Shown here: positions 1 to 64,000 of the stretch, one piece after another
How the letters are laid out: each line of letters begins with the position of its first letter
Position numbering within the stretch: the first letter of the stretch is position 1
DNA from: Segatella baroniae DSM 16972 = JCM 13447
GTDB taxonomy: Bacteria > Bacteroidota > Bacteroidia > Bacteroidales > Bacteroidaceae
Length of the DNA stretch: 64,000 nucleotides
Reading direction: 5' to 3'
Assembly: GCF_000426585.1 (NCBI RefSeq)
Contig: NZ_AUFQ01000005.1
Coordinates: 1-64,000 of the forward strand
Position numbers and translations under genes: made by a program
The notes under the pieces: model-generated
The model's database searches: none
Told to the model about the DNA's origin: nothing
Seen by the model: only the letters and a program-made list of their open reading frames with translations

Positions 1-35
1 ATAAATTAACAAATGAGAACCTTGATAATCAGTCG

Positions 36-52
36 GAGACCTCTGCAAAACC
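36..52. repeat. Terminal inverted repeat of the IS5-type element, left end
   Basis: GAGACCTCTGCAAAACC; perfect inverse of 1264-1280. Confidence 0.9.
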
Positions 53-169
53 TGCCACATTTTCAATTTTCATCTCTATAACCTTAAATGAGTGCATATT
101 TATAAGCAACTGATGCTATAGAAGACTACTTTAGTGCAAAATAGACCCTTTCTTTAGCGTATTTTCCCC

Positions 170-1217
170 TTATCTGATAGAATTTGACACAATAATCCCT
201 GGTGTTCGGTACAAGTTGTAGGCAATGGATTCCATAATATGCTGCGCATGTGCTTTTGAAAGTCCAACGTATCTTGCTATTCCAGCACCAAACCATCTAT
301 GCATAGAACCAAAGGTACGTTCTACTTTGTAGCGTATCTTACTTATAGCAACGTTGATACGCTGCTGCCTTTCGGTAATTTCATGTCCTCTTGTTCCTTT
401 ATGCATGATACGACTTTTAAGTTTCATACGTTTGAGGGTTTCTTTGTTCTCCATCGAGTCATATCCTTTATCGGCATAGACAAGTGCTTTCCGTGGCAAT
501 TTAGCTTTCTTCAGGGGTGTTTCTAAGTGTTTCATATCACTTTCATTGGCAGCTGTCGTTTCCTCGGCAAGCACCATTCCGTTTTCATCCGTTACCGTGT
601 GACGCTTGTAACCGAAGTGGAGCTTTCCCATCTTCTTTACCCAACGGGCTTCTGTGTCTACGTTAGGCTTGACAACTTCTTTGAGCATGGCTTTCTCCGA
701 AGCCTCCATGTTCTCATCCTCTTTTCTATCCTCAACGACCTCATAGCTCTTACCTCCGCGGGGGCGTATTCGTAATGCTGGCATCAATAATGGCGCCACG
801 CTTTACAATGATTCCTTTAGCTTCCAATTGCCTATTAAACTCCTCAAGAAGCGTATCATACAAATCCGCTTCAACAAGAATGTTGCGAAAACGGCACACA
901 GTAGTACTATCAGGAACAATATCTTCCATGCCAAGACCTGCAAAGCGACTAAAAGACAGGCGGTCGTTAACCTGATCTTCAACTTCTCCGTCACTCAGAC
1001 CATACCAGGTGCGGAGTAATTCAATCTTGAATAAAACAAGGCTGTCATAGCTGGGCCGGCCAGTAGACTTATAGCCTTTTGTATAAGCCACTTCTATTAT
1101 AGCACGAATAGGTGCCCAATCAATGATTGTATTTATTTGTGAAAAGAATGTCTGCTTGACCTTTCTTTGTCCAAGGAATAGGTCAGCAAAACTTGGAGAG
1201 GATAACTTTTGTTTCAT
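170..1217 (-). pseudogene. IS5-family transposase, split by a frameshift
   Basis: The product would cut and paste the IS through a DDE active site. The first part begins at the ATG at 1217 (MKQKLSSPSFADLFLGQRK) and carries the DUF772-like N-terminal region, including GRPSYDSLVLFKIELLRTWYG; it stops at TAA near 750 just after GAIIDASITNTP. The second part, in another frame, resumes with RGGKSYEVVEDR and holds the DDE core: HFGYKRHTVTDENG with the second acidic segment, ADKGYDS, and the C-terminal VERTFGSMHRWFG with the catalytic Glu. The frames meet at a run of five C on the coding strand (about 762-768), where skipping one base rejoins them. That fits an indel in a homopolymer or a programmed +1 shift; the sequence cannot decide. 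Confidence 0.85.
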
Positions 1218-1263
1218 ACGATAAAGGTACAAAGAATATTTAAGAAAGACAAATTGTAGAAGG

Positions 1264-1280
1264 GGTTTTGCAGAGGTCTC
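1264..1280. repeat. Terminal inverted repeat of the IS5-type element, right end
   Basis: Perfect inverse of 36-52, lying just upstream of the transposase start. Confidence 0.9.
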
Positions 1281-1313
1281 ATACCAATCCCATTTGGGAA
1301 GGATGCACATATA

Positions 1314-1357
1314 CCCATATAGGCACCATGTGGTACCTATATGGGCATGATGTCATG
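1314..1357. promoter_or_regulatory. Double palindrome upstream of the helix-turn-helix gene, putative operator
   Basis: CCCATATAGGCACC (1314-1327) is inverted at 1332-1345 as GGTACCTATATGGG: 14-bp arms, one mismatch, 4-base spacer. A second smaller palindrome, CATGATGTCATG, follows at 1346-1357. Both lie directly upstream of a -7-like box and the gene for a small DNA-binding protein, which suggests an autoregulatory operator. A binding site at the element end is an alternative. Confidence 0.5.
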
Positions 1358-1368
1358 TAATTCCATGA

Positions 1369-1376
1369 TACTTTTG
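1369..1376 (+). promoter_or_regulatory. Bacteroidales -7 box for the mobilisation operon
   Basis: TACTTTTG matches TAnnTTTG and lies 26 bases before the start codon at 1402. Confidence 0.5.
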
Positions 1377-1401
1377 CAGCAAACTTTTAAAACAAAGAGA
1401 C

Positions 1402-1698
1402 ATGCAAGGAAATTTCATCATGCTGCAAAAGGAAGATCTCAAGGAGGTCATTGCAGAAGTATTGGAAACAATGGTGGGTAAGAATCTGCTGAAAGAATCA
1501 ACTCCGGCAGAATCCACCGAGTATTACACCCGTGATCAGCTATGCGCCCGTCTGCACATCACCTATACTACGCTGTGGCGCATGGAGAAGCGTGGCGGCA
1601 TCCATGTCCATAAGATTGGCAGACGCAACCTGTATTCTAAGCAGAAAGTGGATGCACTGATAGCAAATGGACTTTCTTCTGATTCTGTAAGCAGGTAG
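1402..1698 (+). CDS. Small helix-turn-helix DNA-binding protein of a mobilisable element
   Basis: This is a 98-residue protein with an N-terminal helical stretch (LKEVIAEVLETMV) and then an HTH_17/MerR-like winged helix at about residues 42-90: YYTRDQLCARLHITYTTLWR, then GGIHVHKIGRRNLYSKQKVDALI, where the wing and its arginines would contact DNA. Proteins of this kind open the replication or mobilisation modules of many Bacteroides and Prevotella mobilisable elements, where they act like excisionase or transcriptional regulators. The stop codon is separated by one base from the ATG of the ATPase gene, so the two are cotranscribed and probably translationally coupled. The double palindrome upstream is its likely own operator. 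The precise role is inferred. Confidence 0.8.
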   Translation: MQGNFIMLQKEDLKEVIAEVLETMVGKNLLKESTPAESTEYYTRDQLCARLHITYTTLWRMEKRGGIHVHKIGRRNLYSKQKVDALIANGLSSDSVSR

Positions 1699-1699
1699 T

Positions 1700-2680
1700 A
1701 TGGCCATGGCAGAACTTAGCAAGAACATCCCCAAACCGCCAGAAGTGGATTACATTCTGTCCTCCTTTCGTGAGTTGCAGGAACAGCAAGCTGTTGATGC
1801 CGGTGGTTTTCATGTGTCTTCCATGAATGATTGCCTGAAAGCGGCCAAATCATTGCCGCCTCTTGTGGTTCTCTATCCGAACATTGTCCTTGAAGGTGAT
1901 CTCTGCATCATCTTCGGACAGTCAGGTATCGGCAAGACCATCTTCGCCATGCAGGTGGCAAGGGATATTGCCGCACGGGGGAAGCGTGTGCTCTACGCTG
2001 ACTTTGAGATGACACTGCGTCAGCTGGCCCTGCGGTACGAGGTTCCGAACTTCCCTCCTACCTTCTTCCGTGCGGAGATGGACAGGGACAATCTCATTGA
2101 TGATGTATTGAAGGGAATAGAAAAAGCAGCCGTGGCGAATCTTGCAGAGGTGGTGTTCATCGACAATATTACCGCCCTCAGCCAGTCGCTCGACAAAAGC
2201 TCTGACGCGGGCTCGCTCATGGCATCGCTGAACGCCTTGAAACGGAAGTATAACTGGACGCTGGTCGTCCTCAACCATGTTCCCAAGATATTCTCCGGTT
2301 CAGTCCCTCTTTCCCTGTCGGCCATACAAGGCTCCGCCAAACTCAACCAGTTGATAGACGATGCCGTGGGACTGGGGCAGTCAGTCCGTGACAAGTCGTT
2401 GGTCTATGTGAAGCAGTGCAAGTGGCGCAACGGCGAAGTTGTGCTCGATGCCGACAATGTGGCTCTGTATGAGCGAGCCAAGAATGGTGACGGCAATCTT
2501 TGCTTTACCTTTCGCGGCTATGACACGGAGGCCGCCCACCTGGAAACGGCATCTACTAGCGGGCGTGAGGAGCTGAGGGCGAAGGTCAAGGAATTGTCCT
2601 CGCAGTGCATGAAGCAGCAGGACATAGCCAAGGAATGCGGTATCACCCAGAGCAAGGTGTCAAGGCTTCTGAACGGCTGA
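1700..2680 (+). CDS. RecA-like AAA_25 ATPase, RepA-like
   Basis: This 326-residue protein carries a RecA-like ATPase fold with Walker A GQSGIGKT at residues 73-80 and Walker B VVFIDN at 151-156; LNHVPK about 40 residues later is a sensor-like segment. The C-terminus (MKQQDIAKECGITQSKVSRLLNG) is a helix-turn-helix, so the protein probably binds DNA itself. The family resembles plasmid RepA/DnaB-like hexameric helicases and is standard in Bacteroidota mobilisable plasmids and islands, placed between a small HTH gene and a toprim-like gene, as here. The probable role is replication initiation or unwinding of the excised element. The start at 1700 is chosen because it lies one base past the preceding stop. 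Confidence 0.85.
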   Translation: MAMAELSKNIPKPPEVDYILSSFRELQEQQAVDAGGFHVSSMNDCLKAAKSLPPLVVLYPNIVLEGDLCIIFGQSGIGKTIFAMQVARDIAARGKRVLYADFEMTLRQLALRYEVPNFPPTFFRAEMDRDNLIDDVLKGIEKAAVANLAEVVFIDNITALSQSLDKSSDAGSLMASLNALKRKYNWTLVVLNHVPKIFSGSVPLSLSAIQGSAKLNQLIDDAVGLGQSVRDKSLVYVKQCKWRNGEVVLDADNVALYERAKNGDGNLCFTFRGYDTEAAHLETASTSGREELRAKVKELSSQCMKQQDIAKECGITQSKVSRLLNG

Positions 2681-2688
2681 TTATTCAC

Positions 2689-2733
2689 TTTATGCAGTTT
2701 ATGCAATATGCATAAGTGCATAAATTGCATAAA
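2689..2733. repeat. Five-copy iteron-like array, TTTATGCA/TGCATAAA
   Basis: Two direct copies of TTTATGCA (2689-2696, 2698-2705) are followed by three copies in the opposite orientation: TGCATAAG at 2709-2716 and TGCATAAA at 2717-2724 and 2726-2733. The whole array is close to a mirror palindrome centred near 2707. It starts 9 bases after the ATPase stop and just before the next gene. Such arrays serve as origin iterons or as operators. A further inverted pair of the same 7-mer occurs at 5123-5142, beyond the relaxase gene. Confidence 0.6.
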
Positions 2734-2737
2734 ACGC

Positions 2738-3427
2738 ATGGCAAACATGGAAAAGCAGGACTTGAAGGGAATGTCGGCGAGCAAGGCTGCGCCCAATGAT
2801 CGGATGTTGATAGAGATACCCCAACAGGATATAGGATGCCATTATTCTTCTCTTACGGATTATCTGGATAAGGCAATTGGTTATGATTCCAAGATATTGT
2901 CGGCTATTGATAGTTTAATTATGAGATTTCATCTGGGAGCCGTTACCAAACTTGTGAACGGACACTATGGCACAGTGCTGCCTCGGATTAACCGGAATAA
3001 CAAGGTCGTAGGAGGAAGTGTGCTGTACTTTGATACGGACAGTGGGGCAATCCTGCAAAGAGAGCCCTTGGTGGAACATCTTTATAGCTGGTACTGCTTC
3101 GACTATTACACGGATGATGAGGTCTTCTTTGGTGAGCATCTGCTTTCAAACAAGCCCGTCGCCATTGTGCAGGAGGAAAAGACGGCCTTGCTGGGTACGC
3201 TGGCGGAACTGGCCGTTGACTGGCTGGCGGTTGGCGAGGGCTGCAATCTCACCAAAGGAATGATGAGTAAACTGGCTGGCAGGCGAGTCGTCCTTTTCCC
3301 TGATGATATAAGCTGTGATTATTGGGAAGAGCAGTTCGGGGCAAGGTTCAAGGTGGACCGTGGCTTTGTCCATCGGGACATTAACCGATACCTGATTGAC
3401 AGAATCAGAGGTCGTGGCAGTCCTTGA
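2738..3427 (+). CDS. Toprim-like DUF6371-type protein of a mobilisable element
   Basis: No catalytic motif is certain here, but size and position match the DUF6371/toprim-like proteins encoded between the RepA-like ATPase and the relaxase in Bacteroidota mobilisable elements, some of which are thought to be primase-related. The C-terminal half has alternating hydrophobic strands and acidic residues compatible with a toprim fold: KPVAIVQEEKTALLGTLAEL, then AGRRVVLFPDD. An upstream in-frame ATG at 2708 lies inside the iteron array, so the ATG at 2738 or 2747 is the better start, giving about 229 residues. It is the third gene of the operon. Function is inferred from neighbourhood and weak motif resemblance. 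Confidence 0.6.
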   Translation: MANMEKQDLKGMSASKAAPNDRMLIEIPQQDIGCHYSSLTDYLDKAIGYDSKILSAIDSLIMRFHLGAVTKLVNGHYGTVLPRINRNNKVVGGSVLYFDTDSGAILQREPLVEHLYSWYCFDYYTDDEVFFGEHLLSNKPVAIVQEEKTALLGTLAELAVDWLAVGEGCNLTKGMMSKLAGRRVVLFPDDISCDYWEEQFGARFKVDRGFVHRDINRYLIDRIRGRGSP

Positions 3428-3679
3428 ACTCGGGGGGGACAGGGCTCTGCCCTTGTTATAGCCCACTATAACTACCCGCTGCGCTTTCGTAGTTGTGGGC
3501 CCAAGGCCAGCCTTGGAGAACCGGCGGGGATGACTCTCCCCCTGCACCCTCCACTCGGTGGCATCTGCCCCCAAGACCCCTGACCAGAGCGTGACCCTCT
3601 CTCTGGACTCTCCGCTTAGGGAGCCTCCCTAAGAACCTTATGAAAAGAAAAACCAACAATCATTTAATTCCCTTTTGTT
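3428..3679. other. Hairpin-rich non-coding region, oriT candidate
   Basis: This 250-base gap directly precedes the relaxase gene and is crowded with inverted repeats: AGGGC/GCCCT (3441-3453), GTTATA/TATAAC (3455-3472), AACTAC/GTAGTT (3470-3494), CCAAGG/CCTTGG (3501-3516), and an 8-bp perfect hairpin CTTAGGGA/TCCCTAAG (3615-3633). In MobV-type systems the transfer origin lies immediately upstream of the mob gene. No coding potential is evident. The nick site cannot be placed by eye. Confidence 0.5.
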
Positions 3680-5098
3680 ATGACACAAATGACATCGGTA
3701 CACATCAAGCCCTGCAATATCGGGCAAAGTGAGGCACACAACCAACGGACAAAGGCATATCTCGACCACATCAATACAGAGAAGCTTTATATCAGGAAAG
3801 ACCTGATACCTGAGAACCAATCGTGGACATCGGAACTGCAAGGCGATATGACCTTGCGGCAGTATTACGATGCCATTGGCAGAATGGTGAAGGAAAAGAC
3901 GGGCAGGGCCATGCAGACCAAGGAACGGGAGCGAATCAACAAGAAGACGGGCAAAGTGACCAAGATTGCCGGCTGTACCCCCTTGCGTGAGGGCGTCGTG
4001 GTGTGCAAGGCAGACACCACCATGGAGCAGTTGCAACATTTCGCCGACCTTTGTCGGCAGCGTTTCGGTATTACGGCCATACAGATACACCTCCATCGTG
4101 ACGAGGGGCATTGTCTTGAACCGAATGACACATCTACATGGAAGCCTAACTATCACGCCCATGTCATCTGGGACTGGATGAACCACGAGACAGGTAAGTC
4201 CTACAAGCTGGACAATGAGGACATCAGCCTCGTGCAGGACATGGCGGCCGAGGCATTGGGAATGGAGCGCGGCGTTTCCAAGTTGGAGACGGGCAAGCTG
4301 CATCTGGAACGGAATGACTATATCGTGGCCAAACAGAAGCGTGAGTTGGATGAAAGCAAGAAACAAGCGGAGAAGCTGGCAAAGGAGAACGAGCAGAAAG
4401 TTCTCGCTTGTGAAAAGTTGGATAGGGAAATCCACGACAAGCAGGAAAAAGCCAATCGGGAGAATGGCAGCGCCATCCTGTCGGGCTTGGCCAACCTTGC
4501 AGGAAAGGGCAAGTATGCACAATTGGAGGCGGAAAATGAAGAAATGAAAAAACAAGTTGCTGCAATTCCACAAGTGGTTGCTCAGCAAGTAGAAACCTTA
4601 ACCATTACCTATAAAGAGGAGATAACTAAGGAGCGGAATCGTGCTGATTTCTGGCTTGCTGAATGTAATAAACAAGAGCGTATCTACAAAGGGTTGCTCA
4701 CACAATCGAAGAATCGGGAGGTTGACCTCAAGCAAGAGTTGCAGCAACGTGATAACATTATCGCTACAATGAGGGCTGGGCTAACAGATTTCCTACGAGG
4801 ATTCACGATTATTTGCCAAAATGCCATTAATGCCGTTATCGACTTTGCTCATGATACTAAATTGCAGCACTTTACCTTCCCTCAGGCTACAGCCATCAAC
4901 GAATATCTTTCAGAAGAGTCAAGCGACAGGCGTAATGGTGCCACTATTCTGGTCCTCCTCACCCGTCCCTTTCTTAGTTTGTTTGAGCATCAGAAAGGAA
5001 AGGCGGAAATTAAAAATGTGGTTAATAACTTTGATTGGTACAAGGAAAAACAGAAGCAGCAAGAGGAATTAAGAAATAAACAAAGATTTAGAAGATAG
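3680..5098 (+). CDS. MobV-type mobilisation relaxase
   Basis: The 472-residue product should nick the element's oriT and carry the strand into a recipient using the transfer apparatus of a co-resident conjugative element. The relaxase core lies in about the first 220 residues. HLHRDEGH (137-144) and NYHAHVIWDW (157-166) form the metal-binding histidine cluster of the family. From about residue 225 a long Lys/Glu-rich region (KQKRELDESKKQAEKLAKEN onward) predicts a coiled coil, followed by a C-terminal domain of unknown role. The hairpin-rich gap upstream is the likely oriT. No type IV secretion genes are present, so the element would be mobilisable rather than self-transmissible. Confidence 0.85.
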   Translation: MTQMTSVHIKPCNIGQSEAHNQRTKAYLDHINTEKLYIRKDLIPENQSWTSELQGDMTLRQYYDAIGRMVKEKTGRAMQTKERERINKKTGKVTKIAGCTPLREGVVVCKADTTMEQLQHFADLCRQRFGITAIQIHLHRDEGHCLEPNDTSTWKPNYHAHVIWDWMNHETGKSYKLDNEDISLVQDMAAEALGMERGVSKLETGKLHLERNDYIVAKQKRELDESKKQAEKLAKENEQKVLACEKLDREIHDKQEKANRENGSAILSGLANLAGKGKYAQLEAENEEMKKQVAAIPQVVAQQVETLTITYKEEITKERNRADFWLAECNKQERIYKGLLTQSKNREVDLKQELQQRDNIIATMRAGLTDFLRGFTIICQNAINAVIDFAHDTKLQHFTFPQATAINEYLSEESSDRRNGATILVLLTRPFLSLFEHQKGKAEIKNVVNNFDWYKEKQKQQEELRNKQRFRR

Positions 5099-5122
5099 AT
5101 AGGCTATGAAATAATGGTACTC

Positions 5123-5142
5123 TGCATAAGAGGAATTATGCA
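5123..5142. repeat. Inverted pair of the iteron 7-mer after the relaxase gene
   Basis: TGCATAA (5123-5129) and TTATGCA (5136-5142) face each other across 6 bases. This is the same 7-mer that builds the array at 2689-2733. It lies in the 95-base gap between the convergent relaxase and terB-like genes and could be a second binding site or a weak terminator stem. Confidence 0.5.
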
Positions 5143-5193
5143 AGGGTATCATACTTCACGCATTCAAATCAAGATAAAGTCTACTAAATGATT

Positions 5194-5541
5194 CTATAAT
5201 GAATAGTATGGACTAATTCCCTTAGTCATTTTGGCCATTTTTATAAGTCGATTTATTATCGCTTGTTCTTTGGGGTGTAAGTAGCCATCAACTTCTGCCA
5301 TTGACAGAAATAGGCTGTGTGCATATTTTAATTTTTCTACTGACATCTGCATAACTATTTGCTGTGAAATGAGTTCATCCATTGAACGACAATTCTCTAA
5401 ATCTGCAATTTTTATGTCTTGCTCTGCAAAGAAATTATCCATAAACTCCTCTTCCTTTGGATCAACAATACCATCGGCATTCATTATTTGTGTTAGCACA
5501 CTGACAATGGCATATTTTTCGTAGGTTGTAAACTGTATCAT
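5194..5541 (-). CDS. TerB-like domain protein
   Basis: A 115-residue all-helical protein with TerB/DUF533-type features: AIVSVLTQIMNADGIVDPKEEEFMDNFF (a D-G-x-V-D-P-x-E acidic loop) and a second half-repeat, LSMAEVDGYLHPKEQAIINRLI. The paired acidic loops are the family's presumed metal-binding sites. TerB domains occur in tellurite-resistance clusters and in some phage-defence loci, for example together with helicases in Shango. Its ATG overlaps the stop of the upstream helicase-fusion gene by 4 bases (ATGA), so the two are coupled and very likely work together. It is the last gene of the four-gene operon. Confidence 0.7.
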   Translation of the reverse strand: MIQFTTYEKYAIVSVLTQIMNADGIVDPKEEEFMDNFFAEQDIKIADLENCRSMDELISQQIVMQMSVEKLKYAHSLFLSMAEVDGYLHPKEQAIINRLIKMAKMTKGISPYYSL

Positions 5542-8189
5542 ATTGATTGTTCTCTAAAAAAATCATCATATATAGTGTTCCCTATACTAATAATGTATAG
5601 GTTTTCCCTTGCACGTGTTATTGCCGTGTAGATTGTCTCAGGTGTAGCTGGGTTGAATGTACCTCCAGCGATAGTACTTTCATCTTCCAATATCAGTATC
5701 ACTGCAGGAGACTCCCATCCTTTAAAACTTTGTACTGTTGATAGTTTCAGGCACCGCTTATCAGTTGTAAATTGCAGCTTTCTTGATCGCTCAAGTGCTT
5801 CGTAATCTCTCTTAAATTGCCAATTTGCATTACTTATATCGGTAACATTATGAATAGATTTCAAGCGTTCGTAATTTTCGCTGTTGACAAAGGTGACTTC
5901 CGTTTTATTACCCGTAGCTTGTCTGTAGAATTTGTCCACGTTTCGCAGAAGCTGTATCGTTGATGCCAGAACAACGAAATTTTTGACCTCTTTACCATCG
6001 TTGCGTATGTACTGAGTGATTGTTGAAATAAGTTTTTCTAACGAAAAATTATTTCTTATGTCACTATAAGAAACGATTTTGAAATTCAGTGTATTCCCCA
6101 TAGTCTCTTCTGTTTGTATATCATCCTTAGGTATGTTTAACATGTAAGTTGATTGAAAAGCCATTGCGAGTTTCGCCAAACGTGGGTTGGTAAAGCGGTG
6201 GCTGTTGCTCAGTTGCCTATTCCATTGACCACCAATGATACCTAGCCTTATGTCGCCATTAGAATCGAGCGGTCTGTGATATACGTTCTGTTTTGGATCG
6301 CCAAATACAACGAATTCTCCGCCTGGCACAAGAAAATTCTGCATGACGATTCTCAGCCATTCTGTTGTATAGTCCTGCACTTCATCTACAAAGATGGCGG
6401 CATAATGTTTCTTTATCTCTACTTTCTCAAAATGATGTAAGTCATCATAAGAACCGAACGAAACGTGCAGTTTATATTCAGATGATTGTATTCTAAAGAA
6501 CTGATGATAGTGGTAAATATCGACCTTGTTCCAAGAGAAATCCTCCCGTAGTTCAGAAAGTCGGAACTTCAGGTAGTTTGTCAAAGTGATATTGTATGTA
6601 AGTATCAGCACATCGCCGCCGGTGCGCTTCATGGCGTTCACAGCTCTTTGTGCAAGTACATAGGTTTTTCCTGCACCTGCAACGCCGCTAATCTTTTGCT
6701 GCGTATCAACGCTCTTAACAAGCTCTCTCTGTGCTCCCTTGGGCTCTAAACCATTTCGCCCCTCTTGGTAAGAGTGCCATGATGGTGAGATGATGGAAGC
6801 CAGCTTGCGTTTCACGCAATCGTCAAAATAGTGGTTGTGGTGTGTTAATCCAATATCTTGGAAAAGGTTTCGGCAGGTTTGCTTATCATTTATAAGCTCG
6901 CTACCATACAGATGGGTGTAATTTTTCTGTCCACTATCTGTATGAAAAAAATTACAGACTTCCTGCTTGTTGTTTTCGGTAAAAACAACGATTTTTTTGA
7001 TTAATGAGAAATTGCGTTTATCCTCAATGGTGCTAATCAGCAGTTCCTCTATCCCGTCTTTAATGCTGTTTTGGCACAAGCTAATCAAGTCGATAGGCGA
7101 CTGGTATGTTTGGCTGGAGCATAGAATCTCTTTTCCATCAGCCGACAACTGGCATTCTTCTAAGGATTCTTCGAATACATTTACTAAAAGTACACCTGTA
7201 TTCGGGCGTACAATAATAAAATCAACAGTCGCTTCATTAACCACAGGACTTATATATAATATATCATCTATCGCCAATATGCTTTGCAGACGGTAAGCCA
7301 CTCTTGCCTTTTGCGGTGTAAGTATTTTATTCTGAATTTGTAACTGCAAATCATAGTCGTTAAACACTTTTTCGGCAGAACTAGAAATGCTTGCCATTTT
7401 ACCAAAGTCTAACGGTACTCCGTTATAGGCAAAGCAACGTGTTATGCAGGTAAATGAGTGTCCTGTTCGTTTGGTGCGGTCAAACCGAGCACTGTCGATG
7501 CAGCTGAAATATTGTTGGTCACCAAACGCTGAACAAAACTGCTCAATTCTGTAAGCAGCGGCGTTCTTTGGTCCGATGCATATTATATAATGTTGCCCGT
7601 GTGAGGAGGCTACCATTTTGGCCACGCGGACTAAATCAATGGTAGCTACATCAAGGATGTTGGAAAAAATATGTATTACATTTGTATAGGTATAGCCTAT
7701 GGAATTCAGTGTGTTGTCGGATGTTTCCGTAGCTGGCATAAACTGGTTGATGGGCACAATCTCAATGTTTCCTTGCACTATTTTCATTAGGTTACACTCT
7801 GCCCGCTGCATAGCATTCGGCGACGGTTCAACAAGCGTAATCCGTTTAACCCAGTTCAGCAGCTGATGCTGTTTCAGTATATCAACAATAGTGCCTGAGC
7901 CGATGCCTTGTCCGCAGCCCCAGTCTACAATTTCAATACTTCCCTTGAGTTTGTCGAAAGGAAAGTTCATCATGGCTGCCCTGCACTTTACAGAGTGCAT
8001 TTCACCATAAGCCGACATATAGCAGTTTAGGGCTTCTTCGCTCGCAAGCAGATCTACACCGTGGTTCAGTTCCGGGTGTGTCCACGGCCGTGTCTTCCAT
8101 TGTGTTGGCAAATATTCGTGGCATCGGTCAATGATGTCATATATGGTGCTACACGCTGACTTTGCAATATCGTCCTTGTAATTTGTCAT
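5538..8189 (-). CDS. Methyltransferase-like / NERD-like / SF1 helicase fusion protein
   Basis: Started at the ATG at 8189, two bases after the upstream stop, this is 883 residues. Residues about 85-240 resemble a class I SAM methyltransferase: motif I VDWGCGQGIGSG at 88-99 and an acidic strand end, LVEPS, about 25 residues later. Residues about 300-430 resemble a NERD nuclease-related region (EATVDFIIVRPNTGVLLVNV), but the usual E-x-K catalytic pair is not clear. From about 480 it is a superfamily 1 UvrD/Rep-type helicase: Walker A GVAGAGKT 502-509, motif II FVDEVQD 600-606, motif III GDPKQN 630-635, motif V TVQSFKGWE 818-826, motif VI YTAITRAREN 854-863. All helicase motifs look intact. The fusion suggests DNA or RNA surveillance; a defence role is inferred from context. 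Confidence 0.75.
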   Translation of the reverse strand: MTNYKDDIAKSACSTIYDIIDRCHEYLPTQWKTRPWTHPELNHGVDLLASEEALNCYMSAYGEMHSVKCRAAMMNFPFDKLKGSIEIVDWGCGQGIGSGTIVDILKQHQLLNWVKRITLVEPSPNAMQRAECNLMKIVQGNIEIVPINQFMPATETSDNTLNSIGYTYTNVIHIFSNILDVATIDLVRVAKMVASSHGQHYIICIGPKNAAAYRIEQFCSAFGDQQYFSCIDSARFDRTKRTGHSFTCITRCFAYNGVPLDFGKMASISSSAEKVFNDYDLQLQIQNKILTPQKARVAYRLQSILAIDDILYISPVVNEATVDFIIVRPNTGVLLVNVFEESLEECQLSADGKEILCSSQTYQSPIDLISLCQNSIKDGIEELLISTIEDKRNFSLIKKIVVFTENNKQEVCNFFHTDSGQKNYTHLYGSELINDKQTCRNLFQDIGLTHHNHYFDDCVKRKLASIISPSWHSYQEGRNGLEPKGAQRELVKSVDTQQKISGVAGAGKTYVLAQRAVNAMKRTGGDVLILTYNITLTNYLKFRLSELREDFSWNKVDIYHYHQFFRIQSSEYKLHVSFGSYDDLHHFEKVEIKKHYAAIFVDEVQDYTTEWLRIVMQNFLVPGGEFVVFGDPKQNVYHRPLDSNGDIRLGIIGGQWNRQLSNSHRFTNPRLAKLAMAFQSTYMLNIPKDDIQTEETMGNTLNFKIVSYSDIRNNFSLEKLISTITQYIRNDGKEVKNFVVLASTIQLLRNVDKFYRQATGNKTEVTFVNSENYERLKSIHNVTDISNANWQFKRDYEALERSRKLQFTTDKRCLKLSTVQSFKGWESPAVILILEDESTIAGGTFNPATPETIYTAITRARENLYIISIGNTIYDDFFREQSI

Positions 8190-8191
8190 GG

Positions 8192-9259
8192 CTATTTTCC
8201 TGTAATGGTATCTGCGTTTCTGTTTTCCTGATGCCGCTTCCAGTTTGCTATTGCAAGTTGCTTGGTAGTATTGGCATAGCAATACTCACAGAGATGCGGA
8301 CAAGTGTTATACTCGCCAATATCCTTTGCTGCCATACAGCCACAGAAAGCCCGCTGACCGGAGTCTTTCTTGTGTGCGCTCTGAAAATATTGGTTGTTAG
8401 GCAGCGCAATGGCTCCCTCCGGAAGAGGAGAGCTGTCATCAAATAGCGACAGGGTAGGCATGGGAAGAATTTTTACCTTCATAAAGTCCATTAAGACCTT
8501 ATCCTGCCACGCCAACCGTGTTATCAAGTCTCCGTCGATGCAGCGGTTGTGTGCGATGCCATATTTCTCTATATCTATCTTCTCGCTGCACGTAGCGAGC
8601 TGATAGTTCCACCCAAGCTTACGGTTTAACTCCGATAACTTAGCTGCAAACTCTTCCATCTGTGGTGTTACCCATTCCCTGTAGAGTATGCCGCTTCTTT
8701 CGAGGTTTTTCTTCACTTTTCGGTATATCCCAATATCGGCATACGAGAAAACAAACTTCTCGGTGTAGCCTTTTAACTGATTACCAACATTCTGTACCTT
8801 GTACAAAAGGTCATCCACTGATATGTTGTCGGTTAAAATCAAGGGGTCGAAGCGCCACACTACGCTGCCTACCCCTAGTTCATGGACAAGCAGTTTGAAT
8901 GTTTCTATGCGAGTGGCTAATGGCGGAACTTTCTCCAAGTGTTCCTGTTCATAGTCGTTCAACGAGTACTGGATGTAGCATTTTATATTTCTCTCCTTCA
9001 GAACATCGAGATAAGGTAGAAGCGGTCGAGGGTTTTTGGACCAGAAAACTATGAAGCGCGTTTGTTCATATGACACATACGACTTTACCCCGTTAAAAGG
9101 ATTCATCCATGCTGAGTAGCCTTGCTTCAGGCGGTCGAAGAACCAATCGGAATAGAAAGCTGGTATATCGGTGCTTCTGCTTGCTGAAACGATGACGGGG
9201 GCCTGTGCTTTCACCGTCTGTCCATCAATAATTATATCTTTATGTTGCCAAGTTGCCAT
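8192..9259 (-). CDS. DUF1848 family iron-sulfur protein
   Basis: A 355-residue protein that begins with the DUF1848 hallmark VIVSASRSTDIPAFYSDWF and includes FIVFWSKNPRP and VVWRFDPLIL. Near its C-terminus lies a cysteine cluster: CGC at 306-308 and CPHLCEYC at 320-327, the latter a CxxxCxxC spacing as in radical SAM [4Fe-4S] enzymes but placed at the wrong end of the chain, which is normal for this family. The biochemical role of DUF1848 is not established; nucleic-acid repair-like chemistry has been suggested by resemblance only. It lies 33 bases downstream of the 76-residue gene and 2 bases upstream of the helicase-fusion ATG, so it belongs to the same transcript. Confidence 0.75.
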   Translation of the reverse strand: MATWQHKDIIIDGQTVKAQAPVIVSASRSTDIPAFYSDWFFDRLKQGYSAWMNPFNGVKSYVSYEQTRFIVFWSKNPRPLLPYLDVLKERNIKCYIQYSLNDYEQEHLEKVPPLATRIETFKLLVHELGVGSVVWRFDPLILTDNISVDDLLYKVQNVGNQLKGYTEKFVFSYADIGIYRKVKKNLERSGILYREWVTPQMEEFAAKLSELNRKLGWNYQLATCSEKIDIEKYGIAHNRCIDGDLITRLAWQDKVLMDFMKVKILPMPTLSLFDDSSPLPEGAIALPNNQYFQSAHKKDSGQRAFCGCMAAKDIGEYNTCPHLCEYCYANTTKQLAIANWKRHQENRNADTITGK

Positions 9260-9292
9260 AGCTTAAAATATTAAATCGTCAGAATAATCATG

Positions 9293-9523
9293 TTAACCTG
9301 TGAAGTTATTAAAATCAGCTTCAGGTTCTTCTATATTGCAATAAGACCTTCTTTCTGTTTCTCGGCTCCATTTGAGAAAAAGTTTTTGAACGTTTCTTGA
9401 ATAGAGCTGCAAGTGGGTATCTTCACTTTTTTGATGGATAACAAAATAAGGAGCCATAAGTTCCTGTAATGGCCTTCTGTAGTTATAGACAATACTTTTA
9501 TATTTCACTAGATTTCCTAACAT
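9293..9523 (-). CDS. Small hypothetical protein opening the four-gene operon
   Basis: The family of this 76-residue ORF is not recognised. It is rich in Tyr, Arg and Lys (YKSIVYNYRRPLQEL, KLFLKWSRETERRSY) with an acidic tail (NIEEPEADFN), has no signal peptide or membrane segment, and could be a small nucleic-acid-binding or regulatory partner. It is the first gene of the minus-strand cluster and is 33 bases from the DUF1848 gene. The 109 bases between it and the tRNA must hold the operon promoter, although no good TAnnTTTG box was found there. The coding call rests on position and a plausible start. Confidence 0.5.
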   Translation of the reverse strand: MLGNLVKYKSIVYNYRRPLQELMAPYFVIHQKSEDTHLQLYSRNVQKLFLKWSRETERRSYCNIEEPEADFNNFTG

Positions 9524-9578
9524 AACTCTGCTTTTAGAAAGTTCGCCAAAAGTTCACAGTATGGATTATTAACGAAAC

Positions 9579-9610
9579 AAAGGAACTACGAGTGATTTCG
9601 TAACTCCTTT
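9579..9610 (-). terminator. Hairpin downstream of tRNA-Met
   Basis: AAAGGAACTACG (9579-9590) and CGTAACTCCTTT (9599-9610) form a 12-bp stem with two internal mismatches, 23 bases past the tRNA 3' end on the tRNA strand. It may end the tRNA transcript; the following U tract is poor. Confidence 0.35.
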
Positions 9611-9632
9611 ATTTATAAGATTTTAATCTTTG

Positions 9633-9706
9633 TAGCGGGGGTGGGACCCGAACCCACGACCTCCGGATTATGAATCCGACGCTCTAACCAGCTGAGCTAT
9701 CCCGCC
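9633..9706 (-). tRNA. tRNA-Met (CAT anticodon)
   Basis: The minus strand folds as a 74-nt tRNA. The 5' end is GGCGGGATAGCTCAGCTGG, the anticodon loop TTCATAA gives CAT, and the T-arm is GTGGG-TTCGGGT-CCCAC with discriminator A. CCA is not encoded. The sequence resembles elongator tRNA-Met rather than tRNA-Ile2 of Bacteroidota. One oddity is that position 7 (A) faces C at 66, a mismatch at the base of the acceptor stem, and 1-72 is a G-U wobble. The accessory island begins right at its 3' side, a common integration position. Confidence 0.9.
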
Positions 9707-9742
9707 ATCATTTTCAGCAAAGCAAACCGGCATTTGCGGGTG

Positions 9743-9750
9743 CAAAGGTA
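9743..9750 (-). promoter_or_regulatory. -7 box for tRNA-Met
   Basis: Minus-strand TACCTTTG (TAnnTTTG) lies 36 bases upstream of the tRNA 5' end. Confidence 0.6.
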
Positions 9751-9793
9751 ATGCTTTTTATGGAATAGACAAAGAAAAGCGAAAGTTTTTTCT

Positions 9794-9801
9794 TAAATTT
9801 G
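9794..9801 (+). promoter_or_regulatory. -7 box for the metalloprotease gene
   Basis: TAAATTTG matches TAnnTTTG and lies about 50 bases before the ATG at 9851. Confidence 0.5.
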
Positions 9802-9850
9802 CACTGCTTTCGCAAGCATAAAGAGAATTAACAGCAATCAAAATCATAGT

Positions 9851-12250
9851 ATGAAAAGAGTAATCGTTGCGCTGTCGCTGGGTCTCATGATAGGGACACC
9901 GGTGCAGGCGAAGAAGAAAAAGAAAGTGGAAGCACCGAAAAAAGAGGTGCGGACGCCCGCAAAAGCGGGACTGTTCAACGTGCAGCACTGGAAAGACAAG
10001 TACTATTTCCAGGTTCCCGACTCGTTGCTTGGCCGGCTGTTCATGGTCAACACCCGCTATGTCTCCACCCCCGTAGACGCAGGTCTCTATGGCGGTGAAC
10101 TCGCCAACAGCCAGGTTCTCTACTGGGAAAAGCGGGGAAAGGAACTCCATTTGCGGGCCAACATGTACGACACCCGTGTCGATTCCACCGACGCCATCGC
10201 CTTGGCTGTGCGCAACGCGAGCCAGGATCCCATCGTCTACGCACTCAAAATAGACTCCACCGTGACCGACACGGCGGGCAAAAAGCTCTACAGTGTCGAG
10301 GTGACGAACATGTTCAATGCCGACAATTCCGTGTTCAGCATTTACAATAGCTTGAAGGACAGGTTTGGAATCACGTCGTTCAAGAAGGACTTGTCGTACA
10401 TCGACTACATCCACACGTTCCCCATGAACACCGAAGTGGTCACGGTGAAGACCTTCGGCTCGAAGAGTACGACCAAGCTGCCGGCCGGACAAGAGACCGG
10501 AAATGTGACAATCAAGCTCAACACGTCGTTCGTCCTGCTGCCCAAAGAGCCGATGGCCTTCCGCACTTTCGACCCGCGTGTGGGCTATTTCACCGAATCT
10601 TTCAGCGAGTTTGGCGACAACCAGCAGAAAGCCGAGCGGCGGAAAATCATCTCACGGTGGCGCTTGGAGCCGAAGGATGTCGAGGCCTACAAGCGCGGCG
10701 AACTGGTGGAACCCGTGAAACAGATCGTCTATTACATCGACCCCGCCACGCCGAAGAAGTGGCGTCCCTACCTCATTGCGGGTGTGGAAGATTGGAACAA
10801 GGCCTTCGAGGCAGCCGGATTCAAGAATGCCATCACCGCCAAGGAGTGGCCCAACGACTCTACCATGAGCCTGGAAGACGCACGCTACTCGGTCATCCGC
10901 TATCTGGCCAGCGACATTCCCAATGCCTACGGCCCGCACGTGAGCGACCCACGGTCGGGCGAAATCATCGAAAGCCACATCGGCTGGTATCATAACGTGA
11001 TGTCGTTGCTCCACGACTGGTATCAAACGCAGGCCGGAGCCATCGACCAACGGGCACGGAAGCCGAAATTCGACGACGAGTTGATGGGCCAACTCATCCG
11101 TTTCGTCAGCTCACATGAAATCGGTCACACCCTCGGACTGCGCCACAACATGGGTGCCAGCTCCGCAACGCCCGTCGACAGCCTGCGCAACAAGGCCTGG
11201 GTGGAGCGACATGGACACACCGCTTCCATCATGGACTACGCCCGTTTCAACTATGTGGCGCAGCCGGAAGACAACATCGGCGAGGCCGGAACATTCCCCC
11301 GCATCGGCGATTACGACAAGTGGGCCATCAACTGGGGCTACCGCTGCTTCCCCGACAGCAAGGGCGAGAAGGACGAAAGGCTCACGCTCAACAAGATGAC
11401 GATAGCCAAACTCAAGGAAAGCAGACGCTACTGGTTTGGCGGTGAGGGCAACGACAACGACCCGAAGGCCCAGACCGAAGACCTCGGCGACGACGCCATG
11501 AAGGCTGGAAGCTATGGAATCAAGAACCTGAAACGCATCATCAAGCACCTGCCGGAGTGGAATTACGAGGAAGGCGACATGGATGAGAACGTGCGGTCGG
11601 CCTACCGCAGCCTGGTGCAACAGATGAGTCGGTATGCCAATCACGTAGCGGCCAACATCGGAGGAGGCTACCATGACTTCAAGAGTGTGGAGCAACCGGG
11701 CGAAACTTTCACACCCGTCGACCGCGCAACGCAGAAGCGTGCGCTGGCATGGCTCGAGGAGAATGTCTTCAAAGAGCCCACCTGGCTCATCTCGGAGCCT
11801 TATGTCAGGCGACTCGTCCGCGTACCGGAGAACAACATCTTCGGCATTGCCGACCGCGTATTGGACAAGTTGACCAGTGCCATGACCATCAATTTGGTGA
11901 GCAAACACGCCACGGGTGCCGGCAGCTACCAGCCCATGGAACTTGTCAACGACCTCGTCGGCTGTCTCTTCCGCTCGACCGCCACTGGCACGAAGGCCAC
12001 ACTTTGGACGCGCCATCTGCAGCGTCGGGCCGTCGGCAACTTCATCAAGGCCTGGAAAGTGACCATCGTCGACGAGCAACGCCCCTACGCCCTGGCCGCC
12101 ATCCAGCAGATCAAGACGCGGCTGCAGCAGGCCCGCACGGCCGACGCGGCCACCCGTGCCCACTATGCCGACCTGCTTCAGCAAATCAAGATAGCCCTTT
12201 CGGGCATGCCCACGGCGAAGGAAAGCAAGGTGGGCGCAGCGATGGAGTGA
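9851..12250 (+). CDS. Secreted zinc-dependent metalloprotease, metzincin type (DUF5117/DUF5118/DUF4953)
   Basis: This is a 799-residue exported protein. A signal peptide (MKRVIVALSLGLMIGTPVQA) is followed by a Lys-rich stretch. The zinc site HEIGHTLGLRH is at residues 422-432, matching HExxHxxGxxH with three zinc-binding histidines, and a Met-turn (SIMDY) follows about 35 residues later, so this is a metzincin with apparently intact catalysis. Length and flanking sequence fit the Bacteroidota DUF5117/DUF5118/DUF4953 family, often encoded beside SusC/SusD/DUF4843/PKD-like operons. Such an operon lies just downstream on the opposite strand. The likely job is periplasmic or surface degradation of proteins to peptides taken up by that system, which is an inference. 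Confidence 0.85.
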   Translation: MKRVIVALSLGLMIGTPVQAKKKKKVEAPKKEVRTPAKAGLFNVQHWKDKYYFQVPDSLLGRLFMVNTRYVSTPVDAGLYGGELANSQVLYWEKRGKELHLRANMYDTRVDSTDAIALAVRNASQDPIVYALKIDSTVTDTAGKKLYSVEVTNMFNADNSVFSIYNSLKDRFGITSFKKDLSYIDYIHTFPMNTEVVTVKTFGSKSTTKLPAGQETGNVTIKLNTSFVLLPKEPMAFRTFDPRVGYFTESFSEFGDNQQKAERRKIISRWRLEPKDVEAYKRGELVEPVKQIVYYIDPATPKKWRPYLIAGVEDWNKAFEAAGFKNAITAKEWPNDSTMSLEDARYSVIRYLASDIPNAYGPHVSDPRSGEIIESHIGWYHNVMSLLHDWYQTQAGAIDQRARKPKFDDELMGQLIRFVSSHEIGHTLGLRHNMGASSATPVDSLRNKAWVERHGHTASIMDYARFNYVAQPEDNIGEAGTFPRIGDYDKWAINWGYRCFPDSKGEKDERLTLNKMTIAKLKESRRYWFGGEGNDNDPKAQTEDLGDDAMKAGSYGIKNLKRIIKHLPEWNYEEGDMDENVRSAYRSLVQQMSRYANHVAANIGGGYHDFKSVEQPGETFTPVDRATQKRALAWLEENVFKEPTWLISEPYVRRLVRVPENNIFGIADRVLDKLTSAMTINLVSKHATGAGSYQPMELVNDLVGCLFRSTATGTKATLWTRHLQRRAVGNFIKAWKVTIVDEQRPYALAAIQQIKTRLQQARTADAATRAHYADLLQQIKIALSGMPTAKESKVGAAME

Positions 12251-12295
12251 CGCACATAGGCTGCGGTATCTATACACAATACCATAAAATCTAAA

Positions 12296-12334
12296 AAAAT
12301 CGGTCACAAAGCAACTTGCCTTGTGACCGATTTT
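12296..12334. terminator. Strong bidirectional terminator between convergent genes
   Basis: Arms AAAATCGGTCACAA (12296-12309) and TTGTGACCGATTTT (12321-12334) are perfect 14-bp complements with an 11-base loop, A tract before and T tract after. It separates the metalloprotease (plus) from the leucine-rich repeat gene (minus). Confidence 0.9.
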
Positions 12335-12371
12335 CGTCCCATCCCCCGCCTCCTTTGCGGCAGGCTGTGCG

Positions 12372-13508
12372 TTATTTCACGACCTTCCGACCATTGATGA
12401 TGTAGAGGCCGTGGCCCATTTCCTTCACCCGACGGCCGTCGATGGTGTAGATTTTGGCATTGGCGGCATTGCCTGACACGATGGAGTGGATGGCTGTGGC
12501 AGTCTTCACATGCGCGAAACCGAGTGCTTTGTAATGTTCCTCGCTGCCCTCCGGCACCTTGACGGTGGCCTTGTCGAGCACAGACGTGGCGAAAGCCTTG
12601 CTTTCAACCTTCGTGTCCGCCCGTTTGAAGGTCAGCTGATTCAGCCCGGAAGCCAGATTGAAGGCCTTCGCCTTTATCGTCTCCAGCGTGGACGGAAAGA
12701 GAACTGCCGTCATTTTGCCGCTTTGGAACGAGGATTCGGGCAGCTCCGTCAAAGCCGTTTCACTCAAGTCGACGACAAGTGACTTGGGCTTGGAGTTCTT
12801 GGCCAGGTTCAGGAAACAGCGATTGGCTATCGACGCCAGTGCCCCGCAGCCTTTCAGGCTCATGCTCGATATGTTGTAACTCTGTGCAAAGCCGTATTGG
12901 CCGATTGACCGCAGGGCAGAACACCCATCCAGAACGATTGATGTGGCTGCAGTCTGCTTGAAAGCATTGTTCTTTATGTCCTTCAATGCGGTCAACCCGG
13001 ATAGGTCTATCTCTTTCATGGCTGCCATTTCAAACGCATTCCGTTCAATGGTTTTCAAGTTTTTGCAGGCGGAAAAGTCAATCTTTTCCGCACGAATCGA
13101 GTTGAACGCGCTCACGCCTATCGCCTCAATCGACGCCGGCAAGACGATGGTTTTCAGCGTGGCGTTGCCCTTGTAGACGGCGACATGATTCTGATTCAAT
13201 TCCCACTTGTTCATGAAGGCGCTGTCGGGAATCGCGTTGGCGGGGTATTCCACGTGGCGATAGGTGCAGGCTTCGACCGTCACACCGTGCAGGTCGAGCT
13301 TCTCCACCTTCACCAGGGCGGTGTCGATATAGGCGAAGTCGGCCTTGTTGATATGCCCCGTAATGGACAATTCGGTGACGGCGTCGCCGGCTTTGATCAG
13401 TTCCGACAGCTTGCCGGCCGTCTTCACGTCAATGGTTTTCGACAGGCCGAAGGCTGACAAGGTCATCAGTCCCCAGCTGCTCATCAGGAGTAAAATTCTA
13501 ATTCTCAT
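12372..13508 (-). CDS. BspA-like leucine-rich repeat surface protein
   Basis: A 378-residue protein with an N-terminal signal peptide (MRIRILLLMSSWGLMTLSAFG). Irregular LRR_5/BspA-type repeats span about residues 45-330, with recurring I-x-x-x-A-F units such as IEAIGVSAFN, LKTIERNAFEM, LKDIKNNAFKQ and LETIKAKAFN. The end is IYTIDGRRVKEM followed by GLYIINGRKVVK, a short tail typical of Prevotella secreted proteins and reminiscent of type IX secretion type A sorting regions. BspA proteins bind host or bacterial surfaces. It converges on the metalloprotease and lies downstream of the SusCD operon on the same strand, separated by a repeat-rich 270-base gap. Ligand unknown. Confidence 0.8.
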   Translation of the reverse strand: MRIRILLLMSSWGLMTLSAFGLSKTIDVKTAGKLSELIKAGDAVTELSITGHINKADFAYIDTALVKVEKLDLHGVTVEACTYRHVEYPANAIPDSAFMNKWELNQNHVAVYKGNATLKTIVLPASIEAIGVSAFNSIRAEKIDFSACKNLKTIERNAFEMAAMKEIDLSGLTALKDIKNNAFKQTAATSIVLDGCSALRSIGQYGFAQSYNISSMSLKGCGALASIANRCFLNLAKNSKPKSLVVDLSETALTELPESSFQSGKMTAVLFPSTLETIKAKAFNLASGLNQLTFKRADTKVESKAFATSVLDKATVKVPEGSEEHYKALGFAHVKTATAIHSIVSGNAANAKIYTIDGRRVKEMGHGLYIINGRKVVK

Positions 13509-13599
13509 AAGCTTTATATGTATTTAAATGTTAATGATTCCGTCATGGGACGTTGTTTTTGCCGCAACCGTGCGACGCCGGTTTTCAATCGCTGTGCTT

Positions 13600-13760
13600 T
13601 CAACCGCTGAAAGGGCCGCTTTTGCCGGCTGAAAGGGCTGCTTTTACCAGCTGAAAGAGTAGCTTTTGCAAGCCGAAAGGGCTGCTTTGAAAAGTAAAAA
13701 GGCAAAAAGTAAAAAGGTAAAAAGTAAACGTAAAAGGGTGGAGGGGCTGCTTTTGAAAAG
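13600..13760. repeat. Dispersed intergenic repeat, copy 1 (AAAGGGCTGCTTT family)
   Basis: About four imperfect units of GAAAGGGCTGCTTT with a 22-23 base period (13608-13690) are followed by a purine-rich block of AAAAAGTAAAAAGG-like units (13683-13735) and one more GGGGCTGCTTTTG. The purine block is the reverse complement of the pyrimidine block at 28030-28065. There is no plausible gene here; short open frames across it are low-complexity. Confidence 0.7.
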
Positions 13761-13781
13761 CCGTTGCGCAACCGCCGTCCG

Positions 13782-15302
13782 CTACAGGCATTTGGTGAAG
13801 TAGCAAACGCGGCCCGGGATGATGTGGTCGTAGCTCTTCAGCCTGCGTCCCGACACGGTTTCGTAGACGTGGAGCGACGAGGCATGGAGCCGGCTGTTGT
13901 AGAGCAGCACCACCGTGCAGTAGTCTTCGTCGCGCAAACCCGAACCCGGGATGAGCGGAACGACGTCGACCACCTCTTCGTCGTTGTCGAATGTGACGAG
14001 TTTCTTGGCCTCCGACGGGTCGAAAGTCTCCATCTCGTAGTAGTCGAAACGGTAGATGGCGTTGTCGAGGCAGTAGAATCCGTAGGTTTCGCCGAAGGAT
14101 CCCCACCAGAACTTCACCCTTTCGGCGAACGCCCGGTCGACGTCCATCGCGCGTTCGAGCCGCAGCGGCTGCACCACCCGATTGATGTAGTTGACATGGA
14201 AGCGGTAGAGTTTGTAGCCGCCGTCCTTCTTTCCGACGAGATAAATGTGGTAGGGACGGTTGGCCGACTGGCCGGTGGCTTCGGAAAAGCAGCCCGCCAG
14301 TTCGTCGAGACGGAAGTCCTGCCCATCCACCTGCACGTATTCCATCTTGTCGTTGTAGACATGGTAGCAGCCCACCCGCCCGTCGTCGTGGAGCACGAAG
14401 GTCGCTTTCTTGTAGCGTTGGAACTGCTTGCTCGACATGGCCTGCCTCACGTGGCGGCTCTTCACCCAGGTGTTGTCGTCGAAGATGGGCAGTTTGCGGT
14501 CGAGCCCGTTGAACACGTGGAGCGTGCCGGCATTGATGAAATACTTCGAAGCGCCGTAGCCGAACGTCACATTGTGGATGTCGAGCGCCGCACCGCCGCC
14601 CTTGTACATCTTGCCGCTCACCTCTCCCGTGTATTCGCCCACGTTGAAGAAGAAGTTCTCCTTGGGGTCGGCGTTGCGAACGGATATGCAGCGGCCGTAG
14701 TCGGGTCCGTGGTCGGTGAAGACGGCCAGCTCGTTGGTCGAGTAGAGGGCGCCGGTGAAGCGGCCCTGGATAGGCTCCTGCGGCGATATACGATGAATCA
14801 TGCCGCTGAAATGGCGGCTGAAAGCCTCGGGCTTGCCTTGCAGCGACATCCATTCGATGTGCCCTTCGGGCGTCTGATAGACGCAGAGGTAGTCGGGCGT
14901 GTAGCTGCTCAGCACCCGGAAGCTGAACGTTTGGCGAAACTCCAGGCCGTTCTCTTTGTCGCGGACGACGAAGGTGGCCGGTATTTCGCCCGCCATGCTG
15001 TAGCCGGAGGGCAGCTCTACGGGCCACACCAGGTTGCGGTCGCGCCCGATCAACTGGCTGCGGCCCGCAAGCCAGCGGAAGTCGTAGCGGGTGGTGTCGG
15101 TGCTGTCGGAGTATGAAATCCGAGGTGTCAGGCGGAGTGTGTCGCCCTGATAGAGCGTATAGACGTCGCCGCTGATTCCCGAAACACGGGTCACTTGCGG
15201 CAGGTCGTCGGTGATTTCGCCGTCACGGCCGCCGTAGCACGACTGCAATACGGCCATGAGGGCCATATATATAAATAGGTGTAGCGTGTGAATCTTCGTC
15301 AT
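13782..15302 (-). CDS. PKD-like family lipoprotein of a SusCD operon
   Basis: The 506-residue product starts at the ATG at 15302 (an upstream TTG at 15314 is less likely). A lipoprotein signal ends at LQSC, Cys about 22. Residues about 35-130 look like an Ig/PKD-type domain (YTLYQGDTLRLTPRISYSD, FRWLAGRSQ) with a propeller-like remainder containing VFTDHGPDYGR and YHIYLVGKK. This matches the PKD-like lipoprotein family found as the last gene of SusC-SusD-DUF4843-PKD operons, as here. It begins 15 bases after the DUF4843 stop. It is presumably an outer-membrane surface protein that helps bind the imported ligand; the ligand is unknown. Confidence 0.75.
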   Translation of the reverse strand: MTKIHTLHLFIYMALMAVLQSCYGGRDGEITDDLPQVTRVSGISGDVYTLYQGDTLRLTPRISYSDSTDTTRYDFRWLAGRSQLIGRDRNLVWPVELPSGYSMAGEIPATFVVRDKENGLEFRQTFSFRVLSSYTPDYLCVYQTPEGHIEWMSLQGKPEAFSRHFSGMIHRISPQEPIQGRFTGALYSTNELAVFTDHGPDYGRCISVRNADPKENFFFNVGEYTGEVSGKMYKGGGAALDIHNVTFGYGASKYFINAGTLHVFNGLDRKLPIFDDNTWVKSRHVRQAMSSKQFQRYKKATFVLHDDGRVGCYHVYNDKMEYVQVDGQDFRLDELAGCFSEATGQSANRPYHIYLVGKKDGGYKLYRFHVNYINRVVQPLRLERAMDVDRAFAERVKFWWGSFGETYGFYCLDNAIYRFDYYEMETFDPSEAKKLVTFDNDEEVVDVVPLIPGSGLRDEDYCTVVLLYNSRLHASSLHVYETVSGRRLKSYDHIIPGRVCYFTKCL

Positions 15303-15317
15303 AGATGAAGCCAAAAC

Positions 15318-16064
15318 TTAATCGGTGAAATAAATGCGGTTGCCCGCGGCGTCGTATTCCTCGTGTTGCAGGAACCATTGCGTGCAGCGCGCGATCCAAT
15401 AGTCGAGCACCACGCTGCTGCCGTCGTCGGTCCATTCGGGGTCGGTAATGCCGCTCACGCGCAGGAAGACGGCGCACTTGCGGGGATGGTAGCTGATGCG
15501 GCGCAACTTGCTGTTCTTCTCCCAGAAGGCGGGGGCGATGGAAAGGTTCTTCGTGAAGCTGATGTCCACGTACTGATACTCGGGTATGCCGGCCCGGAAG
15601 TCGGCCGTTGGCACGAGCGCCAGGCGCATACGGTAGTTCTGTTCCTCGTCGAGTCGGTCGATGTGGATGGTCAGGCGTAGCGTGTCCTGGGTCATTCCAC
15701 GGCGGAACACCTGCTCCCCGCTCAGCGTATAGACCTGCGTGTCGAGTCCCGCCGACGCGCTGTCGACCACCGCCACCCGATAGTTGCGGTCGCGGGTGGC
15801 GTCGGCCACGCCTTGCAGCCGCACGGGGATGCGCAGCTCGTAGTCGCTGACGTCGCCGCCAAGGAAGTAGGCGTTGAACGAATAAGCCTCGGGATAGTTC
15901 GACTTGCTGCCGAATAGCTCGCCCTTGGCGATGTTGAGCGCGGCCTGCGAGGCGTCGTACTCGTCGAGTTTGTCCTCGCTGCACGCGCCCATCAGGGCCG
16001 GCAGCAGCAGGAACAGCAGCCTCACGGGCCACGCCATGGGCTGCGAAAAGCGTTTATTGACCAT
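15318..16064 (-). CDS. DUF4843 lipoprotein
   Basis: A 248-residue lipoprotein with a hydrophobic leader ending in LMGACSEDK (Cys28). Features typical of DUF4843 include the early Y-D-A-S-Q-A-A-L-N-I segment, a central region with RLQGVADATRDRNYRVAVVD, and a late IRVxxS-like strand pattern (EYQYVDISFTKNLS). The start at 16064 overlaps the end of the upstream SusD gene by 11 bases, so translation is coupled; the ATG at 16037 is an alternative. Proteins of this family accompany SusC/SusD pairs and are thought to sit at the cell surface as accessory binding proteins. No enzymatic motif is visible. Confidence 0.75.
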   Translation of the reverse strand: MVNKRFSQPMAWPVRLLFLLLPALMGACSEDKLDEYDASQAALNIAKGELFGSKSNYPEAYSFNAYFLGGDVSDYELRIPVRLQGVADATRDRNYRVAVVDSASAGLDTQVYTLSGEQVFRRGMTQDTLRLTIHIDRLDEEQNYRMRLALVPTADFRAGIPEYQYVDISFTKNLSIAPAFWEKNSKLRRISYHPRKCAVFLRVSGITDPEWTDDGSSVVLDYWIARCTQWFLQHEEYDAAGNRIYFTD

Positions 16065-17490
16065 AACCGAACTGTTTTTCGTAGGGCGGCAGCGGCAAGG
16101 TGTAGTCGCCTTCGCCGATCGAGACGGTGTTGCCGTTGGCGTTGCCGTCGTCCACCGCCTTGAGATTGAGACGTTTGTAATAGTAGAAGAGCTGGCCTTC
16201 GCCCCGGAAGTCGCGGATGTATTCGCGGGTGATCTCGGCTGCGATTTCTTCGGATGAGGCCGTGGCGGCCATGGTGGTCTCGCCCCTTGCGGTCTTCAAC
16301 GCGTTGAGCCAGTCCGTCGCCCGGCGTCCCGCTTCCACGCCATGAAGCGCGCATTCGGTCGCGATGAGATACATTTCGCTCAGCTTGAGCAGCGGAGTCA
16401 CGGGGTCGTCATACTTGTAGCTGTCCGTCGCAAGGCTGGAACGCTGGTAGCGTATTAGGTTGATCTTGTTGCCGGCGCTGGGGTTTCGGAAGTACCAATG
16501 CAGCCTGACGTCGCCTTCCTGATAGGCGTTGACGCTCTTCACGAAGTCGTGTGTCAGCCCCTCGTAGTAGGTTCGGCTGGCCGAGAGCACGGCTTCGTTG
16601 TTCAAGGCGAATATCATTTCGGGCATGAAGACGCGGTCCACCCGCTTCTCCGCGCCGTAAGCATCGGTCTGCAGCACCTCGGCGGCCGTGATGAAACGGA
16701 ACTTGGACGACTGAATCACTTCACGGGCGTAGGCGGCGGCACGGTCGTAGCGTGCCCGATAGAGTTCCAGGCGGGCCAGCAGGGCCGTGGCGGCATAATA
16801 GTTCATGCGCCGGCTGCGGGCGTAGGACAGGTATTTGTCGGTCGAGGGCTGTCCCGTCAGCAGCGGATCCTTGCGCAGCAGCGTGCGTGCCGTAGCCAGG
16901 TCGGCCGCCAGGGAGTCGAGCAAGACGGCCGTCGTGACCTGCTTTCCGAGGCCGAAACCGAAGTCGGTCTTCAGCGGAACGCGCTTGGCGTCGGGGGCCA
17001 CGCTCATCGCCGGGCTGTAGAGGCGCAGCAGGTCGAAGTACATGTAGGCCCGAAGAGCCAGGGCTTCGCCGTGCAACACGTCGGCGATGTCGGGCGAAAG
17101 CAGCGACGAGGCGCGGCTTCCGAACTGGGAAAGCAGCAGGTTGGCGTTGACAATCGTATTGTACATCGTCAGCCACAGCTGCGCGACGATGGTCTCGCCG
17201 GCGTCGGTTTGGTAGTTGAATTTGGCCCAAGCCACGCGGTCCGGCTCGTTGTCGCTGACCGCGTATTGCTGCGACAGTGGCTCCAAGGCCAGCAACGGCA
17301 GGTTGGCTCCATAGAGTTTGTTGTCGCCGAGATTGACATAGAGTCCTGTCAAGGCGGTGTAATAGCCGTCGGCCGAGCGATACATCTCGTCGGCTTCGAT
17401 GTCGGACTTGGTGCCCACGTCAAACCAGGAGCACGACTGGAGCAGCAGCGCGAGGGCCGAAAAGGCTATGAAGTGAAGCGGTTGTTTCAT
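16054..17490 (-). CDS. SusD/RagB-type outer-membrane lipoprotein (pair 2)
   Basis: A 478-residue surface nutrient-binding lipoprotein: signal peptide with lipobox LLLQSCSW (Cys20), then SusD-type features, namely TALTGLYVNLGDNKLYGANLPLLAL at the N-terminal helices, LWLTMYNTIVNANLLLSQFG and HGEALALRAYMYFDLLRLY (the classical A-x-R-A-x-x-Y-F-D-L-x-x-x-Y TPR helix), and a C-terminal EYIRDFRGEGQLFYYYKRLN. Such proteins form the lid of a SusC transporter. Its partner is the upstream SusC gene (17502-20678), 11 bases away. The moderate length and DUF4843/PKD neighbours favour a peptide-type (RagB-like) ligand over a glycan, as an inference. Confidence 0.9.
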   Translation of the reverse strand: MKQPLHFIAFSALALLLQSCSWFDVGTKSDIEADEMYRSADGYYTALTGLYVNLGDNKLYGANLPLLALEPLSQQYAVSDNEPDRVAWAKFNYQTDAGETIVAQLWLTMYNTIVNANLLLSQFGSRASSLLSPDIADVLHGEALALRAYMYFDLLRLYSPAMSVAPDAKRVPLKTDFGFGLGKQVTTAVLLDSLAADLATARTLLRKDPLLTGQPSTDKYLSYARSRRMNYYAATALLARLELYRARYDRAAAYAREVIQSSKFRFITAAEVLQTDAYGAEKRVDRVFMPEMIFALNNEAVLSASRTYYEGLTHDFVKSVNAYQEGDVRLHWYFRNPSAGNKINLIRYQRSSLATDSYKYDDPVTPLLKLSEMYLIATECALHGVEAGRRATDWLNALKTARGETTMAATASSEEIAAEITREYIRDFRGEGQLFYYYKRLNLKAVDDGNANGNTVSIGEGDYTLPLPPYEKQFGYGQ

Positions 17491-17501
17491 AAAGCGGATG
17501 G

Positions 17502-20500
17502 TTAGAAGTGCAGTTGGGCGGAGAAGGTGGCCGACCGCGTGAAGGGATAAGCGAGCCCCCGCTCCTGGCGGATGGTGCTCAGATAGAACAATTCATTGGC
17601 GGTGAGCGAGAACTTGAGCAGCGACAGCCACGTGCGGCGCAGACGCTGGCCCGGCACCGTGTAGGAAAGTCGGAGCGATGTCATGCCCAGGCGGTTCTCG
17701 CGTTGCACGAAACGCGACGTGGCCTTGGTGGCGCTGTTGTCGGTGATGGCCTTGTAGCGGGCGATGTCGCCCGGTTGTTGCCAGCGTTCGGTCAGCGCGC
17801 GGCGGTCGTTGTTCACCATGTAGTCCACGTTTTCAATCTTTTGGTGGAGCGTGTAGTTGTACTTGTCCGCGCCGAAAGAGTAGTTGACGTTGGTTCCCAG
17901 CTCCCATTCCTTGTAGCGGAAGTTGAGTCCAAAGTAGCCTTGCAGCGTGGGTTCGTTCACACCCACGGCCACTTGGTCGGCCGCTCGCCATGTGTAGGTG
18001 GGGGTTCCATTGCGGTCGAGGTAGATTTCGTGGCCCGTTCCGGGGTCTATCCCCAGCGAACGCACGGCATAGATGGTGTTCATCGACTCGCCCTCCTTGA
18101 ACAGGAATACCGTCGAAGCATTGCCTTCGGCGTTCTGGGCGGCCTTGTTGACCGTGTCGTTGTAGCGCAGCAGCGCGTCGGAAATCCGCTCGATGCGGTT
18201 GCGGTTGCGGGTTCCGTTGAGCGTGAAGTTGAGCAACAGGTCCTTCGTCTTGATGGGAGAGTAGCTCAAACTGAAGTCGAAGCCACGGTTGGTGAGGTCT
18301 CCCATGTTGGTCTTGTAGGAGTCGTAACCGACCGACGGGGCGATGGTGACGCTCGTCAGGTTGCCTTTCGTGCTGTTGTAGTAGAGGTTCAACTCGAAGT
18401 TCAGCCGATTGCCGAAGAGCGATGTCTCGAAGCCGAGGTTGCGGTTGTAGGTCGTTTGTCCGTGCAGGTCGGGGTTGGCGAGGGTCGGGACGACAGCTCC
18501 GAAGTGGCCTCCGTAGACCCGTGGGAGATAGGAATACATGTTGCTGGCCTGGTTGCGGGTGTAGTTCTGGTTGCCGGTGGTGCCGATGTTGGCCCGCAGG
18601 ACAAGGCGGTTGACGATGGGATGGCGCTTGAGGAAACGCTCGTTGTCGATGTTCCAGCGCAGGCCGACCGACCAATACGGCGTCTGCCGCTGTTTCCGGC
18701 CGTAGAGCGACGAGCCGTCGAGGCGGCAGGTGAGGTCGCAGAGGTAGCGATTGTCGTAGGAAAAGTTCTGATTGGTGAAGATTCCGGCCGACCGAACGGT
18801 GTTTTCCGTACCCGAGATGCGGCCGAAACGCTGGTATTGCACGGCGTAGGAAAGGTAGTCTTGGGCGTCGCCGAGAAAGCCGGTGAGGGCATATCCGTCG
18901 CTCTCGGTCTTGCTTTGGCGGGCCTCTCCGCCCAGAATGCTCTGGATGTCCCACGGCCCGTAGGAGCGGGTGTAGGACAATACGGCGCTGGCATAGTAGG
19001 TGAGACCCGACGAATTGCCTATCTCATACTTGCCCCGGCTGTACAATACGTCGGGTGAACTGCCGCCGTTGCTGTTGTCGTTGGTGTAGGTGAAGCTGCC
19101 GGGAGACAGGTATGCGTCGCTGCGGCCGAAGTCGTAGTTGACGGAAAGCGTGCCCCTGAGCCGCAGGCCGCCGAGAATGCTCCAATTGAAACCTAAGTTG
19201 TCGAGAATGCTGGTGGCCTCCGTTGTCGTGTAACTGTTGAGATAGTGGGCTTCGTACAGGGGCGAACGCTGCGAAGCCAGCACGCCCAACGCCATGCCCG
19301 GCGGGGCCAGGTTGGCGATGGAAAGGGTTCGGTGGTAACGGCCGGAGGCGTCTTTCTCCTGATAATAGGGCAGGGCCGACGTGTAGGAAGAGAAGCGGCC
19401 GTAAGGCGATTCGTCGGCGGTGACCAGCGAAAACTGCAGGTCATTGGTGACGGAAAGACGGGGCGACTGGTAGATGAGCTTGGTTCCCGCCTCGTAGGAG
19501 GTGCGGTTGGAGCCTTTCATGACACCATCCTGACGACTGTAACCCAGGTTGACGGCAAAGCGCACGTGGTGGTTCTGCCCGCTCGGTTTGCCCACACTGC
19601 CCTCTATCATCAGCGAGTGTTTCTGGCGAAAGCCCACCTGCAACGGCTTCGAAAGCCAGTAGGTGTCGGCTCCGTTGAGCACGGCGCGGCGCACGGCGTT
19701 GTAGGAATTCAAGTTGTTTCCGGGGTCTTCGCCCTCCCGATAGGCGTCGAACACGCCTGCGGCCTTTTGAAACGCGAGCGCTTCGGCGGCATTCATCAGG
19801 TTGTAGGAGCTCAAGTCAGGCAGCTCGAACTTGCCGTTGAGCGAATAGCTGACCTGCAATTTGCCCGACTGTGGCGTCCTGGTCTCGATCACGACGACGC
19901 CGTTGGCCGCCCGTGAGCCGTAGATGGCCGACGCGGAGGCGTCCTTCAGCAGGGTGACACTCTTGATGCGATTCATGTCGAGGTCGTAGATCTTCCGCAC
20001 ATTGACCTCAAAACCGTCGAGCATGAAGATGGGAAGCGACGTCATGGTCTGCAAATTGCTCTGCGAGATGTCGGGCATGGTGTTCTGACCGCGTATCTCT
20101 ATCTTGTCGGGAACATGGTTGGGGTCGGACCCGAACTGCCCGTAGGTGTCGACAACTTGGAACGATGGGTCGAAAACTTTCAGCGCATCGAAGAGATTCG
20201 TATGGTTGACTTGCCGCAGTTCGTCGCCCGTCACCTGGACGGCGGTGCCCGTGAAGCTGCTCTTCGCCTTGGAGTAATAGCCCGTTACGACCGTTTCCTG
20301 CAACTCCTTGACGTCGGGTCGCAACCTGACGACGACAGTGTCGCCCGGCGTTGCGGCCACGGTGTTGGTCAGATAGCCCAGATACCTGACGGTGACATAG
20401 GGCTTTCCGGCGGCTCCCGGCAGGCGGAATCGGCCTTCGGAGTCGGTCACGGTCTCGCCCCAAAGGCGTTGGCGGGGCTTCAAGGTGACCAGTCTGACGG

Positions 20501-20678
20501 AGGCACCGACCAGCGGCTCGCCGTCTTCGTCGACCACCCGCCCGTGAATCATGGCCCGCCCGGAATGTCGAGCGGCCTGACTTTCTTGGGCCAAAGCCGT
20601 CGCGCAGGAGAGCCACAGCAGTCCGATGGCAAGCAGAAGGGCGTGGATGTGGAGGATTTTATGGATGTCTATTTTCAT
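17502..20678 (-). CDS. SusC/RagA TonB-linked outer-membrane transporter (pair 2)
   Basis: A full-length 1058-residue SusC. After a signal peptide ending near ALAQ comes a carboxypeptidase-D-like regulatory domain at about residues 42-120 (IHGRVVDEDGEPLVGASVRL), then a TonB-box region, LQETVVTGYYS. The plug follows, with the family's FMLDGFEV, MNRIKSVTLLKDASASAIYGSRAANGVVVIETR, and a beta-barrel ending in an aromatic residue (FSAQLHF). The substrate crosses the outer membrane using TonB energy, captured with the SusD encoded 11 bases downstream. It is the third gene of the six-gene operon, 47 bases after the first SusD gene. Confidence 0.92.
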   Translation of the reverse strand: MKIDIHKILHIHALLLAIGLLWLSCATALAQESQAARHSGRAMIHGRVVDEDGEPLVGASVRLVTLKPRQRLWGETVTDSEGRFRLPGAAGKPYVTVRYLGYLTNTVAATPGDTVVVRLRPDVKELQETVVTGYYSKAKSSFTGTAVQVTGDELRQVNHTNLFDALKVFDPSFQVVDTYGQFGSDPNHVPDKIEIRGQNTMPDISQSNLQTMTSLPIFMLDGFEVNVRKIYDLDMNRIKSVTLLKDASASAIYGSRAANGVVVIETRTPQSGKLQVSYSLNGKFELPDLSSYNLMNAAEALAFQKAAGVFDAYREGEDPGNNLNSYNAVRRAVLNGADTYWLSKPLQVGFRQKHSLMIEGSVGKPSGQNHHVRFAVNLGYSRQDGVMKGSNRTSYEAGTKLIYQSPRLSVTNDLQFSLVTADESPYGRFSSYTSALPYYQEKDASGRYHRTLSIANLAPPGMALGVLASQRSPLYEAHYLNSYTTTEATSILDNLGFNWSILGGLRLRGTLSVNYDFGRSDAYLSPGSFTYTNDNSNGGSSPDVLYSRGKYEIGNSSGLTYYASAVLSYTRSYGPWDIQSILGGEARQSKTESDGYALTGFLGDAQDYLSYAVQYQRFGRISGTENTVRSAGIFTNQNFSYDNRYLCDLTCRLDGSSLYGRKQRQTPYWSVGLRWNIDNERFLKRHPIVNRLVLRANIGTTGNQNYTRNQASNMYSYLPRVYGGHFGAVVPTLANPDLHGQTTYNRNLGFETSLFGNRLNFELNLYYNSTKGNLTSVTIAPSVGYDSYKTNMGDLTNRGFDFSLSYSPIKTKDLLLNFTLNGTRNRNRIERISDALLRYNDTVNKAAQNAEGNASTVFLFKEGESMNTIYAVRSLGIDPGTGHEIYLDRNGTPTYTWRAADQVAVGVNEPTLQGYFGLNFRYKEWELGTNVNYSFGADKYNYTLHQKIENVDYMVNNDRRALTERWQQPGDIARYKAITDNSATKATSRFVQRENRLGMTSLRLSYTVPGQRLRRTWLSLLKFSLTANELFYLSTIRQERGLAYPFTRSATFSAQLHF

Positions 20679-20725
20679 GTTTCAGGACATTTTACGCTTG
20701 ATTTCGCTCCCGATGACGCCGTCGT

Positions 20726-22117
20726 TCATCGTGGAAGACGGGGCGAACCGACCTTCCCCAGCCGCTTGTAGAGGTAATATAACTGGCCTTCGCCCAGGAG
20801 TTCGCGCTCATATTCTGTATAAATCAGTTGCAAGAGGGCTTCCTTCGTCAACCCGCCGCCGGCTTGCAGCTGGGCCGCCTCGTCCACATTCTTGTTCGAT
20901 TGCAGGGTCTTGAGATAGTCGGCAGCCTCTTCCAAGCGGCCTAAATGCGCCGACGATTCGGCTGCAATGAGGGCCACTTCGCCCAATTTGATGTACGGAA
21001 TGGCGGCCGGGAGGCCCGTTTCGCCACCCGTCTGGCTGTAGATATAGCCCGAAAGCAGTGTTTCGCTGCCGAACTTCGTGAGCGTGTAGCCGTCGGCGGA
21101 AGCCTTGAACCACGCCCGATAGCGTATGTCGGACGCCTGCGGATAGATGGTTCGCAAGCGGTCGGTCACTTTCAGCCCGGCCTTTTGCAGGCTGTCGCTC
21201 AACTGCGGAAAGCCTTTCGGCAGTGTGGAGATACCGAAAATGAACTCGCGGGAGAACTCGTAGTCGCTCGCGTACTTGCCCGGCGCGACGTAATGGAACA
21301 GCTGATAGCGGTCGGCCACGTCGCGCTGATGCGCAAACACCTTGTCGGCACACGCACGGGCATGCTCGTAGTCGCCGCTCCACAGGGCCAGACGAGCCTG
21401 CAAGGCCTTCACTGCGAAGTAGTTCATCTGAAGCGTTCGCAGCCGGCGGTCGACCCTTCCGACGACAACCGTTGTGGGATTGGTCGGTTGCAGGATGGGA
21501 TCGGTGGTCGCCAGGAGCTGCTCCGCCTTGGCCAGGTCGGCCTGCATGGCCTGCAACAGCTGTGCCTTGGTCAGCAGCGGCACGTCTTTCTGTCCGAAAA
21601 CGGTCATATAGGGCATACCCGAAAAGCTGCCGTCATCCTGTGGAGACGGGCCGAAGAGCCGCAGAAGGTCGAACTGCAAAGCCGCCCGCAGGGCATGGCA
21701 TTCGCCCAGAATCATGTTTTTCTGGCTCGAATTGAAGAAGACGACATCCGTATGTTCGGCCTCTTGGATGATCAGGTTGCAGGAAGCGACGGCCCGATAG
21801 GCCGCGCTGACCATGGAGTCGAGTTGCCGCTGGAGCGTCTTGTCGGCGAAATCATGCTGCGAGGCGGCCTTTCCCAAGTCGCCCAAAGGCTGCAACTCTC
21901 CCGAAAGGAAGTCCATCATGGTCAGCGTGAGGGTGCCACCAAAAAGGTTGTCGGAGCGCAATTGCGTATAGACGTCGGTCAATGCCGACAGAAAAGCGCC
22001 CTCGTCGCCGAAGAAGCGGCTGGCCGGGATGCTGCTGTCGTCGCTCTTCCGGTCGAAATAATCGGAGCAACCAACCAGCAAGAGCGGTATGATGAGGAGT
22101 AAAGAACATTTCTTCAT
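20726..22117 (-). CDS. SusD/RagB-type lipoprotein (pair 1)
   Basis: A 463-residue lipoprotein with lipobox LLLVGCSDY (Cys17). SusD hallmarks are ALTDVYTQLRSDNLFGGTLTLTMMDFLSGEL, GECHALRAALQFDLLRLFGPSP and the C-terminal EYERELLGEGQLYYLYKRLGK. It is paired with the short SusC-like protein encoded 11 bases upstream. The aromatic-rich surface strands usual in glycan-binding SusDs are not prominent by eye, in keeping with a non-starch ligand. It precedes the second SusC gene by 47 bases with no visible terminator, so both pairs are probably cotranscribed. Confidence 0.88.
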   Translation of the reverse strand: MKKCSLLLIIPLLLVGCSDYFDRKSDDSSIPASRFFGDEGAFLSALTDVYTQLRSDNLFGGTLTLTMMDFLSGELQPLGDLGKAASQHDFADKTLQRQLDSMVSAAYRAVASCNLIIQEAEHTDVVFFNSSQKNMILGECHALRAALQFDLLRLFGPSPQDDGSFSGMPYMTVFGQKDVPLLTKAQLLQAMQADLAKAEQLLATTDPILQPTNPTTVVVGRVDRRLRTLQMNYFAVKALQARLALWSGDYEHARACADKVFAHQRDVADRYQLFHYVAPGKYASDYEFSREFIFGISTLPKGFPQLSDSLQKAGLKVTDRLRTIYPQASDIRYRAWFKASADGYTLTKFGSETLLSGYIYSQTGGETGLPAAIPYIKLGEVALIAAESSAHLGRLEEAADYLKTLQSNKNVDEAAQLQAGGGLTKEALLQLIYTEYERELLGEGQLYYLYKRLGKVGSPRLPR

Positions 22118-22128
22118 GACACGTGGAA

Positions 22129-24456
22129 TTAGAAAACGACATGGACGGAAGCCACGACACTACGCACTTCGGGGTAGTGGATACCGGCTGGCAGACGCCG
22201 GGAACGCCACGAAAGGAGGTTCTCCGCCGTCACCGTCAGGTCGGCCTTGTGGAACCAATGCTTCACCGCACCCAGGTCATAGCCCACTTGCAAGGTGCGC
22301 AGGTCGAGCCGACCGATGCGCCGAACGGTGCCTTCGGCTGCCGTATGGTCGGGCGTTTTGTCGGTCATCAGCCCATGGAGTGTCAGCGCGCACGTGTATC
22401 TTCCCAGCCGACTGTCGAGCCCCAGCGAGTTGGCGAAGACATGGCGGTCGAGCAAGGCGGACAAAGCAGGCGTATAGAAGTTGGTCTTGAAATAATCGGG
22501 GAGGGCTTTCACCTTATTTATATATAGGCTTGAGGCAAAGTGGAGCGTAGCCTGAAGGTTGTCCGTGCGGCCCAGTGACTTGCTCAAACTCAGCAGATAG
22601 CCTGTATTGGAAAGCGTTCCGCCGTTGTCGGGCTGGTGAGAAAAGCCCTCGTAATAAGGCAAACGAGCATAGACCAGCAGGTCGGACGTGCGCTTATGGA
22701 ACAAGTCCAACCGCACCAGGAAGTCGCGAATGGCCATGTCCACGGTCATTTGGCAAGACGAAAGCCTCGTGGGCTTCAGGTCTTCGTTGGGCATTCCCTG
22801 TAGGCGGGCACCTATTTGATAGTAATTGTAGATGTATTCGTTGTGGATGTCGTTGCGGTAGGAGGCCGAGAAATAGCGGTCGGTGAAAGGTACGACGCCC
22901 GTCGTTCCCATGGAAAAGCGGAGCGCGAGCCGGTCGAAAATGCTGCCCCGCATCCATCCTTCGCGTGCGACATCCCAGTGGAAAGCCGCCCCGTAATAGG
23001 CCGCATCCCTGTGGCGGGAGGGCAGGAGCGACGAATGGTTGACGTTGGTGATGAGCGTCAGCCGGTATTTGTGCCGAAACAGATAGTCCAAAGCCACGAA
23101 ACCTTGCAGCGTCCGCTCGAAAGCGCGGCTGGCGGAAGGGCTCCGCAGCGTGTCGTAAGCCTGCGTGAACGAAACGTAACTCATGCGGTCGCTCAGGATT
23201 CCGCGTCCTCCGTAGGTCTCGCCGGTGGCTTTCCCGTCGAAGAAGCGCATGCCCGCCGAGGCATGAAGCTGGCCGACGGCGTTCGATTGTCGATAGGAAA
23301 GGCTTGCGCCGCCCTCATATCGGGTGTGGTTGTCGCGCAGAATGTGATAGGTTCCACGTGCCCTCATGTCGGCATTGGCCGCAAAATGGGCGCTGTTTGG
23401 CGAAAGGAAGATGTCGCGCCGCGCCATCGTGCGCAGGTAATTGAAATCGCCTTGCAGCATGAAATGCCTGTTCAGGTCAAGCCGAAGGCCGAAGCGGTCG
23501 GTCAGGGAGGTGTACTTGCTCTTGTCGAAAGACCCCAGAGACGCCTCGTAAACGGGGTTGGGCACCTGTCGGTTGTCCACCGCAATCGTCGGAGTCAATG
23601 CTCCGGAAGCGTCGTAGGGCGACGTACTTGGGGCGATGCGGGCCAGGTCGGCGAAGGCACCGTAGGGCGACTGACGGTCGAAGGACTGCGAAAAAGCGAT
23701 GTCGTTCTGCAACCGCAACTGCTTGTGGGCGTAGGAAACGAAAGACCGCAGCTTGGAGATTCCCTCCTTCGAGCCGACCATCACGCCGCGGCTTTCGGGC
23801 TGAAGAGTTGCCGAAAACAGGTAGCCCACATAGCGGTCGCCGCCCGATACGTTCACCTGATGCCGGTGGCGGAAGCCCGTTTGCAAAGGAAGTCGGAGCC
23901 AATCGGTGGCGGATGAGCCGCGCGCGGCTTTGCCGTAAGTCTGTCGATTGGCGAAGTCCAAGCCCGTGTCGAGCAGATAGCTCACCTGAATGTCGCCCAA
24001 AGTATGCTTGCGGGTGACAACTTCCACCACGCCGTCGGCCCCGTTCAGTCCGTAGGAAGCCAAGCGGAGCGGGTCATGAACCACGCGTATGTGGTCGATG
24101 TCGGCCAGCCCGAGCTGCCGAAGCGTGGCCACATCCGCACGCTGTCCGTCGACCATCACCAAGGCGTGGGGCTGCCGGCTGCCCGTAGCCCAGCGCGAAA
24201 CGTCGCCCACGGACATCGCCTGCGGCACATAGAGCGTGCGGCCGCCCTGCAAGGCGCGGTCGGAAAGGAGGATGGAAGGGTCGAGAAGACTGAGTGCGTC
24301 CCATACGTTGGAACGTCCCGCACGGGCCAGTTCGCCGGCCGTCAGCAAGCGGTCGGCAGTGGCCGTCGAGTCGACGGTCGCGACCGAAGGGCATTTGGTC
24401 GCCTGCGGAGTGCTTGCGGAGCCGCTGAAAAGCAATAAAAGCAATGGTAGCAGCAT
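22129..24456 (-). CDS. Short SusC-like TonB-dependent receptor (pair 1)
   Basis: A 775-residue receptor that keeps a signal peptide (MLLPLLLLLFSGSAS) and a TonB-dependent plug: LTAGELARAGRSNVWDALSLLDPSI, HALVMVDGQRADVATLRQLGLADIDHIRVVHDPLRLASYGLNGADGVVEVVTR. It ends in a barrel with the terminal strand SVVASVHVVF. It lacks the N-terminal carboxypeptidase-like domain found in the downstream 1058-residue SusC and is roughly 25 percent shorter, so it may carry a different cargo. No break in the frame is visible. It is the first gene of the six-gene operon, about 22 bases after the presumed transcript start given by the -7 box at 24486-24493. Confidence 0.82.
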   Translation of the reverse strand: MLLPLLLLLFSGSASTPQATKCPSVATVDSTATADRLLTAGELARAGRSNVWDALSLLDPSILLSDRALQGGRTLYVPQAMSVGDVSRWATGSRQPHALVMVDGQRADVATLRQLGLADIDHIRVVHDPLRLASYGLNGADGVVEVVTRKHTLGDIQVSYLLDTGLDFANRQTYGKAARGSSATDWLRLPLQTGFRHRHQVNVSGGDRYVGYLFSATLQPESRGVMVGSKEGISKLRSFVSYAHKQLRLQNDIAFSQSFDRQSPYGAFADLARIAPSTSPYDASGALTPTIAVDNRQVPNPVYEASLGSFDKSKYTSLTDRFGLRLDLNRHFMLQGDFNYLRTMARRDIFLSPNSAHFAANADMRARGTYHILRDNHTRYEGGASLSYRQSNAVGQLHASAGMRFFDGKATGETYGGRGILSDRMSYVSFTQAYDTLRSPSASRAFERTLQGFVALDYLFRHKYRLTLITNVNHSSLLPSRHRDAAYYGAAFHWDVAREGWMRGSIFDRLALRFSMGTTGVVPFTDRYFSASYRNDIHNEYIYNYYQIGARLQGMPNEDLKPTRLSSCQMTVDMAIRDFLVRLDLFHKRTSDLLVYARLPYYEGFSHQPDNGGTLSNTGYLLSLSKSLGRTDNLQATLHFASSLYINKVKALPDYFKTNFYTPALSALLDRHVFANSLGLDSRLGRYTCALTLHGLMTDKTPDHTAAEGTVRRIGRLDLRTLQVGYDLGAVKHWFHKADLTVTAENLLSWRSRRLPAGIHYPEVRSVVASVHVVF

Positions 24457-24485
24457 GGCAAATATCGAATCACATTCAAGAGGTG

Positions 24486-24493
24486 CAAAGGTA
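24486..24493 (-). promoter_or_regulatory. -7 box for the double SusCD operon
   Basis: Minus-strand TACCTTTG lies 30 bases upstream of the ATG at 24456, giving a very short leader. Confidence 0.6.
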
Positions 24494-24654
24494 AGCGTTT
24501 ATCTCTACATATTGAGCACCTGTCTGTCAATATCCCAACAAATAGGGATGTCGGGCCCGCGCGTCGAACCGTGCGACATTATTTGTAGGTATGTAGAGGC
24601 GCCCTTTTATGTCTTTAAAAAACTAAAAAAGGGCTTGTTTCTGATTTTTTATAC

Positions 24655-24662
24655 TAATTTTG
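24655..24662 (+). promoter_or_regulatory. -7 box for the LptF/G-ribBA operon
   Basis: TAATTTTG lies 52 bases before the ATG at 24714. It overlaps an earlier in-frame start near 24660, which argues for the downstream start. Confidence 0.6.
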
Positions 24663-24713
24663 CAAGTTGATTGTCGCGCCGTCGTTCGACAGCGACCGCT
24701 ATGTAAGGCTTCC

Positions 24714-26615
24714 ATGCTTAGAATAAAGAAATTAGATATCTTCATTGCCAGACAGTTCGGGCTGCTCTTTGTGGGGACATTCTTCATCTGCCAGTTCGTG
24801 CTGATGATGCAATTTCTCTGGCGATTCATCGACGATTTGATTGGCAAGGGCCTGACCATGGACATCATGGCGCAGTTTTTCTGGTACATGGGCCTCATGC
24901 TGGTGCCGCAGGCGCTGCCCCTCGCCATCCTCCTCTCTTCACTCATCACCTTCGGAAACCTGGGCGAAAGCAGCGAACTGACCGCCATCAAGGCGGCCGG
25001 AATCTCACTGATGCAGACGTTCCGGTCGCTGATCATCATCAGTTCGCTCATCTGCATCGGCTCGTTTTACTTCCAAAACAACGTCGGACCCGAGTCGAAC
25101 AAGAAGCTGGCGCAGCTCCTGCTGTCGATGAAACAGAAGAGTCCGGAGCTTGAAATACCCGAGGGAATCTTCTATGACGGCATTCCCAACAGCAACATCT
25201 ACGTGCAGAAGAAGAACATCGACACGGGAAAACTCTACGGAATCATGATTTATCGCATGACGGGCAGCTACGAAGACCAGGCCATTATCTTGGCCGATTC
25301 GGGCATGTTGCAGTCTACGGCCGACAAGAAACACATGCTGATGAGCCTCTGGAGCGGCGAGTGGTTCGAGAACATGCAGTCCGGCGAGTTCGGCAACACG
25401 GCCTCCGTGCCCTATCGCCGCGAGACTTTCGTGGCGAAACGGATTGTCCTCGACTATGACGGCGACTTCAACCTGACCGACGCCGGCGGGCTTTCCAACA
25501 ACGCGCAGGCCAAGAGCCTGAGGCAGATAGGCCGTGCCATCGACTCGCTGAACCAGGCCTACGACAGCATAGGGCGAACCTATTACGCCGACGCCCAGCA
25601 CTACATGTTCGCCCAAAAGAGCCTTTCGCCGCGCGATTCGGTCCGCGCGATTCGGCTGGCCGCAGCCAAGTCTTACGACATCGACACGCTCTACAACCGG
25701 CTGCCGCTGGCCCAACGCCAGCAAGCGCTCATGGCCGCGCAGTCGCGCGTGAGCCAAGCCGTGCAGGATCTCGACTTCAAGAGCATGATCACGTCGGACG
25801 GCGACTGGATCATACGCCAGCACAAGATAGAAGCCATCAACAAGTTTACGATGGCGTTGTCGTGTCTCATCTTCTTCTTCATCGGCGCGCCGCTCGGCGC
25901 CATCATCCGGAAGGGCGGCCTGGGCATACCGGTCATCATCTCGGTGCTCGTCTTCATCATCTACTACATCCTCGACAACACGGGCTACCGCATGGCCCGC
26001 GGCGGCATGTGGGCCATCTGGTTCGGCAAAGGGCTGGCCATGGGCGTGCTCACTCCCGTGGCGGTGTTCGTCACCTACAAGGCTTCCAACGACTCGATGG
26101 TGTTCAATCTGGACCTCTACCGTGAGCTTTTCATGAAGCTGCTCGGCCTCCGGCTCAAGCGACACGTGTTCGGCAAGGAGGTGATCATACAGGACCCGGA
26201 CTACAACCGCGACAGTCTGCTGCTGCAAAAGGTGAGCGAGGAGGTGACGGAATACGCGCGGATCCACCGCCTGGTGAGCGTACCCAACATCATCAAGGTG
26301 TTCTTCAGATACCATCCCGACCACGAAATAGAACGGATTTCGGGTGTGCTGGAGGACGTAATCGAAGATTTGAACAATACAAGGGACAAGGCCATCCTGA
26401 CCTATCTGAACCTTTATCCGGTCGTTTCGGTCAAGGCGCACACGCGACCGTTCGAGCGCAGGTGGCAGAACATCCTGTCCTTCATCGCCATTCCGCTTGG
26501 ACTGGTTCTCTATTTCCGCATGTGGATGTTCCGCATCAGACTGCTCCGAGACCTGAGAACCATCAAGCAAACCAATACATACATCATCAACAGAATCAAG
26601 GAAATCAATCAGTAA
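24714..26615 (+). CDS. LptF/LptG-family lipopolysaccharide export permease (YjgP/YjgQ)
   Basis: The 633-residue inner-membrane protein would be the permease of the LptB2FG exporter that lifts lipopolysaccharide towards the outer membrane. An N-terminal pair of membrane helices ([48 protein letters not shown]) precedes a periplasmic domain (about residues 120-380, [19 protein letters not shown]). Three more helices follow, with [33 protein letters not shown] matching the family's conserved GAPLGA-x-x-RKGG signature. A C-terminal cytoplasmic region of about 150 residues is longer than in E. coli LptF/G but common in Bacteroidota. The start at 24714 is favoured by the promoter box just upstream. 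ribBA follows after 4 bases. Confidence 0.88.
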
Positions 26616-26619
26616 GGAT

Positions 26620-27831
26620 ATGGGAGACTTCAAACTAAGCAGCATTGAAGACGCTTTGAAAGACTTCAAGGAAGGGAAATTCGTCATCGTCGTGGATGAT
26701 GAAGACCGTGAAAACGAAGGAGACCTCATCGTCGCGGCCGAAAAGATCACGCCGGAGAAGGTCAACTTCATGCTCAAGAACGCGCGCGGCGTGCTCTGTG
26801 CGCCCATCACGCTGTCCAGATGCGAAGAGCTGGACCTGCCCCGGCAGGTCTCGGACAACACGTCGGTGCTCGGAACACCCTTCACCGTCACCGTGGACAA
26901 GCTCGAAGGATGCACGACCGGCGTCTCGACACACGACCGGGCGGCGACCATCCTGGCTTTGGCCGACCCCGCCGCCACGCCCCAGACCTTCGGAAGACCC
27001 GGACACATCAACCCACTATACGCCCAGGACAACGGCGTTCTGCGCCGGAGCGGGCACACCGAGGCCGCCATCGACCTCTGCAAGATGGCCGGTCTGTATC
27101 CGGCCGGCGCACTGATGGAGATCATGAACGAAGACGGTACGATGGCGCGCATGCCTGAATTGCAGGAAATGGCGCGCAAGTGGGACTTGAAAATCATCAC
27201 CATCAAGGACATGATAGCCTACCGGCTGAAGACGGAATCCATCATCGAGGTGGGTGAAGAGGTGGACATGCCCACGGCATACGGGCACTTCAGGCTGATA
27301 CCCTTCCGCCAGCAAAGCAACGGCGCCGAGCACATGGCACTCGTAAAGGGCGACTGGCGGGAGGATGAAGCTATCCTCGTGCGCGTCCATTCCTCATGCG
27401 CCACGGGCGACATACTGGGCAGCATGCGTTGCGACTGCGGCGAACAGCTGCACAAGTCGATGCAGATGATAGCGCAGGAGGGCAAGGGCGTCGTCGTCTA
27501 CATGCAGCAGGAAGGACGCGGCATAGGCCTGATGAACAAGATGGCGGCCTACAAGTTGCAGGAGGAAGGCTACGACACGGTGGACGCCAACACGCATCTG
27601 GGCTTCAAACCCGACGAGCGCGACTACGGATGCGGCGCGCAAATGCTGCGCAAGCTGGGAGTCCACAAGATGCGCCTGATGACCAACAACCCCGTGAAGC
27701 GTGTCGGCCTGGAAGCCTACGGCCTGGAAATCGTGGAGAACGTGCCCATCGAGAGCACGCCCAACAAGTATAATGAGCGTTATCTCAAGACCAAGCGCGA
27801 CCGCATGGGACACATCCTGCACCTCAAATGA
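26620..27831 (+). CDS. ribBA: Bifunctional 3,4-dihydroxy-2-butanone-4-phosphate synthase / GTP cyclohydrolase II
   Basis: A 403-residue enzyme that supplies both precursors of riboflavin: dihydroxybutanone phosphate from ribulose 5-phosphate, and the pyrimidine intermediate from GTP. The RibB half (about 1-205) shows [18 protein letters not shown], the metal- and substrate-binding loop, and THDRAATI plus [15 protein letters not shown]. The RibA half shows [18 protein letters not shown] with the zinc cysteines and [13 protein letters not shown]. Both active sites look complete. It follows the permease gene by 4 bases and is probably cotranscribed, which is unrelated metabolically but common in Bacteroidota. 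Confidence 0.96.
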
Positions 27832-27867
27832 CGCGCGTCCGCAAACGGACATGGGCGAACCACATTC

Positions 27868-28170
27868 GCAAAGGGCTGCTTTCATCCGCTGAAAGCAGCC
27901 CTTTGACTTGCTGAAAGCACTGCTTTTGCAAGCTCAAAGCAGCCCTTTTATGAGATGAAAGCTGCCCTTTGACTTTGCAAGAGCAGCCCTTTGATTTTGT
28001 AAAAGCAGCCCTTTGATTTTTAACCCGCTGCTTTTTACCTTTTTACCTTTTTACTTTTTTACCTTTTAAAGGGCCCTTTTGGCGTGCCAAAGCAGCCCTT
28101 TGATTTTTAACTCGCTGCTTTTTACCTTTTTACCTTTTTACTTTTTTACCTTTTAAAGGGCCGCTTCGGC
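27868..28170. repeat. Dispersed intergenic repeat, copy 2, with a 74-bp direct duplication
   Basis: The 480-base gap between ribBA and the aminotransferase gene is mostly repeats. Seven or more units of AAAGCAGCCCTTT or its inverse lie at 27868-28016. Then a 74-bp block (28002-28075), consisting of one unit plus CGCTGC and a CTTTTTACC-rich tract, is repeated at 28089-28162 with a single visible mismatch. No coding potential is seen. The aminotransferase promoter lies past the repeats. Confidence 0.8.
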
Positions 28171-28278
28171 GGCGGAACAAGCCGTTTCCTTTGTTATCAT
28201 ATTCGGCTTTCTGAAAAATATTTGCACGATATTCATGAATTTAAACTACAATTCTTTCGGTTTGAGAGAGATTTTAAT

Positions 28279-28286
28279 TACTTTTG
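28279..28286 (+). promoter_or_regulatory. -7 box for the aminotransferase gene
   Basis: TACTTTTG lies 29 bases before the ATG at 28315. Confidence 0.6.
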
Positions 28287-28314
28287 CAAGCATTAACGAA
28301 GACACTCCATTGTT

Positions 28315-29508
28315 ATGGCACAACTATCCGAAAGATTGAACAGACTGGCCCCTTCGGCAACGTTGGCGATGTCGCAAAAGAGCGGCGAGATGAAGGCGCA
28401 AGGCATTGACGTCATCAATCTCAGCGTGGGAGAACCCGATTTCAACACGCCCGACCACATCAAGGCCGCTGCCAAGGAAGCCGTTGACAACAACTTCTCC
28501 AGATATTCGCCCGTCCCGGGCTATCTCGACCTCAGGGAAGCCATCGCCGCCAAGCTGAAACGGGAGAATGGATTGGACTATTCCACAAGCGAGATATTGG
28601 TCAGCAACGGCGCCAAGCAGAGTGTCTGCAACACCGTGATGGCCCTGGTGGACGACGGAGAGGAAGTCATCATCCCCGCTCCCTACTGGGTGAGCTACCC
28701 GCAGATGGTGAAACTCGCGGGAGCCACGCCCGTATTCGTCGACGCCGGCTTTGACCAGAACTTCAAGATGACGCCCCGGCAGCTCGAAGCCGCCATCACT
28801 CCCAAGACCCGAATGCTTATCCTATGCTCGCCAAGCAACCCTACCGGCAGCGTCTATTCGCGGCGGGAGCTGGAAGATTTGGCCGCGGTTGTCAAGCGGC
28901 ATGAAGGCCTTTTCGTGCTGGCAGACGAGATATACGAACACATTAATTATGTAGGCAGCCACGCCAGCATAGCCCAAGTGGAGGGAATGAAGGAGCGGAC
29001 AATCGTCGTGAATGGAGTTTCCAAGGCCTACGCCATGACCGGATGGCGCATCGGCTACATCGCCGCGCCCGAATGGATCGTGAAAGGTTGCAACAAATTG
29101 CAGGGACAATACACCAGCGGCCCGTGCTCCGTCAGCCAGAAGGCAGCCTTGGCGGCCTACACGCAGGCCCAGGATTGCGTGGAGGCCATGCGCCGGGCGT
29201 TCGAATGCCGTCGCGACCTCATCTACAATTTGGCCTGCGACATTCCCGGACTGGAAGTGAACAAGCCCGAAGGCGCTTTCTATCTGTTCCCGAAATGCAG
29301 CAGCTTCTTCGGCAAGCGTTGTGGCGACCTGACGGTCGAGAGCGCGACCGACCTGGCGCTCTATCTGCTGGAGAAAGCCCACGTGGCGACCGTCGGCGGC
29401 GACGCTTTCGGCGCCCCCGAATGCTTCAGGATGAGCTATGCCACCAGCGACGACAACATCAAGGAGGCCATGGACCGCATCAAGGAAGCGTTGGCGGAAC
29501 TCAAGTAA
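28315..29508 (+). CDS. Aspartate-type aminotransferase, class I/II, PLP-dependent
   Basis: A 397-residue fold-type I aminotransferase of the AspB/subgroup Ib type, moving amino groups between aspartate or a related amino acid and 2-oxoglutarate. Visible marks are SVGEPDFNTPDHI at the N-terminus, the SNPTG motif (CSPSNPTGSVYS), DEIYEHI with the PLP-ring aspartate, and the Schiff-base lysine K237 within NGVSKAYAMTGWRIGY, whose following arginine is a PLP-phosphate ligand. The C-terminal FRMSYATS holds the substrate carboxylate arginine. It is monocistronic by appearance: repeats upstream, and over 200 non-coding bases downstream before the exbB operon. Substrate preference cannot be fixed from motifs. 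Confidence 0.92.
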   Translation: MAQLSERLNRLAPSATLAMSQKSGEMKAQGIDVINLSVGEPDFNTPDHIKAAAKEAVDNNFSRYSPVPGYLDLREAIAAKLKRENGLDYSTSEILVSNGAKQSVCNTVMALVDDGEEVIIPAPYWVSYPQMVKLAGATPVFVDAGFDQNFKMTPRQLEAAITPKTRMLILCSPSNPTGSVYSRRELEDLAAVVKRHEGLFVLADEIYEHINYVGSHASIAQVEGMKERTIVVNGVSKAYAMTGWRIGYIAAPEWIVKGCNKLQGQYTSGPCSVSQKAALAAYTQAQDCVEAMRRAFECRRDLIYNLACDIPGLEVNKPEGAFYLFPKCSSFFGKRCGDLTVESATDLALYLLEKAHVATVGGDAFGAPECFRMSYATSDDNIKEAMDRIKEALAELK

Positions 29509-29618
29509 AAGCCGACAACATCACCGAAATTGATTCAAATCAAGGAGATGATTCAGGTTTTGCCCGTTAAAACTTCTTAATTACGCATTGATTACGCACG
29601 TAGTTATCCATAAATAGA

Positions 29619-29626
29619 TATCTTTG
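29619..29626 (+). promoter_or_regulatory. -7 box for the exbB-tonB operon
   Basis: TATCTTTG lies 115 bases before the exbB ATG, so the leader is long and A+T-rich. Confidence 0.55.
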
Positions 29627-29740
29627 CGAAACGAAAGCATAGCCCTGGCCGCACAATATAGGGCAACCTGACCCATAAGAAGAACAAAGTTGATTACAAT
29701 AACTTAATTTATCAATAACTAAAAATTAAAATTTTAAATT

Positions 29741-30562
29741 ATGGCAACAACAACAGCAGCCCCCAAGAAGAAGTCTCAGGGCTTCCAGGGTGTAAGACAC
29801 GCATTCATCATCATCGTACTCGCATTCATCGTAGGATGGGCTTTCTACAACTTCTTCCTCGGCGATCCCGCCAACTTCGCCAACGGCGACCGCGACGGAC
29901 ATCCGTTGAACATGCTGGGTACCGTCTACAAAGGTGGTTGGGTTGTACCTATCATCCTCGGCTTGCTCTGCACCGTAATCGCAATGTCCGTTGAGCGCAC
30001 ACTCGCCATCAGGGCTTGCTCGGGTACCGGCAACGTGACCAAGTTCACCGAGAACGTAAAGGCTGCCCTCAAGGCTGGTGACATCGCCAAGGCAGAAGAG
30101 CTTTGCAACAAGCAGAAAGGCTCTGTGGCAAACGTCGTTTTGGCCGACCTCAAGAGCTACAAGGAAATGGAAAACGCCACGATGGGCTTGAAGGAGAAGG
30201 TCTCCACCATCCAGAACGCGCATGAGGAAGCCACCGCGCTCGAAATGCCGACCATGACGATGAACCTTCCGATCATCGCGACCATCGTAACGCTTGGTAC
30301 ACTTACTGCCCTCTTCGGTACTGTGCTCGGTATGATTCGTTCTTTCGCCGCTTTGGCTGCAGGTGGTGGCGCCGACTCCATGGCCCTCTCTACCGGTATT
30401 TCCGAGGCCCTTGTGAACACAGCGTCAGGTATCGCCACTTCTTGGGTGTCTGTAGTTTCCTACAACTACTTCACCAACAAGATCGACAAGCTCACTTTCG
30501 CCATGGACGAAATTGGTTACACCATCGCACATACATACGAAGACAAGCACCCGGAAGCTTAA
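29741..30562 (+). CDS. exbB: ExbB/TolQ/MotA-family proton channel
   Basis: A 273-residue inner-membrane protein. Three membrane segments are visible: near the N-terminus (AFIIIVLAFIVGWAFYNFFL), around residue 70 (GGWVVPIILGLLCTVIAMSVERTL), and a long pair late in the chain (LPIIATIVTLGTLTALFGTVLGMIRSF and ALVNTASGIATSWVSVVSYNYF). The last two carry the MotA/TolQ/ExbB signature, TVLGMIRSF and the GI-x-x-ALV-x-TA-x-GI motif. With ExbD it converts proton flow into TonB motion. It is first in the operon exbB-exbD-exbD-tonB, and an N-terminal extension of about 60 residues relative to E. coli ExbB is normal in this phylum. Confidence 0.92.
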   Translation: MATTTAAPKKKSQGFQGVRHAFIIIVLAFIVGWAFYNFFLGDPANFANGDRDGHPLNMLGTVYKGGWVVPIILGLLCTVIAMSVERTLAIRACSGTGNVTKFTENVKAALKAGDIAKAEELCNKQKGSVANVVLADLKSYKEMENATMGLKEKVSTIQNAHEEATALEMPTMTMNLPIIATIVTLGTLTALFGTVLGMIRSFAALAAGGGADSMALSTGISEALVNTASGIATSWVSVVSYNYFTNKIDKLTFAMDEIGYTIAHTYEDKHPEA

Positions 30563-30593
30563 TTTTAGCTAACCCTTTAAAAGTTATTCAGAT

Positions 30594-31214
30594 ATGGGTA
30601 AGTTAAAAATTAAGAAAAGCGACGTCTGGATCGACATGACTCCTATGTCGGATGTGATGGTGCTTTTGCTGACATTCTTTATGTTGACCTCGACGTTCGT
30701 AAAGAATGAACCGGTGAAAGTGAACCAGCCTTCGTCCGTATCGGAGATCAAAGTGCCCGAGAAAGACGTGCTGAACATCCTTGTCGACAAACAAGGTAAG
30801 GTGTTCATGAGTATGGATAATCAGAACGATATGCTCGCGTTGATTCAAGGAATGAACGAGACGGGCAATCTCGGACTGAATAATCTCGAAATGAAGAAGT
30901 TTCAGACAGACCCGCTTTGGGGTATCCGCATGAGCAGTCTCAAAGGGTATCTCAACCTTCCGCAGGAAAAGATGACGGAGGTCATCACCGGCAATGAAGC
31001 CGGCGTGCCTCTCGACTCCATCGACGGGGGGAAGAGTGAGTTCCAACTTTGGATCACGGAGGCGTTGAAGGTCAATGACGATCTCAAAATCGCCATCAAG
31101 GCCGATGCGACGACACCCTACCTGCGCATTAAGAAGGTGATGTCTGAGCTTCAGGATATGAACCAGAACCGTTACTATCTCATCACTTCATTAAAAACAG
31201 GGGAGGATAAATAA
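30594..31214 (+). CDS. exbD: ExbD/TolR-family protein, first copy
   Basis: A 206-residue single-pass inner-membrane protein: cytoplasmic Lys-rich start, then DVWIDMTPMSDVMVLLLTFFMLTSTF, which contains the conserved membrane aspartate (in PMSDVM) that carries protons, and a periplasmic domain. The periplasmic part is longer than in E. coli ExbD. It lies 31 bases after exbB and 2 bases before the second exbD. Having two different exbD genes in tandem is the usual Bacteroidota arrangement. Confidence 0.88.
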   Translation: MGKLKIKKSDVWIDMTPMSDVMVLLLTFFMLTSTFVKNEPVKVNQPSSVSEIKVPEKDVLNILVDKQGKVFMSMDNQNDMLALIQGMNETGNLGLNNLEMKKFQTDPLWGIRMSSLKGYLNLPQEKMTEVITGNEAGVPLDSIDGGKSEFQLWITEALKVNDDLKIAIKADATTPYLRIKKVMSELQDMNQNRYYLITSLKTGEDK

Positions 31215-31216
31215 GT

Positions 31217-31870
31217 ATGTCAGCAGATGTAGCAAGCAATTCAAAAGGCGGCGGAAAGCAGAAGAAAATCAACGTTCGCGTTGACTTTACGCCGATGGTG
31301 GATATGATGATGCTTCTTATCACGTTCTTCATGCTCTGTACCTCTCTGGCCAAGCCACAGACAATGGAGCTGAGTATGCCAAGTAACGATAAGAATCTAC
31401 AGAACGAAGACCGGTCGGTGACCAAAGCCTCTTATACGATTACCGTTTATGTGGCGGGGAACGATAAGATTTTCTATGTGTCGGGACTTCCTAAATACGA
31501 CGACCCCAACTGCCTCAAGGAAACGACCTGGGGCAAGAATGGTATTCGCAAGGTGTTCATGACGCACGTGACCGAGGATAATACACAGCCTGTATTGCAA
31601 GTGATGAAGGCCAAAGCCCAACTTGACGCGAAGAAAGACCAAATGCCTGATACTACCTATAATCAGGAGCTTTCCAAGATCAAGGCCGGCGAAATCGGTG
31701 GCCAGAAGATACAGACGATGACCATTATCATCAAGGCTACCGACAAGGCCACTTATAAGAATGTAATTGACGCACTCGACGAGATGCAGATATGCAGCGT
31801 AGGTAAGTATGTTCTCGACAAGGTTAACGCAGACGATGCCAAGCTCTTGAAGTCAAGAGGTGTGGAGTAA
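31217..31870 (+). CDS. exbD: ExbD/TolR-family protein, second copy
   Basis: A 217-residue paralogue of the preceding gene with the same topology: Lys-rich start, VRVDFTPMVDMMMLLITFFMLCTSL holding the conserved aspartate in PMVDMM, then a periplasmic region with ITVYVAGNDKIFYVSG and a late DALDEMQICSVGKYVL. The two copies differ strongly outside the membrane segment, so they are an old duplication and may form hetero-oligomers with ExbB. It lies 42 bases upstream of tonB. Confidence 0.88.
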   Translation: MSADVASNSKGGGKQKKINVRVDFTPMVDMMMLLITFFMLCTSLAKPQTMELSMPSNDKNLQNEDRSVTKASYTITVYVAGNDKIFYVSGLPKYDDPNCLKETTWGKNGIRKVFMTHVTEDNTQPVLQVMKAKAQLDAKKDQMPDTTYNQELSKIKAGEIGGQKIQTMTIIIKATDKATYKNVIDALDEMQICSVGKYVLDKVNADDAKLLKSRGVE

Positions 31871-31912
31871 GTCGGTCGAGAACAGAGTATTAACTATTAA
31901 AATGAGAAGCAA

Positions 31913-32746
31913 ATGTCAAAAATTGATTTGATATCTGGTGAGTGGACCGACATCGTCTTTACGGGCCGCAACCAGGCTTACGGTGCCTATAGGCTAAGAA
32001 AAGGCACCGGCAAGCGAAATGTTATCTCTATCATAGCTGTAATCGCGTTGGCTGTGTTGTGTCAGATTGGTCTTACCATCAAGAAAGCCGCTGACGCAGA
32101 GGCAGCAAAGAGAGCAGCAATGACCCAGGCTGTAGAGCTTTCCAAACTTGAGCAACCTAAAAAGAAGGAGGCCGAAGTTAAGAAGCAGATTAAAGTTGAG
32201 CCTGAAAAAGTGGTAGAGCAAGTCAAGAGCTCCATCAAGTTTACAGCCCCGGTAATCAAGAAAGACTCCGAGGTGAAGCCTGAAGATGAACTCAAGACCC
32301 AAGACCAGCTTATGCAAACGAAGACCGCCATTGGTTCCTTCGACGTCAAAGGTAACGATGACGCCAATGGAGAGGTGCTCAAGGCCAAGGAGGTGATTGC
32401 TCAGCCGGAACCTCCGAAGGTGGAAGAGACCAAGGTGTTCGACGTTGTTGAGCAGATGCCTTCGTTCCCTGGAGGACCTGCGGCATTGATGAGTTACCTG
32501 AGCCAGAACACCAAGTATCCGGTCGTTGCACAGGAGAATGGTGTTCAGGGCCGTGTAGTGGTTTCATTCGTTGTGGAACGTGACGGTTCCATCACCGACG
32601 TGCGTGTAGTGCGCTCGGTTGACCCGTCTCTTGACAAGGAAGCTACCCGCGTGGTAAAGAGCATGCCCAACTGGATTCCAGGTAAGCAGAATGGTTCTAC
32701 GGTGCGTGTGAAATACAACGTGCCTGTGTCATTCAAACTTCAGTAA
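31913..32746 (+). CDS. tonB: TonB energy transducer
   Basis: A 277-residue protein that couples the ExbB/ExbD proton channel to outer-membrane receptors such as the SusC proteins in this window. A cytoplasmic start (DIVFTGRNQAYGAYRLRKG, typical of Bacteroidota TonB) leads to one membrane helix (VISIIAVIALAVLCQIGLTI). A Lys/Glu/Pro-rich periplasmic spacer follows (LEQPKKKEAEVKKQIKVEPEK). The C-terminal TonB domain (about 190-277) has FPGGPAALMSYLSQNTKYP, GRVVVSFVVERDGSITDVRVVRSVDPSLDKEA and MPNWIPGKQNG. It is encoded directly after the exbD genes and 11 bases before the PstS-like gene. Confidence 0.93.
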   Translation: MSKIDLISGEWTDIVFTGRNQAYGAYRLRKGTGKRNVISIIAVIALAVLCQIGLTIKKAADAEAAKRAAMTQAVELSKLEQPKKKEAEVKKQIKVEPEKVVEQVKSSIKFTAPVIKKDSEVKPEDELKTQDQLMQTKTAIGSFDVKGNDDANGEVLKAKEVIAQPEPPKVEETKVFDVVEQMPSFPGGPAALMSYLSQNTKYPVVAQENGVQGRVVVSFVVERDGSITDVRVVRSVDPSLDKEATRVVKSMPNWIPGKQNGSTVRVKYNVPVSFKLQ

Positions 32747-32757
32747 AATAAGCTTAA

Positions 32758-33720
32758 ATGAAGAAAAGACTATCTTACGTATTTGTAGGATTAACACTAT
32801 CCGCCGCTCTTTTGGCTTCTTGCGCGAACAAGAAGCCGAAAGACGGTAGGACGGATACTTACTCGTCAGGAGCGATGTCGTTCGCTTCTGACGAGAGTTT
32901 CAGTCCTGTTATCGAAGAGGAACGCGAACTCTTCGAATTCACTTACCCCAAGGCCAAGATTACTCCCATTTATACCAACGAGTCGGAAGCTATCAACAAA
33001 TTGCTCGCAGGGAAAGTGTTCATGGCCATAACTTCGCGTGACTTCAAGCCGGCGGAACTCCAGAATCTGAAAGACAGAAAGCAGTTCCCTCGCTCCATCA
33101 AGTTCGCATACGACGGACTTGCCCTCATTCAGAACAATCTCAACGTTGATTCGTGTATCAGCGTCAATGATATCAAGCGCATCCTTCTTGGCGAGGTGAC
33201 GCGCTGGAACCAAATATATCCTAAGTCGAAGATGGGAGAAATCACAGTGGTCTTCGACAATCCCAAATCTTCCTCCGTGCATTTTGTGGAAGATTCCATC
33301 CTCGGAGGCAAGCCCATTACGGGCCCTAATGTTGTTGCTGTCAAGAAGACGGCGGAAGTCATCAACTATGTCGAGAAGCACAAAGGTGCCATCGGCATCG
33401 TCGGAAGCAATTGGCTAAATGACAAACGCGACTCTACAAATCTCATGTTCAAGAAGGAAATACGCCCGATGGCTGTGACATCGCTGCCGGTAGCCAATGT
33501 GGCCAACAGTTGGAAGCCATTCCAATATTATTTCTACAACGGGAACTATCCTCTGGTTCGAACGCTTTACATCTTGCTGAATGATACCCACATGGGTTTG
33601 CCGACAGGTTTTTCCAACTTCATCATTTCACAGGATAAAGGTCAAAGAATCGTACTTCGCTCCGGACTTCTGCCTGCGTATGGCAATTTGACGATACGTA
33701 ACGTCCACGTTACAGACTAA
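32758..33720 (+). CDS. PstS-like periplasmic binding lipoprotein
   Basis: A 320-residue lipoprotein with lipobox LLASCANKK (Cys22) and a PBP-type II binding fold resembling phosphate-binding PstS: ITPIYTNESEAINKLLAGKVFMAITSRDF, and SSSVHFVEDSILGGKPI in the position of the phosphate loop. No pstCAB permease genes are adjacent. In Bacteroidota this gene regularly follows tonB in the exbB-exbD-exbD-tonB cluster, where its job is not established; it may sense or bind phosphate, or act as an accessory to the energising complex. The start is 11 bases after tonB, and a TPR gene follows 150 bases later. Confidence 0.75.
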   Translation: MKKRLSYVFVGLTLSAALLASCANKKPKDGRTDTYSSGAMSFASDESFSPVIEEERELFEFTYPKAKITPIYTNESEAINKLLAGKVFMAITSRDFKPAELQNLKDRKQFPRSIKFAYDGLALIQNNLNVDSCISVNDIKRILLGEVTRWNQIYPKSKMGEITVVFDNPKSSSVHFVEDSILGGKPITGPNVVAVKKTAEVINYVEKHKGAIGIVGSNWLNDKRDSTNLMFKKEIRPMAVTSLPVANVANSWKPFQYYFYNGNYPLVRTLYILLNDTHMGLPTGFSNFIISQDKGQRIVLRSGLLPAYGNLTIRNVHVTD

Positions 33721-33870
33721 GTGTCATTTCTCCTGCTCCGAAGAGATTCGCATTCGTCAAAAACGTTGCGTCTGGATGGCGTCTGTCTCCAAAAGAAGAA
33801 TGGGCATTCGGTCCCTAAGCGGCAGGGTTCTTTCAATCATTTCGTATTAACTAAAAAACAAATAAAGACT

Positions 33871-35289
33871 ATGCGAGTAATCAAATATCTTATGATTGGT
33901 GCTTTCATGATGGGGTTTGCAGTACCCACGATTGCACAGAATGACGACAAGGCCACCATTGACCAAGTGAATAAAATCATCAAGGCGAAAGCTCCGGATG
34001 CGGCTAATCAAATCAAGGAGATATACAAAAAGAACAAGAAGAACCCTGTAGTTCTGACAGCCATCGGTCGCGCTTATCTTGACGTAAAGGACACAGCCAA
34101 TGCCAGCAAGTATGTCCAGTTTGCTATGGAGAAAAGCAAACAGTATGGCCCCGCCTACATTCTTGCCGGCGACATCGAGGTAATCAAGGACAATGGCGGT
34201 GCTGCTTCGGCATGGTATGAGCAAGCCACTTATTTCGACCCGAAGAATCCGGAAGGTTATCGCAAGTATGCACAAATCAACAGCAAGACTTCTCCTTCGG
34301 CCTCTGTAGCCAAGTTGGAGGAACTCCGCAGGCAGCGTCCTGACTATCCGGTGGACGTCATCAGTGCACAGATTTACGACAAGGCTGGCAACATCAAGAA
34401 AGCCATCGAATATTATGCCAAGGTTGACAAGAATCAGATGGAAGACGCCGACCTCGTCAGCTACTCACTTGACCACTTCCTGCTTGGCGAGTTCGACAAG
34501 AGTCTGGAATTGGCACAGTTCGGCAACCAAAAGTTTCCACGTAATCCGGCGCTGAATCGTTTGTCATTCTTCAATCTGACCAATCTCAAGAGATATCCCG
34601 AAGCCTTGACCTATGCCGACAAGCTCTTCAACCAGAGCGACTCGACGAAGATTACGGAGAGCGACTACCTCTACTATGGCTATGCCTACCTCGGCAACAA
34701 GGAATATCAGAAAGCCATTGACATGTTTAACCAGAGCCTGGCCAACAACGATGGCAATGCCAATGACAAGAGCGACGCTTTGAAGAACATCGCCACAGCC
34801 TACTCTGAACAGGGTGACATCGACAAGGCTGCCGACACTTTTGACCAGTATCTCAAGAGTTTGAAAACCATCAACGCCACCGATTACAATGAACTGGCCC
34901 GAATGTGGATGGATCAGGCGGAAAAGTCGACAGGCCCCGCACAGAAAGATGCCTATGCAAAAGCTGACGCCGTATACGCCGACATGGCTGAGAAATTCCC
35001 CAGCGCAGCCGACTTCGCCACTTACAACAGAGCCCACATCGGCTTCGCCCTTGACCCTGAGACCAAGTTGGGTACTGCCAAACCACACTACGAGAAATTG
35101 ATTGAAATCATCAAAGGCCACACCGAAAAGGGAGACTACGACGACAACAGACTCGTCGAGGCATACCAATATCTCGGCTACTTCTACACGTTGAAGAAAG
35201 ATGCTGCCAAGGCAAACACCTATTGGAACGCCATTCTTGAAATAGATCCCGAGAATGCGACCGCCAAGGCTGCATTGGGTAAGAAATAA
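33871..35289 (+). CDS. Exported tetratricopeptide-repeat protein
   Basis: The 472-residue protein begins at the ATG at 33871 with a signal peptide ending in VPTIAQ; an earlier in-frame start would bury the signal. TPR-type helical pairs run through the chain, for example VLTAIGRAYLDVKDTANASKYVQFAMEKSKQ, VISAQIYDKAGNIKKAIEYYAK, YYGYAYLGNKEYQKAIDMFNQSL, NIATAYSEQGDIDKAADTFDQYL and YQYLGYFYTLKKDAAKANTYWNAILEIDPENATAKA. It ends the exbB-tonB operon and presumably is a periplasmic or outer-membrane scaffold for the TonB machinery or the PstS-like protein; the partner is not known. Confidence 0.8.
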   Translation: MRVIKYLMIGAFMMGFAVPTIAQNDDKATIDQVNKIIKAKAPDAANQIKEIYKKNKKNPVVLTAIGRAYLDVKDTANASKYVQFAMEKSKQYGPAYILAGDIEVIKDNGGAASAWYEQATYFDPKNPEGYRKYAQINSKTSPSASVAKLEELRRQRPDYPVDVISAQIYDKAGNIKKAIEYYAKVDKNQMEDADLVSYSLDHFLLGEFDKSLELAQFGNQKFPRNPALNRLSFFNLTNLKRYPEALTYADKLFNQSDSTKITESDYLYYGYAYLGNKEYQKAIDMFNQSLANNDGNANDKSDALKNIATAYSEQGDIDKAADTFDQYLKSLKTINATDYNELARMWMDQAEKSTGPAQKDAYAKADAVYADMAEKFPSAADFATYNRAHIGFALDPETKLGTAKPHYEKLIEIIKGHTEKGDYDDNRLVEAYQYLGYFYTLKKDAAKANTYWNAILEIDPENATAKAALGKK

Positions 35290-35369
35290 CCATTGCCATC
35301 CAGGTGTCATCATTGACGCGGATGTGAATCATCTTGTACGAAGCGAAGTCAACGGCTTCGCCACTATAG

Positions 35370-35407
35370 CCCCAGTCTTCTCTACAAAGGAGAGGCTGGG
35401 GTGATTT
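35370..35407 (+). terminator. Terminator of the exbB-tonB operon
   Basis: CCCCAG and CTGGGG close a stem (35370-35401) with a further TTCTC/GAGAG inner stem, followed by a T-rich stretch, about 80 bases after the TPR stop. Confidence 0.7.
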
Positions 35408-35419
35408 TATGAGATGGAG

Positions 35420-35480
35420 TCGCCCCTGGATTGGTCTGCACGGCAGCAAGACCGGCTGTTAAAGACCAATCCAGGGGCGA
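35420..35480. repeat. Perfect 18-bp inverted repeat
   Basis: TCGCCCCTGGATTGGTCT (35420-35437) is exactly inverted at 35463-35480, with a 25-base loop. It follows the operon terminator and precedes a gene graveyard; it has no T tract of its own. It could be the scar or ends of a tiny mobile sequence or a processed RNA hairpin. Confidence 0.75.
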
Positions 35481-35540
35481 TGGATGAGGTGTTTGGAGTT
35501 CTATGAATCATGATGGGTCAGTCGAACAAGACGCTCGGAT

Positions 35541-35798
35541 TCAGTCGATTGGCGCGAAGAAATGGAGCATGCCCGTGTGCGGAAGCAGGTTCTTCCGGTC
35601 GAAGGTGGCGATGTCCTCGCATCGTATCTGGCAGACAAACGTCAGCGGTTCGTCATAGCTCTCTGTGCCGTCGTTTACTTTTATGTAGGGATAAGGCACC
35701 TCCTGTGGCAGGTCGGGTGCCCCCCACCAATGGCTTCTGCCGGTCAGCTGCTCCAGCGTGGGCCGTGTTTTGATCCGTATAGCCATGTCAAGTTTCAT
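35541..35798 (-). pseudogene. Truncated DUF1963 (YwqG-like) protein, N-terminal part only
   Basis: The 85 codons encode RSHWWGAPDLPQEVPYPYIKV and PLTFVCQIRCEDIATF, then LLPHTGMLHFFAPID, which is the opening of a DUF1963 domain; complete family members run to roughly 200-280 residues. The frame ends abruptly right after the first strand block, and no continuation is seen downstream. It overlaps the end of the acetyltransferase remnant by 11 bases. I take it as a decayed gene. Confidence 0.6.
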
Positions 35799-36174
35799 TT
35801 ATGTCGAGGCACATGATGTCTCTCACGACCCCGTTGTACATTTCTTTGGTTGTCGCCACCTGAAATCCCTTGGCCAGGAAGTTGTGCTTGCTGGCTCCAT
35901 TGTCCGAAGAGACGGTTGCAAGGACATGCTTTGCGTCGTTCTCTTTGGCAAGGCCGGCTGTCCAGTCTATGAAGTGCCTTTGCAAGTGCTTTCCGCGCCA
36001 CGCTTTGTCGACGACAACCGCATCGAAAGTCATGGCGTCGGCAGGCGCAATGCCGAGTTTCGAGGCAAGATTTCGGTTGCTCAGACCGTCCTCCAGCGTG
36101 CAGAATCCCCTGTTGTGGTCATCCAGGCCTTTGTCGAAAAGATACAACTTGCGTTCGAGGTAGTCCGCAGGAGA
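35788..36174 (-). pseudogene. GNAT acetyltransferase remnant lacking its N-terminus
   Basis: From about SPADYLERKLYLFDKG to the stop the sequence reads as the last two thirds of a GNAT fold: FDAVVVDKAWRGKHLQRHFIDW is the acetyl-CoA-binding strand and loop, and VLATVSSDNGASKHNFLAKGFQV is the conserved C-terminal motif. The residues in front of it in the same frame are unlike any GNAT start and overlap the frame of the neighbouring remnant, so the first 40 or so residues have been lost or displaced. Confidence 0.6.
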
Positions 36175-36209
36175 ACCTGTATCGGGCGTCGGGAACGTTT
36201 CGTTGCCAG

Positions 36210-36670
36210 CTCTCCATGCCCTCGTTCTCCTTTTTCCTGTGCCTGATCCAGATTCGATAAAGCTTGAAAATCTGCACGTAAGACGACGAAGTGGGCAGGA
36301 TGTAATGCTCCTGGACGTAAGGATTGTTGGTAAAGAGGAAGGACCGATAGCCGAAAATGTCGTCAAGGTCGTCGATGCTGGCTATGTTGTGGCGGTAGAG
36401 CAGGTACAGATTCTCGAAGAAAGTGCAATACTGGGCCACCGCCACTCCAGGTACGTTGGCCCATGCCTCCTCCCTGTGGCATTCGTTGCTTTCCAGTATC
36501 TCATACACCTGCATGAGCCGGTCGCTTTCATGAATAGTTGTTCAGCCCAATCAGCATTTCGCTGCATGTGACATCCGAACCATTTTTCAACTCTACGGCG
36601 ATGAATATGGTGCCGATGATCGTGGCCGCGAGAGAGAAAATGCCCACAGCCGCTTCGTCTCCAGGATGGA
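36210..36670 (-). pseudogene. Frameshifted membrane-anchored protein remnant, unknown family
   Basis: Two frames on the minus strand join into one sensible protein. The first, ending at a TGA at 36528, gives a membrane helix and start of a soluble domain (IFSLAATIIGTIFIAVELKNGS, SEMLIGLNNY). The second, opening around 36535 and having an ATG at 36514, continues with HESDRLMQVYEILESNE, FFENLYLLYRHNIASIDDL and IFKLYRIWIRHRKKE. A small indel near 36535 explains the break. The arrangement (one helix, then a helical domain) recalls DUF4760-like proteins, but the family is not certain. Confidence 0.5.
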
Positions 36671-36873
36671 AAGTGCGGATGGCCACCACACGACACTGTC
36701 CGCAAACAGTGGGTCGACGACATATTGCGACGCACTGCCGCCGGCCAGGCAGACTCTTGTTCTGTGTTTTCCGTTGTGCAAGTTGACGGCTGTGACCTCT
36801 CCTGTCTGCCTTCCGATGAGGCTCCACAGCCTGTGTCCTTGCCCATGCGGGGGCGGCGCGGCGGCGCGGAAGG

Positions 36874-38106
36874 CTACTTCGCGAAGTGGGAGTCGGAGAA
36901 GATGTGGTTCATCACATTGGCGGGCGCCCTCTGATGGTCAAGCTCGTTCTTCATGAAATCCATGTAGGGAGCCACGTGTTCGAAGTATTGATAGTAGCCC
37001 GCGCACAGGTAGTTGAGCCCCGGATGGCCGTATTTGTCTCTGACAAACCTGTTCTTGGGACATTCTCCATGGCAGGCGAACTGGTATTTGCACTCCTTGC
37101 ACTGCGGCGGAAGCATGAGATGCTTCATCTTGGCGAACTCCTTCTGCTTCGTCGAGTTCATCATTTCGTAGATGGTCTGGCTGCGGAGATTGCCCAGCTT
37201 GTGCTCGGGAAAGACGAAGTGGTCGCACGAATAGACGTCGCCGTTGAACTCCATCACGCCCGCGTGGCCGCACTCGCGGGCCATCGTGCAGACGCCCGGC
37301 GACTGTCCCACCCAGTTGGCCAGCGTGGCGTCGAACAACTGCACGTAGTAGTCGCCCACGTCATGGTGCACCCACTCGTCGAAGATGGCGCAGAGGAAGT
37401 CGCCCCACTGCTCGGGCGTGACGGAGAAATCGGTCATCCGCCCCCCCTCCTGCATGCCGGGGGCCAGCGTCAGCCCGTCGCCACGCTCCACGATGCGCTC
37501 CACGATGGGCGTGAACTGGATGAAGTGGCAGCCTATCTCCTTGAAGAAATGGTAGAAGTCGAGCGGATAGTCGGCGTTGAAGTCGTTGACGACGGCCAGC
37601 GCGTTCCATTCCACCCCATGCTTGTTGAGCAGGTCGATACCCCGCATCACCTGGCGGAACGACGGCCTGCCCGTCGCCGTCCTGCGATATTCGTCGTGAA
37701 ACTCCTGCGGGCCGTCGATGGAGACGCCCACGAGGAAGTTGTTTGCCTTGAAAAACTCGCACCATTCGTCCGTGATCAGCGTGCCGTTGGTCTGTATGCT
37801 GTTGTCGATTTGGCGGCCCCGGCCGTAGACGCGCTGGAGTTCGAGCGCGCGTTTGTAGAAGGAAATGGGGCGCATCAGCGTCTCGCCGCCGTGCCAGGTG
37901 AACAGCACCTGCGGCATGGTCTGGGCCTCGATGTATTCCTTGATGAACTTTTCGAGCAGCTCGTCGGTTATCACATGGTTGCGCGTGTCTTTGTAGAGTC
38001 CGCCCTTCTCCAAGTAGTAGCAGTACTTGCAGTGGAGGTTGCAGAGCGAACCGGCCGGCTTGAGCATGACATACATGGGCCGGCTGAAAGGTGCGATGGT
38101 GGTCAT
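36874..38106 (-). CDS. Anaerobic sulfatase maturase-like radical SAM enzyme (anSME)
   Basis: A 410-residue radical SAM/SPASM enzyme. CNLHCKYC at residues 22-29 binds the SAM [4Fe-4S] cluster, and TWHGGET is the usual GGE SAM contact. In the C-terminal half, CTMARECGHAGVMEFNGDVYSCDHF and CKECKYQFACHGECPKN carry the cysteines of two auxiliary clusters. Family members convert a Cys or Ser in sulfatases to formylglycine in the cytoplasm under anaerobic conditions. No sulfatase lies in this window, so its clients are elsewhere. It has its own -7 box (38147-38154) and stands alone between gene remnants and a repeat block. Confidence 0.9.
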   Translation of the reverse strand: MTTIAPFSRPMYVMLKPAGSLCNLHCKYCYYLEKGGLYKDTRNHVITDELLEKFIKEYIEAQTMPQVLFTWHGGETLMRPISFYKRALELQRVYGRGRQIDNSIQTNGTLITDEWCEFFKANNFLVGVSIDGPQEFHDEYRRTATGRPSFRQVMRGIDLLNKHGVEWNALAVVNDFNADYPLDFYHFFKEIGCHFIQFTPIVERIVERGDGLTLAPGMQEGGRMTDFSVTPEQWGDFLCAIFDEWVHHDVGDYYVQLFDATLANWVGQSPGVCTMARECGHAGVMEFNGDVYSCDHFVFPEHKLGNLRSQTIYEMMNSTKQKEFAKMKHLMLPPQCKECKYQFACHGECPKNRFVRDKYGHPGLNYLCAGYYQYFEHVAPYMDFMKNELDHQRAPANVMNHIFSDSHFAK

Positions 38107-38146
38107 AGTCGGTTGGGGATGTAACGATCGAAGTTGTTTCGCCCGA

Positions 38147-38154
38147 CAAAGTTA
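38147..38154 (-). promoter_or_regulatory. -7 box for the anSME gene
   Basis: Minus-strand TAACTTTG lies 41 bases upstream of the ATG at 38106. Confidence 0.6.
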
Positions 38155-38280
38155 CGCATTCCCTGGGCAAATCGAAAGCCTGCGGGCCCCTAATTGAGCC
38201 GCCGGCGTGCAAAAATCGACATTTCCCATTTGCCTTCCACCTCCCGCCGTTTGCCGCCTGTCTTCCAACCGCCGCCCCTT

Positions 38281-38420
38281 GCCTTTCCAACCGCTGTCCT
38301 TTCAGCGGCCGAAAGGGCAGCTTTGAGCTTGCAAAAGCAGTGCTTTGACAAGGCGAAAGGGCTGCTTTGACGCCGTCATCGACAAGCTTTTGCAAGCTGA
38401 AAGGGCTGCTTTGGGAAAAC
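38281..38420. repeat. Dispersed intergenic repeat, copy 3
   Basis: Units of GAAAGGGCTGCTTT and inverses fill most of the 380-base gap between the anSME and GH97 genes. The block 38281-38395 is repeated at 50681-50795 with only two differences that I can see. No gene is evident in the gap. Confidence 0.85.
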
Positions 38421-38485
38421 AGGGATGCGAAAAACCGGAACCGCTCAGGCAGCTCCGGTTGTGATGTCTGTTGAAAGCCATTGTG

Positions 38486-42051
<3,566 letters not shown>

Positions 42052-42147
42052 GTTCAATGCTATGTTTTGGTTAGTTTCTTGAGTTGCTGTCAGCCTTATA
42101 TAGAATAAGGTGTAGACAGCAACTCTTTTACAACGAAAGGTTGATGG

Positions 42148-43707
42148 TCATGCTGTGATGCGGGTGATGGTGATTTTTTTGGTTGAGAAGTTGACCGTAA
42201 TCTTGTACGTTCCGGTGGCGGTCACCTTCCATTTGTTGTCGTCTCCACCCTTCACGACGTTGCCTTTGTCGATTCCTGAGGCGTTGACCTCGGTGCCTGC
42301 GGCCGGCGCTTGCAGCCAATCCCCCGAGAAGTCGTTGTTGGTCGAGGTCAGGGCAATCTTGAATTCGCCGACTTTCAGTTCGCCTTGCCAGGTGAATTCA
42401 AGCGGTGTTGAGGACGCTTTGGTCATGGCGGTGCCGCCTATGTCCCAGCCCTTCGGTGTGGCGTCGCCCACCAGCCGGGCCTCGGCCGTAGCGATACTGT
42501 TGCCCGTTTCGCCCACATATTCGGCCGAAATCTTGTGGGATTTCATATCCACAGTGAGCACATAGTTGCCCGTTTTCGCCACTTTCCACTGATTGTCGGC
42601 ACTCTTTCCGTTGCCGGCCACGACGCCGTCGGCCGCCACCCCCTTGTCGTTGATGAGCGTTTCGTTGGCCGGCGCGTAGAACCAGTCCTTGTCTTCTGTG
42701 CCGAAGTCGCCTGAGTTGGTGGCCATGAGCTTGAAAGTGCCCTCCTTCAATTCGCCCGCATAGACGAAGTTGTGGTCGGATGTCTTCTTGAACGCGAGGG
42801 CTTCGCCGATACTCCAGCCGTTGCCGGCTCCTCCGATGAGAAACAAAGTCTCCGTGTTCCAGACGTCTTTGGCCGGGTCTGGCGTGAATGCCGCTACGGT
42901 AATGGTGTGGTTCGTCAGGTCGACCACCAGCTTGTAGGTGCCCGCTTCGGTCACTTTCCACTTGTTGTCCGCGCCGCCCGTGTTGATTCCTTGCTTCGAT
43001 ACGCCCTCGTGATTGAGCGTGACGTCGGCTTCCGGAGCCTGGAGGAAGGGTCCGGCGAAGTCTTTCAGCACCGTGGCGTCGGACGTCATCTTGAACTCGC
43101 CGGCGTTCAGATGGCCTTCGTAAGTGAACTGGAGCGGGTTGTCGGCCGTCTTCTCCAACATCGTCACGGCTTCGGCAGACCATCCGCCAGGCGTCGCGTC
43201 ACCGATGAAGCCGAGCGTTTTCGATGTGATTGGCGTCACAGGCTCGGCACCTTCGTAGGTTGCGGCTATCTTTCGGTCGCGCAGGTTGACCATTATGGTG
43301 TAGATACCAGCCAGTGTTATCTTCCATTTCGTGTCGTCGCCACCCTTGCGAACGTCTATTTCGTCACTGGCAACGCCCTTCGCGTTGATTTCTGTTCCGG
43401 CCTTCGGCGCGTAGATGAAGGTAGCCCCCCAGTCGCCTTTGCTCAACGAGAACTTCAGTTCGCCGGTCCCAAGCTTGCCATGATAGGTGAAAATATACTT
43501 GTCGGTTTCGCTCTTTGTCAGTTCGGTTGGGTTGTCGATGGACCATCCTGTCGGTGTGGCGTCGCCCACCATGTAGAGGTGATCCACTTTCAACGGCAGC
43601 TCTTCGGTGATCATCACGATGTCTTTGTCGTCGTCGCATGACTGGAATGTCGCCGACACGAGCAGCGCCAAGAGGGCAAACGCTCCGTATTTGAATATTC
43701 GTTTCAT
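42148..43707 (-). CDS. SusE/SusF-like surface glycan-binding lipoprotein with four repeats
   Basis: A 519-residue lipoprotein (Cys24 in TFQSCDDD). Four homologous domains of about 115 residues follow. Each starts with a GDATP-GW-type strand (VGDATPTGWSI, IGDATPGGWSA, IGGAGNGWSI, VGDATPKGWDI), continues with F-x-Y-x-G-x-L-K-x-G-x-F-K, and closes with a D-x-K-W-K-V-T-x-x-G-x-Y-x-x-x-V-x-L block. These are SusE/F-type starch-binding-module-like sandwiches in which the GW and similar aromatics stack on sugar rings. Its position between susD and the hydrolases matches susE/susF. Four domains in one chain means strong, multivalent binding of an alpha-glucan at the cell surface. Confidence 0.85.
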   Translation of the reverse strand: MKRIFKYGAFALLALLVSATFQSCDDDKDIVMITEELPLKVDHLYMVGDATPTGWSIDNPTELTKSETDKYIFTYHGKLGTGELKFSLSKGDWGATFIYAPKAGTEINAKGVASDEIDVRKGGDDTKWKITLAGIYTIMVNLRDRKIAATYEGAEPVTPITSKTLGFIGDATPGGWSAEAVTMLEKTADNPLQFTYEGHLNAGEFKMTSDATVLKDFAGPFLQAPEADVTLNHEGVSKQGINTGGADNKWKVTEAGTYKLVVDLTNHTITVAAFTPDPAKDVWNTETLFLIGGAGNGWSIGEALAFKKTSDHNFVYAGELKEGTFKLMATNSGDFGTEDKDWFYAPANETLINDKGVAADGVVAGNGKSADNQWKVAKTGNYVLTVDMKSHKISAEYVGETGNSIATAEARLVGDATPKGWDIGGTAMTKASSTPLEFTWQGELKVGEFKIALTSTNNDFSGDWLQAPAAGTEVNASGIDKGNVVKGGDDNKWKVTATGTYKITVNFSTKKITITRITA

Positions 43708-43730
43708 GTCAATGTAAGGTTTTTTGGTGA

Positions 43731-45464
43731 TTAATCTTTGTAGCCGGGGTTCTGCTTCAGCGCCTTGTTGGCGCCCAGAATGTCGCGATGGAAAGGGAAG
43801 ATGAGCGTGTGGTCGTCGGCATCTGCGTCCTTGTCCCACCAAGCGTCGAGGAATTTTCCGAAGCGAATCAGGTCGACACGGCGGCGTCCTTCGGCGAAGA
43901 ACTCGCGTCCCCATTCGTTCAACATCTCCTTCATGTCCAGCTTGGCGGAGCCTTCCGGCGCGTAGAGGGCGGTGCTCCAATCGTTGGAAGGATAATTGCG
44001 GCGGCGCACTTCGTTGAGCAATTTGCCGGCGCCGGCCGCATCGCCCTGACGCAGTTTGCACTCCGCCAGACTGTAGATGATTTCCGGCAGGCGGATTTCG
44101 CTGTAGTCCGCCTCGAGTTGACCGGCCTCGTCGTCGGAATAAAGCGGATATTTCACGAACATCCAGCCCGAGTTGTCGTCGCCGTTTTCCAGTCTGCTGT
44201 CGGCTGAAGCCAGCCATTTGTCGCCGTCGGTGGCCCCGAATTTGCCCACCGCGTCGCGCAGGTCGAGCGTATATTTGCCGTTGTGGTCCTTCAGATAGGC
44301 CGTGTTTCCGTTCTCATCCGTGTAGGCGATCTTGCCATAGATGAACATTCCTTCACGCTTGTTGTTGCCCAAGTTGGTGTATTTCTTCAAGCGGACGTCC
44401 GACGGATACATCTTGAAGCGCTCTATCGGCATGCCCAGCTCGTAGTTGTACTTCTCCCCCTTGGGATTGTAGCTGGGCGAAGCGGAGTATTTGATGTTGT
44501 GGTCGCCCTGCTTGTTCTTCTGGTCGTGCAGCCAATCCTTGGCCTTTGAAGGCACCGACCACCAATACATGTCGCCCGTATAGTGCCAGTGTGAGTAGCC
44601 GGCGGAGCCCGGGAAGGCGAAGATAAGCTCGTCACAGGTCTCGTTGTTCCAATCGAATGCGGCGTCCCAGCGGTCTGCCACCTTGTAGGTTCCATAGTTT
44701 CCATCGAGGATTCCCTGCGCGTATTGGGCGCAATCGGTGCAATGGTCTTCGCCGATATACACCTTGGCGTTGAGATAGAGACGCACGAGCAGCGCGGCGG
44801 CGCCGGCCTGTGTCCACTGCCCTTGGATGGTTTGGTTGCCACCCGACGCGCTTTTCTTGATCAGTTCGGGGATGGCAGCCTTCAGTTCAGACTCTATGAA
44901 GTCGTAGATGACTTTGGGTTTCACCTGTCCTTTCGAGTTTTTGTCGGTGTCATAGTAGCTCACTGCCAATGGAATATGGCGGAACATGTCGAGCAATCGC
45001 AGGTAGAACCAGGCGCGCAACACGCGGTTTTGCGCCTTCAGATTGTTGAATTCGGCGTCTGAAAAACCGAATTTGGCAGCCGAAAGCTTGTCCAAATCCT
45101 CGATGACGAGGTTGGTTTGCATGATTCCCTGAAAGCATCCGTTGTACTCACTCTGGGCCTCTCCGTTGGTCGTGAGCCATTGGTGGCGGTGCAGGCGCGC
45201 CCATCGGCCGCCGTCATCCCACCAGTCTTCACGGGTGGGCGTTATCAACTGGTCGGCTGTTTCCTCATTGAGTACCTGGCGACTCTGCACACTCCAGAAA
45301 GCATGTTCAAAGGGACGGAGGACCGCCCGCACCACATCATCCTTGGTATTGTAATAGTTTTGCGAGGCAACTTGGTCGTAGAGCGTCTCGCCCAGGTCGG
45401 TACAACCGGTGAGACCCGTGGCCAACAACATGAAGCCCGCTGCATATTTGATAGTCTTTTTCAT
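43731..45464 (-). CDS. susD: SusD-type outer-membrane lipoprotein of the alpha-glucan locus
   Basis: A 577-residue lipoprotein (lipobox GLTGCTDLG, Cys21), started at the ATG at 45464, where the signal peptide begins. SusD marks: VASQNYYNTKDDVVRAVLRPFEHAFWSVQSRQVL, a W-rich N-terminal face (EDWWDDGGRWARLHRHQW), AQNRVLRAWFYLRLLDMF as the TPR helix, IRLPEIIYSLAECKLRQGDAAGAGKLLNEVRRR and the C-terminal EWGREFFAEGRRRVDLIRFGKF. Its abundant Trp and Tyr suit stacking on a polysaccharide. It pairs with the SusC encoded 31 bases upstream and precedes the SusE/F-like gene by 23 bases. Confidence 0.92.
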   Translation of the reverse strand: MKKTIKYAAGFMLLATGLTGCTDLGETLYDQVASQNYYNTKDDVVRAVLRPFEHAFWSVQSRQVLNEETADQLITPTREDWWDDGGRWARLHRHQWLTTNGEAQSEYNGCFQGIMQTNLVIEDLDKLSAAKFGFSDAEFNNLKAQNRVLRAWFYLRLLDMFRHIPLAVSYYDTDKNSKGQVKPKVIYDFIESELKAAIPELIKKSASGGNQTIQGQWTQAGAAALLVRLYLNAKVYIGEDHCTDCAQYAQGILDGNYGTYKVADRWDAAFDWNNETCDELIFAFPGSAGYSHWHYTGDMYWWSVPSKAKDWLHDQKNKQGDHNIKYSASPSYNPKGEKYNYELGMPIERFKMYPSDVRLKKYTNLGNNKREGMFIYGKIAYTDENGNTAYLKDHNGKYTLDLRDAVGKFGATDGDKWLASADSRLENGDDNSGWMFVKYPLYSDDEAGQLEADYSEIRLPEIIYSLAECKLRQGDAAGAGKLLNEVRRRNYPSNDWSTALYAPEGSAKLDMKEMLNEWGREFFAEGRRRVDLIRFGKFLDAWWDKDADADDHTLIFPFHRDILGANKALKQNPGYKD

Positions 45465-45495
45465 ATCGAATGATAATAAATAAGGTTCTTGTTTG

Positions 45496-48400
45496 TCAGA
45501 AATCAATTTGCATTCCCACCATAAACTGGCGTGTAGATGGATAGTAGGTACGTGATTTGGTTGCGCCGGGCTCGGTTCCGTTCACCTGATAATTGGACGG
45601 GTCAATGCCTGAAAACTTCGTGATGGTGAAGAGGTTGCCGGCCGTTGCGTAGAAGCGAATGGCGTCGATGTACTTCTTGTTCAGGTTCAATGTGTAGCCA
45701 AGGTTCACCGACGAGAGCTTCAGATAGTCGCCCGGCTCCAGGAAATAGTCGCAAACGAGTGGATTCTGTGAGATGATTTTGTTCTTGCTGTAGGCCTTGT
45801 CCATCACGTTTCCTTGGAAATTCTTCGTTCCGTAGTAGAAGTCGTGGATGTTGAAGATGTCGAAACCGAGCGCCGTTTGGAAGAAGAAGGAGGCCTCAAA
45901 GTTCTTGTAACGGAAGCTGTGGGTCATCGATCCGGTGAACTTGGGCAGTCCGTTGCCCACAAACTGGCGGTCGTCGTCGGTGGCGTTGTCGCCCAACACC
46001 TTGTCGCCGTCCTTGTCGTAGACGACCCATCGGCCCTGCGAATCGACGCCGGCATACTTCAACATGTAGAAGCTGCCTATGCGACGGCCTTTCTCTATGC
46101 GCTGTAGTGTGTGGAAAGGGTAGGGGTCTTCGGGACTGACCACGTCGTAATAGTCCTGTCCAACGAACTCGTTGTTGCTGAAGCTGACGAACTTGTTGCT
46201 CATCGTAGCACCGATAATGTTGAGCGTGTAGCTGAAATTCTTGGTCTTGACGGCATTCCATGTGATGTCGAACTCAAATCCGCTGTTGCGCATGGTGCCC
46301 ACGTTGACGAAGGTGTTGTCGAACAGATAGGGCGGAATCGACACCTTGTAGTCGCCCAACAGGTCCTGTTGCTTACGGTTGTAATAGTTGAACGAACCGT
46401 AAAGCCTGCCCTTGAACAATGTCCAGTCAAGTCCGATGTTCCAGTTTTTGCCTTTTTCCCAGCGCAGATTAGGGTTCACATTCTTGCCCGGTCCCCACAC
46501 TTGATAGTATTTTCCATGATAAGTGTAGTAGCCGAAGCCCGACATTGTGTTCAACGACTTGTAGCTGTCGAAGTTCTGGTTGCCCGTCACGCCATAGTCG
46601 GCGCGCAGCTTCAGGTCGGTCAGCCAGCTCTTCGTTCCCTCCATGAAGGCTTCGTCGGAGACGCGCCAGCCTGCCGATATGGCGGGGAAGTCGCCCCACT
46701 TGTGGTTGGTGCCGAACTTTGACGAACCTTCGTGGCGCATGGAGGCGGTCAACATGTAGCGACCCTTCCAGTCGTAGCTCACGCGGCCGAAGAAAGCGAT
46801 GAGCTTGGAATCATTCATATATGAGTCCATGCCGACCTCGCCTTCGTCTTTGGCCAGCGTGCCGCTGCCGAGATTGTTGTCTTCGAGGGCGTCGTTGGGG
46901 AAGTCCTTGTTCTCGGCGCTCAGTCCTGAGTACTTGTCATACTGGTAAGAGTAGCCTGCCATGACCTTGACATTGTGATTACCGAAGGAGTTGCTGTAGT
47001 TGGTGATCCATTCCAAGCTGTGTAATGAAGATTTGGAGTAATCTTGTTTCGCCTCACCCGAGCGTCCGCCATTGATGGCGCGTGTGCTGGTAGAGGGGCG
47101 GAACCACTGGTTGTAGTTGTCATATTGGTGGTCGGCGAAGGTCAACTGCGTCGTCAGCATCTGTCGTCCCGGGTTTTTCAGCAGCAGCGGGAAGAGGTTC
47201 AGCCTTATCGTACCGTCCCAGTCGATGAGCTTCGTGGTGCCGGTGTGCTTTTCCAGGTCTTCCAGTTCAACGGGATTGTAGGCTGCCGACTGGCCTTTGA
47301 AGTTGTAATACAACGCAGGATTCTGCGGATCCATGATCGGAGTGGTGGGATTGGCCTCTATGGCGTTGCGGAATACGTCCCACGAAGCGTTCTTGCGGTA
47401 GGCCACACGTGGCGCGATGTTGACGACGAAGGTGAACAGTCCGCCCTTGGTCGTGTGGTTCAGGGCCACGCGGCCGCCGTATTCCTCACGGCCGGAGTAG
47501 CGGTCTATCCCCTTGGAATTGCGATAGTCGACCGACGCGCGATAGTTGGATTGGGCGTTGCCGCCGCTCAGTGTCAGCGTATGTTGGGTGCGGACGCCCA
47601 CACGGCTCACCGCGTCGAGCCAGTCGACGGAGCCTCCCAGGTCGTAGCCGGTACCCGACGCGATGCGGTTGGCCCGATACTCGTCGGCACTGAGCATGTC
47701 GAGTTCCTTCTTGATGACGTCGAACGACACCATGCCATTGTAAGTTGTGTGCAGATTTCCGTCGCGACTGCCCTTCTTGGTGGTCACGAGGACGACGCCG
47801 TTGGAGCCTCGTGTGCCGTAGATGGCACTGGCCGCACCGTCTTTCAGGATGTCGAAACTCTCGATATCGTTGGGGTTCAGGTTGGTCAGGTTGCCGCCGG
47901 GAATGCCGTCGATGACGATCAACGGACCCAAGCCGGCCTTCCGCGACGACACACCCCGCACCTGAATGCTGGCTTGGTTGTTAGGGTCGCCGGCACCGGT
48001 GTTGGTGATCGACACGCCCGGAACCTTGCCCTGAATCATCATCGAGGGGTCAACACTGGCCACTTTGGTGAAGTCTTTGGAGGAGACATGGGAGATGGCA
48101 GAGGTCAATTCCTTCTTGTCCATCGAGCCATAGCCCACCACCACCACCTCATCGAGGTTGGCTGCGACGTCTTCTGTCAGTTTGATGGTGAGCTGTGAAC
48201 GGCCGTTGACAGGCACTTCCTGCGTCTTGTAACCTATATAGGATACGTGGAGCACGGCCTTTTCGCCGCTTACCTTCATCGTGAAGGCGCCGTCCAGGTC
48301 GGTGGCTACGCCGTTTTTGGTTCCGGCCTCCATGACGGTGGCGCCGATAACGGGCTCGCCGCTCTTGTCGGTCACCAAGCCTTTCACACTGAAATTTTGA

Positions 48401-48513
48401 GCAAACGCACTCACGGAACACAGAATCATTGCCAGCAGGGCAAGCGTTCTGTGCCATGAGCCGTCCTTGTTTTGCACGGGTTTCATAATCATTGGTTTTA
48501 AGAGAATTGTCAT
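45496..48513 (-). CDS. susC: SusC/RagA TonB-linked transporter of the alpha-glucan locus
   Basis: A 1005-residue transporter; the ATG at 48486 (MKPVQNKDGSWHRT, with an immediately following signal helix ending in SAFAQ) is as likely as 48513. A carboxypeptidase-D-like domain (FSVKGLVTDKSGEPVIGATVMEAG), the TonB-box stretch NLDEVVVVGYGSMDKKELTSAISHV and a plug with LIVIDGIPGGNL and SFDILKDGAASAIYGTRGSNGVVLVTTKKG lead into a 22-strand-type barrel ending TRQFMVGMQIDF. It imports oligosaccharides through the outer membrane. It is the first gene of the locus, 64 bases downstream of a -7 box and about 200 bases from the divergently named but same-strand SusR-like gene. Confidence 0.93.
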   Translation of the reverse strand: MTILLKPMIMKPVQNKDGSWHRTLALLAMILCSVSAFAQNFSVKGLVTDKSGEPVIGATVMEAGTKNGVATDLDGAFTMKVSGEKAVLHVSYIGYKTQEVPVNGRSQLTIKLTEDVAANLDEVVVVGYGSMDKKELTSAISHVSSKDFTKVASVDPSMMIQGKVPGVSITNTGAGDPNNQASIQVRGVSSRKAGLGPLIVIDGIPGGNLTNLNPNDIESFDILKDGAASAIYGTRGSNGVVLVTTKKGSRDGNLHTTYNGMVSFDVIKKELDMLSADEYRANRIASGTGYDLGGSVDWLDAVSRVGVRTQHTLTLSGGNAQSNYRASVDYRNSKGIDRYSGREEYGGRVALNHTTKGGLFTFVVNIAPRVAYRKNASWDVFRNAIEANPTTPIMDPQNPALYYNFKGQSAAYNPVELEDLEKHTGTTKLIDWDGTIRLNLFPLLLKNPGRQMLTTQLTFADHQYDNYNQWFRPSTSTRAINGGRSGEAKQDYSKSSLHSLEWITNYSNSFGNHNVKVMAGYSYQYDKYSGLSAENKDFPNDALEDNNLGSGTLAKDEGEVGMDSYMNDSKLIAFFGRVSYDWKGRYMLTASMRHEGSSKFGTNHKWGDFPAISAGWRVSDEAFMEGTKSWLTDLKLRADYGVTGNQNFDSYKSLNTMSGFGYYTYHGKYYQVWGPGKNVNPNLRWEKGKNWNIGLDWTLFKGRLYGSFNYYNRKQQDLLGDYKVSIPPYLFDNTFVNVGTMRNSGFEFDITWNAVKTKNFSYTLNIIGATMSNKFVSFSNNEFVGQDYYDVVSPEDPYPFHTLQRIEKGRRIGSFYMLKYAGVDSQGRWVVYDKDGDKVLGDNATDDDRQFVGNGLPKFTGSMTHSFRYKNFEASFFFQTALGFDIFNIHDFYYGTKNFQGNVMDKAYSKNKIISQNPLVCDYFLEPGDYLKLSSVNLGYTLNLNKKYIDAIRFYATAGNLFTITKFSGIDPSNYQVNGTEPGATKSRTYYPSTRQFMVGMQIDF

Positions 48514-48576
48514 TAGTCAATTGATAGCTTTGCTGCTGAAGAACGGTTGTTCATGACCGACCGTCATTCAGTGGTG

Positions 48577-48584
48577 CAAAGATA
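48577..48584 (-). promoter_or_regulatory. -7 box for the susC operon
   Basis: Minus-strand TATCTTTG lies 64 bases upstream of the ATG at 48513. The promoter is the likely target of the SusR-like regulator encoded just upstream. Confidence 0.6.
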
Positions 48585-48715
48585 ACTTAAAATCAATGAT
48601 ATAAGAATGCGAGGTATTGAAAATATAGTGCCTTTAGCTTGTCAAGTGATTGGTATATAGTGTTTTGTGATTTTGAAAAAGGCTTAAAAAGTAGTGGCTT
48701 TTAAAGCCTTTGAGA

Positions 48716-50371
48716 CTATTCTTCGTGGTGTTTCCCTATGTTCATCACCTGCGTTTCCAGTTCGTCCCGCTCGCCCCTGGCCTTGTTCCGCACCCTTGTG
48801 CGGTAGTTGTAGATGGTCGTGGTGGAGTAGCGGAGGAACTGCGCGATCTTCACGCTGTCGGTAATGCCCAGGCGGATGAGCGCGAAGATGCGCAGTTCGG
48901 TGTTGAGCTTGTGCCCGGTTTTCGGCACAATCGCTTCGCCCGGCTGTAGCAGTGCGTTGAATTCTTCGACAAACGAGGGGAAGAGTTGGATGAAAGTGTC
49001 GTCGAAACTGTCGTAGAACTCGGCCAGTTCGCTCTCCACTTCCCGGTTGGAGACCTTCACGGCCTCTTTCAACTCTTGCGTCCGACCCGTCGAAAGCAGT
49101 TTGCTGAGGTGGGTGCGCAGCTGTTTCATCTTCTCCAGATAGATGGAACACTGGTCCATGTAGCGGGCGATGTACTCTTCCTTGATGTAGGAATTTTCAG
49201 CAATCAGCAGGTTTTGCTGCTTGATTTCCTTATTATATTGGAGCAGCTGACTGTTCATGTCGCGCAGTTTGGCGTTGACCTCGGCCAAGTCTTGCCGTGC
49301 CTTGACCACTGTGGCCTTCTGTCGGAGCACGTAGCGCACGGCAAAGAGCAGGCAGACGGCCAGCAGACTGACCAGCACCAGGGCCCAAACGATAATCATC
49401 TGCTGCTGGTGTTTCTTGGCCATGTAGGCCTCGTTGATGATGGGAAAGGTGTCGAGAATCTCCAGAATGCGCAGTCGGGCGTTGCAAGCCTTGGCGTCCT
49501 GCATGCAGATCGTCAGGTATTTGTAGGCCCGGTCGACGTCTCCTTCCTGGAAAAGGATGGTCGCCAGCTTGCGCAAGGATATATATTCGCGGGTGTCGCT
49601 CTTCATGTCTTCGATGGCCGAAATGATGTAGAAGCGTTTCGACAGTTCTTTTTCGTCGAGATGGCGGTAGGCTTCGGCCAGGGTGTAAGCGTAGCCCGCG
49701 TCAAAGCGTCCGTCATCGCTGTGTCTGAAAGGTTGCAGAAATGAGAGCGCCTGCTTGTACTGACCATGTGTAATCAGCTTGTCGGCGTAGACCATTCTGT
49801 AGAGTTCCGAAGACGGACTGTTGTGTGCCAGCAGCGAGTCGCGGTAGCGGTCGGTCAGTTGCGAATAGTCTTCCTTTTCCTGTTCGGTGACGGCATAATC
49901 AGCCATCAGCCCATAGAGCGTGCGTGAAAGGTGATAGAGTAGCGGCCGATTGATTCCCAAGGGCTTGTTGTCATGCAACGGTTGCAGCATTTCGTAGGCC
50001 TCCTTGAACATTCCTATCGTTGTAAGTGTTTCTATCTTATGGAGTTTGGCGTTTATAACCTGTTGCGCGTCGTTCGCCTTCACAGCCTTCTGATAGAGCA
50101 GGTCGGCATAGAATAGGGATGAATCCGTATTGAATGCGGCATATTCGCTGGCCAGTCGGTCGCAAATCTCCATCTGTTTCTGTTGATTTGTACCGCTTGT
50201 GGCCTTCAATTCGCGGTGCAGTTGTCGGATGGCGCGCTCCTTGTTGGCGATGTAGGTGGGGCGCATCTCGATGGCTTTGTCCAGTTCGTTGAGCAGACTG
50301 TCGTTCGTATCGGCCGCCATCGTTAGACTGTCGGCCAGTAAAAGGATGAGTAGATATAGGTATTTCTTCAT
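48716..50371 (-). CDS. SusR-like membrane regulator (TPR, one transmembrane helix, DUF6377-type)
   Basis: A 551-residue regulator with a signal peptide (to about residue 20), a periplasmic helical TPR-like sensor of about 300 residues, one membrane helix ([25 protein letters not shown], about 325-349), a cytoplasmic coiled coil ([32 protein letters not shown]) and a C-terminal LuxR-like helix-turn-helix from about 491: [41 protein letters not shown]. This is the architecture of SusR, which senses maltose-type sugars in the periplasm and switches on starch genes. Its gene lies upstream of susC on the same strand with its own promoter, so it should control this locus. Confidence 0.85.
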
Positions 50372-50432
50372 TTTGGAGCTTCTTTGACATGGCGTTTCCG
50401 AAGGATTCTGACACCTCGTAGCGAATCCATTG

Positions 50433-50440
50433 CAAATATA
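50433..50440 (-). promoter_or_regulatory. -7 box for the SusR-like gene
   Basis: Minus-strand TATATTTG lies 62 bases upstream of the ATG at 50371. Confidence 0.55.
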
Positions 50441-50680
50441 TTATATTTTTTCTGCATAGCAGTTGTTTTGTCGGAACTATTCGGCGATTTCTTCGTAGAC
50501 TCATGGAAAAAGTCGATTCAGCCATCTGTTTGTAGTTGTTTTCTTTTCAAATACGCTTGCGTATGGCGTCTTTCGGTGTCGAAACGTTTTTCTGAGGCGG
50601 CATGGCACATGTTTTGGAAAGTTCTCGACAAGCCGATAGAGCATGGTTGATGGGGCGTTGGGTTCGTAGTGTTGTCCTTT

Positions 50681-50795
50681 GCCTTTCCAACCGCTGCCCT
50701 TTCAGCGGCCGAAAGGGCAGCTTTGAGCTTGCAAAAGCAGTGCTTTGACAAGACGAAAGGGCTGCTTTGACGCCGTCATCGACAAGCTTTTGCAA
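50681..50795. repeat. Dispersed intergenic repeat, copy 4, near-identical to 38281-38395
   Basis: 115 bases match the copy at 38281-38395 with two differences (50697 and 50753), including the non-repetitive part with CGCCGTCATCGACAAGC. It sits in the 750-base gap between the SusR-like gene and the small barrel protein; the rest of the gap (50441-50680) shows nothing recognisable. Confidence 0.9.
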
Positions 50796-50860
50796 AAACG
50801 TCACGGTCTGCCCGAAAGGAGGAGGGGCTGCGGAGCGGAAGCGGCTTGTGGGCAATGGAG

Positions 50861-51012
50861 CATTCCAAGCTTCACATTTCCCACTCCAAGCTTCACATTC
50901 CCCACCCCAAGCTTCACATTTCCCATTCCAAACTTCACATTTCCCACTCCAAGCTTCACATTTCCCATTCCAAACTTCCCATTCCACACTTCTCATTTCA
51001 CATTCCCCACTC
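50861..51012. repeat. 21-bp tandem repeat upstream of the small outer-membrane protein gene
   Basis: About seven units with a 21-base period, each containing CCAAGCTTCACATT or CCAAACTTCACATT. Five are full-length (50861-50965), one is cut to 14 bases (50966-50979), then come degenerate units to about 51012. The period is a multiple of three, so the repeat is an open frame on both strands (a 7-residue HISHSKL repeat in the plus frame of the next gene). There is no signal peptide logic in that frame, so I treat it as non-coding. Confidence 0.85.
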
Positions 51013-51124
51013 CCCGTCCCCTTGCTGTGGATATGGTTTTGCTGCTTTCCCGTGCAATAATCCTGCGTTTGTTCCGTTTATACGTTCAGATACATCTTTT
51101 ATAAGTCTTATTATTTTGAAAGTT

Positions 51125-51598
51125 ATGAAAAAGTTAATGTTAAGCCTCTGCATGACTTTGGTCGGCATGGGGGCCTTTGCACAGCGGGGCAACATCGAAT
51201 TGGGAGGGAAGTTGAATTGTGCTTCCAGTCAGCCGAAGGTGGGCGTGGGCGTCGTGGCCCGCTATCAAATAGACCGGAACTTCCGTCCGGAACTGACGCT
51301 GAACTACTATCCGGAAGACGGACACGTGTCGGCTTGGGACTTGAATGTCAACCTGCATTACATCTTCGACATCACCAATCGGTTCAAGCTCTATCCTTTG
51401 GGAGGCTTGGGAGCCTTCACCTACGACAACAGTTGGGTCGTTCCTGACGGCAGCAGCTCCAAGCTTGGCTTGAATTTGGGCGGCGGTCTGCAGTTCAACA
51501 TCACCCGCGAACTGCATCTGAACGCCGAGACCTATTGCCAGTTGGTGTCCGACAATGGGCGGGGCGTCATGAATGTGAGCCTTGTCTACGTGTTCTGA
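51125..51598 (+). CDS. Small outer-membrane beta-barrel protein
   Basis: A 157-residue exported protein: signal peptide MKKLMLSLCMTLVGMGAFAQ, then alternating amphipathic strands such as GNIELGGKLNC, VGVGVVARYQIDRNFRPELTLNYY, DLNVNLHYIFDITNRFKLYPLGGLGAF, LGLNLGGGLQFNITRELHLNAETYCQL and a final VMNVSLVYVF ending in Phe, as barrel proteins require. This is an eight-strand OmpA/OmpX-like porin-family barrel. The ATG at 51125 is chosen because it starts the signal peptide; the frame is open further upstream through a tandem repeat, which is unlikely to be translated. Function unknown. Confidence 0.8.
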   Translation: MKKLMLSLCMTLVGMGAFAQRGNIELGGKLNCASSQPKVGVGVVARYQIDRNFRPELTLNYYPEDGHVSAWDLNVNLHYIFDITNRFKLYPLGGLGAFTYDNSWVVPDGSSSKLGLNLGGGLQFNITRELHLNAETYCQLVSDNGRGVMNVSLVYVF

Positions 51599-51772
51599 CA
51601 TTCGGAACGCACGTTTTCCAACTTACAGCAGAGGATGAGTGGGCCGCTCCCAATGCTGTGATAATCTGTAGAATATGTCGTTTGACACCGCTTCTACAGG
51701 TTTTTTATGTTTTTTTGAGGGCTTCCGTTTTGGTCGTCTCATAACTTTTTCGTATCATTGCAGTTGACTTTG

Positions 51773-51814
51773 TTGGATAACTGATTTGTTTTTGAAAAAC
51801 GAAAAGTTATCCAA
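51773..51814. promoter_or_regulatory. Long stem-loop upstream of nrdD
   Basis: TTGGATAACT (51773-51782) is perfectly inverted at 51805-51814, and the loop holds an inner GTTTTT-G-AAAAAC stem. It is 92 bases before the nrdD -7 box, so it is more likely an operator pair for a regulator of ribonucleotide reduction (NrdR- or redox-type) or an upstream gene's terminator than part of the leader. Confidence 0.45.
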
Positions 51815-51905
51815 AACGTTTTCATAAAGTGCTTATAATCATGTGATTGACATAAATTAACGTGCTAAAAGTTTTCCAAAATGGAAATCGTGTCCATTTA
51901 TTTGC

Positions 51906-51913
51906 TATCTTTG
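51906..51913 (+). promoter_or_regulatory. -7 box for nrdDG
   Basis: TATCTTTG lies 48 bases before the nrdD ATG. Confidence 0.65.
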
Positions 51914-51960
51914 CGAACAGATATTAACCAGCAATTCATTATTATTTATTTGGCATTACA

Positions 51961-54186
51961 ATGATACAGACTGTAGTAAAGCGTGACGGGCGCATCGTTG
52001 GTTTCAACGAACAGAAGATCATGGCTGCAATCCGCAAGGCCATGTTGCACACCGAGAAGGGTGAAGACGAGAATCTGATAGAGAAGATCTCCAGTCACAT
52101 TATTTATAAAGGGAAGCCGCAGATGACGGTGGAGGCCATCCAGGACGCCGTCGAAGTGGAGCTCATGCGCAGCAAGCGCAAGGATGTGGCGAAGGCATAC
52201 ATCCAGTATCGCAACCAGCGTTCCATCGCCCGCAAGGCCAAAACGCGTGATGTCTTCCTCGATATAGTCAACATCAAGTCGAACGACGTTACGCGCGAGA
52301 ATGCCAATATGAACGCCGACACGCCCGCCGGCATGATGATGAAGTTCGCTTCGGAGACCACCAAGCCGTTCGTCGACGACTATCTGCTTTCTGAAGAGGT
52401 GCGCGATGCCGTGGAACACAACTACCTTCACATCCACGACAAGGACTATTATCCCACCAAATCGCTCACTTGCTGCCAGCATCCGCTCGACCGCATTCTG
52501 AACGAAGGGTTCACCGCAGGGCACGGTTCGTCACGTCCGGCCAAGCGCATAGAGACCGCTTCGGTGCTGGCTTGCATCTCGTTGGAGTGTGCTCAGAACG
52601 AGATGCACGGCGGACAGGCCATCCCCGCCTTCGATTTCTACCTGGCTCCGTTCGTTCGTTCCAGCTTTGTTGAGGAGATGAAAAGCCTCGAAAAGCTCTA
52701 CGGACAGGACTTCTCGCATCTGTATCAATGCGAAATCGACGACTATCTCTCGCGCGACCTCGACGGATTGGAGGGTGAAGAGCGGGTCGTACAGTTCGCC
52801 GTCAACCGCACGGTGGCCCGCGTCCACCAGTCGATGGAGGCTTTCATCCACAACATGAACACCATCCATTCGCGCGGCGGCAACCAGGTTGTGTTCTCAA
52901 GTATCAACTACGGCACCGACATTTCGGCCGAAGGACGCTGCGTAGTGCGTGAGATTCTGAAGTCGACCTACGAGGGTGTGGGCAATGGAGAGACCGCCAT
53001 TTTCCCCATTCAGATATGGAAGAAGAAGCGGGGAGTGAACTATCAGCCGCAAGACCGCAACTACGACCTCTACCAACTGGCCTGCAAGGTGACGGCCCGC
53101 CGCTTTTTCCCCAACTTCATCAACCTGGACGCGACGTTCAACCAGAGCGATGCCTGGCGATTGGACGACCCGAAACGCTACTTGAACGAAGTGGCGACGA
53201 TGGGTTGCCGCACCCGCGTGTTTGAAAACCGCTTCGGCGAGAAGACATCCATCGGCCGAGGCAACCTCAGCTTCTCCACCATCAACATCGTGAAGCTGGC
53301 CATCGAGTGCATGGACGTTGAGGATCGGCAGCAGCGCATCGACAAGTTCTTCGCCAAATTAGACAACTTGCTGGAGGTGACGGCACGTCAGTTGGACGAG
53401 CGTTTCCAGTTCCAGAAGACGGCATTTGCCAAGCAATTCCCGCTGTTGATGTCGAAACTCTGGATCGGCAGCGACAAGTTGAAGGGCGACGAGTCCGTGG
53501 AGAGCGTCATCAACCAGGGCACGCTGGGTATCGGTTTCATCGGATTGGCCGAGTGTCTCAAGGCTTTGACGGGCCGACATCACGGCGAGAGCGATGAAGC
53601 GCAGCAGCTCGGCGTGAAGATTGTGACCTACATGCGCGACCGGGTGAAGGATTTCTCGGAGCGTTACCAGCACAACTACTCCGTATTGGCAACGCCGGCG
53701 GAGGGTCTTTCGGGCAAGTTCACCAAGAGAGACCGCAAGCAGTTCGGCGTCATTCCGGGCGTAACGGACCGCGACTACTACACCAATTCCAACCACGTGC
53801 CCGTCTATTACAAGTGCTCGGCGCTGCACAAGGCGCAGGTGGAGGCCCCTTATCACCAGCTGACGTTGGGCGGTCATATCTTCTACGTCGAGATTGACGG
53901 CGACGCCACGCACAATCCGCAGGTCATTATGAACGTGGTTGACATGATGGACAAGTACAATCTGGGCTACGGATCGGTCAACCACAACCGCAACCGCTGC
54001 ATGGACTGCGGCTACGAGAATGCCGACGCCGAGCTGGAGGCATGCCCGAAGTGCGGTGGCCGCCACATCGACAAACTGCAACGCATCACCGGCTATCTCG
54101 TGGGAACCACCGACCGCTGGAACAACGCGAAGCTGTCCGAGCTGAACGACCGCGTGACGCACGTCGACACGCCCCAGGCCCAATAG
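51961..54186 (+). CDS. nrdD: Anaerobic ribonucleoside-triphosphate reductase
   Basis: A 741-residue class III ribonucleotide reductase that makes dNTPs without oxygen. An ATP-cone allosteric domain occupies the first 90 or so residues (TVVKRDGRIVGFNEQKIMAAIRKAM). The barrel includes HIHDKDYYPTKSLTCCQHPLD and the NrdD-type VFSSINYGTD. A zinc site uses Cys680, Cys683, Cys695 and Cys698 (CMDCGYEN and CPKCGG), and the glycyl radical site is Gly715 in TGYLVGTTDRW. All key elements are present. It is followed after 10 bases by its activase gene nrdG. Dependence on this enzyme agrees with an anaerobic organism. Confidence 0.97.
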   Translation: MIQTVVKRDGRIVGFNEQKIMAAIRKAMLHTEKGEDENLIEKISSHIIYKGKPQMTVEAIQDAVEVELMRSKRKDVAKAYIQYRNQRSIARKAKTRDVFLDIVNIKSNDVTRENANMNADTPAGMMMKFASETTKPFVDDYLLSEEVRDAVEHNYLHIHDKDYYPTKSLTCCQHPLDRILNEGFTAGHGSSRPAKRIETASVLACISLECAQNEMHGGQAIPAFDFYLAPFVRSSFVEEMKSLEKLYGQDFSHLYQCEIDDYLSRDLDGLEGEERVVQFAVNRTVARVHQSMEAFIHNMNTIHSRGGNQVVFSSINYGTDISAEGRCVVREILKSTYEGVGNGETAIFPIQIWKKKRGVNYQPQDRNYDLYQLACKVTARRFFPNFINLDATFNQSDAWRLDDPKRYLNEVATMGCRTRVFENRFGEKTSIGRGNLSFSTINIVKLAIECMDVEDRQQRIDKFFAKLDNLLEVTARQLDERFQFQKTAFAKQFPLLMSKLWIGSDKLKGDESVESVINQGTLGIGFIGLAECLKALTGRHHGESDEAQQLGVKIVTYMRDRVKDFSERYQHNYSVLATPAEGLSGKFTKRDRKQFGVIPGVTDRDYYTNSNHVPVYYKCSALHKAQVEAPYHQLTLGGHIFYVEIDGDATHNPQVIMNVVDMMDKYNLGYGSVNHNRNRCMDCGYENADAELEACPKCGGRHIDKLQRITGYLVGTTDRWNNAKLSELNDRVTHVDTPQAQ

Positions 54187-54196
54187 CGGAAGCACG

Positions 54197-54703
54197 ATGA
54201 TCAGCGTTCTCGATATCGTCCACGACACGATGGTCGACGGCCCCGGGTTCCGCACTTCGGTCTATTGCGCGGGCTGTTCGCATGCCTGTCCGGGGTGCCA
54301 CAACCCACAGTCGTGGGACATGGAGGCCGGCCATCGGCTGTCGACGGACGACATCATGCGGGAAATCATCAGCGACCCGTTTGCCAACGTCACCTTCACG
54401 GGGGGCGACCCGATGTTCCAGGCCGTGGGATTCCTGGACTTGGCCAAGGCCATTCGGCGGGAAACGGACAAGAACATCTGGTGTTTCACGGGCTTTCGGT
54501 TCGAGCAACTCGTGGCGAAGGCTGAACAACGGGCGTTGCTGGAGCACGTCGACGTATTGATGGACGGCCCCTTCATCCTGCCGCTGCGCAACCCCGACCT
54601 GCTCTTCCGTGGCTCGTCCAACCAGCGGGCCATCCTTGTGGGCGAGTCGTTGCGCCAAGGCCGCGTGGTGGAGTTGAGCGACGAGGACATCCTGTCCATG
54701 TAA
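54197..54703 (+). CDS. nrdG: Anaerobic ribonucleotide reductase activating protein
   Basis: A 168-residue radical SAM activase that installs the glycyl radical on NrdD. The cluster motif is CSHACPGC (Cys27, Cys31, Cys34), followed by HNPQSWDMEAG. TFTGGDPMFQ is the SAM-binding GGE-like motif, here GGD, as usual for NrdG. The length is typical. It is cotranscribed with nrdD and ended by the hairpin at 54727-54760. Confidence 0.95.
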   Translation: MISVLDIVHDTMVDGPGFRTSVYCAGCSHACPGCHNPQSWDMEAGHRLSTDDIMREIISDPFANVTFTGGDPMFQAVGFLDLAKAIRRETDKNIWCFTGFRFEQLVAKAEQRALLEHVDVLMDGPFILPLRNPDLLFRGSSNQRAILVGESLRQGRVVELSDEDILSM

Positions 54704-54726
54704 ATTGGTTTGTAAAGTATGAATAC

Positions 54727-54760
54727 GACAAAGGCGTTGCCCATCGGCAACGCCTTTGTC
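54727..54760. terminator. Terminator between nrdG and the convergent propeller gene
   Basis: GACAAAGGCGTTGCC (54727-54741) and its perfect 15-bp complement (54746-54760) with a 4-base loop, followed by ATTTCATCTT. It works for both strands. Confidence 0.93.
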
Positions 54761-54783
54761 ATTTCATCTTGACACTTGTCCGG

Positions 54784-56577
54784 TCATCTGATGACCACGT
54801 TGTCAATCAGATAGGAGGCCGTCGGGACAGGCTCGTCGCAGCCTGGAAGCGGCGGACATGGCTCCTGGTTGGGCGTGTTTCGGTCGGGCAGATTGCGATA
54901 TTCGCCCGTCCGGAAGCTCAGTCTTTCGACGCCTTTCACGGCATGCAGCGTGACGGTGGTCGTACCGTTGCAGGACACCTGGTTGCCGTCGACCGCGAGT
55001 TCCACCTGCAACCAGCGGTCCGTCTGGTAGTTGCCGCAGGGTTGGTGGTTGAGGCTGATGACGCCGCCGTGGAGCCGCAGGCAGGCCACCCGCTCGCCGT
55101 GGCGGTCGGTAAGGTCTATTTCAAGCGGGTCGTCGTTCTCCTTTTCCACTTTCAAGTCGAAGCGGATGGTCGCCTTCGTCGTGTTCTCGAAAGTCCGGAT
55201 GGCCCTGGCGTAGTCGTAAGGGTCGGCGTCCGTGAGGCGCAACTGGTGGCTTTCGTTGACCGAGACGGGGCACCAGGCCGGACTGTAGATGTTCCAATTG
55301 GGAACGGAAGCACCGGGACGGATGTTGTCGAAGTTGTCGTCGACGGGGCCACTCCAGGTCGTTCGGACGGGCAACTGCACCCGGCTGACCCATATATCCT
55401 CCTTGTTGACGCTGTAGCAGAGCCACATGTTGCTGTCCGAAGGCTGCTCTTCGCCCTCCGTAATGCCGCGGACGTAGCACGGTCCGAAGTCTTTGTTCTC
55501 ACCCATGAACCGCCGTGGCGGCACTTCGCCGTGCACCACGCCGATGGAATCGTAGACAATGCCGTCGTCGCCGGTCATCGTGACGAGCGGATAGCGGTAG
55601 GGTTGCGTCTCTATCGGGTTGAAACAGAGCGCGAAGCGGCCGTCGCGGGTGCGCTGTCCCCACTGTTTTCCGCCCGCCATGATGAGCGACGGCACCCTGA
55701 CCGGTGTCGACCAACTCCGTCCTTCGTCGTCCGACAGGGCCGCGTAGGACCACTTCCACAGGGCCACCACCTTTCCGTCGCGCCGGTGGTAATAAGAAGT
55801 GGCCTGCACCTTGTTGACCGAATCCTTCAGCGTATAGAAGCCGTCGAGTCCACGGTCTTCGTCAATCCACTGCAATGTCTTGAGTTTGTCGCCGAGCAAA
55901 GCCCGGCACGCCGCCTTGAAAGCCTTGTCCTTGGACGACGTGTAGAAAGGAAACGCCGTGTTGGAAGCGTTCCACTGCGCGTGCGAAGAGTAGCGGATGA
56001 AGTGGATGGGGCCCATCGTGCCGTCCTTCCTCACCTCTCTGGCCACCCGGCCGATACCCCCCTCCTTGAACGGGTCGTAGCTGTGGCCGTAGAATCCCAC
56101 GACGAGCAGCTTACCGTTGGGCGCATGGTAGAAGCCCATGCGCTGGTGCATGATGTATCCGTAATAAGGTTTGGGAAAGCCGACGCCCTGCGGCGCCTTG
56201 TATTCGGGGAACGCCACCATGGGCTTTCCCCAGTGGCGGCCGTCGGTCGAAGTGACGACGAGCGTGTGGCCGGGCGGTTGGTGCTCGTCTTTGGGGTTCG
56301 ACAGATACTCCAGATAGAACCTCCCGTTCCAATAAGTCATGTTGGGCGCGTGGTTGTAGGTCCATCCGAAGCCGTCGGCGCGCTCCGGATGCGTCCTGTT
56401 GGCACGCATCACCTGGATGTTTTCCGTGCCGATCGCGTAGCGGAAACCGCCCTCATGCAGTCTGGGATTGCAGATTTCGCCGCCTATGTAGGTCACGGGT
56501 TCGGCCAGGGAGCCGCTTTGCGCCCATGCGGCGGCAGGGATTACGGCTGATAAAAGCAAGTAGAACAAATGTTTCAT
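54784..56577 (-). CDS. Secreted beta-propeller protein of the BNR/sialidase-like type
   Basis: A 597-residue exported protein (signal MKHLFYLLLSAVIPAAAWAQ). Residues about 25-430 read as a five- or six-bladed propeller with BNR-like S-x-D-x-G-x-x-W motifs: VTSTDGRHWGKP and ALSDDEGRSWSTPV. Residues about 440-597 look like a LamG/concanavalin-type sandwich (IRFDLKVEKENDDPLEIDLTDRHGERVACLRL). Relatives in Bacteroidota are annotated as exo-alpha-sialidases or as propeller glycosidases of plant-glycan loci, so the substrate is open. No FRIP-type arginine motif of true sialidases is visible. It has its own promoter (56597-56604) and shares the short intergenic region with the divergent DUF4838 gene. 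Confidence 0.65.
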   Translation of the reverse strand: MKHLFYLLLSAVIPAAAWAQSGSLAEPVTYIGGEICNPRLHEGGFRYAIGTENIQVMRANRTHPERADGFGWTYNHAPNMTYWNGRFYLEYLSNPKDEHQPPGHTLVVTSTDGRHWGKPMVAFPEYKAPQGVGFPKPYYGYIMHQRMGFYHAPNGKLLVVGFYGHSYDPFKEGGIGRVAREVRKDGTMGPIHFIRYSSHAQWNASNTAFPFYTSSKDKAFKAACRALLGDKLKTLQWIDEDRGLDGFYTLKDSVNKVQATSYYHRRDGKVVALWKWSYAALSDDEGRSWSTPVRVPSLIMAGGKQWGQRTRDGRFALCFNPIETQPYRYPLVTMTGDDGIVYDSIGVVHGEVPPRRFMGENKDFGPCYVRGITEGEEQPSDSNMWLCYSVNKEDIWVSRVQLPVRTTWSGPVDDNFDNIRPGASVPNWNIYSPAWCPVSVNESHQLRLTDADPYDYARAIRTFENTTKATIRFDLKVEKENDDPLEIDLTDRHGERVACLRLHGGVISLNHQPCGNYQTDRWLQVELAVDGNQVSCNGTTTVTLHAVKGVERLSFRTGEYRNLPDRNTPNQEPCPPLPGCDEPVPTASYLIDNVVIR

Positions 56578-56596
56578 GTCATCGGTATTGATGTTG

Positions 56597-56604
56597 CAAA
56601 GGTA
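56597..56604 (-). promoter_or_regulatory. -7 box for the propeller gene
   Basis: Minus-strand TACCTTTG lies 20 bases upstream of the ATG at 56577, giving an extremely short leader. Confidence 0.6.
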
Positions 56605-56678
56605 GGACGGCCGTGCGATTATGGCCCTTTTGCGGCGTTAAAGGTGGTTAAAGTCGGGACGTTGCAGCCGAAAATGTC

Positions 56679-56686
56679 TATATTTG
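56679..56686 (+). promoter_or_regulatory. -7 box for the DUF4838 gene
   Basis: TATATTTG lies 52 bases before the ATG at 56738. It also rules out the earlier in-frame start at 56684. Confidence 0.6.
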
Positions 56687-56737
56687 CCCTGTCGGCAAGC
56701 AGGCTTGCCCATCCGTTTTCCCCATAAAATCCCCATC

Positions 56738-58954
56738 ATGGAAATCAAGAGACTGTTCATCCTTTCTTTGTCGGCCTTGTCCGTCATTGCCGGAGAGGCC
56801 CAGGTGACCCTCACCGTGAGGCACAAGGCCCGTGCCCGAATCGTCTTGGCCGACACCACGCAGGCCACTCGCCAGGCCGCCCGCCTGCTCAACACCTTCA
56901 TCCACCGCATGGGCAACGACCGTCTGCCCGTGGTTGGCCCCTCGCGGGCGCGACATGGCGACGTCTTTCTGGGCGGACACACCGACAAAGCCGGTGAAGA
57001 CGGCTTTGAAATCACCTGCGACACCCGCGCGTTGCGCATCAGGAGCGGCGGCGACAAGGGCGTCGTGCTGGGTGTGGCCCACCTGTTGCGGCGGCATTTC
57101 GACTGCGACTATTTCACGCAGAACGCCTGGCGTGCGCCCCAGAAGGCCACGATGGTCGTGCCGAGGATTGCCGGATGGACGGAGACGCCGGCCTTCCGCT
57201 ACCGGCAGACGCAGAGCTACGGCAACGCCGACGAGTTGTATCGCCTTTAGTTCGGGCTGGAAGAGCCGCGCCAGATGTTTGTCGGCGGCCTGTGGGTGCA
57301 CACCTTCAACCGCATTCTGCCCGCGGCGGTCTACGGCAAGCGCCATCCCGAGTGGTATTCGCTCATCAACGGCGAGCGCAGACCGGGCGAACACAGCCAG
57401 TGGTGCCTGACCAACGAAGCGCTGTTCCAGCAAGTCTGCCACCAGCTCGACTCCATCTTCGCCGCCAATCCCGGGCTGAAGATGATTTCAATCAGCCAGA
57501 ACGACGGCAACAACACCAACTGCCATTGCGACAAATGCGCGGCCGTCGACGCCGAAGAGGGTGCCGTGTCGGGCAATTACATCCGCTTCCTGAACAAACT
57601 GGCCAAGCGTTATCCCGACAAGGAGTTCTCTACGCTGGCCTATCTGTTCACCATGATGCCGCCCAGACACGTGAAACCGCTGCCCAATGTCAACATCATG
57701 CTGTGCGACATAGACTGCAAACGCGAGGTGCCGCTGACCGACAACGAGAGCGGTCGTCAGTTCATGACGGCGTTGGAAGGCTGGAGTCGCATCTCCGACA
57801 ACCTCTTTATATGGGACTACGGAATCAATTTCGACAACGTGGTGGCCCCTTTTCCCAACCTGCACATCCTACAGAAGAACATCCAACTCTTCAAGAAGCA
57901 CCACGCCAACATGCTCTTTGAGCAGGTGAACGGCACGAAGGGCACCGACTTCGCGGAGCTTCGGGCCTACATGATAGCCCATCTGATGTGGAATCCGGAC
58001 CTCGACGCGGACAGCCTGATGGCGCGTTTCATGACCGGTTACTATGGCGCGGCGGGCAAACATCTCCATGATTACCTGAAGATGATGCAGGGGGCACTTC
58101 TCGCTTCGGGCACCCCGCTGTGGATTTACGACTCTCCGATCACGCATAAGGACGGCATGCTCAACGCCACCCTGCGCAAAGCCTACGACAAATGCTTCGA
58201 CAAGGCCGAGCAAGCCGTGCGCCATGACCGGCCCAGACTCGACCGGGTGCGCGTCAGCAGGCTGCCCTTGCAGTACGCCACCTTGGAGATAGCCCGCACG
58301 GAGCCCATGACCGACGTGGCGGGAGTGAGGAAATTGCTGGAGACGTTCCGTCGGCGTTGTGCCGAATATGAGATTCCGACGCTCAACGAGCGCAACAACC
58401 GGCCGGCGGAGTATTGTGCCTTGTATGAGCAACGCTTCCTCCCTGCGGGCGACGACGGCAATCTGGCCAAGCACGCGGCCGTCACCTACCGCCTGCCGCC
58501 TGCCGAACGCTACCGTCACATCGCCGCGAAGGCGTTGACAGACGGCCTCTACGGCGGCACTAGTTATGTGGAAGGATGGGTCGGTTGGGAAGGAAAAGAC
58601 GCCGAGTTGACCCTCGACCTGGGGCGCGAGACGGCCCTGCAGACCATCACCAGCGACTATCTGCACCAGTTGGGGGCCTGGGTCTTGCTGCCCAAAAGCG
58701 TGGAATATGAAGTTTCTAAGGATGGAAAAGCCTTCAAGGCGTTCGGCAAACCAATCGTCTTCGGCGAAGACCGAGACCCTAAAATCAAGTTCGTCGACGC
58801 CACGGCGACCGAGGATGAGCCTGTGAAAGCCCGCTACATCAAGGTGCGTATCACCACTTTGGGCATGTGCCCGTCGTGGCATTACGGCGTGGGCTACCCC
58901 GCCTGGTTCTTCATCGATGAAGTGAAGGCCTACGCCCATCCGCCCCGGCGGTAG
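56738..58954 (+). pseudogene. DUF4838 glycosidase-like protein interrupted by one amber codon
   Basis: One continuous frame of 739 codons contains a single TAG at 57248-57250. Before it: a signal peptide (MEIKRLFILSLSALSVIAGEAQ) and a GH67/GH20-like N-terminal domain (TRQAARLLNTFIHRMGNDRLPVV). After it: the DUF4838 domain (MISISQNDGNNTNCHCDKCAAVDAEEG, NVNIMLCDIDCKREVPL, FIWDYGINFDNVVAPFPN) and a C-terminal F5/8-type sandwich (ELTLDLGRETALQTITSDY). The local context, YRL-stop-FGLEEPRQMFVGGLW, suggests TGG (Trp) became TAG. Reading frame and domains are otherwise intact, so the mutation is recent, or the codon is read through, or it is a sequencing error. The intact protein would be a secreted glycan-active or glycan-binding enzyme. 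Confidence 0.8.
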
Positions 58955-58972
58955 GGCGGAAGGGCCGTTTGC

Positions 58973-59641
58973 TCAATAGCAGCTGCGTTGCAGGATGCGC
59001 GCGGCTTCGTCCTTGTCGCTGCTGAACCTGAAAACCTGATAGATGGTGTAGCCGTTTTGCGGGTCGACGATGCGCGGAGCCATCATCCTGAGGGCCTTCA
59101 GTTGCTTGTCGGAAAACGAAAACATGCCGATCAGCTTGGCGCATTGGGCGCACGTGAAGTAGCAACCCAGCGACGCCACCTCTATCAACGCCATCTTGTT
59201 GTCGTCGAAACTGGCGTTCCTCACGCGGTTGTAGACGATTGAAAAGTCACGTTCCGACAGCTGGTAGCCCCTGTCCGGATAGCCGGGATAGGTCCGTCCC
59301 ATGCCGGGATAGCCGTCGTAGGGGGGCATGGGTATGGGGAAGAACTGGCGGTCGGGGTCTTTGCCCGGGTTCAGTTCGATGTCCTGATAGCTCACCACCC
59401 TGCCGTTGTTGTTGAAAATGACGATGATGCGATGGTCGTAGTTCAGTATTTTCTCTTTCAAATACTCCCATTGCTCGCCATACTGGTTGAAACTTGTGCT
59501 CTGCGGCCGGCCCAAAATGGCGATGACTTCCTGCTTGGTCATGCCCCGTTCCACGATTCGCTTGTCTGCCATCACGTTCGTGTTGAAAGCCATCAGCATG
59601 AGGATGAGCAGCAGCGTGAATTGCCATTGTGTTCTTTTCAT
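58973..59641 (-). CDS. Exported protein with SmpA/BamE-like and DUF4476 domains
   Basis: A 222-residue protein started at the ATG at 59641, giving a signal peptide (MKRTQWQFTLLLILMLMAFNTNVMA). Residues about 25-90 resemble an SmpA/OmlA-type fold (RIVERGMTKQEVIAILGRPQSTSFNQYGEQWEY), common in outer-membrane assembly lipoproteins but here without a lipobox. A Pro/Gly/Tyr-rich linker (PMPPYDGYPGMGRTYPGYPDRGY) follows. The C-terminal DUF4476 domain has LSERDFSIVYNRVRNASFDDNKMALIEVAS and LGCYFTCAQCAKLIGMFSFSDKQLKALRMMAPRIVD. Function unknown; an envelope role is likely. A -7 box lies 27 bases upstream. Confidence 0.75.
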   Translation of the reverse strand: MKRTQWQFTLLLILMLMAFNTNVMADKRIVERGMTKQEVIAILGRPQSTSFNQYGEQWEYLKEKILNYDHRIIVIFNNNGRVVSYQDIELNPGKDPDRQFFPIPMPPYDGYPGMGRTYPGYPDRGYQLSERDFSIVYNRVRNASFDDNKMALIEVASLGCYFTCAQCAKLIGMFSFSDKQLKALRMMAPRIVDPQNGYTIYQVFRFSSDKDEAARILQRSCY

Positions 59642-59667
59642 AACGCTTTTATTTTGAGTTGATGTCG

Positions 59668-59675
59668 CAAAGATA
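59668..59675 (-). promoter_or_regulatory. -7 box for the DUF4476 gene
   Basis: Minus-strand TATCTTTG lies 27 bases upstream of the ATG at 59641. Confidence 0.6.
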
Positions 59676-59797
59676 GCGCGATTTCTCAACAATCGGAAGG
59701 GGAAAACCCTATGTCGGCAAGTAAATTCCCTAAAGACGAGTGGGTGCTTGCGGCCTTTCGGTGGGGCGAAGCGTATCTCCGATTGGGAAAAACGAGA

Positions 59798-59834
59798 ATC
59801 GGAGGCCCCACGATTCGTGCGTGGAGCCTCCGAT
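59798..59834 (-). terminator. Hairpin downstream of the porin-family gene
   Basis: ATCGGAGGC (59798-59806) and GCCTCCGAT (59826-59834) are perfect complements with a further CCACG/CGTGG inner stem, followed on the minus strand by TCTCGTTTTTCCC. It lies about 28 bases past the stop at 59862. Confidence 0.75.
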
Positions 59835-59861
59835 GGATATGGGTTGGTTGTTGACCGCTTG

Positions 59862-60482
59862 TTATTTCAAGTTGAACTTGTAGCCCACTGTCAGTTGGAA
59901 GACCTGATGTTTGGTCGTCTCATCGACTCCGCTGATGATCTTGGTGAGCCCCAGATTGTAGCGGGCGTCGACAACGACGTTGTTGATCTCGTAAGAAGCG
60001 CCTACCGGCATTGCCAAGTCGAAGCTGTTTACCTTTGCTTCGGTCAAGCCTCCTTCATGCAATGCCTTTTCAAGGTCTACTTCGGCGGAAACGCCTTTGC
60101 CTGTCACTTTGACTTTGTCGTTGACCAATATGCCGGGTTGCAGACCGAGTTTGACGGCGAATCCCTTTGCTACATAGACGTTGGCGAGGACGGGAATGTT
60201 GATGTAATCCATCTTGATGGTTCCTCCGATGCCTGATTCAGAACCCTTGATACCCTGTTGCGAGTAGAGCGCGCCTGCCGTCAACGCCACCATCGACGTG
60301 GCTTGGTATTCAAACTCGGCACCCGCGGCCAAGGCAAATCTGGCGTCTGCCCCCTCGGCGTTGCTCATGCTGGCAATGTTGAGCCCCAACTTGGGCTGAA
60401 TGGTGATGGCGCCTACGTTGCGCTGTGCGAACGAACTGGCTGCCGCCATCAGCAGGCATGCCACGAAACATAGTTTTTTCAT
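59862..60482 (-). CDS. Porin-family outer-membrane beta-barrel protein (PorT-like)
   Basis: A 206-residue exported protein (signal MKKLCFVACLLMAAASSFAQ; the ATG at 60482 is used rather than an upstream TTG). Alternating strands typical of an OMP_b-brl_2 barrel: VGAITIQPKLGLNIASMSN, FALAAGAEFEYQATSMVALTAGALYSQQGIKG, MDYINIPVLANVYVAKGFAVKLGLQPGILV, ASYEINNVVVDARYNLGLTKI and a final HQVFQLTVGYKFNLK. The stretch YINIPVLANVY is characteristic of PorT-like barrels. It probably serves as a small envelope barrel of unknown cargo. It has its own promoter and terminator. Confidence 0.82.
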   Translation of the reverse strand: MKKLCFVACLLMAAASSFAQRNVGAITIQPKLGLNIASMSNAEGADARFALAAGAEFEYQATSMVALTAGALYSQQGIKGSESGIGGTIKMDYINIPVLANVYVAKGFAVKLGLQPGILVNDKVKVTGKGVSAEVDLEKALHEGGLTEAKVNSFDLAMPVGASYEINNVVVDARYNLGLTKIISGVDETTKHQVFQLTVGYKFNLK

Positions 60483-60522
60483 AATCAATTGGTTTAAGAA
60501 TATAAATATGATAATGATTTTG

Positions 60523-60530
60523 CAAAGATA
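60523..60530 (-). promoter_or_regulatory. -7 box for the porin-family gene
   Basis: Minus-strand TATCTTTG lies 41 bases upstream of the ATG at 60482. Confidence 0.6.
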
Positions 60531-60649
60531 ACAAAATGTTTTAATACTTTTGTAAAAGTACGATGTTTTTACATTTCAGTTTGTTGTTTTCCCTGCCGTG
60601 GCTGCCGTCTTTCGCCGCAAGGAGCCTTCTCTTTCAGCCTTGTGCCTTG

Positions 60650-60775
60650 TCCGTCTCTTTCTGAAAGCAGGCTGGTCGTTTTGCAACGGCAGCCCTTTCG
60701 GCCGCCAAAAGCAGCCCTTTTGCCTTGCAACGGCAGCCCTTTCAGCCGCTGAAAGGGCTGCGGTGGAAAGCGGGG
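60650..60775. repeat. Dispersed intergenic repeat, copy 5
   Basis: In the 400-base gap between the porin-family and XylE-like genes lie about five units of GCAGCCCTTT or inverse: AACGGCAGCCCTTTCGG, AAAAGCAGCCCTTTTGC, AACGGCAGCCCTTTCAGC and GCTGAAAGGGCTGCGG. The last two form a hairpin. No gene is seen in the gap. Confidence 0.75.
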
Positions 60776-60837
60776 GGATGGAAAGGTGTTTGCCACATCC
60801 CTGCAACAAGTCGTCCGCCGCCTTGCCATGACATGAA

Positions 60838-60874
60838 AAAATGCCGCTTCCGGAAGCTTCGGAAGCGGCATTTT
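60838..60874. terminator. Terminator of the sugar symporter gene
   Basis: AAAATGCCGCTTCCG (60838-60852) and CGGAAGCGGCATTTT (60860-60874) are perfect 15-bp complements with a 7-base loop, 20 bases past the stop at 60894. Confidence 0.93.
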
Positions 60875-60893
60875 CCCATGTCTGCCACAAGCC

Positions 60894-62360
60894 TTACTTG
60901 CGCCAGAGCTTGCTCATGTCTTCGAGCGTCTTGCCCTTGGTCTCGGGCACGAGCCGCCAGACAAAGAGGGCGGAGACCACGCAGACGAGCCCATAGAGGC
61001 CGTAGGTGAACCAATGGCCGAAGTCGTCGCCCGGCGTAAGGTGCATGTTGAACAGCGGAACGAACGTCGAACTGACGATGAAATTGAAGATCCATTGGAA
61101 CGCCACGGCAATGGCGACGGCCGCGCCGCGTATCGTGTTGGGGAATATCTCGGCGATATAGACCCAGCAGATGGGGCCCCAGCTGAACATGAAGCAGGCG
61201 CTGTAGACCATGATGCTGACCATGGTGACCGCTTCCAGCGAGGGATTGCCGAACGTGAGGGCCACACCGAAGGCCCCGAGGGCCATGCCCACCGAACCGC
61301 TGATGAGCAGCGGCTTGCGGCCGAGCCGCTCTACCGTGAAGACGGCCACCAAAGTGAACGTGATGTTGATGACGCCCATGATGACGGTCTGCACCATCGG
61401 GTTGCTCATGCCCATGTCCTGGAAGATGCGGGGCGCGTAGTAGAGGACGGCGTTGATACCGATGGCCTGCTGGAACACCGACAGCATGATTCCCACGAAG
61501 ATGCACATGAAGCCGTAGGAGAACAGTTTCTCGGTCTTGACGCTTATCGTGTTCTTGATGTCGTTGAGGATGTTGCGGGCCGTCTCGGCGCCGTTGATGC
61601 GCGAAAGGATGTGGAGCGCCTTGTCGTCGCGGCCCGTCATGACGAGATAACGCGGCGTCTCGGGCACGAAACAGATGAGGATGGTGAACAATCCGGCCGG
61701 GATGCACTCCGAACCGAACATGTAGCGCCAGCCCGTGGCGATGGTCCAAGGGTCGCTGCCGGGCACGACGCGGCTGAAACCTTCGCCTATCGACTCGATC
61801 ACGGGGTTGGTGTGGCTGCCCAGGATGATGAAGTTGACGAAATAGACGACCAGCTGGCCGAAGATGATGGCAAACTGGTTCCAGCTGACCAGCATGCCCC
61901 GGATGTTGCTCGGGGCCACTTCGCCGATGTACATCGGGCAGATGGCCGACGCCATTCCTACGCCAATGCCGCCCAGGATGCGGTAGATGTTGAAGACGAC
62001 GAGCAGCGTCAGCGTCGGTTTTCCTTCGGGAAGGACGTAGGATTCGGGCACCATGGAGCCCCAGGCGGACAGGAAGAAGCAGACGCCGGCGAAGACGAGG
62101 GCGCGCTTCCGGCCCAGCCGTCCGGCCAGAAGGCCCGACAGCGAACTGCCGACGATGCAGCCGATGAGCGCGCTCGACGACGTGAAGCCGTGCATGAAGT
62201 CGGTGTAGCGGAAGTCGGAAGCGTTGAGAAAGAAGGCTTGCAAGCCTTTCTCGGCCCCGGAAATGACGGCCGTGTCGTAGCCGAAGAGCAAGCCGCCCAG
62301 GACGGCGACGAGCACAATGGAGAATAGATAGGCCTTGGAGCCCGTTTGATTTTGTTCCAT
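60894..62360 (-). CDS. Sugar-proton symporter of the MFS sugar porter family, XylE-like
   Basis: A 488-residue inner-membrane protein with the twelve-helix major facilitator pattern. Sugar-porter signatures are all visible: LLFGYDTAVISGA in helix 1, LAGRLGRKRAL (loop 2-3 motif), GGIGVGMASAICPMYIGEVAP in helix 4, FVPETPRYLVM after helix 6, QQAIGINAVLYYAPRIF in helix 7, VERLGRKPLL (loop 8-9) and RLVPETKGKTLE at the C-terminus. It resembles E. coli XylE closely in length and motifs, so D-xylose or glucose import with protons is likely. It is transcribed alone from a -7 box at 62444-62451. Confidence 0.9.
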   Translation of the reverse strand: MEQNQTGSKAYLFSIVLVAVLGGLLFGYDTAVISGAEKGLQAFFLNASDFRYTDFMHGFTSSSALIGCIVGSSLSGLLAGRLGRKRALVFAGVCFFLSAWGSMVPESYVLPEGKPTLTLLVVFNIYRILGGIGVGMASAICPMYIGEVAPSNIRGMLVSWNQFAIIFGQLVVYFVNFIILGSHTNPVIESIGEGFSRVVPGSDPWTIATGWRYMFGSECIPAGLFTILICFVPETPRYLVMTGRDDKALHILSRINGAETARNILNDIKNTISVKTEKLFSYGFMCIFVGIMLSVFQQAIGINAVLYYAPRIFQDMGMSNPMVQTVIMGVINITFTLVAVFTVERLGRKPLLISGSVGMALGAFGVALTFGNPSLEAVTMVSIMVYSACFMFSWGPICWVYIAEIFPNTIRGAAVAIAVAFQWIFNFIVSSTFVPLFNMHLTPGDDFGHWFTYGLYGLVCVVSALFVWRLVPETKGKTLEDMSKLWRK

Positions 62361-62443
62361 TTGTTATATTAGATTTGTATTCTGATTCGCTTGTTTAGGT
62401 TATAAATCTACGCTAATGGTTGATGATAAGTTTGTTATTGGCA

Positions 62444-62451
62444 CAAAATTA
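62444..62451 (-). promoter_or_regulatory. -7 box for the sugar symporter gene
   Basis: Minus-strand TAATTTTG lies 84 bases upstream of the ATG at 62360. Confidence 0.5.
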
Positions 62452-62527
62452 CGAAAGAATATCTTAACGGACAAGCGGAAAACGCAAAATATCCGCCGAT
62501 GGAAGGCCTTTTGGCAGTTTTTTTTAG

Positions 62528-62535
62528 TAAATTTG
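62528..62535 (+). promoter_or_regulatory. -7 box for the metF stub-holB transcript
   Basis: TAAATTTG lies 29 bases before the ATG at 62564. Confidence 0.6.
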
Positions 62536-62563
62536 CAACGATATTGTAGCAGTATTATAAAAT

Positions 62564-62731
62564 ATGTGTATCGCAGAAACATTGAACCGATCCGCCGCCG
62601 GGTGCCGCTTCGCCTTCGAAGTGTCGCCGCCCTTCAAGGCCTCAGGTGGGTCGGGACGGTTTGATGCGGCTCGTTCATTTGCGGCGTCGGCAGCCCGTGT
62701 CGATGACCCTTCAACCCAATGTTTGTTCTGA
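62564..62731 (+). pseudogene. Truncated metF (methylenetetrahydrofolate reductase) stub
   Basis: A 55-codon frame with a good promoter begins MCIAETLNRSAAGCRFAFEV and continues SPPFKASGGSGRFD. The block FAFEV-x-PP-x-K-x-x-G matches the conserved start of MetF, which in related genomes lies directly upstream of holB. A normal MetF has about 300 residues, so nearly the whole gene is missing and the last 25 codons are unrelated. Its TGA overlaps the holB ATG (TGATG), so it may now act as a leader peptide coupled to holB. Confidence 0.5.
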
Positions 62732-63882
62732 TGAAGTTCGGTGAAGTCATAGGTCAGGAAGCGACAAAGCGCCGTTTGTGCCGGATGGTGGCCGAGAATC
62801 GGCTGCCCCATGCCATGATGTTGTGCGGCCCCGTGGGCTGCGGCAAGATGGCGTTGGCGCTGGCTTTCGCCTCCCATCTCTTGGGACAGCGCGACGAGGA
62901 AGGCCGTTCCGTGCTGGCCGACGAGCTCCAAATACGCAACTCGGAGGCCATGCTCGGCCGTTGGGAGCACCCCGACCTGCACTTCGCCTACCCCGTGATA
63001 CGCCCTGCCGGCACGTCGGCCGAGCACAAGATGGTGAGCGACGACTTCGCCAAGGCATGGCGGGAGATGATTTCGGAGAGTGCTTATTTCTCGATGGACG
63101 AGTGGTTGGACAGGATGGACGCGGCCAATCAGCAGGCCATCATCGGCGCGGGGGAGAGCGATGAGTTGATTCGCAAGCTGAGCTTGAAGTCCTATCAGGG
63201 CGGTTACAAGGTGTGCGTGGTCTGGCTGCCCGAGCGAATGAACCAGGAATGTGCCAACAAACTGCTCAAACTCTTGGAGGAACCGCCCTTGCAGACGGTG
63301 TTCGTCATGGTGTGCGAGGAGCCCGACCGGATCATCGAAACCATCCGGAGCCGTGTGCAGCGCATCGATGTGCCGCGGTTGTCGGCGGAAGATATTCGGC
63401 AGGCGCTCGTCGAACGGCGCGGACTGGAGCCGGAGGACGCCCGCCGCACGGCCCGGTTGGCCGACGGCAACTGGCTGAAGGCGATGGAAACGCTGAATGC
63501 CGGCAATGAGAATCGCCAGTTCCTTGACTTGTTCATCATGCTGATGCGCTTGGCATACATGCGCAATATCAAAGACCTTAAGAAGTGGAGCGAGGCTGTC
63601 GCGGGCCATGGGCGGGAGAGACAGCGGCGCATGTTGTCCTACTTCATGGGCATGATACGCGAGAATTTCATGTACAACTTCCGGCAACCGGAGCTGAACT
63701 ACATGACACAAGAGGAGGAACGGTTCTCCAAGAACTTCGCGCGCTTCATCAACGAGGCCAATGTGGTGGAGATGACGGAGCTTCTTGAGAAGGCCAGACG
63801 CGACATCGGACAGAACGCCAACGCCAAGATCGTGTTCTTCGACCTGGCCTTGCAGATGATCGTTCTGCTGATTCGCAAATGA
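62731..63882 (+). CDS. holB: DNA polymerase III delta-prime subunit
   Basis: A 383-residue clamp-loader subunit. MKFGEVIGQEATKRRL is the usual opening, and the P-loop GPVGCGKM (residues 33-40) ends in Met instead of Thr/Ser, in line with a delta-prime that does not itself hydrolyse ATP. MNQECANKLLKLLEEPPLQTVFVMVCEEPDRIIETIRSRVQRIDV matches the central delta-prime region, with SRV where many homologues have SRC. The C-terminal helical domain is longer than in E. coli, as usual here. The start at 62731 is chosen because it overlaps the stop of the upstream stub by one base; an alternative lies at 62719. Confidence 0.88.
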   Translation: MKFGEVIGQEATKRRLCRMVAENRLPHAMMLCGPVGCGKMALALAFASHLLGQRDEEGRSVLADELQIRNSEAMLGRWEHPDLHFAYPVIRPAGTSAEHKMVSDDFAKAWREMISESAYFSMDEWLDRMDAANQQAIIGAGESDELIRKLSLKSYQGGYKVCVVWLPERMNQECANKLLKLLEEPPLQTVFVMVCEEPDRIIETIRSRVQRIDVPRLSAEDIRQALVERRGLEPEDARRTARLADGNWLKAMETLNAGNENRQFLDLFIMLMRLAYMRNIKDLKKWSEAVAGHGRERQRRMLSYFMGMIRENFMYNFRQPELNYMTQEEERFSKNFARFINEANVVEMTELLEKARRDIGQNANAKIVFFDLALQMIVLLIRK

Positions 63883-64000
63883 CGCGGACGTACAAATACA
63901 ACTATATATAACCATGATGGCGGGTCGACGGGTGAACGGTTGTTCTGCGAACGACGTGCGCCGAGGTGCCGGCCGCCATCTGTCAGCTAAAAAAATATGG
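63883..64000. other. Window end, possible start of the next gene
   Basis: A short frame from the ATG at 63914 stays open to the end (MMAGRRVNGCSANDVRRG) but is unlike any family I recognise. The final ATGG at 63997 could be the true start of a downstream gene; in relatives a PSP1-domain gene often follows holB. Not decidable here. Confidence 0.2.

Follow-up and report, generated by a model that had tools for sequence, protein, structure and literature searches.

Shango is described as a TerB-like protein, an ATPase and a DEAD/DEAH helicase encoded in one operon (PMC10250203). The locus examined here also encodes a TerB protein with a helicase. Unlike Shango it has no ATPase gene, its helicase is of the SF1 UvrD type and is fused to a methyltransferase-like domain, and DUF1848 is present. 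Sng models found no match among the window proteins at E 1. The comparison with Shango made in the original prediction is therefore not supported, and the missing ATPase gene together with the lack of a Sng match rules out membership. Here the window is the whole 64,000-nt stretch of Segatella baroniae DNA (contig NZ_AUFQ01000005.1, positions 1 to 64,000), and MT denotes the methyltransferase-like N-terminal domain of its 883-aa fusion protein and of the relatives of that protein.

PADLOC agrees with the prediction that the window proteins as a set match no named system. Single components are represented there. PADLOC already links DUF1848 to defence, as RTasDUF1848 of the DRT set (P0002 matches at 1.2e-36), but the partner of DUF1848 here is an MT-effector gene, and no reverse transcriptase was present among the window proteins scanned. 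C3a187, whose name presumably denotes a link to type III CRISPR, has the same NERD-like plus UvrD architecture (1.7e-35). In contrast to C3a187, the fusion carries MT in front and has lost ExK, and DUF1848 and TerB are adjacent. Related loci with other effectors match DpdF (5e-80) and PsyrT (8e-55) of Dpd/PsyrT (L042, SF2 type) or MkoC (3e-60) of Mokosh (L052), in each case over the motor part. In the literature searched, neither the name DUF1848 nor the accession PF08902 was found, and no title or abstract start described a DUF1848 plus MT-effector layout.

A mobile element carries, at its tRNA-Met end, three intact minus-strand genes that encode DUF1848, the fusion and TerB (Table 1). A tRNA-flanking mobile island had been proposed and is real, as the 46-bp tRNA-Met repeat recurs elsewhere in the genome, on contig C31, where it adjoins an ORF reading like a tyrosine recombinase. 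Window positions 36–330 are 96.6% identical to the end of C31, suggesting that C31 joins the window at this end. No attachment repeat was found within window positions 1–10200.

Table 1. Features of the mobile element and the DUF1848 locus in the window.
Feature	Coordinates	Strand	Evidence
IS5-family transposase, two overlapping frames, contig end	170..1310	-	NCBIfam IS5 2.8e-38, 1.6e-34, each under the model's cut-off
HTH_17 excisionase-like protein	1402..1698	+	Pfam 3.7e-8; NCBIfam excise 1.3e-5, under its cut-off
AAA_25 ATPase of mobile element, RepA-like by our own reading	1700..2680	+	Pfam AAA_25 9.7e-17
DUF6371 protein of mobile element	2708..3427	+	Pfam 3.5e-29
472-aa ORF, mobilisation relaxase-like (HUH-like motifs by our own reading; no Pfam match at E 0.01)	3680..5098	+	
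TerB protein, 115 aa, partner of UvrD effector type	5194..5541	-	Pfam PF05099 2.4e-7
883-aa fusion: MT domain, NERD-like region, SF1 (UvrD-type) helicase	5538..8189	-	Pfam; PADLOC C3a187 NERD+UvrD 1.7e-35
SF1 helicase domain, about aa 484-878, motifs intact	5556..6740	-	Pfam + 29-row alignment
NERD-like region, about aa 285-400, catalytic ExK missing	6990..7337	-	29-row alignment
MT domain, about aa 1-275, METTL17/Rsm22-like methyltransferase fold, common to effector types	7365..8189	-	Alignments + AlphaFold
DUF1848 protein, 355 aa, radical-SAM-like, system's constant gene	8192..9259	-	Pfam PF08902 2.1e-86
76-aa remnant, C-terminal end of ~210-aa gene	9293..9523	-	Alignment to L033/L079 ORF
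46-bp attachment-site repeat (tRNA-Met 3' end)	9631..9676	.	Second copy on contig C31, 98%
tRNA-Met gene, insertion site of element	9632..9706	-	ARAGORN

The genes had been read as a four-gene operon. Their packing (gaps of 33 and 2 nt and a 4-nt overlap), their coordinates and the 883-aa length of the fusion proved exact, and three of the four genes are intact. The 76-aa product of the fourth aligns to residues 139–200 of a 210-aa ORF found upstream of DUF1848 at L033/L079 (E 1.5e-10) and is unmatched in Pfam and PADLOC (E 1) and in NCBIfam (E 0.1). Judged by this alignment, gene 4 is a 5'-truncated remnant. TerB lies next to the UvrD fusion at 28/41 UvrD loci free of contig-end truncation, as opposed to 0/31 SF2 loci, and is absent from the other 13/41. 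Because gene 4 is a remnant and TerB is specific to one effector type, the four-gene operon is not the unit.

To define linkage, the best 80 of 397 MT loci from named genomes were counted. DUF1848 is directly upstream of MT in 69, elsewhere in the locus in 7 and missing in 4. Gene order is kept and the gaps between DUF1848 and MT are mostly -4 to +12 nt, so the predicted linkage extends beyond this genome. Among 399 genomes drawn from the family, DUF1848 occurs in 29/29 MT-positive genomes versus 36/370 of the others; MT was sought with P0001 alone in this draw, so that divergent copies may have escaped. Of the four genomes with a DUF1848-less MT locus, three carry the gene elsewhere. An SF2-type MT gene without any DUF1848 was found in two genomes, that of L132 and G474 (100% complete). 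No ORF of at least 60 aa with CX3CX2C was found at L098, L117 or L132 (L126 was left out), giving no sign of another radical-SAM gene in the place of DUF1848 there. At L303, the G474 locus, no CX3CX2C ORF was seen among ORFs >150 aa or matching a model. Genomes holding either gene alone rule out an obligatory tie in either direction. Elsewhere DUF1848 adjoins other methyltransferase-like genes, namely a NERD-MTase (L242) and a protein with an Rsm22-like C-terminus (L255), and 6/12 short-clade loci have an overlapping methyltransferase-like gene. G680, from the distant family f17, has DUF1848, a split UvrD, an ADP-ribosyltransferase and MT on two contig ends. No Sir2 or macrodomain partner of DUF1848 was matched among the loci examined. 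DUF1848 and the N-terminal MT domain together form the conserved unit, and the effectors are exchangeable.

Pfam gives MT only a marginal hit (Methyltransf_23, 0.12), but AlphaFold predicts a class I methyltransferase fold with high confidence (pLDDT 92.2, pTM 0.91), in keeping with the SAM methyltransferase-like domain originally proposed for the 883-residue protein. The closest structure by VIA is chain 7 of human mitoribosome small-subunit assembly intermediates (8csr; Z 16.9 over 219 residues), which we take to be METTL17. This value is three units over the first other enzyme (13.9), and 8om2, titled METTL17/Rsm22, scores Z 14.3. The MT model thus has the METTL17/Rsm22 methyltransferase-domain fold. 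In other respects MT differs: it is 10–12% identical, lacks a conserved cysteine set and is fused to effectors. P0001 has no match to Pfam Rsm22 (PF09243) at E 1 and no usable relative in the PDB (E up to 0.001), and the best PDB match of an MT profile is YecO/CmoA-type (0.003). Only L255, among the DUF1848-linked proteins scanned with Pfam, matches Rsm22 (6.2e-4, under the cut-off). D89, G93, Q94, E121, P122 and N177 are invariant in 68 rows of the MT alignment.

Seven cysteines, a CX3CX2C motif near the C-terminus plus Cys224, 240, 306 and 308, are kept in 141/141 aligned DUF1848 proteins, and CX3CX2C is the cluster motif of radical-SAM enzymes. A PDB sequence search with P0002 (E up to 1) gave no usable relative, and Foldseek alone gave no match to the AlphaFold model (pLDDT 91.6) under E 0.001. 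Among solved structures, VIA ranks radical-SAM enzymes nearest, with Elp3, RlmN and NifB among them. Rows 1–21 (Z 8.0–9.5) read as such enzymes, some of them by our own assignment, and other barrels follow at 6.5–7.9. The aligned ranges suggest a permuted order. DUF1848 is read as a putative radical-SAM enzyme that would cleave SAM; its best match (Elp3) reaches a Z of only 9.5. The fold matches give no substrate for MT or DUF1848.

The remainder of the fusion was examined in a 29-row alignment of the window's protein and 28 chosen relatives. The UvrD N-terminal domain is recognised by Pfam (2.2e-11) and SF1 (UvrD/Rep) motifs I, II, III, V and VI are conserved in all rows, as expected of the complete UvrD-type helicase that had been predicted. 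NERD nucleases have the catalytic motif D...ExK. The NERD-like region that the prediction named is present, but of these residues the Asp (D323) alone is kept and ExK is absent in 29/29 rows, window included, which rules out an active NERD nuclease on sequence. NERD domains of L242, L243 and L255 keep ExK. Because the NERD region of the fusion is probably dead, the window's cassette has no recognised nuclease.

The part of the gene that follows MT differs by clade and encodes a UvrD helicase, often with TerB, an SF2 helicase, a Mokosh-like helicase-PIN, an LRR protein or an ADP-ribosyltransferase. At 89 matched loci a UvrD/other label changes once on the MT tree versus 26 times on the DUF1848 tree (AU p 1e-6). 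With 8 effector labels, the same loci need 7 changes on the MT tree, the least possible; a 116-row MT tree needs 9, where the least possible is 7. Effector type tracks the MT tree, which rules out frequent swapping of effectors within MT clades. The DUF1848 tree needs 33 label changes, compared with a mean of 37 in 100 shuffles, at least one of which gave 31. DUF1848 and the effector are evolutionarily decoupled.

Junctions were located by comparing pairs of loci. In cross-type pairs with at least 80% DUF1848 DNA identity, homology is lost within -79 to +23 nt of the DUF1848 stop (16/16). In same-type pairs it runs on for at least 300 nt past the stop in 53/65 and stops at the junction in 12/65. 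Flanking homology resumes behind the cassette, in L070/L139 at the TerB end. DUF1848 fragments away from contig edges are 3' ends in 5/5 cases, one before a second MT gene, and such remnants adjoin other cassettes. Exchange at the 3' end of DUF1848 replaces the MT-effector gene as a cassette, in one pair together with TerB. Rhs/CDI loci have a constant 5' part and an exchanged 3' cassette, and their orphan modules are displaced. By analogy, the constant 5' part, the exchanged 3' cassette and the 3' remnants beside other copies may be comparable here. The junction differs in lying between two genes, not inside one toxin gene, and no secretion part was recognised.

Our best, though tentative, reading of the cluster is a modular conflict system carried on mobile DNA and most likely directed against phages, with a probability of roughly 0.4. 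The defence role is inferred. Conflict-type partners include Mokosh-like helicase plus PIN, AlbA_2, ADP-ribosyltransferase, PDDEXK_13 and T5orf172. At E 1e-10, 110 neighbours match 87 PADLOC families versus 32 for 110 control proteins from ten of the same genomes; many of these families are redundant, the neighbours also include housekeeping genes, and the enrichment is modest. Further points against the reading are the MT loci and genomes without DUF1848, the UvrD loci without TerB, the low Z of DUF1848, the lack of a recognised nuclease in this window's cassette, the same-type pairs that stop at the junction, and the type-A and L255 methyltransferases, whose alignment to MT is limited to the SAM motif region. 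The constant radical-SAM-like DUF1848 precedes a gene with MT and an exchangeable C-terminal effector, in this window the SF1 helicase with its TerB partner. In the proposed mechanism DUF1848 and MT would both use SAM and would act one after the other on a shared substrate, probably a structured RNA (tRNA or rRNA) and less likely DNA. The modification product, or its absence, would signal self to the fused motor, and the helicase and partner proteins would then disrupt foreign or infected-cell nucleic acid. Such logic would resemble restriction-modification with an unusual modification couple. The fullest form of this idea is doubtful: a new class of immune platform, in effect RNA-level restriction-modification, in which an RNA modification is installed or read by a radical-SAM enzyme together with a METTL17-like methyltransferase, and any of many effectors is plugged in behind MT through exchange of cassettes at the radical-SAM gene's 3' end.

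Alternatively, the genes might repair or modify element or host nucleic acid as housekeeping or mobile-element maintenance, with no conflict role. DUF1848 does occur without MT: f17 is the family of 51/55 DUF1848-positive genomes in a 296-genome phylum draw, 8/9 DUF1848-bearing f17 genomes tested have no MT match, and solitary DUF1848 genes exist. However, the tree sets MT-linked DUF1848, with the type-A and solitary ones, apart from the f17 and short clades, and its presence is patchy (29/399 genomes). The mobile DNA in this window, the effector exchange and the conflict-type partners also argue against maintenance, which we regard as rather unlikely. A constant part of two SAM-type proteins with varying effectors could also be a SAM or redox guard. 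Phages may carry SAM-cleaving enzymes, and DUF1848 and MT might sense loss of SAM or Fe-S integrity in infection, without modifying nucleic acid, and release the helicase effector in an abortive-infection logic. METTL17, the nearest fold relative of MT, is termed an Fe-S cluster checkpoint for mitochondrial translation in the title of one paper (PMC11046306). Yet no cysteine set for a cluster is conserved in the MT alignments, and it is not obvious why simple sensing should require all the conserved cysteines of DUF1848, making a guard unlikely.

The near independence of DUF1848 and effector histories, DNA conservation limited to DUF1848 in many pairs and the two genomes with MT but no DUF1848 would suit a DUF1848 that is a mere homology anchor of a recombination hotspot, with no functional tie to the adjoining MT-effector gene. 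Such an anchor would not explain the kept order and close spacing, the DUF1848 genes elsewhere in 3/4 genomes whose MT locus lacks one, or the other methyltransferase-like neighbours in other lineages, and we consider it improbable. A plain variant of a known system, either Shango-like or a type ISP-like restriction enzyme, is very improbable. TerB and helicase occur together and methyltransferase and helicase are fused, but there is neither a Shango ATPase gene nor a Sng match, the MT alignment lacks the DPPY-type motif that marks DNA amino-methyltransferases, and no target-recognition domain was recognised.

If the reading as a modular conflict system is right, at least five effector types share a single constant enzyme couple, whose chemistry becomes a key to a group of as yet unnamed conflict systems, most of them from Bacteroidales. 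DUF1848, a family of unknown function, would gain a testable role. The picture is of a mobile cluster of gut bacteria with one constant enzyme gene, next to which a large helicase gene is exchanged, a cassette exchange between neighbouring genes that may resemble Rhs/CDI evolution. It also supplies a search rule: behind DUF1848, look for an MT domain and the part fused to it. Within the family draw, 6 further genomes encode full-length relatives of the fusion, at 62–64% identity.

The best-supported novelty of this analysis is a modular system that joins a constant core of DUF1848 and a methyltransferase-like domain (MT) to exchangeable effectors; in a few SF2 cases DUF1848 is missing. The original prediction described a four-gene minus-strand operon in the window. 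Its spacing was correct and three genes are intact, but the fourth, the 76-aa gene, is a remnant that aligns with residues 139–200 of a 210-aa ORF sited upstream of DUF1848 in loci L033 and L079. The three genes and the remnant are flanked on one side by a mobilisation-type region and on the other by tRNA-Met. Pfam named DUF1848, the UvrD-type helicase and TerB. In PADLOC the best match of the fusion was C3a187 (NERD+UvrD) and DUF1848 matched RTasDUF1848, while the TerB protein had no match at E 1.

Coordinates of the features discussed
Feature	Locus or contig	Position	Size
TerB gene	window	5194–5541 (-)	
Fusion (MT, NERD-like region, UvrD-type helicase)	window	5538–8189 (-)	883 aa
DUF1848 gene	window	8192–9259 (-)	355 aa
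Remnant	window	9293–9523 (-)	76 aa
Stretch matching the end of C31	window	36–330	295 bp
DUF1016/YhcG-like ORF	C31 (L294)	4135–5232	365 aa
ADP-ribosyltransferase/ADP-ribose glycohydrolase fusion	L060	6227–7780	
Same fusion type	L063	7022–8656	
Same fusion type	L304/L305		
Gene recurrent upstream of DUF1848	L033	787–2409	~535 aa
Same gene	L034	4780–6381	~535 aa
Same gene, likened by size and place	L056	4515–6119	~535 aa
SF2-type MT gene	L303 (G474)	7763–12262	1499 aa
Stand-alone MT homologue	L295	6881–7723	
Viperin-family protein	L295	2754–3680	

The 46-bp 3' end of tRNA-Met has a second copy, at 98%, on another contig of the same genome, C31. The end of C31 is 96.6% identical to the start of the window. 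Because of the shared repeat and this matching end, the element probably extends across C31 and the start of the window, over about 13 kb. Adjoining the 46-bp copy is a 492-aa ORF that resembles a tyrosine recombinase by eye and had no match in the PDB at E 0.001. Beside this integrase-like ORF, the same element carries an ORF that by eye resembles a DUF1016/YhcG nuclease.

Across the window's family (399 genomes), relatives of the fusion were sought with the fusion alone as query, so distant MTs can escape. Matches were found in 37 genomes: 10 full-length or nearly so, 19 in the MT domain only and 8 in the helicase only. DUF1848 exceeded the cut-off in 29/29 MT-positive genomes versus 36/370 of the others. 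ORF maps of 34 loci (33 genomic and one phage record) revealed that MT either forms the common N-terminus of proteins differing greatly in length and content or stands alone. It was nearly always near DUF1848 (29/31 mapped MT loci); the two exceptions, L057 and L062, are truncated by a contig end or sit on a contig of 3.5 kb. An MT-alignment scan of 84,980 genomes, one for each species, gave 397 relatives. Among the best 80, most of them Bacteroidales by title, DUF1848 immediately preceded MT in 69, lay at another place in the locus in 7 and was absent in 4 (L098, L117, L126 and L132). Three of these four genomes encode DUF1848 elsewhere; none was found in the genome of L132. In a phylum draw of 296 genomes, MT matches at E 0.001 turned up in 12, of which only three reached below 1e-50: G680, G474 and the window's genome. 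G680, of the distant family f17, has DUF1848, a split UvrD, an ADP-ribosyltransferase and MT spread across two contig ends. G474 (stated completeness 100%) has an SF2-type MT gene and no DUF1848 match anywhere in the genome.

The effectors in the best 80 of the 397 loci were UvrD (43), SF2 (33), Mokosh-like (1) and other or broken (3). The family draw added LRR or Sel1, AlbA_2 as its own gene, and ADP-ribosyltransferase/glycohydrolase with a split UvrD gene. Partner genes are specific to the effector type. Among loci that are not truncated at a contig end, TerB was the next gene in 28/41 UvrD loci versus 0/31 SF2 loci; one more TerB adjoins the split UvrD gene of a locus classed as other. A protein of about 132 or 310–350 aa neighbours the system in many SF2 loci; three of these proteins yielded weak coiled-coil-type Pfam matches below the cut-off. 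ADP-ribosyltransferase/ADP-ribose glycohydrolase fusions occur in several DUF1848-MT loci, and in L067 and L095 a tandem pair of MT cassettes follows a single full DUF1848. In L033 and L034, Pfam assigns AlbA_2, HATPase_c_4 and a Fic-like C-terminus to the recurrent ~535-aa gene.

Exchange of effectors behind DUF1848 was examined with trees of the window and 102 of the 118 loci fetched, in which DUF1848 and MT are close and on one strand (16 were left out); removal of near-duplicates left 89 loci. On these quick trees, many of whose inner branches are weak, the effector labels required 7 changes on the MT tree versus 33 on the DUF1848 tree; shuffled labels (n=100) gave a mean of 37 changes, with at least one shuffle as low as 31. 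UvrD versus the rest required 1 and 26 changes, respectively. A single clade of UvrD-linked DUF1848 was rejected by the AU test (p 1e-6).

DNA comparison agrees with this decoupling. L056 (SF2) and L038 (UvrD) share 94% DNA identity in DUF1848 and 93% in a PDDEXK_13 gene behind the effector, while their MT proteins have 30% identity across 198 aa. L051/L142 and L070/L139 have a similar break, and in the latter pair homology resumes at the TerB end. In these non-independent pairs, which share loci, homology stopped between -79 and +23 nt of the DUF1848 stop in 16/16 cross-type pairs at 80% or more, and between -80 and +30 in 85/86 at 75–80%. In contrast, it ran at least 300 nt further in 53/65 same-type pairs at 80% or more, with 12/65 also ending at the junction. 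DUF1848 fragments outside full genes were found in 6/118 loci. One of them, in L080, is a contig edge. The remaining five are 3' ends without exception: those of L123, L127 and L141 follow SF2 cassettes, that of L147 precedes MT, and that of L095 precedes a second MT gene, which belongs to the LRR clade. Both the architecture and cassette exchange are well supported.

DUF1848 also occurs away from MT. In the phylum draw 55 genomes were positive, 51 of them in f17, for which the number of genomes drawn is not stated. An MT-profile search of nine positive f17 genomes matched only G680, and reading the neighbours of eight f17 DUF1848 loci revealed no methyltransferase motif. Other methyltransferase-like genes adjoin DUF1848 in type-A operons and in 6/12 loci of a separate short clade. 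DUF1848 is solitary in several genomes, and on a Roseburia plasmid it adjoins Sir2 and macrodomain genes. Another type of DUF1848 operon (L242, L243, L235, L245 and similar) comprises a NERD-methyltransferase, a UvrD helicase, a gene of about 750–820 aa and DUF1848, the first two identified by Pfam in L242, where the operon also has an AlbA_2 gene. In L219 and L221–L225 of the short clade the upstream methyltransferase-like gene shares a 4-nt overlap with DUF1848, and the five such genes with a GCGP motif have a Cys-rich N-terminus.

Both core proteins are predicted enzymes. In an MT alignment of 68 rows the invariant residues include D89, G93, Q94, E121, P122 and N177. The closest VIA matches of the AlphaFold model (pLDDT 92.2) were to METTL17/Rsm22, a mitoribosome assembly factor: a human chain, which we take to be METTL17 (Z 16.9), and 8om2, which carries that title (Z 14.3), versus Z 13.9 for the next other enzyme. 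The DUF1848 alignment (66 rows) has a mean identity of 60%, and seven cysteines are kept in 141/141 aligned proteins, short fragments left out. VIA rows 1–21 of its model (pLDDT 91.6) read as radical-SAM enzymes (Z 8.0–9.5), with other barrels from 7.9 down. Since the CX3CX2C sits at the C-terminus and the start of the model falls, in several target alignments, after the target's N-terminal part, the modelled fold suggests a circular permutation. The four further cysteines could bind a second cluster or zinc.

The original prediction was confirmed as an observation, and its interpretation was right only in part. Among the PADLOC families matched by system neighbours are type I restriction and NucC-like ones. 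After restricting the proteins to 180–900 aa and excluding system genes and five loci, 87 PADLOC families came from 110/181 neighbours versus 32 from 110/180 controls from ten of the same genomes. Neighbours also include relaxases, AlbA_2 and housekeeping genes. This content supports a candidate defence role without showing it. We propose that the system may act by a restriction-like mechanism directed at RNA.

Of 2.9 million viral contigs, just 4 contained an MT relative. With the fusion as query, one phage record and 37 plasmid records matched; two of the 37 matched in the MT domain, both from Moraxella. On a Moraxella osloensis plasmid, 3.2 kb separate the stand-alone MT homologue (profile E 4.5e-33) from a gene whose annotation is viperin-family antiviral radical-SAM protein.
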